Of a DNA stretch of 42,256 nt, positions 1 to 42,256 are shown in pieces. Made by a program: the position numbers and the translations under genes. Source of the DNA: Candidatus Zhuqueibacterota bacterium (lineage in GTDB: Bacteria; Zhuqueibacterota; Zhuqueibacteria; Zhuqueibacterales; Zhuqueibacteraceae); the NCBI GenBank assembly GCA_003576975.1, contig QEVD01000031.1:1-42256 (forward strand), given 5' to 3'. Every line of letters starts with the position of its first letter. The first letter of the stretch is position 1. Below the pieces are notes generated by a model that had not been told where the DNA came from, ran no database searches, and worked only from the letters and a program-made list of their open reading frames with translations.

Positions 1-42
1 TCAATCGTTGCATGATACAAGATAAGCATGAAACCCGCAAAA

Positions 43-76
43 ACCTCAGGCTTTTTTATAATTTTCGCACCTGAGG
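43..76 (-). terminator. Possible intrinsic terminator at the end of the UDG-like gene
   Basis: On the minus strand CCTCAGG (76-70) can pair with CCTGAGG (50-44), with a 19-nt A/T-rich loop, and the second arm runs straight into TTTTT. The gene's stop codon lies inside the second arm. Stem and U-tract are seen; the long loop makes termination strength uncertain. Confidence 0.45.
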
Positions 77-516
77 CTAACTATAGCTGAACAGTTACCG
101 ATGAAGTTGATGGCCTTGATCGCCACCTCGCCCATGAGCATGAACACTTCGACATTCGGAAACAGCGCCAGTTCTTTTTCCAAAAGGCGTGAGCATTCTT
201 CGATGGTGCCGGCTTTGATGCCATATCCCGTTTTTCCGCATTTCACCGCGGTGGTGAGATACACACCCAGATCGAGAATATCTTTTATAGATTCAACCTC
301 AGCACCAGCATCGTTGAATGCTTGCACGGTAGTTTTCTGAAAAAGAGAATTTCCTTTGGCGTAGTAATAATCTTTGGAATTCTCCGGCGCCGCCTCCGAG
401 ATCATGACGATGGAAACTTCCTCCGGCTTTACCTCGAGGTTGGGGATGATATGACACTCGTGCTTGACATCCGCGCACGGAAACTTGGTGCATCCCACGC
501 ATTTGTTGACTCGCAT
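46..516 (-). CDS. Uracil-DNA glycosylase family protein, short C-terminus
   Basis: The 156-residue product resembles iron-sulfur uracil-DNA glycosylase family proteins, which remove uracil or related bases from DNA. Seen: an N-terminal cysteine set (C6, C9, C14, C21) of the kind that binds a [4Fe-4S] cluster, a glycosylase-like motif VMISEAAPE near residues 37-45, and the FMLMGEVAIKA strand-helix near 125-135. The start is fixed by a strong GAGGAGG ribosome site. Relatives are usually about 190-200 residues and continue well past the MGEVAIKA region; here the family match stops at about residue 140 and a short unrelated tail ends inside a hairpin. The protein may therefore be truncated and lack its C-terminal catalytic segment. 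It lies 48 nt downstream of the oxidoreductase gene and is probably co-transcribed with it. Confidence 0.6.
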   Translation of the reverse strand: MRVNKCVGCTKFPCADVKHECHIIPNLEVKPEEVSIVMISEAAPENSKDYYYAKGNSLFQKTTVQAFNDAGAEVESIKDILDLGVYLTTAVKCGKTGYGIKAGTIEECSRLLEKELALFPNVEVFMLMGEVAIKAINFIGNCSAIVSLRCENYKKA

Positions 517-564
517 TTGATCACCTCCTCAAGATCGGATTCTGACGCTTCAGCGTGCCTGCAT

Positions 565-2199
565 TTACCAACACTTCATGATCTCTCCAAAACACTGCAA
601 CCCGCTGCCGATCACGCCGCCGTAGCCGTGCCCGGGCTGCGTCCACGCGCCGGCGAGATACAAATTTTTAATCGGCGTGGCATTCGGCAAACGTTGCGGG
701 CCGGAGTTGTCGAGTGTTTGATCCCAGCCGTAAATCGCGCCGCGGAAGTTGCCGGTGTAGCGCAGGTTGGTCAGCGGCGTGCCGATTTCTTTCACGGCGA
801 TGGCTTTGCGCAGGCCGGGCAACAGCGTTTGTTCCGCCTTGTCGATAAGCACGTTCGCGATGCGTTCTTTTTCGGCGCGATACGTTTCCTTCTTGTTGCT
901 GAAATAATCCGCTTCGTACTGCTGCCAATGATCATAACCTTGCAACGTCATAATCGTAAGCGTGTTCTTGCCTTTTGGAGAATAGCCCTCTTGAAGGTTA
1001 TCATACAGCATCATGCCATAGCCGCCGACTTCCACGTCGGCATTGCGCATGGCGCGATAACCCGCCTGAGCGTCGTAGCCGGTCTCATAGAAAATTTCCG
1101 TGTCTTTGATGCCGACTTGACGAAGCAAATCCTTTTTCAACCCGAGAAAGATTTGAAAGCTCGAGAGGCTGACGCTGAACTGCGCCATTTTCGCGAGATA
1201 TTCGGCGAGCGCCGACTGCGGTTTCATCATCGTATGAAACGTGTCGTAGGCATTGGCATTGGATATCACGACTCTGCTTTTGTAGGATTTGCCGTCTGCC
1301 GTGGCAACGCCGACGGCAGTTTGATCGTGCACCATGATTTCGTTGACGCGCTGATTCAGCAACACTTTGCCGCCGTGCTTTTCGATGAACTGTACAAAGG
1401 CGTTGCTAATCTTCTGCGAGCGGCCGCGGGGATAAAAACCGCCACCGGTGAGATAGCCGAGGGTAGGCAACGCGTAGAAGAAGCTGGCAAGCTGCGTTGG
1501 CGGCAGACCGTAGTAAACCCACAACGCCGAGACGATGGCTTTCAATTTGGGATCGCGCAGCCGCACAGCCATCATTTGTTCCCAGGTTTTGCTGTAGCAA
1601 TTGAACAGATGCGGAAATTCCGTGGGAAAACGCATCATATCCACCTGGCCTGCGGCGCGTGAAAATTTGTTGATGTCGTTGGATAAGCCTCGCATGTCGG
1701 CAAACAGCTCTTCGACGCCCGTCTTTTCTTCGGGAAAAAGACCGGCGAGCAGATCTATGTAGCCTTTGAGATTTCTCTGCGGCACGCGAATGTCATGCTC
1801 GGGAAAAATGATGCGATACAAATTGGGATGCGGCACAAATTCAACTTCGTTGATTTCCGGAAAACCGGGGATGAGATTGTGAATGCCGTTGCGCTCGTCC
1901 ACGGTGGTGGAATGTAGTGACACATCAAACTCAAAACCGCCGGGGCGCGTGAAGGTTGTGGCGTAGCCGCCGGGCCGATCATGTTTCTCCAAAACCAACG
2001 GACGGAATCCTTGCCGGGCAAAGGCCGCGGCGCAACTCAACCCGCCGAGGCCGGAGCCGATGATGATGGCGTCAAATTCGGCCTCGTTTTTTTGCGCGCC
2101 AGCGCCGCGCGGCAAAACACTCCAATCCAGCGCCAGCGTGGAAACGCCGGCAACCAGAGATTTGATGAAATCTCTTCGCTTTATTAGATCAGTATTCAT
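565..2199 (-). CDS. Tat-exported FAD-dependent oxidoreductase, phytoene desaturase / retinol saturase-like
   Basis: This 544-residue flavoprotein belongs to the CrtI/phytoene desaturase and all-trans-retinol 13,14-reductase superfamily, whose members oxidise or reduce polyenes or other hydrophobic substrates with FAD. Seen: an N-terminal twin-arginine signal (KRRDFIKSL, hydrophobic stretch, then Ala-rich cleavage region near 35), the dinucleotide-binding motif IIIGSGLGGLSCA near 45-57 followed by the acidic end of strand 2 (LEKHDRPGGYA), and the C-terminal FAD contact YLAGAWTQPGHGYGG near 515-530. GAGG sits 8 nt before the ATG. No carotenoid genes are nearby, so the substrate cannot be named. 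The Tat signal implies a folded flavoprotein exported to the periplasm, which is unusual for CrtI proper and closer to secreted NAD(P)/FAD oxidoreductases. Confidence 0.8.
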   Translation of the reverse strand: MNTDLIKRRDFIKSLVAGVSTLALDWSVLPRGAGAQKNEAEFDAIIIGSGLGGLSCAAAFARQGFRPLVLEKHDRPGGYATTFTRPGGFEFDVSLHSTTVDERNGIHNLIPGFPEINEVEFVPHPNLYRIIFPEHDIRVPQRNLKGYIDLLAGLFPEEKTGVEELFADMRGLSNDINKFSRAAGQVDMMRFPTEFPHLFNCYSKTWEQMMAVRLRDPKLKAIVSALWVYYGLPPTQLASFFYALPTLGYLTGGGFYPRGRSQKISNAFVQFIEKHGGKVLLNQRVNEIMVHDQTAVGVATADGKSYKSRVVISNANAYDTFHTMMKPQSALAEYLAKMAQFSVSLSSFQIFLGLKKDLLRQVGIKDTEIFYETGYDAQAGYRAMRNADVEVGGYGMMLYDNLQEGYSPKGKNTLTIMTLQGYDHWQQYEADYFSNKKETYRAEKERIANVLIDKAEQTLLPGLRKAIAVKEIGTPLTNLRYTGNFRGAIYGWDQTLDNSGPQRLPNATPIKNLYLAGAWTQPGHGYGGVIGSGLQCFGEIMKCW

Positions 2200-2721
2200 G
2201 ATTCAACCTCACTTGGTTAGGAACAACGGAGCCCCAGCCTGATCCGTTACTGATCGGGCGAGCCCTCTTTGCAGAACCGGATGACATGGTTAAAGTCACG
2301 CGAATAGTTGGGAAGGTTGCGGAAGACATATTCATTTTCTGTTGTTTATGATGGTGTGCCTGAGGAGGGCGGTACCGCTTGAAGAATTGCCATTAGATCC
2401 AAAGATCACTCAAAATGCCAATTCATCTTGTCGCGTGCGCTTGGGGCTTGGGCCACAAGCAATGAAGCCTTATTTCTGAAACGCAATAATTAGACCAGCC
2501 ACAGAGTGCGATAAGGGGAAAATTATTAAGAGCCTATAGTGCTCCAGGTGCAGGCGTGCTTTAGCGATTTTTTCGCAAGAGTGAAAGAAAACCGGGCGGG
2601 ATTCTTACTTTTGAGATTACACAGAAAACCGATTAACGGCTTGCCTTGAAGCTTTGCCAGGTGAGGGCGTTGTATGTTTCGCCATTACATTTAGTCCGCA
2701 GTTGCTGCGCCAGTGGCAAGC
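2200..2721. other. Intergenic region without a clear gene
   Basis: About 520 bases hold no ORF of useful length. On the minus strand a 32-codon open stretch (about 2247-2345) with no start codon reads like coding sequence (contains YVFRNLPNYSRDF and ends EGSPDQ-stop) just upstream of the oxidoreductase; it could be the 3' remnant of a lost gene, but I recognise no family. The rest (2350-2700) shows nothing I can assign. Confidence 0.3.
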
Positions 2722-3483
2722 TTACTTTGTCGCGATAACCAGCATTTCAAAGTCATCGGTAGAGAGTTCATCCGAGCGGCTGAACGCACCCAGCTTCGCT
2801 CCAAAAATATCGATGGTTTTGAAATGAAGAGATTTCAGCAGCCAGGTGACTTCAGAGGGCACATAGTATCGTTCATTGCAGTTCAGTTCCTTCTTGTTGC
2901 CCAAATCATCTTCAAATGAGGTTACGCTGTGATCCCGAAACGTCATGAGATCAAACGTATTTTGCCCGCAGGTGGCATTCCCTTCTTTCGCCTCGGCATT
3001 CAAGAAATCTTTTACCGAGTGAAAGAGTGGAAACAACCCGTTCAGAGTGGTAAAAATCAACTTGCCGCCTGGTTTCAGGGCTTTGGCGGCGTTTTGGAGA
3101 ATTTGAAAATTCATCTCGTCGGTTTCCATCAACGGAAACGCGCCCTCACAGAGCATGAGGGCCAGATCGAATTCATGCACGAAGGGAAGATTTCTGGCGT
3201 CATGCTTTTCAAAAACGAGGTGCAGGTTCTGCGCCGCCGCTTTTTCTCTTGCCCGTTGCAACTGCGCTTCGGAGAGATCGATGCCGACGACCGGATATCC
3301 TCTTTTGGTCAGTTCAATGGCATGCCTGCCGGTGCCGCAAGCAATGTCCAGAATTTTTACCTTCCGGTCATATCCGATTTCTTTTTCGATGAAATCACAT
3401 TCTCCCCGGGTTCCTTGCGTGAAACTCTCGTTGTCATACTTCATCCCGTAATTTTCAAACAATTCTTCATACCATTGTTTCAT
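2722..3483 (-). CDS. Class I SAM-dependent methyltransferase
   Basis: A 253-residue cytosolic methyltransferase. The start at 3483 was preferred over an upstream ATG at 3537 because GGGCAGG lies just before it and the sequence MKQWYEELFENYG is the normal beginning of this type. Seen: motif I ILDIACGTGRHAIEL near 47-61, the acidic motif II region VVGIDLSEAQL near 69-79, motif HDARNLPF near 97-104 and a post-motif strand ALMLCEGAFPLM. These define the Rossmann fold that binds S-adenosylmethionine. The methyl acceptor cannot be told from sequence; proteins like this are often small-molecule methyltransferases. It stands alone, with intergenic gaps on both sides. Confidence 0.8.
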   Translation of the reverse strand: MKQWYEELFENYGMKYDNESFTQGTRGECDFIEKEIGYDRKVKILDIACGTGRHAIELTKRGYPVVGIDLSEAQLQRAREKAAAQNLHLVFEKHDARNLPFVHEFDLALMLCEGAFPLMETDEMNFQILQNAAKALKPGGKLIFTTLNGLFPLFHSVKDFLNAEAKEGNATCGQNTFDLMTFRDHSVTSFEDDLGNKKELNCNERYYVPSEVTWLLKSLHFKTIDIFGAKLGAFSRSDELSTDDFEMLVIATK

Positions 3484-3659
3484 GTTGACCTGCCCTCGAT
3501 TTGATGTACGATCGGTTATCGCCAGGAAACAGCGCACGCCTTCTCTCTATCCGCAGCACTGAGCATTTTCCATGAGCCTGGTAATTCAAAGCACAGGCAT
3601 TCCCGCTGCCGCAAAACGTTGTGAGAACGTGGAGCAACTTCCGGGCATTTACATACTCA

Positions 3660-4247
3660 TCAAAACTTCCCAAACTTAAGTGTCAGCGCACCCGCCGGGC
3701 CGGCCAAATCGCCGTCCTGAATGTCTTGGAAATCTGCGCCCGAGATGAGGCGAAAGCTGCCGCCCAAGCAGATTCGAAAAAATGTGGTGACATTCAGCTC
3801 GACATTTAACGCCGGCTCGAAAATAAAAAAGACGTCGCCGCTGAAGTCCTCGCTATAACCACCGCCTTTTTCGCGCTCATCCACCCCGCCGCCGCCGATG
3901 AGCACAAGCATGTTAAGGTGAATCAGTTTATCTGAGTTCATAATATATTCCAGCTCCAATCCACCATAACCCATCGTCAAATAAATGGGATTACCCGTAG
4001 CTGTTCGACCCTGCTCAATGCTTTCTGTGGCCAGGCCGTATGCGCCGCCGCCAATGGCAAAGGTATGATTAAGAATCCAACCGCCGCGGCCACCAACCAA
4101 AACGCTGAATTCATCTTTGATTTCGGTAAACTTCACCACCGGTGCTCCAAACCCGCCGCTTTCGATTTTACCCTTGAGCAAGGTTTCTTGCTGCGCCAAA
4201 ACCGGCAATGCAGCGAAGAGCAACAAACAAATCAAAAATCTTTTCAT
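3660..4247 (-). CDS. Exported beta-rich protein, probable outer-membrane barrel
   Basis: A 195-residue protein of no family I can name. Seen: a clear Sec signal peptide (MKRFLICLLLFAALPVLAQ, cleavage near residue 19), then alternating hydrophobic and polar strands rich in Gly and aromatic residues (FSVLVGGRGGWILNHTFAIGGGAYG; VFFIFEPALNVELNVTTFFRICLGGSFR), and a last strand ending in Phe (LTLKFGKF), as in outer-membrane barrels. The start at 4247 was chosen because GGAG lies 9 nt upstream and the signal peptide begins there. Expected location is the outer membrane; function is unknown. Confidence 0.6.
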   Translation of the reverse strand: MKRFLICLLLFAALPVLAQQETLLKGKIESGGFGAPVVKFTEIKDEFSVLVGGRGGWILNHTFAIGGGAYGLATESIEQGRTATGNPIYLTMGYGGLELEYIMNSDKLIHLNMLVLIGGGGVDEREKGGGYSEDFSGDVFFIFEPALNVELNVTTFFRICLGGSFRLISGADFQDIQDGDLAGPAGALTLKFGKF

Positions 4248-4302
4248 GGCAGCAATCTCCGTACAAAATGGTTTCACACATTCCACACGCCGCGTGATTC
4301 CA

Positions 4303-4686
4303 TCATCGCAATTTATAAAAAACATAAGGCGCGATCGTAGTCCAAATCAGCACAAGCGGCCACACGCGGCCTGCAAAAATATTATAATCGTGCAGCAACT
4401 TGCTCCACGGATGCCCGGCCACAAAATGGCCGAACAGAAACTCAAACGCAATCGTCATAGACAGCCAGATGAAGCCCACGGTCCAGGCTTGTTTGGCCGA
4501 GGCCAGCGGCCACCAGCGGCTCAATGCCCAAACGATCACACCGAACAAGATGATGCCGGTGAGCGTGGAAAGTTGATGTGCGTGTAATTCACCAAGGCTG
4601 TTCTTGTAAACGGATTCACGAATGGCGCCATTGATGATTGCGGTGACCATCAAAATGAGCCATGCCAAAGTGTAACGAAGAATCAT
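4303..4686 (-). CDS. Small polytopic membrane protein
   Basis: A 127-residue membrane protein with about four hydrophobic helices (LRYTLAWLILMVTAIING; LSTLTGIILFGVIVWAL; AWTVGFIWLSMTIAFEFLFG; WPLVLIWTTIAPYVFY). The start at 4686 has AGGAG 8 nt upstream; a longer reading frame to 4851 only adds translation of a palindromic repeat and is not believed. The conserved-looking segment FEFLFGHFVAGHPWSKLLHDYNI between helices 3 and 4 suggests a real family, but I cannot name it. It lies downstream of the squalene-cyclase-like gene, separated by the repeat. Confidence 0.6.
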   Translation of the reverse strand: MILRYTLAWLILMVTAIINGAIRESVYKNSLGELHAHQLSTLTGIILFGVIVWALSRWWPLASAKQAWTVGFIWLSMTIAFEFLFGHFVAGHPWSKLLHDYNIFAGRVWPLVLIWTTIAPYVFYKLR

Positions 4687-4732
4687 CGATCTTCTCCTCA
4701 AGCCGGACGAGGCGGAATCAAAAAGTAAAAGC

Positions 4733-4804
4733 CACACGCGAAGACGCAAAGCCCCGCGAAGCTTTTCTTTGCGATAACTTTGCGGCTCTGCGTCTTTGCG
4801 TGAA
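4733..4804. repeat. Palindromic intergenic repeat (CGCAAAGACGC type)
   Basis: Left arm 4735-4752 and right arm 4785-4802 pair as CACGCGAAGACGCAAAGC against CACGCAAAGACGCAGAGC, 16 of 18 positions. The element sits between two co-directional genes and would form a long hairpin in their transcript. Sequences built on CACGCAAAGACGC recur as intergenic repeats in several bacterial genomes (general knowledge); only one copy is visible in this window. Confidence 0.6.
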
Positions 4805-4847
4805 GTTTTTTCCCACGATTGAACTTGTGAGAGAACCAAAACCGTTT

Positions 4848-5771
4848 TCATTGTTCATACCATTTCAGAATGCGCAACGCCCGCAAGGTATTCCAGCGGC
4901 TGGGCTTCCCAACTTTTTCCATCTCAAAAAATGTTTTGCCGGCGTGTTTGCTCTGCAGCACCCACCTGCCATCTGTGCGACGCTTCTTCTTGATGATGGC
5001 AATGGCTTCCTCCAAACGCGGATCGCGAGACAATTGGCTCGCTTGAAAATAATCCAACGCCCGCATGATGTCATAACGCCAACGCGGCGGAAACGAGAAG
5101 CGCGTCATCTTGGAATCGACGACGTTGCCCGTGCGGTGCGAACGAAAGAGTTTGTGGAGAAGCAGAAATTCCACGCCGCGCTCCTGGCTTTTCGCGGCCA
5201 TGCGAGAATACCGGCGCTTTTCGTATTCGTGCAAGCCTTCCAAAACGCTGATCGTCGTGTGAAATGAGCTGTGCGTCGCGCCGTCATAGGATCGGCAATT
5301 CCAGCCGCCGTCCGGCATTTGCTGCGCGCAAAGATGTTCCACTAGCTTTTCGACACGTTCATCGTCAAAAAAGAAATACGCGAGAATAGAGAGCACCATG
5401 CCGGTGACGCAGGTTTCACTGTGTTGTATCGAAGCAAAAAAATTGATGCCGCCATCGTGATAGAATCCTTTATCCATGAGCAGCTTGCAGGCTTTAAGCG
5501 CCTGTGGGTTATCCGGCGGCAATCCGAATTGGCGCAGCAGAAGCATGGTATAAGTTGTCGACGTCCACTTGGGACCGTAAAGTCCGCCGCCCCACAAACC
5601 CGATGCCGCTTGGCGCACCAGTAGCCGCGCGCCCCAACCTTCCGAGGAAATCTTCTCTTGCTCTTTGAGAATCCTCGCTGTTCCGGCATTGCACAGATCG
5701 CGCAGCGTTTGCCAGCGAATCGCCGGATCACTTTCGAGCAGCCAGGTGAGAATGGGATCGTTTGTTTTCAT
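4848..5771 (-). CDS. Squalene-cyclase / prenyltransferase-type alpha-alpha barrel protein
   Basis: This 307-residue protein has the helical repeat pattern of the terpenoid cyclase/protein prenyltransferase toroid. Seen: QW-like motifs QQMPDGGWNC (about 152-161) and RTDGRWVLQ near 270, a DGGINFFAS segment near 106-114, and repeated amphipathic helices. It lacks the DxDD acid motif of squalene-hopene cyclases and is half their length, so cyclase activity is unlikely. Such single-domain proteins are usually annotated as squalene cyclase-like hypothetical proteins of unknown function. Its ATG overlaps the stop of the GyrI-like gene by 4 nt (ATGA), so it is translationally coupled to it. No signal peptide is seen, so it is probably cytosolic. 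Confidence 0.65.
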   Translation of the reverse strand: MKTNDPILTWLLESDPAIRWQTLRDLCNAGTARILKEQEKISSEGWGARLLVRQAASGLWGGGLYGPKWTSTTYTMLLLRQFGLPPDNPQALKACKLLMDKGFYHDGGINFFASIQHSETCVTGMVLSILAYFFFDDERVEKLVEHLCAQQMPDGGWNCRSYDGATHSSFHTTISVLEGLHEYEKRRYSRMAAKSQERGVEFLLLHKLFRSHRTGNVVDSKMTRFSFPPRWRYDIMRALDYFQASQLSRDPRLEEAIAIIKKKRRTDGRWVLQSKHAGKTFFEMEKVGKPSRWNTLRALRILKWYEQ

Positions 5772-6238
5772 CTCGCTTCAAGGGGCAGATAAAGGTCAAT
5801 CACCAAATCCTGTTCGGGCGCCGACAGATCGTGCGGCTTTTCCAGCTCGTGCGTTTTGCGCCATTGGTATGGGCTGGCTTGCACCCAATTCCACAGCTTC
5901 ATCCACTTTTCTTGAATCGTTCCTTCCGGATCGCCGATTAGCTTGCATGTGGTGACGGCATATAGCCCGCCGGGAAAATCCTTGATCACGATGTCGCCTT
6001 CCGCGGGGATTTCCGGGCCAACGCCGATCCAAAATTCGTAGCCGTACTCCTTGCGGTCTTTGGAAGGGCTGGGGTTGTTGAAGCCGAAAATGGGGTGCTG
6101 ATCTCTGTCATCAAGCAACCCCATCGGTTCTGCCCATGCGCGCAATTTCTCCCATGCGTCACGCTCCGGCGTTTCACTGAAAGCGCGGACGCTTGCGACG
6201 CGCATCGACGCAAGCGTCACGACGTCAACCTTCATCAT
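5768..6238 (-). CDS. GyrI-like / AraC effector-binding domain protein
   Basis: A 156-residue single-domain protein of the GyrI-like (SOUL/AraC effector-binding) fold, which binds small hydrophobic or cationic molecules, either as the sensing part of regulators or alone. Seen: the family's start pattern VDVVTLASMRVASVRAFSETPERDAWEKL (first strand and helix), the central FGFNNPSP segment near 50-57, YEFWIGVG near 67-74, and the FPGGLYAVTTCKL strand, ending with an acidic DLYLPLE. There is no DNA-binding domain, so it is not itself an AraC regulator. It overlaps both neighbours by ATGA and forms a coupled trio with the serine hydrolase and the cyclase-like protein. Confidence 0.75.
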   Translation of the reverse strand: MMKVDVVTLASMRVASVRAFSETPERDAWEKLRAWAEPMGLLDDRDQHPIFGFNNPSPSKDRKEYGYEFWIGVGPEIPAEGDIVIKDFPGGLYAVTTCKLIGDPEGTIQEKWMKLWNWVQASPYQWRKTHELEKPHDLSAPEQDLVIDLYLPLEAR

Positions 6239-8667
6239 TTGATCTTCCTCGCCGTTTGCTCCACGCCGCCTTGCTTCAAAATCAGACTGGCGACTTTGCC
6301 GGCTGTGTCTTTGACAAACTTGATGTCGGCCTTCACTACTTGCAAGAAGAACTCGGTTTCCGAACGTGGAAAAATTTCAAATTTCGGCTGGCCGGTTAAC
6401 TGCACAAACAATTGCGCGCCTTCCTTGGTCACGGTGATGATCACACCGGGCGCGAGCTCATATTCGCCGACATACGCGACATAAACCGCCGGGTCAATCT
6501 GCGCTGGAGTTTCCTCTTTGAGTCGCGGCACCGTGAGCGTTTGTCCGCCTTGCCTATGGATGCCGTGAATGACCTCGCCCTTTTCATTTTTCACGAAAGT
6601 GATTTGTGCATCAACCACTTTCCAGAAAAATTCGGTTTCAGAACGGGGAAAGATTTCAAACTGCGGCTGGCCGGTCAATTGCGCGAGCAGCTTGTTGCCG
6701 TCACGGGTGATGGTTAGAATCGCGCCGCCGGGATATTCATACTTTCCCAGATAAGCGTCATACAGTTTAGGATCGACTGCGGCAGTCGCATAAGATTCCT
6801 GGCTCTTCATTTTCTCCCACAAATAAATCTGCGCAATCTCACGCGTGAGGCCGCCGGGATTCAGATCGCGTGACGGTGCGCAATTCGTCAACACGCTGAC
6901 AGTCATGTTATGCTCAGGATAACGCGCCAGGCTGGTAACGAAACCATGCAACCCGCCGCCGTGCGCGATTTCTTTAGTTCCACGAAAATCGCTGATCGAC
7001 CAACCGTAGCCGTAACCGTCGCCGGCAGTTTGCGGCTTGCTGCCATCTTTAAGTGTGACCGGCGTGAATGCCGCAGCGAGATTTTTTTCACTCAGCACTT
7101 TGCCATTGAACACCGCTTCGTTCCAACGATAAAGATCAGTCACCGTTGAATACAGCGCACCCGCACCGCCGGCGCGCGACATGTCCCAGTTTTGCGCCTT
7201 CTGAAACTTGCCGTCGAGGTACGAATATCCGGTTGCCTCGTGCGCGAGAATGTCGCTCCAGCGATGCACCCCCGTATCTTTCATGTTCAGTGGCTCAAAG
7301 AAAGTTTTCTTGAGATACGAAGCATACGATTCGTTCGTGAGTTTGGCCACAAGATGTCCGAGCAGAAAATAACCGGAATTGTTGTAGCGCCATTGCGTGC
7401 CGGGATCGAAATCATACTTGTCGTTTTTGAAACTCGTGATCAAGCTTTCGGGTTTGACCTCAACCGTGACGGTTTGCATGAAATCCGGCTTGCTGGTGTA
7501 GCTGTGAATGCCGGAAGTATGCGTCAGCAAATGGTGAATCGTGACTTCATTGCCGCGGGGATAATCCGGCATGAATTTCATGAGAGGATCTTGCACACTG
7601 AGCAGGCCGGCCTCCTGAAGTTTCAAAATCGCAGAGGCGGTGAATTGCTTCGTTATCGAACCGATGCGAAATTTGGTTTCCGTCGTGATGGGCACACGAT
7701 GTTCGAGGTTCGCGAATCCGAACCCTTTCTGATAAATGATTTTGCTGTTTTGCGCCACCAGCACCGCGGCGCCGGGAGTTTCTCCCGTTGTTGCTTCCGT
7801 GAAAATTGCATCAACCAGTGCTTCCGGTGCGGGCATTGCGATCGTGGCATCCGCGCCTTTTTCCAGCAGCAGTTTGGCGGCGCCTTCACGGCCGTTGATT
7901 TTGGCGGCGTGCAAAGCCGTCAATCCAAATTTGGTTTTGCTGTTGGCGTCCGCGCCGTGCGCCAACAGAAGCTTGAGCGCATCAAGATTGCCGCGCTCGG
8001 TATAGGAAATCAATTTCTCTGTGAACAACGTTGGCCCAATCACGCGCGCGCAAAATCCCCACGCCTGTTCCATGTTCTGCACTTTGAGCAGGAGTTGATT
8101 TTTCCCTTTCTTGAATGAGAGCGAAAAGAGATCATCGTCCTTGACCACTGCCCGGCCAATCCAATTCTCATGCACCAGTTGGCCGTTCAACCAGACTTTG
8201 ACGCCGTCGTCACTGCCCAACGCCATGAGCATGGTCTTTGCCTCCGGCGCATTGATCTCCGCCCACGCATATGCAACAACGAACTCGGAATCGCCATAGG
8301 TTTGCGTCAAATCCACAATGTCTTCGACGGCCTGTACGATACGCCACTCGTATTTTTTATCACCGACCTGCTGACTTTGGCCGGCTTTAACGGAGGTAAG
8401 CTTGGGATTGATGAATTCAACTCCAAAGGCCTTTTTCTGCGTTTCTTGATCTTCGGGTTTGGGTTTTTCTTTTGAAATCGGCAGCGGCCCCAGGACCAGC
8501 CATTTGGTCAGGAATTGGTCGGGCTGCAAGCTGGGATAAGAGACGGTCTCTTGCGAAGCCGAACGCTGCACCGGACTTTGAGCTTGTATCTGAATATTCG
8601 TCAATACAAATATCACACAGAGTACAAAGACAAAGAGAAATGCGGATTGATTGCGTTTGGGAAACAT
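6235..8667 (-). CDS. Secreted beta-lactamase-family serine hydrolase with ankyrin repeats and two DUF3471 domains
   Basis: An 810-residue composite protein. Order of parts seen: a signal peptide or N-terminal anchor (residues 1-30); a galactose-binding-like sandwich (about 50-210, with LGSDDGVKVWLNGQLVHEN); two ankyrin repeats (about 220-276, with AHGADANSKTKFGLTALHAA); a class C beta-lactamase/penicillin-binding domain (about 283-620) with catalytic SITK (Ser337, Lys340), YNN (Tyr428) and HGGG (569-572) in place of KTG; and two DUF3471 repeats (about 631-710 and 725-805) sharing LTGQPxFEIFPRSETEFF. Family members are esterases, peptidases or peptidoglycan-acting enzymes in the periplasm; the substrate here is unknown. 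Ankyrin repeats inside such an exported enzyme are unusual. AAGGAAGG precedes the start. It is the first gene of an ATGA-coupled trio. Confidence 0.85.
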   Translation of the reverse strand: MFPKRNQSAFLFVFVLCVIFVLTNIQIQAQSPVQRSASQETVSYPSLQPDQFLTKWLVLGPLPISKEKPKPEDQETQKKAFGVEFINPKLTSVKAGQSQQVGDKKYEWRIVQAVEDIVDLTQTYGDSEFVVAYAWAEINAPEAKTMLMALGSDDGVKVWLNGQLVHENWIGRAVVKDDDLFSLSFKKGKNQLLLKVQNMEQAWGFCARVIGPTLFTEKLISYTERGNLDALKLLLAHGADANSKTKFGLTALHAAKINGREGAAKLLLEKGADATIAMPAPEALVDAIFTEATTGETPGAAVLVAQNSKIIYQKGFGFANLEHRVPITTETKFRIGSITKQFTASAILKLQEAGLLSVQDPLMKFMPDYPRGNEVTIHHLLTHTSGIHSYTSKPDFMQTVTVEVKPESLITSFKNDKYDFDPGTQWRYNNSGYFLLGHLVAKLTNESYASYLKKTFFEPLNMKDTGVHRWSDILAHEATGYSYLDGKFQKAQNWDMSRAGGAGALYSTVTDLYRWNEAVFNGKVLSEKNLAAAFTPVTLKDGSKPQTAGDGYGYGWSISDFRGTKEIAHGGGLHGFVTSLARYPEHNMTVSVLTNCAPSRDLNPGGLTREIAQIYLWEKMKSQESYATAAVDPKLYDAYLGKYEYPGGAILTITRDGNKLLAQLTGQPQFEIFPRSETEFFWKVVDAQITFVKNEKGEVIHGIHRQGGQTLTVPRLKEETPAQIDPAVYVAYVGEYELAPGVIITVTKEGAQLFVQLTGQPKFEIFPRSETEFFLQVVKADIKFVKDTAGKVASLILKQGGVEQTARKIK

Positions 8668-8723
8668 GATTCCCTTCCTTTCAGATGAGGTTTGAATAAA
8701 AAGGTTTGTTCACTCTTCGTTTT

Positions 8724-9143
8724 TCAATTGCCGACTTTGATGTCGATTAGCTTCTTCACGTGCTCGATATCCTTCTGAGATTTGACTTCAATGCGAATGC
8801 CACGGCCTTCCGCATATTTGCGCGCATGCCTTAGCTCATTCTTTATTGTCTGCGGCAAATCGCTAGGTTCGACAGCAGAAACTGCTTTGTCGCCGAAGAC
8901 GAAAGCCAGCGGGAAACCTCCTTGCAAAGGAACGAAGAAATAGAGATTACGTTTCTTGAGCAAAACTTTCAATGTCCAACCGGACTTGGTATTGTAGAAT
9001 TTCCATTCTTCCGTGAAGTCGCCGTGCTCTTGCGCGATATGTTGCTTGATCGCCTCCCAGAATGGCGATTTCTTTCCCAGCACAAGCGTCAGTTGACGAT
9101 CATCCGGTTGGATTGACTTCTCCATAAATGCATTCGTTTCCAT
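8724..9143 (-). CDS. DUF3788 family protein
   Basis: A 139-residue soluble protein matching the DUF3788 pattern: an N-terminal LGKKSPFWEAIKQHI helix, the WKFYNTKSGWTLKVLLKKRNLYFFVPLQGGFPLAFVFGDKA strand run in the middle, and a C-terminal helix-strand ending KDIEHVKKLIDIK. The function of this family is unknown. AAAGG lies 5 nt before the chosen start. It is preceded by a 150-nt gap and lies 56 nt upstream of the serine hydrolase start, so the two may share a transcript. Confidence 0.7.
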   Translation of the reverse strand: METNAFMEKSIQPDDRQLTLVLGKKSPFWEAIKQHIAQEHGDFTEEWKFYNTKSGWTLKVLLKKRNLYFFVPLQGGFPLAFVFGDKAVSAVEPSDLPQTIKNELRHARKYAEGRGIRIEVKSQKDIEHVKKLIDIKVGN

Positions 9144-9294
9144 ACAGACCTTTCTCGCCTTTTATCAACGCTCATACCCTGTTACTTTAATTTCGTAGTC
9201 TTGTCTCTTGTGGAGCGTTGCTGCAATCGCGCATTTGCTGGCTTCAACAGCCGTCCACGAGGGGCCGGGACTACAAGACTATGGCAACACGTTG

Positions 9295-9828
9295 CTAACG
9301 TACCAACAAGCCGGCGACAAGCATAAGGTTCACCATAAAGAAAAATACGCCCATCACCCAATTCAGCCATTTCTTCTCCGGGTGATTGACCCAATAAAAC
9401 AAAATGACGGAAAGCAGCAGTGCTTGCGGCACGACTTCCAACCATCCTGTCAATTGATCCAATATCGGAATGCGGGTATAAATCATGCCTTCGAGCGATC
9501 CCGGTGGCGGCCCAAAAGTTGAAAGAATGCCCAATGCCACCAACGTCCACCACATAATCAACCAGCCGTTCTTTTTTCCGAACAAGATTTCACGCAACGG
9601 AAAGAACGCCAGCGCAAAGATCAATCCGCGAATCGGTTGGAACAATGGCCCGGCCATAATCAGCGGATCATCGAGCTGCCGCATCCAACACGCCATTTCC
9701 GGGCGTGCGAACCTTTCCGCGTAGTTTAGGAAAGTAGAGGCGAGAATTCCCATGAAGAAGTATGTAACGCTATGGGCGACGATGGTTTTGGCGGCAAGCG
9801 CCAAAAAGCTGGGCTGGCTATTGTTCAT
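9295..9828 (-). CDS. Polytopic membrane protein of unknown function
   Basis: A 177-residue protein with about five hydrophobic helices (AKTIVAHSVTYFFMGILAST; PLFQPIRGLIFALAFFPL; GWLIMWWTLVALGILSTFG; WLEVVPQALLLSVILFYWV; WLNWVMGVFFFMVNLMLVAG). The start at 9828 has GGAGG directly upstream; a longer frame to 9906 lacks a site. I recognise no family. It belongs to a run of small inner-membrane genes (9295-11639) in one direction. Confidence 0.6.
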   Translation of the reverse strand: MNNSQPSFLALAAKTIVAHSVTYFFMGILASTFLNYAERFARPEMACWMRQLDDPLIMAGPLFQPIRGLIFALAFFPLREILFGKKNGWLIMWWTLVALGILSTFGPPPGSLEGMIYTRIPILDQLTGWLEVVPQALLLSVILFYWVNHPEKKWLNWVMGVFFFMVNLMLVAGLLVR

Positions 9829-9860
9829 CCTGCCTCCTTCCGATCTCGGCTTGTCGAGAT

Positions 9861-10211
9861 TTATGTCATCACTCTGTAGATAACGATAACGACACCCAGG
9901 AGCCAAATCGAGCTGAAGATGATCTTGTTGTATCTGGCCAGCCAGTTGGGCAAAAAGATGTCAAAGTTATCGTTTCTGTTATTGGTGTATTTTGCAGCAA
10001 TGGGAGTCAATGGACAACTCCCGCGATTGAACTTCAAAACAACGCCCTCCAAAATGATCAAGCCGATGGCAATCCAAACCAAGGTCCCAATCTTATCAAG
10101 AACTCCCGCATACAAAATGTATCCGATGATGAACACGAAGAATGCCCAAATCAGCGTATGGGCAAGCCGAACCAGAAAAAGCTTGCGATGATTATCCTGA
10201 ACTAGTGCCAT
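9861..10211 (-). CDS. Small membrane protein with CPLT motif
   Basis: A 116-residue protein with three or four membrane helices (LVRLAHTLIWAFFVFIIGYIL; IGTLVWIAIGLIILEGVVL; IIFSSIWLLGVVIVIYRV). The segment LEGVVLKFNRGSCPLTPIAAKY recalls the Glu plus CPLT pattern of the DUF2784 family, but the overall match is too loose to assign. GGGAG lies 8 nt before the start at 10211. It ends 32 nt before the next membrane gene and is probably co-transcribed with it. Confidence 0.55.
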   Translation of the reverse strand: MALVQDNHRKLFLVRLAHTLIWAFFVFIIGYILYAGVLDKIGTLVWIAIGLIILEGVVLKFNRGSCPLTPIAAKYTNNRNDNFDIFLPNWLARYNKIIFSSIWLLGVVIVIYRVMT

Positions 10212-10289
10212 GCACTTTTCTCCCGAGCAATCATTTCGCTTTGATCGCGATCGAATCAACTTTTCATCACTTCGTGGAAATAACCCGTT

Positions 10290-10448
10290 TCACTTCTTTC
10301 GAAATCCACTGGAGATGCCGCCCAGCAGAACGAGGGCGATGGCGAAAACCGTTCCGCTCTGAATGGGAGTGATCGTCTTGGTGAGCAACAGAGCAGCGAG
10401 AATGACGCAGACTCCCAAGAATACAAGACCTGCAGTTTTACCTTGCAT
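10290..10448 (-). CDS. 52-residue two-helix membrane protein
   Basis: A short gene with a near-ideal ribosome site (AAAGGAG, 6 nt before ATG at 10448). The product begins MQGKTAGLVFLGVCVILAAL and ends GGISSGFRKK: two hydrophobic helices joined by a short polar turn (TKTITPIQSG) and a basic C-terminus, so both ends probably face the cytoplasm. It lies between the CPLT membrane gene and the beta-barrel gene on the same strand. I recognise no family. The strong ribosome site and membrane-protein composition support it as a real gene. Confidence 0.6.
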   Translation of the reverse strand: MQGKTAGLVFLGVCVILAALLLTKTITPIQSGTVFAIALVLLGGISSGFRKK

Positions 10449-10517
10449 CGTGACTCCTTTTGAATTTAGCGCCTATAGAAATTACTCCATGCCATCACGG
10501 CGTCAGCCGGCCAATCA

Positions 10518-11177
10518 TTAAATCCTCAAACCAATCAGAAACTGCAAAAAATCTAGTTTCTCAGTCAAAGCTAACCCAGCGATGACATCAACGTCATGCA
10601 AGGCTCTCGAGTAGCGCAACTCCAAAGTGAACACGGACCAGCCAATAGCAATGCCTCCGTTTACGTTGAAGCCACTCCTGGCGACCCAGGGCCAAGGATC
10701 ATCACCCTCATAAAACACATAATCGTACTTAAGCTTGTGTTGTGGATCATAGAAGTTGTTTAGACGTTTCGTCCTGGTTCTTTCTTTAATCGCAAGCTCA
10801 AGAGATGGCCCAACATACAATTCGATCAGCAGAGTCTTCCTGACTGGCCGGTAGTACTTCCACATAACAGGTACCTCGACGTATCTGATATCAGAGTAAA
10901 TATCAATAACACTTCCATACCCAGTGATAGCGCTGGCCACGATTCTGTTTTTGAGGACTGTTTTCTTTGCTGTGTACATCACCTCCACGGTCAGGCCCGT
11001 TCTCTTTGAGATTTTCCACTCGTGCCCTATGCCTGAAGCGAACCCCCAATCCGGTGCGCCTCCCTGGCCCCGATAGCTCGAGTAACTACCGCCTAATTTA
11101 ATGGTATAACCGCCTTGCGCAAGCGCGTTGCCAGCGAGCAGGGCCATGAGCATTGCGATTCGCAGTTTAATTTTCAT
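10518..11177 (-). CDS. Outer-membrane beta-barrel protein
   Basis: A 219-residue exported protein of the porin/OmpW-like barrel type common in Bacteroidetes and relatives. Seen: a signal peptide (MKIKLRIAMLMALLAGNALA, about 20 residues), then strands such as YTIKLGGSYSSYRG, WGFASGIGHEWKI, GLTVEVMYTAKK, RYVEVPVMWKYY, LLIELYVGPSLELAIK and VNGGIAIGWSVFTLELRYS, and a final strand FLQFLIGLRI. The arrangement fits an eight- to ten-strand barrel of the outer-membrane beta-barrel family (PF13568-like). Substrate or role is unknown. Confidence 0.7.
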   Translation of the reverse strand: MKIKLRIAMLMALLAGNALAQGGYTIKLGGSYSSYRGQGGAPDWGFASGIGHEWKISKRTGLTVEVMYTAKKTVLKNRIVASAITGYGSVIDIYSDIRYVEVPVMWKYYRPVRKTLLIELYVGPSLELAIKERTRTKRLNNFYDPQHKLKYDYVFYEGDDPWPWVARSGFNVNGGIAIGWSVFTLELRYSRALHDVDVIAGLALTEKLDFLQFLIGLRI

Positions 11178-11198
11178 TTTTCTCGAACGTTATATCTA

Positions 11199-11639
11199 TC
11201 ACCAAAAGAGTTGGCGCTGCTTCCAAAGGTAATATGTCGCCCAGACAGCGATGAGGGCAAACGGGGTAAAGAGAACACCACCGGGTGACAAGGTTGTATA
11301 AAAGTCTCGTATCAACACCACGGTCATCGAGTAGATCCAAAGTGCATTCGTCATTTGCGCCGCCGTCCATCCCCAAAAACGCATACGCCAAAGTCCCACG
11401 CACGAAAGGAATAAGAGCAGTGTTGACCAGACCAGATCACCGATCGCAAATCCGTAGGTCGTGGCAGCATTCGCTTTTTCCGACAAAACCGTAAACTCGC
11501 TTGGCGGCGGTACGAGTCTCTTCAACAACACCAATAGCCAAAAGACAAGTGTCAAGACAAGGGCGATGCCGTTTATTATGACGAGAAACGCCACGGCTTT
11601 AGGCCGCTTTGCAGAGAAGACAGAGAAAGGCTCATTCAT
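11199..11639 (-). CDS. Polytopic membrane protein of unknown function
   Basis: A 146-residue protein with four hydrophobic helices (VAFLVIINGIALVLTLVFWLLVLL; YGFAIGDLVWSTLLLFLSCVGLW; AAQMTNALWIYSMTVVLI; VLFTPFALIAVWATYYLW). An ATG at 11645 is also possible, but AGGG is 8 nt from the ATG at 11639 and only 2 nt from the other, so 11639 is preferred. I recognise no family. It lies just upstream of the beta-barrel gene on the same strand. Confidence 0.55.
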   Translation of the reverse strand: MNEPFSVFSAKRPKAVAFLVIINGIALVLTLVFWLLVLLKRLVPPPSEFTVLSEKANAATTYGFAIGDLVWSTLLLFLSCVGLWRMRFWGWTAAQMTNALWIYSMTVVLIRDFYTTLSPGGVLFTPFALIAVWATYYLWKQRQLFW

Positions 11640-11732
11640 GATCATATCCCTAATGCATTTCCCAATGCTCCAATATCGTTTTCAGCCTTGTTGAGAATAT
11701 ACGGTTCCGCGTCTTGCGTTTGTCGCCGCAAG

Positions 11733-14700
11733 TTATACGTTCTTTTTCGCCGCACGTTTCTGCCGAATCTTTTCCGCTTTCAATTCCACCATCGCATAGA
11801 TCACCGGCACCACCAGCAGCGTCAACACGGTCGCCGCAGTCAATCCGCCCATGACGGCGCGCGCCATGGGCGCCCAGTTTTCACCGCTTTCGCCCAGGCC
11901 GAGGGACATCGGCAACATTGCCAAAATGGTGGTGAGCGCAGTCATGAGAACCGGTCGCATGCGCGCACGCCCCGCCTCCATGATGGCTTCAAACAATTCC
12001 TTGCCGCGGCTGCGCAATTGATTGATGAAATCCACCAACACGATGCCGTTATTGACGACGATGCCGACCAGCATGATGATGCCGATGAGCGCCATCACGT
12101 TGAGGTTAATGCCGGTGAGCAGCAACGCCAACGCGACGCCAATGGACGAGAGCGGGATGGTGAAGATGATGATGAACGGATCCAACAACGATTCGAATTG
12201 CGAGGCCATCACCATGTAAACCAACAACAGCGCCGCCAGCATCGCCAGGCCGAGATACATGAACGACTCCTGCTGCTCTTCGGCAATGCCGCCGATCTCA
12301 ATACGAAAATCATTCGGCACGCTCACTTGCCGTAGCGCGGCTTGCACATCTTGGGTGACGCTGCGCAAGTCGCGGCCGGAGATGTCGATGTTGACCGATA
12401 CCATTCTTTCCTGGCCTTCGCGCGTGATTTCGATGGGCGCTTTGCTGTATTCCACTTCAGCAACGGCACGCAGAGGAATCGGTTTACCGGCGGGCGTCAC
12501 AATTAAAATGTTCTCGATATCTTCTTTGCTCTTTCGCGTGTTTTTGACAAGTTGCACACGCACGTCGTACTCGTCACCCGCTTCGCGATAGCGCGTAACA
12601 ACAGAACCAAGAACGCTGGTACTGACCAACCGGCTGAGCTGTGCGGTGCTCAATCCCAAATCGGCAAGGCGTTGGCGATCAAAATTAACGCGCAACTCGG
12701 GCGCCGATTCGCGCAGACTGGTTTCCACATCAACAACGCCTTTGACGCCTTTGACTTTTTCAACAACGACATTGGCCAGCGTTTCGGCGCGAGACAAATC
12801 GTGGCCAAAAATCTCCACCATGATATCACTGCCGCCGAACATGGCTTCCTGGCCGCGGTCAGTAAAGCTCGCCTCCACACCGGGGATGGAGTTAAGGCGC
12901 TCGCGCAGGTCATCCTGGATGTCAAATTGCGAACGCCGGCGTTGCGTGAGATTAGTGAGGCCGAGGGTGACATCGCCTTCGCTGGAGGTGCGCGTCGAGA
13001 AGAAAGCCATGATGCCCTCGCCCTGGCCAAAGTTGATGTAGGTATTCTTCGCTTCCGGTACGTTGGCGCGAATAATCGCGTCAATTTCGGCCATGCTTGC
13101 TTCCATCGCCTCCAAGCTGGTACCAGGAGCGCGATCGACGGCAATCGCAACGAATCCCGAATCACTCTGCGGCAAAAATTCTCCGCCGAGGCTGGCAAGG
13201 ATGAAGATGGAAAGTACGAACATGCCCACTGCGGAAAAAACGACGGTCTTGCGATGTTGCAATGCCCATTTCAAGCCGGCGGCATAAATCTTGTGCAAAC
13301 CTGTCAACCAATAGCCAATGGTGTCGCTCATTTTTGCCAGCCAGCCAAACCGGTGTAATTTCTCGCGCAGATGCAACAGCCGCGAGGCGAGCAACGGAAT
13401 GAGCGTCAACGCGACGAGCAGAGAAACGGTCAAGGAAAAGCAAATGGTGACCACCATGTCGTTGAACAGCTCGCCGGCGAGGCCGGGCACAAACAACACC
13501 GGCACGAACACCGCCAGCGTGGTCAGCGTCGAGGCGATGATGGCCATCGACACTTCACTGGCGCCGTTGTGCGAGGCTTCACGCAAATCTTCGCCCAATT
13601 CGCGATGGCGGAAAATGTTTTCGAGCACGACGATGGAATTGTCCACCAACAAGCCGACGGCCAGAGCCAAGCCGGCCATCGAAATGACGTTCAGCGTCAG
13701 TCCGGCCTGATCCATCACCGCAAAAGTCACGATCATCGACACCGGAATCGACACCGCAACGATGAGTGAGCTGCGCAGATTTCTCAGAAAGAAAAGCAAC
13801 ACGAGCAACGTCAGGCCGATGGCCTGAATGGCGGTGTTGCCTAAGTTTGACATCGAGCGATTGATAAATTCCGAGAAATCGATGACGGTTTCCAGGCGCA
13901 CGCCTCTGGGCAGCTCGGCTTCGAAGTTCGCAAAGCGATTCCGCACGGCCTCACAGACTTGGGCCGTATTGCCATCCGATTGTTTCTGAATCACTACCAT
14001 CACCGCGGGCTTGCCGTTGTTCCAAACCTTTTGCTGCTGCTCGACAAAGCCATCGACAACCGCGGCGACGTCTTTGACGCGAATCACTGCGCCGTTCATT
14101 GCCGCGACGCTGGTATTTTCGATCTGCTCGATGCTACTGTATTCACCTGCGGTTTGAATGGTGAATTCCTGCATGGCATTTTCGATTTTGCCTGCCGGCA
14201 ATTGCAGATTCCCCATTTGCAGCGCTGCTGATACAAGCTCAATCGGAATGTTGTGGGCGCGCAGCCGGGCCGGATCGACCTGCACTTTTATCTCACGGCG
14301 CATGCCGCCCATGGTAAAAGCCGAAGCCACGCCGGGAATACGCTCAAGCCGGGGTTCAAGATCACGCTCAGCGATGCGACGCAGTTCCGCCATGCCGTGC
14401 ATCTCGGAGCTGAGCGCAAGATAAAAAACCGGCTGTTGCGAAGGATCGAACGCAAACACCAATGGGCCGTCAACTTCTTGCGGCAGAACGTCCTGGATGA
14501 ATTCGAGACTGTTGCGCACATCGATCTCGGCCTGATTCATATCCGTGCCCCAATCAAACTCCAGCAACACCAGCGATAAACCTTGCGCCGAAGTGGAGGT
14601 GATTTTTTCGATGTTTTCCACTGCGGCCACCACTTCTTCAACCGGGCGCGTCACCACAGTCTCCATGTCAAAGGGGCCGACGCCGGTGTACTGCGAGATC

Positions 14701-14840
14701 AGCGCGATCATCGGGAATTCGAGTTTGGGGTAAAGATCGATATTGAGACGCGCCAGAGAGAAGAGGCCAAAACCGACGGCAATCAGGTAGATCATGGAGA
14801 AAGTGACGCCGCGCCGAATGGCAGTTTCTGTGATCTTCAT
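11733..14840 (-). CDS. RND efflux permease, HAE-1 type
   Basis: A 1035-residue inner-membrane pump, full length for the AcrB/HAE-1 family that exports drugs, lipids or other hydrophobic compounds using the proton gradient. Seen: first helix near 12-31, the two large periplasmic loops, TM4 motif GLLVDNSIVVLENIFRH (about 397-413) and TM10 motif GIVVNNGIVLVDF. The usual pair of TM4 aspartates is D400-N401 here, a variant common in this subfamily. The start overlaps the adaptor stop by ATGA, giving a coupled adaptor-pump pair. No TolC-type outer-membrane factor is found in the window. A 6-bp stem (11713-11732) lies right after the stop but has no U-tract. Confidence 0.92.
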   Translation of the reverse strand: MKITETAIRRGVTFSMIYLIAVGFGLFSLARLNIDLYPKLEFPMIALISQYTGVGPFDMETVVTRPVEEVVAAVENIEKITSTSAQGLSLVLLEFDWGTDMNQAEIDVRNSLEFIQDVLPQEVDGPLVFAFDPSQQPVFYLALSSEMHGMAELRRIAERDLEPRLERIPGVASAFTMGGMRREIKVQVDPARLRAHNIPIELVSAALQMGNLQLPAGKIENAMQEFTIQTAGEYSSIEQIENTSVAAMNGAVIRVKDVAAVVDGFVEQQQKVWNNGKPAVMVVIQKQSDGNTAQVCEAVRNRFANFEAELPRGVRLETVIDFSEFINRSMSNLGNTAIQAIGLTLLVLLFFLRNLRSSLIVAVSIPVSMIVTFAVMDQAGLTLNVISMAGLALAVGLLVDNSIVVLENIFRHRELGEDLREASHNGASEVSMAIIASTLTTLAVFVPVLFVPGLAGELFNDMVVTICFSLTVSLLVALTLIPLLASRLLHLREKLHRFGWLAKMSDTIGYWLTGLHKIYAAGLKWALQHRKTVVFSAVGMFVLSIFILASLGGEFLPQSDSGFVAIAVDRAPGTSLEAMEASMAEIDAIIRANVPEAKNTYINFGQGEGIMAFFSTRTSSEGDVTLGLTNLTQRRRSQFDIQDDLRERLNSIPGVEASFTDRGQEAMFGGSDIMVEIFGHDLSRAETLANVVVEKVKGVKGVVDVETSLRESAPELRVNFDRQRLADLGLSTAQLSRLVSTSVLGSVVTRYREAGDEYDVRVQLVKNTRKSKEDIENILIVTPAGKPIPLRAVAEVEYSKAPIEITREGQERMVSVNIDISGRDLRSVTQDVQAALRQVSVPNDFRIEIGGIAEEQQESFMYLGLAMLAALLLVYMVMASQFESLLDPFIIIFTIPLSSIGVALALLLTGINLNVMALIGIIMLVGIVVNNGIVLVDFINQLRSRGKELFEAIMEAGRARMRPVLMTALTTILAMLPMSLGLGESGENWAPMARAVMGGLTAATVLTLLVVPVIYAMVELKAEKIRQKRAAKKNV

Positions 14841-15967
14841 GACGACGTCTCCCTCCCTTTGACAACAACGACGGGCGCGCCCTCACGCAAATTGTTTTGT
14901 CCCACGGTCACCAACTGCTCACCGATTTTTAGGCCGGACGAGATTGCCAAATGCTCGTGATTCAAATAAATCACCTCGAGTTTGCGCTGCAGCGCTTGAT
15001 TGCTATCCACCACAAAGACGAAGTAATGCTTCACCACCTGATCCTCGCCGCCGATGCGCTCCAGCGAGGTGTTTTCTATGACGGCGTGGCGCGGGACGAC
15101 GATAACATTTTCGATTACGCCGGTGGTGACTTCGGCATGGGCATACATGCCAGGCTTCAACAGGTGTCCGGGGTTATCCAGCAACACCTCAACCTCCGCC
15201 AAACGCGTCAAGGGATCGAGCACTGGACTGATTTTCACGACTTTCCCATCGAAGGTGCGATCAGGATAGGTGCTCACCTGCACGACGGTTTTCTGTCCAA
15301 TCTCCAATCTGGCCAAATCCTTTTCGGTTGCTTCAAATGTCATCTTCACCCGATCCATCTGGCAGACGCTGACCAAGGGCAGCGCGGGAGCCGCCATATC
15401 GCCGGTCTCGCAATAACGTTTGCCAATGATGCCGGCGATGGGCGCGGTGATGGTCGCGTCGTGCCATTGACTTTTGGCGCTGGTTAATGCGGCCTCGGCT
15501 TGTTCCACCTGCGCCTTCGCCGCCTCATACTGCGTGGCAATCGCATCGTATTGCTGCTTGCTCACAGAAAGATCGCGATACAGCAATTCAAAACGATCAT
15601 ACTCCGCGCGCAAGTTTGCTTCCTGTGCTTTGGCTGCGGTCAAGGCCGCCTCCGCTTGCCGCACGGCTTGTTCAATGGTCGTGGCCGCAATTCTCGCAAC
15701 CGGCGCGCCTTTGGCAACCCGATCTCCGGCATCAACAAAAAATCGTTCGATGCGATCGGGAATTTTGGAGAAGACCTTGACTTCGAACTCGGCTTTGATG
15801 TCGCCATAGTAGCTGAGCGTTTGCGCCAAATTCCCGAGGCCAACCGTTACGGTTTCGACGGGGATTTTGGTTTCAACCTGGCTGTCCGTGGAATCTTTTT
15901 GATCGCAGCCCGTCAAAAACACGGCCCCACCGGCCATAACCATGAAAAAATAAATTGCCCGTTTCAT
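14837..15967 (-). CDS. RND efflux adaptor (membrane fusion protein), lipoprotein
   Basis: A 376-residue periplasmic adaptor that would link the pump to an outer-membrane channel. Seen: a lipoprotein signal with lipobox FLTGC (Cys21), the lipoyl-like first half (VKVFSKIPDRIERFFVDAGDRVAKGAPVA, about 63-91), a coiled-coil hairpin rich in Ala/Glu (about 98-165), the second lipoyl half (DATITAPIAGIIGKRY), and the beta-barrel and membrane-proximal domains after about 190. The gene starts 2 nt after the SpoIIE phosphatase stop and overlaps the pump start by 4 nt, so the three are surely one operon. Confidence 0.92.
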   Translation of the reverse strand: MKRAIYFFMVMAGGAVFLTGCDQKDSTDSQVETKIPVETVTVGLGNLAQTLSYYGDIKAEFEVKVFSKIPDRIERFFVDAGDRVAKGAPVARIAATTIEQAVRQAEAALTAAKAQEANLRAEYDRFELLYRDLSVSKQQYDAIATQYEAAKAQVEQAEAALTSAKSQWHDATITAPIAGIIGKRYCETGDMAAPALPLVSVCQMDRVKMTFEATEKDLARLEIGQKTVVQVSTYPDRTFDGKVVKISPVLDPLTRLAEVEVLLDNPGHLLKPGMYAHAEVTTGVIENVIVVPRHAVIENTSLERIGGEDQVVKHYFVFVVDSNQALQRKLEVIYLNHEHLAISSGLKIGEQLVTVGQNNLREGAPVVVVKGRETSS

Positions 15968-15969
15968 TG

Positions 15970-18354
15970 CTACTGATCCTTAATTTTCACCACCAACAAC
16001 GTCGTATCATCGCGCAGCGCATCGCCATTCGCCCATGTTTCTCCGGCTTTCCACAAATGATGAATAACTTCGGCAGCCGGCCGGGCAGCAGCTTCGCGGA
16101 AAATTTCTCTGATCCTCGGATAATCCAACATTTCGTTTTTATCGTTGAAAAGTTCGGGATAGCCATCCGACATAAAAAGAATGGCGTCGCCAGGCCGCAG
16201 CGTCGTTTGTTCCTGCGGATAATCGAACGTGTACGGCCCTCCCAGCGGCATGCCTTTCAGCAGTATTTCTTCAACGGCGCCGCTATGTTTGCGGTAAATC
16301 AAAATAGGCGGCATGCCGGCCGCGGACACGGTCATGCGGCGCCCGTTGATCTTGGCGAGCAGCATCGCCATGTACAAATTGCCGAGATGCATGCTTTTGA
16401 TGATTTCGCTGCACTTCGTGAAAAAGCTTGGCAAATCAAAATTGTTGCCAAAAGCGTTGAACAAGCTTTTGATCGAGGCCACGAGCGTGCCAGCCTTCAT
16501 GCCGTGTCCGGTGGCATCGCCGATCGCCACGGTCAGCGTGCCATTCGGATCAACGAGAAAATCATAATAGTCGCCGCCCACTTCCGTGGCGGTTTTCGTC
16601 TGCACGGCAATATCGAGATTCGCGAGAGCGGGGATTTCTTTGGGCAGCATCGAGAGTTGAAGCTGGCGCGCTTCCTCCAACTCCTGGGTTTTGCGCGCAT
16701 TGTCGGCTTCGAGCAGCCTTTTGGCGATTTCCTCTTCACGAGCGCGGCGTTCCTGTTCCAGCGTTTTCGCGCTCAGCTCTTCGACCTGCCTGAGTTGCTG
16801 TTCCAAATTCTTGTGCGTGGCCGCGAAATCATGTGAAAGCCGGATGGAATACGCCGCGGCCAGCGCCAGAATGCCGTAAACGTAAACAATGTCGGTTTCC
16901 CAAAGCGAGCGCAGCCAGCCGAGATTGATCAAAAGTTGATAGACGATAGCCAGCATCGCGGCGGCGAACCCCAGCCCGGTAATCCAATCCCAGCGTTCTT
17001 TGCTGAAACCTGCACGAAGAATGACGCGGAGAATTTCGAGGCACACGGCAATCAAAAACGCATTGTAGAAAAATGACATCAGCTTGCTTTGCGTCGGCAT
17101 CACCCATACGATGATGGTAAACAGCGCGGCAATGAAGATGAAGAAGAAGTAGGGTCGAGGGAATTTCGGATTAACGCTTGCAGAAACGGTAAACACGCCG
17201 AAGACAATCGCCGTGTTTACGCCGAACACGTTCCATTTGCCCGCTTGCACAAGATCCATGACGCTGGCGGTGAGCGGCGAAGGAAAACTGGTGAAGGTCA
17301 CGAGGGCAAAACCGGCCATGGAAAGCGCATAATACAAATTCTCTTTCATGCGCGGATAAAATGCAAACAGCAAAAAATGAACAAATGCAAAGGCGCCAAA
17401 CGCCGCCGTAAAAAACATTTGATAGACGGTTGACTGCCGAACCCGGCCGGCGCGATCGGCAATGTACGCATTCAACTCTCCCAGTTGGCATTCGAACCCC
17501 GCGCCTATGCCGTGACGATTGTACCATTGCGTCGCGTGATTGGAATAGCGCACAGCAAGCACATGAGAAGCTTGCGCGCCGAACATGATATATTTGGGAT
17601 TGGGATCCTGGAATGCGCTCTCGGTTTCTTGGCGCTCTCCCACTTTGCCAAATTGATAAAGCAATTGGCCGTTGAGATAAACTTCGGAGGCGCCGGTTTG
17701 CATGAGGTACAGCGCCAAAGGAACATTCCACAACGTTGAATCAACCGTCAAATGCAGACGAAACCAACCGAGGCCATTCCAACCGCTTTGGGGTAATCGC
17801 TTAGGCGGCAAGCAAGGGTCGACTTCTTCCCACGCGCTGTCATTGAATGCAACCCCGGCCCATGCCGGATCATTGCCCGCATGATATTTCCAATTTTCGA
17901 GCAGCTCGAGATTGCCGCCCTTGTTGCGCAAACGCTGCGCCGAAAGATAAGTCTCGCGCTTGAATGTATCGCGCCAGTAACCGATTGCAATGACGATCGT
18001 CGTATCCCGCTCCACCGGCAGAACAAAATTGGGAAATTCGATCCCTTCCGCATTCACCGCCTCGGTTTCCCACGCGCCGCGCGTGATTTTGAATTCCAGC
18101 AGCGTGCCCGCGTTAAACGAAAAACTGCGCGACCAGCTTCCATCACGTTGCTCATCCAAACTCACGAGGTTTGCCTGCCAATTGCCCAACTTGGCATGAT
18201 TCCCGGCAAGATATATTTTTGACGACGGCGGCAACGATTGAGGAAGCACGCGAAACGTCACTGTTTTCATCGAGCCGGATTCATGCGTGCCGCAGGCAAA
18301 TGCAAGCAGTAGCAGCGTCAGCAAAAAATATTTTTTCGCGATAACGGGTGTCAT
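15970..18354 (-). CDS. Membrane SpoIIE-type protein phosphatase with periplasmic sensory part
   Basis: A 794-residue sensor phosphatase. Order of parts seen: lipoprotein-like signal (LLLAFACG, Cys at 21); a CBM20/starch-binding-like beta sandwich (about 30-125, with IYLAGNHAKLGNW); a galactose-binding-like or 7TMR-DISM extracellular domain (about 145-305, with WFRLHLTVDS and EVYLNGQLLYQFG); seven membrane helices (about 310-510); a coiled coil (about 520-575); and a PP2C/SpoIIE phosphatase domain (about 580-794) with the metal-binding acids in GGDYYDF, GDATGHG, MSDGYPE and RDDTTLLVV all kept. SpoIIE/RsbU enzymes dephosphorylate anti-sigma-factor antagonists (STAS proteins). ATG 18354 was chosen for its signal peptide; an upstream TTG is possible. 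The 2-nt gap to the adaptor gene couples it to efflux. Confidence 0.88.
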   Translation of the reverse strand: MTPVIAKKYFLLTLLLLAFACGTHESGSMKTVTFRVLPQSLPPSSKIYLAGNHAKLGNWQANLVSLDEQRDGSWSRSFSFNAGTLLEFKITRGAWETEAVNAEGIEFPNFVLPVERDTTIVIAIGYWRDTFKRETYLSAQRLRNKGGNLELLENWKYHAGNDPAWAGVAFNDSAWEEVDPCLPPKRLPQSGWNGLGWFRLHLTVDSTLWNVPLALYLMQTGASEVYLNGQLLYQFGKVGERQETESAFQDPNPKYIMFGAQASHVLAVRYSNHATQWYNRHGIGAGFECQLGELNAYIADRAGRVRQSTVYQMFFTAAFGAFAFVHFLLFAFYPRMKENLYYALSMAGFALVTFTSFPSPLTASVMDLVQAGKWNVFGVNTAIVFGVFTVSASVNPKFPRPYFFFIFIAALFTIIVWVMPTQSKLMSFFYNAFLIAVCLEILRVILRAGFSKERWDWITGLGFAAAMLAIVYQLLINLGWLRSLWETDIVYVYGILALAAAYSIRLSHDFAATHKNLEQQLRQVEELSAKTLEQERRAREEEIAKRLLEADNARKTQELEEARQLQLSMLPKEIPALANLDIAVQTKTATEVGGDYYDFLVDPNGTLTVAIGDATGHGMKAGTLVASIKSLFNAFGNNFDLPSFFTKCSEIIKSMHLGNLYMAMLLAKINGRRMTVSAAGMPPILIYRKHSGAVEEILLKGMPLGGPYTFDYPQEQTTLRPGDAILFMSDGYPELFNDKNEMLDYPRIREIFREAAARPAAEVIHHLWKAGETWANGDALRDDTTLLVVKIKDQ

Positions 18355-18396
18355 ACTCTGTTCAATTTTGCATGACTGTGGGCGTGAGGCGATCAA

Positions 18397-19185
18397 TTAG
18401 CCCTTGCCATTTTTATTCCCTTTGAACTTTTCGAGTCTTTGCAGCAGCTCTTTTTCCAGCAGGTAGTGATAGGACAATAATTCTCCATTATAGACGATGC
18501 TGAAAACACCATAAGGTGAGGGCGACAGGTTGCGCACCTGTTCACAAGTTTTCAATTCAACGATACGATTTTTAATGCCGAGCCGTTGCGCCGAATTCAA
18601 CACAGTTTTAACGGCGTCATCGACATAAGGACATTGATCCGAACGAAACACGGTAAGCCCATGCGCATATTGCTCCGCTTTTTTGACCCAATCGTCCAAA
18701 AGAGCCGGCGCTGGCGCATTATCAAATTTCATCACCATCAAGTTGAATGCTGGCGGAGCTTGCGCAACCGATCTGAAGCCGTGCTGGAGCAACAGCTCTT
18801 TGCCGGCCAGCCAATTACCTTCGCTGGTGAGCATCGCCACACCGTGCATGCCGGCCTCACGAGCATCTTTGATGCACGCTTTGAGCAACCACCCGCCCAA
18901 TCCCTGACCTTTGCTTTTGCCGACCACCCAAAGACAGTGGATGAACATATAGCCTTTGGCCTCGACGGTGCGCCAGGCGTATTCGCCGGGAATGTATTCG
19001 ATAAAGCCGCGTTGCGGCAGCTCGTACATTTTGATGCGCATGCCTTCGGCGAAGCGCGCTCTGAGCCAGTTCAATTTTCGCTGATAGCCTTCGGCTTTGG
19101 GCTTGCTCATGCAGCAAAAGAAACCTCTCTCGGCGACGTTTTCGACGGTTACGTCGATGAGTTTTGCGCGTGGTTTCGTGGACAT
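18397..19185 (-). CDS. GNAT N-acetyltransferase with YoaP-like C-terminal domain
   Basis: A 262-residue protein. The first half is a GNAT acetyltransferase: the acetyl-CoA loop WVVGKSKGQGLGGWLLKACIKDA (about 86-108) has the Q/R-x-x-G-x-G/A pattern, followed by GVAMLTSEGNWLAGKELLLQHGF. The second half (about 170-255, FRSDQCPYVDDAVKTVL onward) matches the YoaP-like domain, which has a thioredoxin-like CPY motif. Relatives such as Bacillus YoaP are acetyltransferases of unknown substrate. The start at 19185 has GGAG 8 nt upstream. It is the first gene of the operon with the SpoIIE phosphatase (42-nt gap), adaptor and pump. Confidence 0.75.
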   Translation of the reverse strand: MSTKPRAKLIDVTVENVAERGFFCCMSKPKAEGYQRKLNWLRARFAEGMRIKMYELPQRGFIEYIPGEYAWRTVEAKGYMFIHCLWVVGKSKGQGLGGWLLKACIKDAREAGMHGVAMLTSEGNWLAGKELLLQHGFRSVAQAPPAFNLMVMKFDNAPAPALLDDWVKKAEQYAHGLTVFRSDQCPYVDDAVKTVLNSAQRLGIKNRIVELKTCEQVRNLSPSPYGVFSIVYNGELLSYHYLLEKELLQRLEKFKGNKNGKG

Positions 19186-19299
19186 TTTATCATCTCCGGA
19201 ATCGTAGCCCAGGCTTCCAGTCTGCAAACCTACCTGGCATGCTGCCCAATGCTGCCAACTTTTTATAGAGGCAAAGTAAATTTGGGCAAAACCATCAGT

Positions 19300-20433
19300 C
19301 TATTTAAAACCGGATTCAGTGAGCACAATACCCATTTTCTGCATGTCATCGAACATCCGCTTTGGCTCGACAAAATGCGCCTGTGTCCACAGACCAGGCC
19401 TTCTTTCCGAGTCATTCAAATATTGCAAGAGTGTTGCGACCACCGGAATCGCGGTAAAAACATAGCCATCGGCATGCGCGAGCATCAGCTCGTGTAATTC
19501 TTCTTCGCCGTCCTTCATGCCCGAGGCTTCGACTTTCAGCCGTGTGCCAAAAGGCGGCTTGGAAAAATTTCTCAAACCCCAGCCCAAAAATTTGCCCAGC
19601 GGCTTGACGCTGCCCTTGCCGAATAATTTGTACAATGGCCAGATGGCCGGGAAAACGAGCCAATCCACAAACCAGTTGAAACCGCCGACATAGAAGCCAG
19701 CATCTTGCAAGCTGGGATACCTCGCCGGCAAGCTGTTCATCTCTTCAATCGGCATGGGTACGCAATAGTTCTTTCCAAACGGCTCGCCGAAGTCCATCCA
19801 AATCGTGTCGAACATGCCGAGCCAGCGCACCTTTTGCCATTTGCCGTTTTTGAAAACCGAACCGGAAAAATCATTCATGAATTCGATCAACTCCGCGAAC
19901 GTATCATCGCCCAGCGCCAAATCCCGCCAATTGATTTTGATAACGCTGCCGACATGCGCTATTTGAAGCCGGTCAAATTTTTCGGCGATATGGCGGATCA
20001 TGACCGCCGGCAGTCCGGGATGAAAGCCGCCGTCGGTGATGAAGCAAAGCCCGGCCGAGCGAATGTCATTCTCAATGGATTTCAAGTAGTCGATTTTGGC
20101 ATGGGAGAATTGAATGTCAAAGAAATCGCATTGCGAGGCCAGTGCTGCTTCTGCGATCGGCCGCGTGAACTGCGTTGTGCTCGAAGCAACAATCACCATA
20201 TCCGCATCGGCGAAGACGCGTTTAAGGCTCTCCACTTCAGCCGCGTTGGCAAACGCGCCGGCAACACGCCGGCTCTGTGATTGCTCATTCAACTCACGCG
20301 CAAGCTGCTCAGCTTTGGTTTTGTTTCTACCCGCGAGTACCAACGCGCAATTGGTTTCCTGCAGCAGATATTTCGCAATGAGGCTACCGGTGTTGCCATA
20401 GCCGCCGAGAATGACGATTTTTCTATCGTTCAT
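19300..20433 (-). CDS. Saccharopine dehydrogenase-like NAD(P)-binding protein
   Basis: A 377-residue oxidoreductase of the saccharopine dehydrogenase NADP-binding superfamily. Seen: an N-terminal Rossmann motif VILGGYGNTGSLIAKYLL (about 7-24), the second-strand arginine in LAGRNKTKAEQLA that favours NADP(H), and the domain-crossing segment CDFFDIQFSHAK followed by CFITDGGFHPGLPAVMIRH (about 145-163). A hydrophobic stretch FNWFVDWLVFPAIWPLYKLF near 245-265 suggests membrane contact, as in fungal-type and trans-acting enoyl reductase relatives. True lysine metabolism is unlikely; the substrate is unknown. It follows the damaged methyltransferase genes by 3 nt and ends with a TAG stop. Confidence 0.75.
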   Translation of the reverse strand: MNDRKIVILGGYGNTGSLIAKYLLQETNCALVLAGRNKTKAEQLARELNEQSQSRRVAGAFANAAEVESLKRVFADADMVIVASSTTQFTRPIAEAALASQCDFFDIQFSHAKIDYLKSIENDIRSAGLCFITDGGFHPGLPAVMIRHIAEKFDRLQIAHVGSVIKINWRDLALGDDTFAELIEFMNDFSGSVFKNGKWQKVRWLGMFDTIWMDFGEPFGKNYCVPMPIEEMNSLPARYPSLQDAGFYVGGFNWFVDWLVFPAIWPLYKLFGKGSVKPLGKFLGWGLRNFSKPPFGTRLKVEASGMKDGEEELHELMLAHADGYVFTAIPVVATLLQYLNDSERRPGLWTQAHFVEPKRMFDDMQKMGIVLTESGFK

Positions 20434-20436
20434 CTT

Positions 20437-20631
20437 CTACACAAGATACGGAATGAACTTTTTCGTTGTCCTGGAGTACGTGGCGTATGCTTCGCCGAAC
20501 CTCGCGAGATTCTCCTTCTCTTCCGCCGCAACGAATCTGAAGAAACCGTGTGAGCTGGGCCAGCGCAACGAGCGCCGGGAGAAAAACGCCAGGCCTAAGG
20601 TTCCGATTATGAAAAGTAATACTTCAGTCAT
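20437..20631 (-). pseudogene. Isoprenylcysteine carboxyl methyltransferase-like gene with internal in-frame deletion
   Basis: The 64-residue frame joins two ends of a membrane methyltransferase. Residues 1-37 (a hydrophobic helix, then SLRWPSSHGFFRFVAAE) match the N-terminus of isoprenylcysteine carboxyl methyltransferase (ICMT/PEMT-like) proteins, and residues 38-64 (EKENLARFGEAYATYSRTTKKFIPYLV, in part) match their extreme C-terminus. From memory of the family, roughly 110-130 central residues that carry the membrane core and SAM-binding RHPMY-type motif are missing, without a frame break. Start and ribosome site (AGGAG, 8 nt) are intact, and its ATG overlaps the upstream stop by ATGA. It cannot be an active enzyme as read. 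Confidence 0.6.
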
Positions 20632-21222
20632 TTGGGGGGCTCCTGCTCTGCTTTGGTTGAAGCAGGCGGCGGTGCCGGCCGCCTTGGCCACAGCATGGGG
20701 GTCCTGGCTTTATATGCCAAGTAAGAGGCGCCGAAACGAATCTCCAGCTCGCGCTCCTCGAACACTCTGAGAAGATACAGCCAGGCCGGTATGACCAGAA
20801 CAATCATCCATAATATGAAAAGCATGGATTGGAGCCAGAGTCCGACGGAAATCAAAAACGCGATTGTGCTGAGCACCATCGGGTTGCGCGTCCAAAGCAA
20901 GATTGAGCACTGTCAAAAGCATCACCACTCCAGTAACAACCATTAGTATCCATCCGATTTCTCGGGGCAATGGGATGACCCAACCCGGCCAAGCGCGTCC
21001 AACCTTGATCGCTGCGATAATGGCGGTGCCGAGCAATGGCACAATGGCATAATGAACGCCAGTCGTCACTGCTTTAGTGCGATCAGGTGTCGGCTTGGCA
21101 TCGAGCAGACGACGGCCGATCCAGGCAATGGGAAGCTCGTTACGGTTCAACCAGGACCAGGCAGCGAGGATGACCGCAAACCCGAAGATGCGTGCGAGGT
21201 TCAGAACCCATGATTTCACCAT
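20628..21222 (-). pseudogene. Isoprenylcysteine carboxyl methyltransferase-like gene, frameshifted with internal deletion
   Basis: Two reading frames together make most of one membrane methyltransferase. From the ATG at 21222 the first frame gives helices FGFAVILAAWSW, HYAIVPLLGTAIIAAI and IGWILMVVTGVVMLLTVLNLA, then turns to non-membrane sequence. Near 20890-20905 the next frame takes over with LLWTRNPMVLSTIAFLI, helix FILWMIVLVIPAWLYLL and the ending FEERELEIRFGASYLAYKARTP, the classic C-terminus of this family. The GxGTxAPWxPP-type segment normally found just before RNPM is absent, so a short deletion plus frame change is inferred. Either a decayed gene or an assembly error. Confidence 0.6.
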
Positions 21223-21379
21223 GGAATTTCTCCAAAAACGATGCCGGACTGATACATGCAGATCCGATTTTTTCCTCCACTTTCGATCGCCATCAAAAAC
21301 GACGAACAGGCGCCACAGGAGAAATATGATCGCGGCTATTCCCCACCAACAGGTGATCGATTCCGGCTCAGGGCTTGAT

Positions 21380-21598
21380 TCAAGTTGAATTCCGGCGAAT
21401 TCGAACCAGATTTCGAATTCCCAGAATAAGCATGGCCAAACCGGCTATCACGGTGGTTGAAAGAAGGATGATATCCCGCGAATTGATGGTGTGAACCATG
21501 CTCGCTTCCAGTTTACGGAGTACCAATCCCATCATGACACTCCCAGAGATCAAAACACAGCCAATGATGGTGAACGCCGCGTATTTCCAAACTTCCAT
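21380..21598 (-). CDS. Small two-helix membrane protein
   Basis: A 72-residue protein with two hydrophobic helices (YAAFTIIGCVLISGSVMMGLVL and ILLSTTVIAGLAMLILGI) and a basic tail (RNLVRIRRNST). GGGGAG lies 8 nt before the ATG at 21598. The family is not recognised. It lies in a stretch of small or broken membrane genes. In another frame just downstream (about 21223-21390) an open stretch without a start contains a helix-like WWGIAAIIFLLWRLFVVF leading in frame into the damaged methyltransferase, so that gene may once have been longer. Confidence 0.5.
   Translation of the reverse strand: MEVWKYAAFTIIGCVLISGSVMMGLVLRKLEASMVHTINSRDIILLSTTVIAGLAMLILGIRNLVRIRRNST
21397..21420. repeat. Perfect 9-bp inverted repeat in the 3' end of the small membrane gene
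   Basis: GAATTCGAA and TTCGAATTC flank a 6-base spacer, a perfect dyad inside the last codons of the preceding gene. There is no U-tract, so a terminator is not supported. Confidence 0.5.
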
Positions 21599-21641
21599 TG
21601 ACGACTCTCCCCTGCTTCATGTCTGTTGAGTGAACACATGC

Positions 21642-21797
21642 TCATACCTTTGCAGCTAAAATCGGTGTGGCTTTGTCCAGCCGCGCATTGAACAACACCG
21701 AGGCAACAAGCTCGACCAGAAATTCATAGATCATACCAAGTATGATCGTCAACACAAACATGCCGGCTCTGCTGTATTCCGCGCTGTCCTGCACCAT
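21642..21797 (-). CDS. Possible 51-residue membrane ORF, perhaps a remnant
   Basis: From ATG 21797 the frame gives MVQDSAEYSRAGMFVLTIIL and continues GMIYEFLVELVASV to a stop at 21642. The frame is open upstream without a good start and includes SKILFSGLMVQDSAEYS. The order of an ILFSG segment, a short loop, a helix and YE loosely recalls the first part of bacterial Ctr copper-transporter-like proteins, but it is too short for certainty. There is no convincing ribosome site. An 8-bp inverted repeat (21729-21747, GATCATAC / GTATGATC) lies inside it. The remaining gap to 21899 shows nothing else. Confidence 0.25.
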   Translation of the reverse strand: MVQDSAEYSRAGMFVLTIILGMIYEFLVELVASVLFNARLDKATPILAAKV

Positions 21798-21899
21798 CAA
21801 TCCGCTAAATAGGATTTTGCTTCCTGCGGGTGGGCTAATGCCCTCGCTGGCGAGCCAGACATTTCATTTTTTTCGCAACACGGTTTGCCTCGATTCTGA

Positions 21900-23009
21900 T
21901 TAAATTGCTGTGCGTTGCAAAATCAGCAACGAAAGATCATCATGCGCGTGTGCTTCACCGACGAACTTTTCGATTTCGGCGATGATCCTTGCGCCCATTT
22001 CGGCAGCGCGCAACCCTGCCAACGAACGCAGCAGGGCAAACAAGCGCTCTTCACCGAAAAAGTCACCGGCCTCGTTGCGCGCCTCTGTCAAACCATCGGA
22101 ATAGATCAGCAGAGTCTCACCCTTCTGCAATTCAACTCTCTGCTCCACAAATGTCGCTTCAGGTGTGAGGCCCAAGGCTGTGGCGTGTTGCGCAATTTCT
22201 TCCAGCTTGAAATCGCTGAGGCGGAGCGGCGGCATGTGTCCGGCATTGAGCAAGCGCACGCTGCCGGAATCGGGCTGCAATTCCAGATACACCAGCGAAG
22301 CAAAACTGTCCGGCAAGCCATCACGCCGAAGAATCGCGTTCAACTTGGCGCCCAGCTCCGCCAGCGAGTCAAACTCCGCGGCCAGCGCACGCAGCGTGGC
22401 TTGCAGCTTCACCATCAGCAGCGCAGCTTTCAAACCTTTGCCAGCGACATCACCCAAAGCCAGGCCGTAGCGCGCATTCTGCAAATCGAGAAAATCCACA
22501 AAATCGCCGCTCACTTCATTCGCCGGCTGCGCGATCATCCAGATCTCCCAGCCTGCCACCATCGGATTGCGCTTGGGCATGAGCGCGCGCTGCACCGCGC
22601 GGCCGGCAGCCAGCTCGCTTTGCGCGGTCATCTTATCCTTCAATTCGAGCATGAGCACGAAGAGCAGGAGAATGAAGCCGGCCTCGCTTGTGTCATTGGT
22701 AAACTGAAATCTGCTGTCTTCGTAACCGATGGTTCCGGATTGAATGATGAGAATACAGCTGAGTACCACCAGCACCCGCCGCACCGGCGTGAGCTTCAGA
22801 AAGAGGCTTTTGATCAGCCACCACGCCATGACGAAGAAGCGCTTGACCTTCCCCATTGCCTGCAGGCGGTTCTTGCGTTCTCGATCGAGATAGAATTCCT
22901 TGAGCTCGTTCCAATCCCGGCGTACCGTGCGGAAAAAATCACCGCGGCGGACATCCGTGAGCAAGAGTCTGCCCAGCTTGGGTTCGGCGGCGGTGTCCTG
23001 CGTTGCCAT
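21900..23009 (-). CDS. SpoIIE-type protein phosphatase with two membrane helices
   Basis: A 369-residue phosphatase. Seen: a basic N-terminal cytoplasmic segment (about 1-75), two membrane helices (VLVVLSCILIIQSGTIGY near 78-95 and GFILLLFVLMLEL near 109-121), then a PP2C/SpoIIE domain with the metal-binding acids VSGDFVDF, LGDVAGKG, LIYSDGLTEA and HDDLSLLIL. It probably dephosphorylates a STAS-type anti-sigma antagonist. ATG 23009 is preferred because homology begins there; a TTG at 23048 is possible, and neither has a strong ribosome site. The gene begins inside the 3' end of the RND pump frame, a 196-nt overlap, so it may be translated by coupling. Confidence 0.85.
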   Translation of the reverse strand: MATQDTAAEPKLGRLLLTDVRRGDFFRTVRRDWNELKEFYLDRERKNRLQAMGKVKRFFVMAWWLIKSLFLKLTPVRRVLVVLSCILIIQSGTIGYEDSRFQFTNDTSEAGFILLLFVLMLELKDKMTAQSELAAGRAVQRALMPKRNPMVAGWEIWMIAQPANEVSGDFVDFLDLQNARYGLALGDVAGKGLKAALLMVKLQATLRALAAEFDSLAELGAKLNAILRRDGLPDSFASLVYLELQPDSGSVRLLNAGHMPPLRLSDFKLEEIAQHATALGLTPEATFVEQRVELQKGETLLIYSDGLTEARNEAGDFFGEERLFALLRSLAGLRAAEMGARIIAEIEKFVGEAHAHDDLSLLILQRTAI

Positions 23010-26000
23010 GGCAATTTTGAATCTTGATGAGAAGCTTGGCGCCGGCAAAGGCGAATATCATCGTGTGCTTGTTTCCGGTTCAACGGAATTGTTGTGATTG
23101 GCAAAGAGCCGACGCGAGAACGAAACGATCGCTTGCGACCAGCTTTCCAGCTTTCAAGCAGTGCATAAAAAGTTGGCACGATCACCAATGTGAGAAAGGT
23201 TGCGATCGTCAAACCAAAGATAATCGCCACACCGAGCGGGCCCCAGAAATCCGCGCTTTCTGCGCCAATGACGAAATGCAGCTCGCGCCAATTGAAATCG
23301 AAGCCAGTGGCCAACGGCAGCACACCGAGCACGGTGGCGGCGGCGGTGAGCAACACCGGCCGCAGACGCACGCGGCCGGCTTCGACCAGCGCTTCCTCCA
23401 GTGGCATGCCTTGTTGCAGTTTCTGTTTGGCAAAATCGAGCAGCACAATGCCGTTGCGCACCACGATGCCGGCGAGCGCAATCACGCCCACGCCGGTCAT
23501 GATCACGCTGAAGGGCAGGCGCGTCACCATCAAGCCGATCATCACGCCAATCAAAGAAAGCAGCACCGAAAGCATGATCACAAACGGCACGCGAATGGAA
23601 TTGAACTCCGACACCAGAATCAAAAACACCAACAGCAGGGTGATGACAAAGGCATCTTTCAGAAAAGCCTCGGCCTTCTTTTGTTCTTCATCCTTGCCGG
23701 TGAATTTGAGCTCATAACCCGCGGGCAGCTCGAAGTTCGCGAGCCGGGCCTTCACGTCGTTGAGCACTTCAGAGGCGAGGCGGCCCTCGACTTCACCGTT
23801 AATGGTGATCACGCGCTTCATGTCCTTGCGGCGAATGTCGGTGATGGAAGACGTGCGGCGAATCTCGGCAACGGAGGTCAAAGGAAAGGAATAGCGCCGG
23901 CCTTCCATGTTCATGAAGGTGATATGGACATTTTCCAAATCTTCGACGTTGCGGCGCTGTGATTCGAGCGCGCGCACGCGAATCTTGTATTCGTCTTCGC
24001 CGACGCGATACTTGGACGCCTCGATGCCGTTGACTGCCGCGCGCACGGTGGCCGCGACTTGACGCGTGCTCGACCAGAGCCGCCCGGCTTTCTCGCGATC
24101 GACAATGACGACGACCTCCGGTTTGCCGATATCGTAGTCGTCTTTCAAATCAACCAAATTCGGTATGGATTTGATTTTTTCTTTGATGCGGCTGCTCAGC
24201 TCCGCGAGTTGGGCATAATCCTCACCCGAAATTTCCACACTCACCGGTGCGCCCACTGGCGGCCCCATCTCCTGTCGGTTCACACGAACTTCAGCGCCGG
24301 CGAGGCCCGTGGTACCACGCCGGATTTCCTCAAGCGTGACAAAGCTGCTTTGCCCGCGGTCCAATTTTTCGTAGAAATTGATGGCAATCTGCGCCTTGTT
24401 CGGCGTGCCCTGGCCGCCGAAATCAAACGGATCTTCCGAAGTGCCGGCGCTCGCCACCACAAACTCGATGTCTTTCCTGCCGGGAATCTGTGCCAGCCGT
24501 TCTTCGAGAGATTCCGCGATGCCGTTGGTCACGTCCAGCGAAGTGCCGGAAGGACTTTCCACCACGACGCGCACGAGAGAAGGCTCGACGTTCGGAAAAA
24601 ACTCAACGCCGGTGTTGAACACACCGAACAGCAGGAAGACCAAAATCAGAAAAACCACAGAAGCCCCAATCGTAAGGCCCTTGCGTCGCAGCGTCCAATG
24701 CAAAGCCTTCACGTACTGCTGCTGCATGTAAGGAAAAAATTTTTCATCCACTTTGTGATAGAGAATCGTGAACGGGTTGTACTTTTTGTACCAATGCGGA
24801 TGCTCGAGATTTTCACGCGCCTTGCGAATTTCCTTCTTGTAGTCGATCCACTGCGCGCCCTGCACCGGGCTGATGATGAAGGCCACCAGCAGCGAAGCGC
24901 CGAGCGTGACAATGAGTGTGATCGGCAAATACCACATGAAATCGCCCACCACGCCGGGCCAAAACAGCAACGGAATGAAGCCCGACACGGTGGTCACCGT
25001 TGAGGTGATCACCGGCAGCGCCACTTCCGAGGTTGCGGCTTGCGCGGCTTCCACCGGACTTTGATGGTATTCCTGTTGATGGCGATAGATATTCTCGATC
25101 ACCACGATCGCATCATCGACAAGAATGCCCAACACCAGCACCAGGGTGAACAGCACCACGAAATTGAGCGTGATGTTGAACGCCGCCAGCACGGTAAAGC
25201 CGATCAACATCGAAAACGGAATGGCGGTGGAGATCAGCAGGGAGTTCTTGAAGCCGAAAAACATGAAGAGGGTGATGACCACGAGAAACATGCCGGTAAA
25301 GATGCTGTTTTCCAGCTCGCGCACCAGGGTTCTGATGTTGCGGGATTGATCGTTGGAAACCTCGAGCTTGACGCCCGCCGGCAGATGCGCCTGCTCCGCC
25401 GCGAGAATGTCCTTCACTTGATCGGCAATGCGGATGAGATTTTCGCCGGCGCGCTTGCGCACGCCCAGCGTCACCACCTCGGTGCCGTTGAGGCGCGAAT
25501 AGGTGAGACGATCTTCAAAGGAATAATCCACGGTGGCGACATCGCGCAGGTAGATGGCCTTGCCCTGGCGCACTTTGACGACGATGTCTTCCAGCGGCCG
25601 CACGTCCTTGAATTCGCCGGGCACACGCACGGTGAAATTCTTTTCTTTCGTGTCGATCGAGCCGCCGGGCAGAGAAATGTTTTCCGCGCGCACGGCATTG
25701 GCGACGTCGTCGAAACTGATTTCATAGGCGGCGAGGCGATAGATGTCGCAGTTGACCTGCACTTCCGGTTCCAGGCCGCCGTTGATATCCGCGCGCAACA
25801 CGCCGGGAATGGCTTCGATCTTGTCCTGCAAATCCTCGGCAATTTTCTTGAGCCGCACCAAACCCAGGCCGCCGCCGACGTTCACGTACATAATCGGAAA
25901 TTCGCTGATGTTGATTTCCGAAACAATCGGATCGAGAATGTCATCGGGCAGCTCAGGCCGGGTGGAATTCACTTCATCCCGCACGCGGCGCAACGCATCG

Positions 26001-26305
26001 TCGATATCGATGCCGGTGTTGAATTCGACGCGGATGGTGGAGAGTCCTTCCTTCGAGGCCGAGGTGATCTCCTTGACGTCCTTGAGCGATTTGAGATTGC
26101 GTTCCAGCGGCTGCGTCACCAGTCCTTCGATGTCTGTTGGCGAAACGCCGATATAGGGCACCGACACGATAACCAGCGGAATGGTGATGTCCGGCGCAGC
26201 TTCACGCGGTAATGAGGTATAAGAATTCCAGCCGAGCAGGATGATGATCGCCATCAACACATAAACCGCAACGCGGTTTTTGACGGCGGTATTAGATAAC
26301 CACAT
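22814..26305 (-). CDS. RND efflux permease with out-of-frame 3' extension
   Basis: The frame encodes 1163 residues. The pump proper spans about 1-1054: first helix, periplasmic loops, TM4 motif GILVDDAIVVIENIYRH with the full D397-D398 proton pair, TM10 motif GIVVRNGIVLLDFAKQ and the end IVPTFYALLESWK. The sequence fits the HAE/CzcA-like branch of RND exporters; the substrate is unknown. The last ~109 residues are Arg/Ser-rich and, from about residue 1099, are an out-of-frame reading of the SpoIIE gene, so they are not believed as a conserved domain. A neighbouring frame would end at 23058 (ATGA), suggesting a one-base change near 23090-23110 or a genuine long tail. GAGG lies 5 nt before the start. 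Confidence 0.85.
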   Translation of the reverse strand: MWLSNTAVKNRVAVYVLMAIIILLGWNSYTSLPREAAPDITIPLVIVSVPYIGVSPTDIEGLVTQPLERNLKSLKDVKEITSASKEGLSTIRVEFNTGIDIDDALRRVRDEVNSTRPELPDDILDPIVSEINISEFPIMYVNVGGGLGLVRLKKIAEDLQDKIEAIPGVLRADINGGLEPEVQVNCDIYRLAAYEISFDDVANAVRAENISLPGGSIDTKEKNFTVRVPGEFKDVRPLEDIVVKVRQGKAIYLRDVATVDYSFEDRLTYSRLNGTEVVTLGVRKRAGENLIRIADQVKDILAAEQAHLPAGVKLEVSNDQSRNIRTLVRELENSIFTGMFLVVITLFMFFGFKNSLLISTAIPFSMLIGFTVLAAFNITLNFVVLFTLVLVLGILVDDAIVVIENIYRHQQEYHQSPVEAAQAATSEVALPVITSTVTTVSGFIPLLFWPGVVGDFMWYLPITLIVTLGASLLVAFIISPVQGAQWIDYKKEIRKARENLEHPHWYKKYNPFTILYHKVDEKFFPYMQQQYVKALHWTLRRKGLTIGASVVFLILVFLLFGVFNTGVEFFPNVEPSLVRVVVESPSGTSLDVTNGIAESLEERLAQIPGRKDIEFVVASAGTSEDPFDFGGQGTPNKAQIAINFYEKLDRGQSSFVTLEEIRRGTTGLAGAEVRVNRQEMGPPVGAPVSVEISGEDYAQLAELSSRIKEKIKSIPNLVDLKDDYDIGKPEVVVIVDREKAGRLWSSTRQVAATVRAAVNGIEASKYRVGEDEYKIRVRALESQRRNVEDLENVHITFMNMEGRRYSFPLTSVAEIRRTSSITDIRRKDMKRVITINGEVEGRLASEVLNDVKARLANFELPAGYELKFTGKDEEQKKAEAFLKDAFVITLLLVFLILVSEFNSIRVPFVIMLSVLLSLIGVMIGLMVTRLPFSVIMTGVGVIALAGIVVRNGIVLLDFAKQKLQQGMPLEEALVEAGRVRLRPVLLTAAATVLGVLPLATGFDFNWRELHFVIGAESADFWGPLGVAIIFGLTIATFLTLVIVPTFYALLESWKAGRKRSFRSRVGSLPITTIPLNRKQAHDDIRLCRRQASHQDSKLPWQRRTPPPNPSWADSCSRMSAAVIFSARYAGIGTSSRNSISIENARTACRQWGRSSASSSWRGG

Positions 26306-26455
26306 AAAGGCCTCATGCTGTCGCAGAAAGAGAATTCACATGCAAAAGAGTAAATTCGATTGTAAAGGCAAAACCATTTCGGGCATAGCGATACCGAAGA
26401 CCGGAAGTTCAAACGTCATTCTCCGGCTCGAGTCTTTTTCCGTGGCAATATATTT

Positions 26456-27514
26456 TCATTCATTCAGAATCACCGGGCTGCCATTCACCAGTCGCTGAAA
26501 TCCAGAAACAATCACGCGCTCGCCGGGTGAGAGTCCAGAAACGATCTCAACCAAGTTGCCCTGCCGGCCGCCCAGCTTCACGAGGCGTTCCTGCGCCGTG
26601 CCGCCGTTCTCCACATAGACGATGAGCTTGTCGCGATCCACTTGCAGCACGGTATTCTCGCTGAGTAACAGCGCATTGTCTTTCGATGCGAGAATGACAC
26701 GCACTTTGGCCACCATCTCGGGTTTGAGCTTGCCGGCGCGATTGTCGAGATAGATTTCAACCGGCAGCGCGCGGTTGGTGGGTGACACGGTTTTGCCAAC
26801 AAAAGAAATCTTTCCAGTGAGGGTGTCGCCGGGCACGGCATCGAGCGTCACGGTGACGCGCGTGCCGGGCGTGACGCTGCCGGCGTGCATCTCCGGAAGC
26901 TCGGCCAGAATTTTGACCACGTTGGTGTTGACGATATGTGCCATAGGCGCCGCTGGCGGCGCGAACTCGCCTTCATCCACCAGGCGATCATCCAGCACGC
27001 CGTTGATGGGGCTGCGGATTTGCGTGCGCTCCCAACGCGCTTTCATCAACTCGGCCTGCGCTTTCGCGGCATCGCGGTTGTATTCCGCGCTTTTGTATTG
27101 GATTTCACTGATCGATTGTTCGGTGAAGATCTTTTCCTGCTTCTCATAATTCAACTCTGCCAGCTTGTACTGCGCGTCTGCCGCGGCATAGCTCGCGCGC
27201 AAAACTTCGTCTTTGAGCACCGCAATGAGTTCGCCCTTTTTGACGTACTCGCCCTTCTGCGCTCGCCATTCTTGTATAACACCGCCTTCTTCAGGACTAA
27301 GATATACGTCTTCAAACGCCTTGACGACGCCAGCCACTTGCAGAGTGGCGTCAAAGTGCACGGGTTTAAGCTCTTGCACGCGCACGGGCACCGGTTGCAT
27401 CTCGTTGTGCCCATTGCTGGCGTTGGCCAGCTCTGCGCCGCTGTTACGGCAGGCAGAAAGCTGAAAAAAAAGCAGCAGGAGCAGGCTGCTCAAGGGCAAA
27501 AGTATTTTTTTCAT
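26456..27514 (-). CDS. RND efflux adaptor (membrane fusion protein), lipoprotein
   Basis: A 352-residue adaptor with a lipoprotein signal (MKKILLPL, then LFFQLSAC). Seen: first lipoyl half (VYLSPEEGGVIQEWRAQKGEYVKKGELIAVLKDE), a coiled-coil hairpin (about 95-150), second lipoyl half (TQIRSPINGVLDDRLVDEGEFAPP), beta-barrel domain (VKILAELPEMHAGSV) and membrane-proximal domain ending NGSPVILNE. The start at 27514 was chosen for the signal peptide; upstream in-frame codons lack a site. It precedes its pump by a 150-nt gap that holds no gene, and the pair would need a TolC partner encoded elsewhere. Confidence 0.9.
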   Translation of the reverse strand: MKKILLPLSSLLLLLFFQLSACRNSGAELANASNGHNEMQPVPVRVQELKPVHFDATLQVAGVVKAFEDVYLSPEEGGVIQEWRAQKGEYVKKGELIAVLKDEVLRASYAAADAQYKLAELNYEKQEKIFTEQSISEIQYKSAEYNRDAAKAQAELMKARWERTQIRSPINGVLDDRLVDEGEFAPPAAPMAHIVNTNVVKILAELPEMHAGSVTPGTRVTVTLDAVPGDTLTGKISFVGKTVSPTNRALPVEIYLDNRAGKLKPEMVAKVRVILASKDNALLLSENTVLQVDRDKLIVYVENGGTAQERLVKLGGRQGNLVEIVSGLSPGERVIVSGFQRLVNGSPVILNE

Positions 27515-27861
27515 AAGGATCATCTCAGCATCATGTATTCTGTTTTGCCTCCGGACCATGCGGAAGTTAAAGCAGCAACGCATCTTGTCCATCGGCGTAG
27601 TATCGTGAAGGCAATATTATTTTTCACAAATCCCTGGAGCAGGAGGCTTGCTTCAAGCAGAAGTCAAAGTCAAATCAAAATAGCCGTTGGATAATCTGCA
27701 AGAATAGGCGCGCGGGCAATCGTCGATCGTTGGCGCTTGTCGAGGGCAGGCAAGTGAAAAGAGCAACGAGCGGCAAGAAACAAATGCAGCAACAAAAAAA
27801 CAACCACAGCAACTTCTCAAATACGCCGGCAGGAACGTTTTTTCAGCCACGTTTCGCCGCT
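27515..27861. other. Intergenic region between efflux adaptor and CoA-binding protein genes
   Basis: About 350 bases. It must contain the promoter of the adaptor-pump-phosphatase operon, but I see no convincing -35/-10 pair. No repeat, RNA or ORF with support was found. Confidence 0.4.
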
Positions 27862-28314
27862 TCAGTGCGGCAGTTTGCCGAGCGCCTTCCATACCCAACG
27901 ATGAAACCGATGAAACGAAACAACCGGCTGGGCAAACATCAAAATACATTCACCCTGCACTACACGGATGCCGTGTTCTTCGCAAAAACGGATCGCCGCC
28001 TGTGATTCCGCGCCTTGTTGCATCCAGACGCGGCGAATGCCCGCGGCTGCCGCCTCACGCACGACTTTATCCGTTTCCTCCGGAGGCACAACGATTAACA
28101 CGCCTTCAACCGGCTCCGGCAACGCGCTTAAGCTCGGAAAACAAGGTTCTCCTTCGATTTGATCTGCATGCGGATGAACGGGGAACACGCGATAGCCTTT
28201 CGCCTTAAGCGCCTGCAGCGCCATGTTCCCAAATTTTTTGCCGCGCCGCGAGACGCCGACGAGGGCCAGCGTCCGTTGCGCGACGAAATCTTCAACAGCA
28301 GTTTTTGTTGTCAT
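27862..28314 (-). CDS. CoA-binding domain protein (YccU-like)
   Basis: A 150-residue Rossmann-fold protein of the CoA_binding_2 family. Seen: LALVGVSRRGKKFGNMALQALKAKGYRVFPVHPHAD near 16-51, the family's nucleotide-binding strand-loop-helix, then SLSALPEPVEGVLIVVPPEETDKVVREAAAAGIRRVWMQQGAES (about 60-103) and CILMFAQPV near the end. Relatives bind CoA or a nucleotide; their role is poorly known. It is 76 nt downstream of the Lon-like gene and may be the last gene of that transcript. Confidence 0.85.
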   Translation of the reverse strand: MTTKTAVEDFVAQRTLALVGVSRRGKKFGNMALQALKAKGYRVFPVHPHADQIEGEPCFPSLSALPEPVEGVLIVVPPEETDKVVREAAAAGIRRVWMQQGAESQAAIRFCEEHGIRVVQGECILMFAQPVVSFHRFHRWVWKALGKLPH

Positions 28315-28390
28315 GCGGCACGTTTTGAATTTTGAAGCTCACTTGCACGAACGATTCAACACGGCTTGAGAGTGGCTTGAGGCCAGATGC

Positions 28391-30805
28391 TCACGTCGCT
28401 AAGGCGTTCTTTTTCTCGCGGCCGAATTCCTTCATACGCTCACCGAATTCGCGCAGGCGTTGCTCGACGCGATGATTGACTGTGCCCTCGGGAAACTTGC
28501 CCTCTGCCCCGCGCACTCCGGCCGGTACACCGGTGAGAATTTCGATCCCTTCTGCGATCGAACGGACCGCCCAAATTGAGAATTTCTTCGCAGCAACGGC
28601 AGCCACCACGTCTTCACGCAGCATTAAATTCGAAACATTGCTCTGCGGAATCATCACGCCTTGTTCGCCACTCAGGCCTTTTGCTTTGCACACATCGAAA
28701 AAGCCTTCGATTTTCTGATTCACGCCGCCGATGGCCTGCACTTCGCCGCGTTGATTCACGGAACCGGTGACCGCAATGCCCTGTTTGATGGGAATACCCG
28801 ATAGCGCGGAAAGCAAGGCATACAATTCGGTCGAAGAAGCGCTATCGCCCTCAACGCCTTCATAACTTTGCTCGAAGACCATACGCGCGGAAAGCGTCAA
28901 CGGCTTGTCCTGCGCAAACTGTTGTGTGAGAAAGCCGCTCAAAATCAATACGCCCTTGCTATGAATCGGCCCGCCCAATTCGACCTCACGCTCGATATCG
29001 AGCACACCGTCGCGCCCCGGGCCCACGCTGGCGGTAATGCGGCTCGGCTTGCCGAAGAAATAATCGCCCAGGCTGATCACCGAAAGCCCGTTCACTTGTC
29101 CAACAGTTTGGCCGGCGGTATCGATCAACAACGTGTCACGCTCGATCATTTCCTGCAAACGTTCTTCAATAAGATTGGAGCGGTAAATTTTGGCGTCGAG
29201 CGCCTTCTGCACATGAACCGCGCTAATGCGCGTGGCGCCTGCTTGCAACGCCCAAAAATTGGCTTCGCGGATGATGTCCGCCAACGCGCCAAAATGCGCA
29301 GACAGCTTTTCTTGATCCTCCGCCAAACGCGCGCTGTACTCCAACACTTTCGCCTTGGCCGTATTGTCAAGATGCTGCAATTTTTCCTTATCACAGAATG
29401 CCGGCAGGAAGGCAAGAATGTCGTGAATATTTTCTTCGCTGCTCGCCATGCGCGTATCAAAGTCCGCCTTCACTTTGAAAAGTTCGGGGAATTCTTCGTC
29501 ATACGCATGCAAGAGATAGTAGAGCAGCGGCCGACCGACCAACACGACTTTGATATTGATGGGAACCGGCCGGGGACGAAGACTTTTCGTGGCCATGTAA
29601 CCCAGGCGCTCGCCGATCTCCTCGATTTCGACCTCGCCGCTGCGCAAAGCGCGCTTCACGCCCTCCCAACTGAGCAGATTGCGCAAAACATCTTCCATCG
29701 GCATCACCAGATAACCGCCGTTAGCGCGATGAAATGAGCCAGGTTTGATCATGGTGAAATCCGTATAGAGCGCGCCAAACTGAACTTCCTTTTCGACACG
29801 GCCAAAAAGATTATTGTAGCTCGGATTGAACTCAACCACCACCGGCGCGCCTTTCTGCTCGCTGTTATCCACCAGCACATTGACTTGGTATTTCCTGAAA
29901 GGCAGTTCGCGCAGCCAGGGCGTCACCACTGCACCACCTTCCGGGGAGGGGTTGGGAGAAGCGCCGGACTTGAAGGTTTCGATATTCTCCAGAATATCTT
30001 TTTGCACCGCGCGCAGATGTGAGATGACTACCGGCAAGTCCTGATACTTTTCATGCAATTCTTCCAAAAGTCCGCCAACAATGTAAAGTGCGACTTGTTG
30101 ATCGAGTGCCTGCAATTTTTCCTGTGCGGCGCGCTCCAAATCGCGAATCTGTTTCATCGTGGTTTTGAGCGCATCTTTCAACGTTTCATGGCGCCGCTGA
30201 AAATCCTCGCGGGTTTGCGCCGGTAAGGCTTGATAATCCGTGTCGCTCAACGGCTGGCCATTCATCATGGGAATCGTCGCCAAGCCGAACGGTGTGGCTT
30301 GCAGCATGAACCCGGCTTCCGTCGCTTGCGCGTTGAGCTTTTCCAGCGCCTGCGCACGTTGCTGATCGAGTGATTTTACGGTGGCATCGCGGCGATTGCT
30401 GTACTCTTCACTCTCAAACGCTTTGGGAATCTCGCGCCGCACATGCGCGATCACATTCTTCATGTCCTGCTGCAGTGCGCGCCCCTGGCCCGGCGGAAGC
30501 TGGCACATTTTGGGCTGATAGGAATCCTCAAAATCGTTGAGATAACACCAATCCGGCGGCGTGTCTTTCCGGCTAGCCAACTCTTCGAGAAAGGATTGCA
30601 CCGCCGTCATCTTGCCGATCCCGGGAGGCCCGGCAACATAGATGTTGAAACCGCTGTTGCGGATTTCCAATCCGAATTGCAAGGCCGATACCGCGCGCTT
30701 TTGCCCGATGATGCTTTCGCGCGCCTTGCGTTGGGCGCCTTTCACGGAATTTAATGTCTTGGGATCAAACGTGCGGCGCAGTTGTTCTGGAGAAAGTTTT
30801 GACAT
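28391..30805 (-). CDS. Lon-related AAA+ protease (LonB/YcbZ-type)
   Basis: An 804-residue ATP-dependent serine protease of the Lon-related S16 group. Seen: a P-loop region GPPGIGKMTAV (59-69) where Met stands in place of Thr/Ser after the invariant Lys; a helical insertion (about 130-260); an AAA core with FHRANGGYLVMPMEDVL; and a C-terminal Lon protease domain with the catalytic dyad Ser655 (GDSASS) and Lys698 (NQKIEGFF). It has no LAN substrate-binding domain as in LonA and no membrane helices. A short Pro/Gly insert (SPNPSPEGGA, about 283-292) looks like a linker. Likely role: degradation of damaged or regulatory proteins in the cytosol. The start is 2 nt after the cupin stop. Confidence 0.88.
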   Translation of the reverse strand: MSKLSPEQLRRTFDPKTLNSVKGAQRKARESIIGQKRAVSALQFGLEIRNSGFNIYVAGPPGIGKMTAVQSFLEELASRKDTPPDWCYLNDFEDSYQPKMCQLPPGQGRALQQDMKNVIAHVRREIPKAFESEEYSNRRDATVKSLDQQRAQALEKLNAQATEAGFMLQATPFGLATIPMMNGQPLSDTDYQALPAQTREDFQRRHETLKDALKTTMKQIRDLERAAQEKLQALDQQVALYIVGGLLEELHEKYQDLPVVISHLRAVQKDILENIETFKSGASPNPSPEGGAVVTPWLRELPFRKYQVNVLVDNSEQKGAPVVVEFNPSYNNLFGRVEKEVQFGALYTDFTMIKPGSFHRANGGYLVMPMEDVLRNLLSWEGVKRALRSGEVEIEEIGERLGYMATKSLRPRPVPINIKVVLVGRPLLYYLLHAYDEEFPELFKVKADFDTRMASSEENIHDILAFLPAFCDKEKLQHLDNTAKAKVLEYSARLAEDQEKLSAHFGALADIIREANFWALQAGATRISAVHVQKALDAKIYRSNLIEERLQEMIERDTLLIDTAGQTVGQVNGLSVISLGDYFFGKPSRITASVGPGRDGVLDIEREVELGGPIHSKGVLILSGFLTQQFAQDKPLTLSARMVFEQSYEGVEGDSASSTELYALLSALSGIPIKQGIAVTGSVNQRGEVQAIGGVNQKIEGFFDVCKAKGLSGEQGVMIPQSNVSNLMLREDVVAAVAAKKFSIWAVRSIAEGIEILTGVPAGVRGAEGKFPEGTVNHRVEQRLREFGERMKEFGREKKNALAT

Positions 30806-30807
30806 GA

Positions 30808-31140
30808 TTACATTGCTTCGCGGATCATTACCAACATCATCTTGAATCTCTTGATTGCCCGCAGTGCGTGCGGTTGCTGCGCGGGCATGATCACCATCTC
30901 GCCTGCTTGCACGCGCAGTTTCTCACCAGCAATGGTCACTTCTGCTTCACCTTCGAGAAGCTGAACCAGGGCGTCATAGGGCGCGGTGTGTTCGCTCAAA
31001 ACCTGGCTCTCGTCAAAAGCGAACAACGTCACGGTTCCGGCTTTGCCGGACATCACGGCCCGGCTCACGACGGCACCCTCTTGATAATCGACGAGCTTAC
31101 TCACGGTGGCAACGTTGGCAATCCGTTTTTCCATGTTCAT
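30808..31140 (-). CDS. Cupin domain protein
   Basis: A 110-residue single-domain cupin. Seen: the first conserved box SEHTAPYDALVQLLEGEAEVTI (about 49-70) and the second box AGEMVIMPAQQPHALRAI (about 80-97). Only some of the usual metal-binding histidines are present (His51, His92), so metal binding is uncertain. Small cupins of this type often bind small ligands or metals and act in redox or stress control. It overlaps the RsbRD gene by ATGA and lies 2 nt before the Lon-like gene, so the three are tightly coupled. Confidence 0.82.
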   Translation of the reverse strand: MNMEKRIANVATVSKLVDYQEGAVVSRAVMSGKAGTVTLFAFDESQVLSEHTAPYDALVQLLEGEAEVTIAGEKLRVQAGEMVIMPAQQPHALRAIKRFKMMLVMIREAM

Positions 31141-31631
31141 CCTTCGGTTCCGGCAAAGAGATCTGGCATGTTCAGTGAAGGCGCGTGAGTGCGGGAGGCA
31201 AGGCCCACATAGGTGCGCGCCAGGTTGTCCTTGCCAGCGCCCAAAACCGTGCTAACCAAGCCCAACGCCTCCGCCAAGTGCGGCGGCTGTATCTCTTTCA
31301 TCAGGCGCATCCACACAGCTTCTTCGAGAACGTTGAACGCGGTTTGCACCTCGCTGAGATCGAATCCCGCAGCAAAGCGTTCGTGGGCAATGATTTTTGC
31401 CTGCGCGCGCATGGGCGTGAGATTGCGCTCACGAATGCAGCGCGTCACCAAATCATAAAGCGCCTGCAATCGCTGTTGCGTTTGCTCATCGCCGATTTTC
31501 TCGTAGTTCTTCAAATGCGCACGCGCCATCGCGTAACGGGCTTCCGCCAGAATTTCACTCGCGTGGTTCTGCAAATACTGCGACATCGTTAAATGCATGT
31601 CTGTCATAAAATGTCGTCCAAAACACAGCAT
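31137..31631 (-). CDS. Stand-alone RsbRD-type N-terminal domain protein
   Basis: A 164-residue helical protein matching the N-terminal domain of RsbRD-type stressosome and sensor proteins: ILAEARYAMARAHLKNYEKIG, LVTRCIRERNLTPMRAQAKIIAHERFAAGFDLSEVQTAFNVLEEAVW (in part), and LGLVSTVLGAGKDNLARTYVGLA. In known proteins this sensory domain is followed by a STAS or kinase domain; here it ends alone, so it probably acts through a partner. The ATG at 31631 overlaps the previous stop (TAATG), which favours coupling; an ATG at 31607 is also possible. Its neighbours suggest a signalling role beside the receiver protein. Confidence 0.75.
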   Translation of the reverse strand: MLCFGRHFMTDMHLTMSQYLQNHASEILAEARYAMARAHLKNYEKIGDEQTQQRLQALYDLVTRCIRERNLTPMRAQAKIIAHERFAAGFDLSEVQTAFNVLEEAVWMRLMKEIQPPHLAEALGLVSTVLGAGKDNLARTYVGLASRTHAPSLNMPDLFAGTEG

Positions 31632-32785
31632 TATCCCAAAAACGTCTCGGCGAATTTCGACCAGGTGCGCTCATCCATTTCTTCGAGCTGGCCTTCGACG
31701 AGCTGCGCGATTTCAGTAATGGTCGAGGGGTGGCCATTGCCGTTTTGCGGGGCGAGCAACTCGCGCATGCGTTTGATTTCCTGTTGATACCATGCCGCGG
31801 CTTTGTCACCGAGGCGCAATTGCTCAATCTCGCTGGCAAGTTGATCCGGTTTGATCGAGCAAATCCAGCCTTTCTCATACGGTTGTTTTTCCAACCAGGT
31901 AAGATTTTCTGCGAGTTCGCTGTTGATCAAATGAATCTTGCCGGTTATCGGAGACTTGAATGCGGCTTTGCGTTCGCCTTGTTTAATATAAAACAGCGGC
32001 TCGCCTTGCTTGACCTGGCGGCCCTTCTCCGGAAATTGAATGGCATCGATGCGCCCGATCATCTTGCGCGCAAAATCATCCACGCCCACGCGCACCAGGC
32101 CGGGGACCGTCACATTGGCCCAGACATGTCCATTGGAAATAAACACGCCGCCCGGTAAAACAAACTCATGCTCATGCGGCCGCTCCGTCGTAATCACGCG
32201 CACCGTGGGCGTGATTTGTTTTTGGATACGATCGTGCCGGCGAATCAGGCATTTTTTGGTGAACTCGACCAGCTCATCTTCGGTGAAGGGCTTTTGCACA
32301 TAATCCATCGCGCCGAATTTCATGGCATCCACCGCGGACTCGATGGTGGCATAACCGGTAATCATCACCACATCGGTTTCCGGGCTGAAGTGTTTCACGC
32401 CCTTCACCACGTCAAGGCCGTCCATTTCCGGCATCTTGAGATCGGTGAACACAAAATCGTACTTGTTCTTTTGCACCAGACCAAGCGCCTCGCGGCCGCT
32501 TTCCACCGTGTCAACGGCGTAGCCGGCCACTACCAAAATCTTGCGGAAGCTGTCCAAAATCACCGGTTCATCATCCACCGCCAGAATGCGCGCCAGCGGA
32601 TTGGGCACGTCCACACGCCTGAGCGATTTTGCCTCGTGCGTGAAATCGAGATTCAAGCCGATATCCAACGCGGCCAGGCGTTCTTTGCGGGCCTTGGCAA
32701 CTTCCATCTTTTTTGTAATCACGCGCACCGCAATGTCAATGATGATGAACGCGACGATCATCGACACGACTAAAATGGCAACCAT
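31631..32785 (-). CDS. Membrane-tethered response regulator fused to a GcvH/lipoyl-type domain
   Basis: A 384-residue fusion. Seen: one N-terminal membrane helix (VAILVVSMIVAFIIIDIAV, 2-20) followed by a basic stretch; a receiver domain (about 65-185) with the acidic pair D71-D72, phosphoacceptor D115 (FTDLKMPEMDG) and Lys165 (YVQKPF); then a glycine-cleavage H-protein-like domain (about 205-330: VWANVTVPGLVRVGVDDFA, LPEKG-like FPEKGRQVKQGEPLF, FKSPITGKIHLIN, PYEKGWICSIKP). The lysine in ERKAAFKSP (K273) aligns with the lipoyl-lysine of GcvH, though the surrounding ESVKAASDIYSP motif is altered. Output is unknown: no DNA-binding or enzymatic domain follows, only a helical tail (335-384). AAAGGAG lies 6 nt before the start. 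The gene is 52 nt downstream of the heme kinase, its likely partner. Confidence 0.85.
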   Translation of the reverse strand: MVAILVVSMIVAFIIIDIAVRVITKKMEVAKARKERLAALDIGLNLDFTHEAKSLRRVDVPNPLARILAVDDEPVILDSFRKILVVAGYAVDTVESGREALGLVQKNKYDFVFTDLKMPEMDGLDVVKGVKHFSPETDVVMITGYATIESAVDAMKFGAMDYVQKPFTEDELVEFTKKCLIRRHDRIQKQITPTVRVITTERPHEHEFVLPGGVFISNGHVWANVTVPGLVRVGVDDFARKMIGRIDAIQFPEKGRQVKQGEPLFYIKQGERKAAFKSPITGKIHLINSELAENLTWLEKQPYEKGWICSIKPDQLASEIEQLRLGDKAAAWYQQEIKRMRELLAPQNGNGHPSTITEIAQLVEGQLEEMDERTWSKFAETFLG

Positions 32786-32837
32786 GAGTGACTCCTTTCT
32801 AAAGGAAAGCGTAAACCGTGAAATGTAATTTTACACA

Positions 32838-34370
32838 TTACGCATTCCGTTTTATGTTTTGCTCTTTGATTTCGTCCACCGGCAGCACGATTTTAAATGT
32901 CGTTCCTTTGCCGGCTTCGCTTTCAACTGAAATTTTGCCATTATGTTTTTCAATAATGCCCCACGTGATCGCAAGGCCAAGGCCATTGCCTTTTTGCCCT
33001 TTCGTGGAGAAAAAGGGTTCGAATATTTTTTCCAGATGCTCGCGCGCAATACCACAGCCGGTGTCGCTCACCTGAATTTGAACGCCCTCCGGCATTCCGG
33101 CCCGGCCATTTTGATGAATTTTTTCGGTGCGCAGCGTGAGCGTGCCGCCCTTCTCAGACATGGCGTCATTGGCATTTAAAAGCAAATTGACAAGCACCTG
33201 CTGCATCTGATCGACATCGACATTGACCGGCGGCAAATCCGGGTCAAGCTGTTCCGCCAGCTTGACACGATTGCGGTTGAATTGATTTTGCAGAATGCGT
33301 ACCGACCGTTTGATAACTTCGTTAATGTCGCTCTTGCGTTTTTCCGGCTGCGACTGGCGCGCAAAATCAAGCAGGCCCTTGACAATCTCGCGGCAGCGCA
33401 TGGTTTCCCGCACGATCACTTCCAGATCGTCTTTCATCTCGGGCTGGCTGTCGGCGCGCTTGAGCAAATAACTGCTGTAAGTCAGCACGCCGGTGAGCGG
33501 ATTGTTGATTTCATGCGCCACGCCCGCGGCCAATCGCCCCACCGAAGCGAGTTTGTCGGATTGGTAAAGCTGGCGCTGTGTTTCGGAGAGCTTGCGCGTC
33601 ATCGCGTTGAATGATTTCGCCAATGCGCCGATCTCGTCATGCTTGTCCAGCGTGATGGTATAATTCAAATCGCCTTCGGCAACGCGTTGGGTGGCGGCGA
33701 CGATCTGGCTCACCGGTTTGAGCACAATGCGGTTCACCAGCAGATAGATGATGAAACTCACCGCGGCAATCGCAATAATCGCAAACGTCAGCAAGCGCAT
33801 GCGGCTGGCCTGCAGGCCGCGCTCGACTTCATCGAGCGACATCGTGATATCCAAAACCCCCAGCACCTTTTGCAGTTCGCCGTGCGCATGGCAATCCGCC
33901 TGCCAGCAACTCGGTTCGTTGTAAATCGGGTTGATGATGCCCAGGGTTTGCTTGTTGCCGGCCGATTGAAAGATGCGCGTGCGTTCGGAGACCGGCACGC
34001 GTTCGAGCGGTTGATCCGCAGCATGGCAGGCATAACAGGCTTCCGCTTTTTTATCCAGCATCTTGCCGGCATCGAGCGAATCAGTCGAGAAAATGATCAC
34101 GCCTTCTTTGTTGAAGATGCGAACCTTCTCGATGCCCTCCTGCCGGCCGATGGTATTGATAATGCGATGCACCGATTCGCGCTGATTCAACAGCATGTCG
34201 TATTTCGTGCTGCTCTTGACCGTCTCGCTCAATTGATGCGCATTGCGCTCCAGCTCGGCAATGAGCTGGCGCTGATGCGCGTTGAGAATGAGATAGGCGA
34301 AAATGCCGATGATGACCAACGCCGCGCTGCCGACGATGAAGATGAGTTTATAACTGATTTTGGAACGCAT
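32838..34370 (-). CDS. Membrane sensor histidine kinase with periplasmic heme c-type motifs
   Basis: A 510-residue kinase. Order of parts: TM1 (about 8-30), a periplasmic region of about 160 residues, TM2 (about 192-213), HAMP (about 210-262), dimerisation domain with phosphoacceptor His286 (AAGVAHEINNPL), and an ATPase domain with N box (LLNANDAM), G1 (DTGCGIA), F (FEPFFSTKG) and G2 (GNGLGLAIT) boxes. The periplasmic part holds CYACH (112-116), a classic heme c site, and CWQADCH (155-161), a CX4CH variant. Covalent heme suggests sensing of redox state, oxygen, NO or a related gas. ATG 34370 is chosen because the basic N-terminus and TM1 start there; ATG 34406 would overlap the upstream gene. 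It sits between the Cys-rich protein and the receiver-lipoyl protein. Confidence 0.88.
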   Translation of the reverse strand: MRSKISYKLIFIVGSAALVIIGIFAYLILNAHQRQLIAELERNAHQLSETVKSSTKYDMLLNQRESVHRIINTIGRQEGIEKVRIFNKEGVIIFSTDSLDAGKMLDKKAEACYACHAADQPLERVPVSERTRIFQSAGNKQTLGIINPIYNEPSCWQADCHAHGELQKVLGVLDITMSLDEVERGLQASRMRLLTFAIIAIAAVSFIIYLLVNRIVLKPVSQIVAATQRVAEGDLNYTITLDKHDEIGALAKSFNAMTRKLSETQRQLYQSDKLASVGRLAAGVAHEINNPLTGVLTYSSYLLKRADSQPEMKDDLEVIVRETMRCREIVKGLLDFARQSQPEKRKSDINEVIKRSVRILQNQFNRNRVKLAEQLDPDLPPVNVDVDQMQQVLVNLLLNANDAMSEKGGTLTLRTEKIHQNGRAGMPEGVQIQVSDTGCGIAREHLEKIFEPFFSTKGQKGNGLGLAITWGIIEKHNGKISVESEAGKGTTFKIVLPVDEIKEQNIKRNA

Positions 34371-34383
34371 GGCCACATCCCGC

Positions 34384-34755
34384 TTAAGGAATTCCAGCAG
34401 TTTCATTCTGCGCTTGCAATTGCGTGCGCATGCCCTCAATCGCGTCGATCACCAGCATGAAATAGCGATCCAGCGCGCAATCGGCCTGCAGGCGCAACAC
34501 ACAAACGCCGCCTTCTGAACTTGCGCAAAACGCGCAGACTTTTTCACGCAACACACGAACATAGTCTTCCATCAGCCAACTGTCGACGGATTCCACGGTA
34601 GCGATCACCTGTGGCAGGTAAATATCGATCGGGCATTTACGGCTTGCCGGCAACCCGCAGCGCACAAAACGATCGCCGTGCATGACGGCATCGAGGCACA
34701 CCGGACACACGCGACTGCGAATGGCTTCAGCATATTCTTGCAGATATTCGGCCAT
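34384..34755 (-). CDS. Duplicated four-cysteine module protein
   Basis: A 123-residue soluble protein, family not recognised. It consists of two copies of one pattern: VCPVC-x12-C-x7-CPIDIYLPQVIATVE (about 16-56) and VCAFC-x7-C-x7-CALDRYFMLVIDAIE (about 73-108). Each unit has four cysteines and a shared helix-like tail C-[PA]-[IL]-D-x-Y. Eight cysteines arranged as two CxxC...C...C sets could bind two iron-sulfur clusters or two zinc ions. It has no signal peptide or helix, so it is cytosolic. It is directly upstream of the heme kinase (13-nt gap), so it may be a redox partner or cytosolic sensor of that system. Confidence 0.65.
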   Translation of the reverse strand: MAEYLQEYAEAIRSRVCPVCLDAVMHGDRFVRCGLPASRKCPIDIYLPQVIATVESVDSWLMEDYVRVLREKVCAFCASSEGGVCVLRLQADCALDRYFMLVIDAIEGMRTQLQAQNETAGIP

Positions 34756-34871
34756 GACTCACCTCATCAGTTCTATACATGCAAAACGGATAAAACGTCC
34801 GGGCGGCTATCCTTCGGGTTGCAAACGCTCGATTGGTACACTGTTACCTTGATAGATTTATCCCACCCGGT

Positions 34872-34987
34872 ATGTCATCCAGAAGGGAACTTGTGATGTT
34901 GCCGGCATAACGCCGAGTACGTCACAAGATTCGTCTGAATGACATTTCGAGAGGCCCTCATACAAATTAAAGTAACAGAGCACTAGT
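34872..34987. repeat. Palindromic dispersed element, copy 1
   Basis: An intergenic element of about 116 bp. Outer arms 34872-34899 and 34919-34945 are near-perfect inverted repeats (ATGTCATCCAGAAGG... against ATGTCATTCAGACGA...), with a GC-rich centre, followed by a tail ending in CACTAGT. Copy 2 at 41311-41427 has the same length, arms and tail. It lies between the ferredoxin gene and the Cys-rich gene and would fold into a hairpin in a minus-strand transcript. Confidence 0.75.
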
Positions 34988-35032
34988 ATGAGCCATTCGC
35001 CTCCGCCCGGACGAGGTACTTGCGAACCGTCA

Positions 35033-35413
<381 letters not shown>

Positions 35414-35509
35414 TTACTATTCTTGATCTGCTGAGGCCTGACGGCGGCAAGCTCATCTAAAAAACTTTCAATACCAGCCGCGGTCAAACCAGATGAAAGA
35501 TTTTCATCA

Positions 35510-36673
35510 TTATTCCGCCCACAACACATGCGGACTATCCTCAACCACTTTGATTTTTTCTTCTGTTTCGGGAAACACCGGCAGATAGCGCGCGGCCACG
35601 GCAAAACCCGCAATGCCCAGTGCGACAATCATCGTGGTAACGGCAATCTCCATCCACGAGGGGAAATAACCTGCCTGCGCCCAGCCTTCCATGCCGGTGA
35701 TGCTGACATTCATGCGATTCAAAATAAATCCCAAAACCACTAACAGCGCCGTAACGAACAGGCCGGTTTGATGCAAGCGCACTCTCGGCAGCATGAGCAG
35801 AATCATGGGCAACAATACGCCCAAACCCATCTCAGCCCAATACAACGCTGATTCTATACCCGGCGTGAACACAAATGACCAGGCATTACGATCGGCTAAA
35901 TCCTGCACTTTCATTACGGTGTAAATCATCAAAATCACCACCATCACCCGGCCAAGCTGTGAAAGTATCGGCATCTCAATTTCACGCTTGAAGGCGCGGC
36001 TGCTCAGGAACGATTCGAAGATGACCATGGCGCAACCCACGCCGATGGCCGACACAAAAAAGAACACGGGCAGCAGTGAGGAATACCACAGCGGATGCAG
36101 CTTTTCCGGCACGATCAAATACAACGAACCGAGCGAGGATTGATGCAGCGTCGACAACAGCACGCCGATAATCACCAGCGGGATGGTAATGGTGCGCACG
36201 ATGCGCAGCGGTTTTTCCCAACCCAGTTTTTCGAACAACACCGGACTGAACTCCAGCGCCAGCACGGTGGTGTATAGCATCACGCACCAGGCTACTTCGA
36301 ACATCACCGAACTCGGATTCCACATGACAATGGCGTGCCAGATGCGATCAGGCCGGCCCAGGTCGAACAGCAAAGCGAAAATCACGAGCAAGTAGCCCAG
36401 AAACGCCGTCAACACCGCCGGGCGAATGATGGGCTTGAACGTTTTGATGTTGAAAATGTAAACGATGGCGCACAGCGTAAAACCGCCGGCCGCCAAACCG
36501 ACACCGCAGAGGATGTCGAAACCGATCCACAATCCCCAGGGGAATTGATCGGTGAGATTTGTCGCCGCGCCCAGGCCTTGCGTGAAGCGCACGAAGGTGG
36601 CATAAAGGCCGAGCGCCAGCAGGATCACCAGCACCGCGCGCCAAAATGTGATGTGTGCCAAAAACTTTTTCAT
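35510..36673 (-). CDS. NrfD / HybB-like integral membrane subunit
   Basis: A 387-residue membrane protein with nine or ten helices of the NrfD/PsrC/HybB family, which passes electrons between iron-sulfur partners and the quinone pool. Seen: TM1 FWRAVLVILLALGLYATFVRF, then the conserved LTDQFPWGLWIGFDILCGVGLAAGGF (about 40-65), LFDLGRPDRIWHAIVMWNPSSVMFEVAW (about 102-129) and HQSSLGSLYLIVPEKLHPLWYSSLLP (about 177-202), typical of HybB. No hydrogenase, molybdoenzyme or multiheme cytochrome gene is present. It is 15 nt downstream of the HybA-like gene, giving a two-subunit module. Confidence 0.9.
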   Translation of the reverse strand: MKKFLAHITFWRAVLVILLALGLYATFVRFTQGLGAATNLTDQFPWGLWIGFDILCGVGLAAGGFTLCAIVYIFNIKTFKPIIRPAVLTAFLGYLLVIFALLFDLGRPDRIWHAIVMWNPSSVMFEVAWCVMLYTTVLALEFSPVLFEKLGWEKPLRIVRTITIPLVIIGVLLSTLHQSSLGSLYLIVPEKLHPLWYSSLLPVFFFVSAIGVGCAMVIFESFLSSRAFKREIEMPILSQLGRVMVVILMIYTVMKVQDLADRNAWSFVFTPGIESALYWAEMGLGVLLPMILLMLPRVRLHQTGLFVTALLVVLGFILNRMNVSITGMEGWAQAGYFPSWMEIAVTTMIVALGIAGFAVAARYLPVFPETEEKIKVVEDSPHVLWAE

Positions 36674-36688
36674 AAACGCAACCTTTGC

Positions 36689-37459
36689 TTAGTGAGGTTG
36701 ATGATCATCTCGTTCTTCCATTTCTTTCAACTTCGCATGCAGCCGGCCGACTTCGTCACGGCGATTGATAATCCACCATAAACCGTAAAGCGCAGTGCCG
36801 CCCACGGCCACGATGTTCGGAATTTTCGACAACGCATTCCAGGTCAGCATGGGCAGCGGCTTATCGGGCAAATTGTTGGGGAAACCGAGCTTTTCGAAGG
36901 GCACGGCCGACAGGAAAAACACTGAAGTGCCGCCCGCTTCATTCAGGCCGTAAATGTGATTGACATACTTTTCGGGTTCGTCCCGCAAGCGTTTTTGCGC
37001 TTCGGCGATCAGTTCGTCGCGGTCGCCGAAAATCGTTGCGCCCGTCGGGCAGATTTCCGCGCAGGCCGTTTGCAGGCCTTGCGCCAAGCGTTCATGGCAA
37101 AAAATGCACTTGCGCACGCGCGGCGCGACCTGGTTCCAGGTGTAGGTCGGCACTTGAAACGGGCAGGCTTGCATGCAGTAACGGCAGCCGATGCACTTGC
37201 TTTCGTCGTACAGCACCGGCCCAAATTCGGTGGTAAATGCGCCAACCGGACACACCGAGGCGCACGTGGGTTCCTCGCAGTGCATGCACAAACGCCGCAC
37301 ATACGTGTCATTGCCATAATCTTGCACCACGGTATAGGCATTGGCGTTCAGCTTCACTTCTTCGCCTTCGGGCAGGCCGTTTTGCTCTTTGCAGGCATCG
37401 CGGCACAAACCGCAACCAACACAGAGTGTAATATCAATCAGCATCGCTTTGCGCGCCAT
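36689..37459 (-). CDS. HybA-like four-[4Fe-4S] membrane-anchored ferredoxin subunit
   Basis: A 256-residue iron-sulfur subunit. Sixteen cysteines form four clusters: C13-C16-C19-C23, C58-C61-C66-C70, C89-C92-C95-C99 and C118-C121-C133-C137. A single C-terminal helix (about 213-232, IPNIVAVGGTALYGLWWII) anchors it. Unlike HybA and HmcB, the protein starts MARKAMLIDI with no Sec or Tat signal, so the iron-sulfur part should face the cytoplasm. Together with the HybB-like subunit it would exchange electrons between a cytosolic partner, perhaps the ferredoxin gene downstream, and quinones. The start at 37459 has AAAGGAG 7 nt upstream, and an upstream in-frame ATG at 37564 is rejected. Confidence 0.88.
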   Translation of the reverse strand: MARKAMLIDITLCVGCGLCRDACKEQNGLPEGEEVKLNANAYTVVQDYGNDTYVRRLCMHCEEPTCASVCPVGAFTTEFGPVLYDESKCIGCRYCMQACPFQVPTYTWNQVAPRVRKCIFCHERLAQGLQTACAEICPTGATIFGDRDELIAEAQKRLRDEPEKYVNHIYGLNEAGGTSVFFLSAVPFEKLGFPNNLPDKPLPMLTWNALSKIPNIVAVGGTALYGLWWIINRRDEVGRLHAKLKEMEERDDHQPH

Positions 37460-37559
37460 AACACATCTCCTTTCGCGGGATCGAGCGGAGGCTAACATGA
37501 AAAAACTTGATTCACCCAAGATCAATGAACTTTCAGCGGCATACGTCATCCCTGACAAA

Positions 37560-37576
37560 GGCAATAGCTATGCCCG
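37560..37576 (-). promoter_or_regulatory. Possible sigma-54-type -24/-12 site for the HybA-like operon
   Basis: The minus strand reads GGGCATAGCTATTGCC, with GG-N10-GC spacing exact and TTGC at the -12 element; GGGCAT is a 4/6 match to TGGCAC. It would start transcription about 90 nt upstream of the ATG. One site by eye can occur by chance, and no sigma-54 activator is encoded nearby. Confidence 0.2.
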
Positions 37577-37600
37577 TGACGCTTGATTTTGCCTTATTGT

Positions 37601-37630
37601 TTTACCTGAAGTTGGCGTAGTACAGGTAAA
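37601..37630. promoter_or_regulatory. 8-bp inverted repeat, candidate operator
   Basis: TTTACCTG and CAGGTAAA, perfect arms separated by 14 bp, so half-site centres are two helical turns apart. That spacing suits a dimeric regulator. The site is about 150 nt upstream of the HybA-like start. Confidence 0.4.
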
Positions 37631-37666
37631 GCATTATTTTCGAATTTGGGAATCAGAAGCGGGGTT

Positions 37667-37682
37667 TTTGCAATGTTGCAAA
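37667..37682. promoter_or_regulatory. 16-bp dyad TTTGCAA-TG-TTGCAAA, candidate operator
   Basis: Perfect 7-bp arms with a 2-bp spacer, in the divergent gap. The compact dyad is typical of a helix-turn-helix dimer site; the regulator is unknown. Confidence 0.35.
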
Positions 37683-37728
37683 TGGGGTAGGTAGCGCTCG
37701 AAAACGCGCTATTTTTCGTAATGTTCCC

Positions 37729-37768
37729 GCAACGGCTTGGCCGTTGCATTAAAAAGCTTGAGAGTTCA
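37729..37768. repeat. Short dispersed repeat with hairpin, copy A
   Basis: Hairpin GCAACGGC-TTG-GCCGTTGC (37729-37747) is followed by ATTAAAAAGCTTGAGAGTTC. The part GCCGTTGCATTAAAA...CTTGAGA-TTC recurs at 39315-39340, there without the left hairpin arm. Confidence 0.4.
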
Positions 37769-37923
37769 CGCAAAAAATCGCCCGGAGGGTATGCACTGAA
37801 TGGGCATGATGGGTATTAGGCTTCTACACGCTGGATGGGCATTTGCACCGCAACATGCTCAGAGGAAGAATGCTCGTCGCACAAGCGAAAATTCAACAGC
37901 TTTTCTTGAAACAAGGGCTCAAC

Positions 37924-38595
37924 ATGAAATCTCCTCTCTTCGTTTTTCTCCTAATGCAAGTGAGCTTGGGATTCTCTCAGGAACGTAGATTATCCGTCAT
38001 CGGTGAAGCCGAAGTCACAGAGGTTGCCAATCAAGCCCAGTTTACTTTTGTTGTCACAAAGAGCGGGCGAGACCTGCGTACTGCGTTCGTAGAGGGGCAG
38101 ACATACCTGTCAACCATCTACATCGACCTTCAGTCAATTGGACTTGACAGCACTGCCATACGGCAATCGAAAGTCCGAGTCGATGAAAAGGACCTCACCT
38201 GGTTTACATCAAAAAAAAAAGAAGCAGTGTTAAGAACCACCGTGATCATCAATAATCTCGATTTATTGGAAGGAGTTCTTGAAATTCTTGGTAAATATGA
38301 AATCGAGGATCTTTCTGGAATTGATTTCACGCTTAAGGACCAGAAGGCTTTGAAACAGAAAGCCTATGTTGCGGCATTGGAGGATGCAAGACGGAATGCC
38401 GCCGCAATTACGCAATCATCCGGACTTACTCTTGGCGAGATCCAACGAATCGAGGAAGAAGCGGGGCTGCCCTCGAATAGCTTTCTCGCGGAGGAAATGG
38501 CATACCGTCTTCGTCAACAGGCTTATCGAGTCAGCTTCTTCCCTGAACAAATTTCTCTCTCAAAAAAGCTTAAAGTGACGTTTGCGATAAACTAG
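37924..38595 (+). CDS. SIMPL-domain (DUF541) exported protein
   Basis: A 223-residue protein, the only confident plus-strand gene. Seen: a signal peptide (MKSPLFVFLLMQVSLGFSQ, cleavage near 19), then the SIMPL/DUF541 pattern: LSVIGEAEVTEVANQAQFTFVV (about 23-44), a helix, SIGLDSTAIRQSKVRVDEKDL, VIINNLDLLEGVLEILGKYEIEDLSGIDFTLKDQKALKQKAYVAALEDARRNAAAI in part, and a final strand LKVTFAIN. Family members are periplasmic or outer-membrane-linked; some act in oxidative stress or signalling, most have no known role. AAGGG lies just before ATG 37924; an in-frame ATG at 37843 would bury the signal peptide. Confidence 0.8.
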   Translation: MKSPLFVFLLMQVSLGFSQERRLSVIGEAEVTEVANQAQFTFVVTKSGRDLRTAFVEGQTYLSTIYIDLQSIGLDSTAIRQSKVRVDEKDLTWFTSKKKEAVLRTTVIINNLDLLEGVLEILGKYEIEDLSGIDFTLKDQKALKQKAYVAALEDARRNAAAITQSSGLTLGEIQRIEEEAGLPSNSFLAEEMAYRLRQQAYRVSFFPEQISLSKKLKVTFAIN

Positions 38596-38681
38596 TTTGC
38601 TTGATATGCGAGATTCACCGCTGAAAAGATGGAAGTGGATAAAATGTTACTGGAGAATAATCAAACCAAGAACGGAATTTG

Positions 38682-38971
38682 TCACGGCAACCTTTCTCGC
38701 CATTTTTGCGGATTTCGGGAGTTATGAAAGACAGAGTAGATAGTCACCGTGCAATTGACATACTCGTAGAAGATTGAGTAAGGAAAACGTCGCACGAGTC
38801 GCCTTGATGAACAACGGCATAAAGCTCCGGCGCACGACAGATGGCATGAATACAGGCATCGATACAACTTAAGAACTCTTCTCCCGATCCGGCGCGCCGT
38901 TCTTCATACCAGGTATAGGCTTCAATGATGTCAAACTCGACCTCTGGAGCTATAATCAACTTAACGGCCAT
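38682..38971 (-). pseudogene. RelE/ParE-type toxin with one-base frameshift
   Basis: The first frame gives the N-terminal two thirds of a ParE/RelE toxin (VKLIIAPEVEFDIIEAYTWYEE, FLSCIDACIHAICRAPELYAVVHQ) and then goes out of frame. The next frame continues with RRLVRRFPYSIFYE, VTIYSVFHNSRNPQKWRERLP, the toxin's conserved C-terminus. Adding one A in the AAGG at about 38802-38805 (minus strand) restores a roughly 97-residue toxin. RelE/ParE toxins inhibit translation or gyrase. As read it is inactive, either through a true mutation that spares the host or a sequencing slip in an A-run. It overlaps the antitoxin stop by 11 nt, the usual antitoxin-first order. Confidence 0.75.
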
Positions 38972-39185
38972 AGCGGCTGCGAACCCTTTGCTTGACCTCT
39001 TCCCAGGATAAACCGTACGCCGAATTATTTTGTAGATTGGTTTTTCGCCGTGCCAATTCTTGCACTTGCCAATCATGGATTGGTATTACCTCAGGAGTAG
39101 CGGCAAGATCATCCCAGAGATCTTCAACCAATTGAAGTTTCTCCGCGTGGCTTAGATCAAATACTGAGGTAGAGCTCATATTCAT
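38961..39185 (-). CDS. Addiction-module antitoxin
   Basis: A 74-residue antitoxin of the putative addiction module family (Unstab_antitox). Seen: FDLSHAEKLQLVEDLWDDLAATPEVIPIHDWQVQELARRKTNL in part, followed by YGLSWEEVKQRVRSRYGR, the family's WEEVKxRx signature. It would bind and neutralise the neighbouring ParE-type toxin and may repress the pair's promoter. ATG 39185 is taken because AAAGG precedes it; ATG 39179 is also possible. With the toxin broken, the antitoxin may remain as a leftover. Confidence 0.75.
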   Translation of the reverse strand: MNMSSTSVFDLSHAEKLQLVEDLWDDLAATPEVIPIHDWQVQELARRKTNLQNNSAYGLSWEEVKQRVRSRYGR

Positions 39186-39312
39186 TCCGCCTTTGACTGA
39201 AACAGAGTATCGAATCATTTGCAGCCAAAACTAGGAAAAACTTCCAAAAAGGCAAGAACTTCTTCGTCGCCCAAATAGCATATTGGCCCATTTGAATTTG
39301 TACTTTTCTATA

Positions 39313-39340
39313 CAGCCGTTGCATTAAAACTTGAGAATTC
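39313..39340. repeat. Short dispersed repeat, copy B
   Basis: Contains GCCGTTGCATTAAAA followed by CTTGAGAATTC, matching copy A (37740-37768) over most of its length. It lies in the gap upstream of the antitoxin and is followed by a perfect GCCCCGGGGC-type palindrome (about 39349-39358). Confidence 0.35.
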
Positions 39341-39383
39341 AAATTAGGGCCCCGGGGCGGTATTCCCGTTAGCGCCATTGCGC

Positions 39384-39785
39384 TCAATGATACGGCGGAA
39401 AAACACGCTGGGCTTCACTCTCGATCACCGCGTCGGTATCCGAAATTGGCGTTTCCTTGTCCGACGAAATAACCCAAATAGTGTAGATTCCCAAAGCCGC
39501 TCCCAATGGAATATTGCAGAGATTCACATAACCGAGAATCAACACCAATGTTTTCGCCCACGATTGCTGCATCAGCAGCCCGGCCCCGCCAATCAAGCTC
39601 GGAATCGAGGTCAGCGTGAACAACGCCGCGAGGATCGCGCCGAAGCCGGAGATGCTAAACGGCAGCAGGCTCTTGGGCGCAAAGCCAGGCCCGGTCAGTG
39701 CATTGATAAATCCGGCGGCGACAATCAAACCCAGCACGCCAAAGGCGAGATAAGACAGGCCGAGTGTTTTGATGTGATTTTTCAT
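39384..39785 (-). CDS. Small polytopic membrane protein next to tryptophanase
   Basis: A 133-residue protein with four hydrophobic helices (LGLSYLAFGVLGLIVAAGFI; LLPFSISGFGAILAALFTL; IPSLIGGAGLLM; TLVLILGYVNLCNIPLGAALGIYTIWVI) and a polar acidic tail (SSDKETPISDTDAVIESE). ATG 39785 has GGAGG 10 nt upstream. The gene starts 16 nt after the tryptophanase stop, so it is probably co-transcribed. I recognise no family; it is not a known tryptophan permease type, being far too short. Confidence 0.6.
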   Translation of the reverse strand: MKNHIKTLGLSYLAFGVLGLIVAAGFINALTGPGFAPKSLLPFSISGFGAILAALFTLTSIPSLIGGAGLLMQQSWAKTLVLILGYVNLCNIPLGAALGIYTIWVISSDKETPISDTDAVIESEAQRVFPPYH

Positions 39786-39801
39786 GAGAGCATCGCCTCC
39801 T

Positions 39802-41178
<1,377 letters not shown>

Positions 41179-41310
41179 TCACGTTTCATAAAATCTAGTT
41201 ACCAACGATGGCTGCCACATGGAGCCATTAAAACTCTGTGCTTCCGATCAAAAAATTAAAACAACAATGTACTCGTGCACTGACCTCGAAAAATAACTCC
41301 CTCTTCGCCC

Positions 41311-41427
41311 GTTCATCCTGCAAGGATCTTGTGAAGCACTCGGCAGTATGCCTGCAACTTCACAAGATTCGTCTGTATGACATTTCGAGAGAATATTCCT
41401 ACAAATTAGGGTATCAGAACACTAGTG
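41311..41427. repeat. Palindromic dispersed element, copy 2
   Basis: A 117-bp element like that at 34872-34987. Arms 41311-41336 (GTTCATCCTGCAAGGATCTT...) and 41357-41382 (read on the minus strand ATGTCATACAGACGAATCTT...) are inverted repeats, with a shared tail TACAAATTA...CAGA-CACTAGT. Its last bases (CTA at 41422-41424) supply the TAG stop of the radical SAM frame, so the element abuts that gene's 3' end. The remaining gap 41176-41310 shows nothing else. Confidence 0.75.
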
Positions 41428-42256
41428 CAGCAAAAGCTCGGCGTACGAACCCTTGCTGGCGGCAAGCCTCTCGCGCGGCCGGGAAATGTTATTCTCTCGG
41501 ACTTCAACTTCATTGAGCGCGGCGAGGTAAAAAGACTGGCCGCAATGCTCACGCATTTTGACCTCGCCGGTTTCCTGCAAGGCCTGCAACATCACCTGAA
41601 TAATCTCAGGCTTGCAATATGGGATGGCGAGCAATCAAATGCAGCGCTTCCGCAATCAAGCGATTGTCCAGCGTACGCGCGGGCGCGACCGGATGCTCCG
41701 CGATTATTTCTGCCGGCGGCCCCAGCCGGTCTTGCACGAGACGCAACTCCTCCTCCGAAAGCGCCTGGGCCTCGCCCTCTGCCGGCGGCCGCACCACGGT
41801 GTTGAGATGAACTTTATCCGGCCGTATCTCTGCAATCGCGCGGCGCAACAAAGCGATCTCCTCGTCATTATCGTTGACGCCTTTGACCAGCATGATCTCC
41901 AGCCAAATTTGGCCGGTATATTCCTCACGAAAGTGTTTAAGCCCGTTCACAATTTCTGCAAGATACAAGCGACCGTGCGGCCGATTGATGGCATAGAACG
42001 CTTTCGGCGAAGCGGCGTCGAGCGAGGGCAACACCACAGCGGCCTGCGCCAGCTCGCGGCGAACCTGCGGATCATCCATCAAAGCGCTGCACGTCAGCAC
42101 GGCTACTGGAATCTTGCTGAGGCGCTGCGCGCCTGCGATCATCTCGCCGAGCTTGCTGTGCAATGTCGGCTCGCCGGAACCGGAGAAGGTAAGATAATCA
42201 GCCCGGCCATCGGTTTCGAGAAATGTTGCCAACTCTGCCATCACCTCGTCTGCCGG
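41422..42256 (-). pseudogene. Radical SAM protein, 5' end outside window, frameshifted near 3' end
   Basis: The frame is open to the window edge and lacks the N-terminal CxxxCxxC region, which must lie beyond 42256. Seen: YLTFSGSGEPTLHSKLGEMI, the GEPTL-type motif of the COG0731-like radical SAM group (relatives of tRNA wyosine synthesis and other enzymes), VLPSLDAASPKAFYAINRPHG, LEIMLVKGVNDNDEEI and KVHLNTVVRPPAEGEA. The main frame stops at 41606 after ARHPILQA. The next frame continues KPEIIQVMLQALQETGEVKMREHCGQSFYLAAL to 41422, in keeping with the winged-helix C-terminus of the family. A short deletion with a frame change near 41610-41625 is inferred. The specific reaction is unknown. Confidence 0.65.

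Follow-up and report, generated by a model that had tools for sequence, protein, structure and literature searches.

The window, the whole stretch of 42,256 nucleotides that was analysed, carries on its minus strand a line of redox, signalling and accessory genes, listed here in the order in which they would be read.

36689..37459, minus strand: iron-sulfur subunit of HmcB/HybA type with four clusters, starting MARK; anchored by a hydrophobic C-terminus and lacking a Tat signal
35510..36673, minus strand: HmcC/NrfD integral membrane quinone-type subunit, without a heme tail
35033..35380, minus strand: YfhL-type two-cluster ferredoxin, a family-specific addition
34384..34755, minus strand: duplicated four-Cys protein, with no family over a cut-off, a family-specific addition
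32838..34370, minus strand: sensor histidine kinase with Cache-like outer domain, CX2CH and CX4CH motifs, HAMP, HisKA and HATPase
31631..32785, minus strand: membrane-tethered response regulator, N-terminal helix, receiver and GCV_H domain without the lipoyl lysine
31137..31631, minus strand: RsbRD_N/HisK_N-like helical protein, under the cut-off, a local addition
30808..31140, minus strand: cupin, a local addition
28391..30805, minus strand: LonB/LonC-like AAA protease, a local addition
27862..28314, minus strand: CoA-binding protein, the next gene in line, of unsure membership

Gene calls and family searches placed the genes named in a preliminary description of this DNA where it had put them, all on the minus strand, and its HybA-like and HybB-like subunits were recovered as HmcB and HmcC family matches. 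The best NCBIfam matches of the two window proteins were the HmcB profile (241 bits against an equivalog cut-off of 420) and the HmcC profile (360 bits against 550). The ferredoxin exceeded the cut-off for the YfhL type (100.2 bits against 86). The proposed RsbRD domain protein retained an RsbRD_N-like match, which at 19.7 bits fell under the Pfam cut-off of 24.3. A ribosome site precedes the ATG of HmcB, and the best start of the kinase was 34370 instead of the ORF start at 34439. The overlapping or near-zero spacings described earlier are present, with many gaps between -4 and 15 nt: HmcB-HmcC 15, HmcC-ferredoxin 129, ferredoxin-duplicated-Cys 277, duplicated-Cys-kinase 13, kinase-receiver 52, receiver-RsbRD -1, RsbRD-cupin -4, cupin-Lon 2 and Lon-CoA-binding 76 nt. 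The 277-nt gap may divide the locus into two transcripts; a minus-strand terminator-like site was searched for in this gap and none was present. The promoter and terminator scan yielded no more sites than shuffled sequence. Translations and family searches found no hydrogenase or reductase catalytic subunit among the window's genes, in agreement with the preliminary description.

A conserved kinase, receiver-GcvH and HmcBC core

Linkage was compared over 79 genome_contigs loci around the receiver-GcvH fusion gene, with coverage limited to the best 80 of 287 relatives. The kinase, HmcB and HmcC genes were all present in 53 of the 79 loci, and each of the other 26 has one or both flanks shorter than 7 kb. 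They were present in every one of the 32 loci whose two flanks both reach 7 kb or more, and these loci come from several phyla. Within the home phylum, an NrfD gene lay within 12 kb of 33 of 50 kinase matches (~0.65 expected) and a GcvH-like match lay close to 30 (0.35 expected), with both neighbours present for 28; the remaining 17 kinase matches had no NrfD gene within 12 kb on their own contig, several of these contigs being short. In the window's family, the signalling genes grouped with an Acidobacteria-labelled set (100/100) whose HmcC falls in a different clade, indicating that one signalling type accompanies two kinds of HmcBC.

Comparison across the 79 loci marked the ferredoxin, duplicated-Cys, RsbRD-like, cupin and Lon genes as local additions, so that the last three, counted earlier as part of the module, belong to it only locally. 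The duplicated-Cys gene occurs in 8/8 genomes of the window's family and in only 3/79 contig loci, all from that family; in three other genomes of the phylum it adjoins citrate synthase, and matches to the kinase, the fusion and HmcBC are all missing from its surroundings there. It was therefore rejected as a core member, being a family trait that sits beside citrate synthase elsewhere. A kinship of this protein with the Cys-rich N-terminus of type II GcvH proteins was unsupported (hhalign probability 0.3%), and its structure was modelled with low confidence (mean pLDDT 65.4), none of the solved structures compared matching under E 1. The preliminary description had joined three unusual genes to the NrfD pair; given the scarcity and citrate synthase siting of the duplicated-Cys gene and the 32/32 linkage, this one gene of the three is found apart, while the kinase and the fusion clearly stay together with HmcBC.

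The best overall explanation, which we hold at about even confidence, is that the core forms a conserved, self-regulated, quinone-linked electron-transfer module. The distribution suggests that bacteria of several phyla tune HmcBC by sensing conditions outside the membrane. The subunit families are already known; the combination of HmcBC, heme kinase and receiver-GcvH was not found described in the paper library searched, and the passages covered of two papers on Melioribacter and extracellular electron transfer (PMC5492636, PMC6295460) do not mention the module. If the linkage can be taken at face value, respiration would be controlled by phosphorylation at the complex and not through gene expression, a degenerate lipoyl-type domain would have a new job, and work on extracellular electron transfer in the isolate Stygiobacter electus (L181) would gain a sensor and actuator pair.

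Heme-motif sensor and receiver-GcvH without the lipoyl lysine

The description of the kinase as a heme-motif protein was borne out, since its Cache-like outer domain contains one CX2CH and one CX4CH motif. Both motifs were present in all 98 kinases having the sensor part (90 distinct), and C114, C117, H118, C157, C162 and H163 were invariant in 22/22 aligned sensors; from these motifs the outer domain is predicted to bind heme covalently. Placed outside the membrane, this two-heme domain would sense either redox state or a ligand of its hemes, NO for example. In the passages covered of a 2026 preprint (PMC12889525), Cache domains that bear c-type heme and are joined to signalling modules act as NO sensors, and the kinase resembles these sCache_heme sensors (DUF3365/Tll0287) in its Cache-like outer domain, c-type heme motif and kinase fusion. 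This precedent, along with weak matches of 12/22 sensors to the class-40H sensor family (best 7.3e-06), favors a reading in which the kinase chiefly senses NO or another ligand rather than redox and the module serves to switch anaerobic respiration. We consider this rather unlikely, as the sensors in those passages have one heme motif whereas the window's kinase type has two, and PF11845 (sCache_heme), the family treated there, was matched by 0/22 sensors at E 0.01.

The kinase would phosphorylate the receiver-GcvH protein, a pairing that their constant neighborhood points to. The window's receiver has the response-regulator signature of an acidic pair, phospho-accepting Asp, Thr and Lys, and residues D71, D72, D115, T143 and K165 were invariant in 15/15 aligned sequences. 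Of the tethered receiver-lipoyl fusion described earlier, the N-terminal helix, the receiver and the GCV_H fold match all stood, and the lipoyl lysine was missing. A domain whose attached lipoate swings under phospho-control to give a redox output could be argued from the GCV_H match (72.1 bits) and the confidently modelled GcvH-like barrel, but the lipoyl column held Lys in just 6/137 module domains (127 distinct), as opposed to 10/10 control true GcvH proteins, and the window's fusion has Glu there, in the same register when set against solved GcvH. In the passages covered of PMC6067878, GcvH and the lipoate-binding protein LbpA, which share the fold family of the fusion's C-terminal domain, keep this lysine strictly conserved, unlike the window's domain, which shares its polypeptide with a receiver and a membrane helix. 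A lipoyl output was rejected on the missing lysine, and a lipoate-swinging domain is highly improbable. The earlier proposal that quinone or ferredoxin redox state is coupled to a phospho/lipoyl output thus survives as a quinone-type pair with its own sensing chain and loses its lipoyl end.

The protein has no DNA-binding domain, is tethered at the membrane and has a barrel presumably no longer able to carry lipoate, and for these reasons its output would most likely consist in binding another protein at the membrane, either HmcBC or a partner. The receiver-GcvH might instead be a phosphate sink or scaffold, with the real output being transcription through another regulator, as in type II modules, which consist of a kinase, a receiver-sigma54-Fis regulator and separate membrane GcvH-like proteins. 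A second kinase in the window's genome does adjoin a receiver-sigma54-Fis regulator (G000:C315), and Stygiobacter has a PAS-sigma54 regulator 6.8 kb downstream of the fusion; however, a sigma-54 receiver gene was not seen next to the window's kinase, and type I receivers adjoining the kinase end in GcvH-like domains, so that we regard a transcriptional output as unlikely. That a heme kinase acts on quinone-linked HmcBC through a membrane receiver that cannot be lipoylated is, as a whole, an explanation for which we judge the chances evenly balanced. Its most specific form is more speculative and probably goes too far: the lipoate-free H-protein barrel on the phosphorylated, tethered receiver would dock on HmcBC and gate electron flow in several phyla, and the window's lineage would have moved this controller onto a Tat-less, ferredoxin-linked HmcBC. 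If docking and gating were true, a two-component system would here have an output other than DNA binding or enzyme activity.

Electron partner and membrane side of HmcBC

From their families, the iron-sulfur HmcB and the NrfD-type HmcC would link a redox partner with the quinone pool by electron transfer. In the partner table, two rows of which were corrected by eye, Tat-type HmcB had a multiheme partner in 48/57 cases and Tat-less HmcB was paired with an HmcC bearing three hemes in 13/24 untruncated cases; in most other lineages the partner is either a multiheme cytochrome or an HmcC tail with three hemes. A heme partner was found for HmcBC in 0/8 cases from the window's family, where neighborhood comparison showed no heme partner gene near HmcBC. 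In this family HmcB has no export signal, and the locus has gained a ferredoxin.

The window's pair resembles the Hmc complex of Desulfovibrio (HmcABCDEF, rrf1/rrf2) in having HmcB and HmcC as best NCBIfam matches, in the multiheme partner of most relatives of the pair, and in a redox pair near a receiver-type regulator, as in the Hmc gene order given in the passages covered of PMC10924467. It differs in that both subunits score below the equivalog cut-offs, in that multiheme HmcA, cytochrome b HmcE and cytoplasmic HmcF have no counterpart among the neighboring genes, and in having a heme kinase and tethered receiver-GcvH where Hmc has Rrf1/Rrf2. HybA and HybB of E. coli hydrogenase-2 belong to the same two subunit families, whereas the window's locus has no hydrogenase genes and its HmcB no Tat signal. 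The modules in the same passages of PMC10924467 (tail-anchored iron-sulfur protein, HybB-like quinol oxidase and c-type cytochrome) share the layout of the Tat-type relatives, and a signal-less version is also reported there, beside an [FeFe] hydrogenase; neither constant flanking genes nor kinase or receiver partners are reported in those passages.

The window's HmcB begins MARK, with its profile match starting at HybA position 40. Ferredoxin may be the electron partner in the window's family, and our leading reading, held with slightly less than even confidence, is that HmcBC passes electrons between ferredoxin in the cytoplasm and menaquinone. Speaking against a cytoplasmic HmcB, the anchor is followed by the positive residues NRR, which would keep the tail on the inner and the clusters on the outer side of the membrane. 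Nearly as plausible is that HmcB lies outside the membrane here too, exported with a Tat-signal partner encoded elsewhere, and that HmcBC, like Hmc and HybAB, serves as a quinol oxidase or reductase for a partner in the periplasm. In favor of this, the C-terminal anchor and trailing positive residues are common to both HmcB classes, the triheme tail on HmcC in the 13 Tat-less pairs must face outside, and the signal-less HybA-type protein in the passages covered of PMC10924467 is proposed to be co-exported with the Tat-signal [FeFe] hydrogenase. Against export stand the lack of a Tat-signal partner among the window's genes, the lack of a nearby heme partner gene in the family and the absence of an [FeFe] hydrogenase from 8/8 family genomes, which also led us to reject that enzyme as a hidden partner. 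The Tat-less class raises the question of which membrane side such HybA-type subunits serve.

In support of the ferredoxin reading, relatives have an island of ferredoxin-reducing genes (2-oxoacid:ferredoxin oxidoreductase, NiFe hydrogenase and malic enzyme) next to the module. The 2-oxoacid:ferredoxin oxidoreductase was rejected as a fixed partner, since it lies inside the module only in genomes G079 and G081 and the window's genus has only 37-39% relatives of it. On the opposing side, NiFe hydrogenase matches, mostly partial, were present in 7/8 genomes of the window's family, with a full-length large-subunit match in 3/8.

Locus and gene order

The window is the entire contig G000:C234 of a metagenome-type assembly (7.25 Mb, 776 contigs), and its close relatives in genome_contigs carry the record label candidate division KSB1. 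The genes of the module, in order of transcription, are as follows.

36689-37459, minus strand: HmcB-like protein
35510-36673, minus strand: HmcC/NrfD protein
35033-35380, minus strand: two-cluster ferredoxin
34384-34755, minus strand: duplicated four-Cys protein
32838-34370, minus strand: sensor kinase
31631-32785, minus strand: receiver-GcvH fusion
Thereafter, minus strand: RsbRD_N-like protein, cupin, LonB-like protease and CoA-binding protein

Translations and family searches upheld the preliminary description of a tightly spaced gene set on one strand, with intergenic gaps of -4 to 277 nt across the module. The subunits are of known kinds. No published description was found of HmcB and HmcC (HmcBC) combined with a heme kinase and a receiver-GcvH protein, nor anything joining GcvH with NrfD or a GcvH domain with a response regulator, in a search that most subscription literature lay outside. 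Upstream of HmcB, a SIMPL (DUF541) protein is encoded on the plus strand (37843-38595), where relatives have malic enzyme. In a sister genome of the same species (G075, locus L014:1308-6773), ~5.5 kb separates HmcB from HmcC, compared to 15 nt in the window; this stretch, either an insertion or a misassembly, holds four secreted-type genes, including a subtilase with a sorting tail and a BNR-repeat protein. Elsewhere in the window, the last ~60 residues of an RND-type efflux gene (22814-26305) look unlike the family, perhaps through a frame error or fusion.

Conservation of the core

A phylum set of 82 genomes was searched with the kinase sensor half (matches in 36 genomes), the GcvH half of the fusion (77, since true GcvH matches too), the duplicated-Cys protein (11) and the NrfD family (57). 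An NrfD gene lay within 12 kb on the same contig for 33 of 50 kinase matches (0.65 expected with random NrfD placement), a GcvH-like gene for 30 (0.35 expected with random GcvH placement) and both for 28; 17 had no NrfD within that distance, contig ends being one cause. Separately, genome_contigs was scanned using 15 aligned fusion proteins as the query, which contained nothing of kinase or HmcBC, and 287 fusion relatives were confirmed. The best 80 of these (79 loci) were compared, which biases the sample towards close relatives; eight contigs are common to it and the phylum set.

Among these best 80 of 287, kinase, HmcB and HmcC were all present wherever both flanks reached 7 kb or more (32 of 32 loci). 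Across all 79 loci, the kinase was found in 64, HmcB in 55, HmcC in 56 and all three in 53; the remaining loci have short flanks. By record label, the loci with all three belong to KSB1, Acidobacteria, Ignavibacteria/Bacteroidetes/Chlorobiota, Gemmatimonadetes, Proteobacteria, Spirochaetia, Elusimicrobia and Calditrichia. Other window genes were rare in the 79 loci (duplicated-Cys 3, ferredoxin 2, RsbRD-like 2, Lon 4, cupin 0). The kinase/fusion/HmcBC core is conserved and the remaining window genes are local; of the co-occurrence proposed earlier, the duplicated-Cys protein (3/79) drops out.

Outside the window's family of eight genomes, the duplicated-Cys gene adjoins citrate synthase (loci L021:8440-8775, L022:9265-9983, with two tandem copies, and L023:9074-9397), and in L023 genes for 2-oxoacid:ferredoxin oxidoreductase and Hdr-like proteins are close by as well. 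Its product may be a small metal protein serving a citric acid cycle of the ferredoxin type.

Two kinds of HmcBC and the electron partner

HmcB was of two kinds, with 57 Tat-type and 27 Tat-less frames, counts that include overlapping contigs; L019 was counted as Tat-less because its RR sits in a spurious upstream extension, and L109 as Tat-type, its signal being hidden by a merged frame. A separate frame with at least six CXXCH motifs lay within 3 kb of HmcC for 46 of the 57 Tat-type frames; in 2 the HmcC frame ran into 14 CXXCH, and 9, one of them cut off, had neither arrangement. HmcC was truncated in 3 of the 27 Tat-less cases. Among the other 24, 13 had an HmcC in which an additional hydrophobic stretch is followed by exactly three CXXCH, a tail that in L090 is a cytochrome c7 domain, and 11, including 8 of the window's family, had no CXXCH tail. 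In Stygiobacter electus (L181), a 16-CXXCH protein with a cytochrome b561 domain and a 14-CXXCH protein lie 3' of the module, a setting that resembles extracellular electron transfer; Pfam recognised nothing in a beta-barrel-like neighbour.

A tree built from 27 fusion proteins grouped the window's family with three loci labelled Acidobacteria or 'bacterium' (100/100). In the HmcC tree (24 proteins), which carries a long-branch warning, the two of these loci that were usable fell in the Tat-type clade (100/100), apart from the window's family, whose HmcC was nearest Tat-less KSB1 and Gemmatimonadetes proteins but shared no supported clade with them. One signalling type therefore pairs with two kinds of HmcBC, which speaks for a working tie between signalling and redox parts.

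The surroundings are rich in ferredoxin-linked genes. In individual genomes of the family, a 2-oxoacid:ferredoxin oxidoreductase is inside the module (G079, G081; relatives in the window's genus reach only 37-39%), malic enzyme lies upstream (G076, G077, G081), and fumarate reductase/succinate dehydrogenase-type genes lie 3' (G079, G080, G081; FrdA recognised by eye). Further upstream in G077 are a NiFe hydrogenase, an ADP-forming acyl-CoA synthetase type protein, another 2-oxoacid oxidoreductase and alanine dehydrogenase. This neighbourhood fits, without establishing, ferredoxin as the partner of HmcBC in the window's family, to which we give slightly under even weight. Positive residues behind the HmcB anchor argue against it, as does the possible export of a signal-less HybA-type protein together with a Tat-signal hydrogenase, proposed in PMC10924467. 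[FeFe] hydrogenase was absent from all eight family genomes; NiFe hydrogenase-type matches occurred in seven, full-length in three.

Heme kinase and receiver-GcvH fusion

CX2CH and CX4CH motifs both occurred within the first 320 residues in 98 of 98 kinase frames reaching the sensor part (90 distinct; 6 frames lacking it were excluded). Their residues, and a second His after CX4CH, were invariant in 22 aligned sensors, among which Pfam recognised HAMP in 22, a class-40H sensor in 12 and sCache_4 in 6, with no match to PF11845. The sensor is therefore Cache-like with two expected c-type hemes, and from these motifs we infer that it binds heme. In Ignavibacteria-type heme kinases (L181:6259-8130), the ATPase domain contains a ~125-residue insertion that carries two CXXC pairs.

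The fusion comprises an N-terminal helix, a receiver and a GcvH-like domain, as seen in the alignment and a structure model (mean pLDDT 71.2; GcvH part mostly 80-95). Key receiver residues were invariant in all 15 aligned fusions. The lipoyl output suggested earlier was not borne out: aligned to solved GcvH, the window fusion has Glu opposite the lipoyl lysine, and Lys occupies this column in 6 of 137 module domains (127 distinct) compared to 10 of 10 true GcvH proteins of the phylum. Most Ignavibacteria-type loci have a second receiver-GcvH protein, absent in the window, between kinase and fusion; across the loci as a whole, too, most have a soluble second copy in that position (e.g. L019:1626-2399).

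In the proposed mechanism, the outer domain of the kinase would bind heme and read a signal, the kinase would pair with the receiver-GcvH fusion, and the fusion would contact HmcBC, for which we also infer a direction of electron flow. A self-regulated, quinone-linked module with a heme kinase, a tethered lipoate-free receiver and ferredoxin as its likely partner here has, taken whole, about an even chance of being correct.

Other KSB1 families have a second layout (type II), in which the kinase accompanies a receiver-sigma54-Fis regulator and an M54 peptidase (archaemetzincin). The loci are as follows.

L090:9759-14189: type II locus
L093, L095, L100 and L102: type II loci
G000:C315: second kinase of the window's own genome, in type II layout

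Type II output is transcription; in the window's layout (type I), the receiver is itself fused to the GcvH-like part. Several type II loci encode separate membrane GcvH-like proteins and a Cys-rich GcvH protein beside HmcBC.
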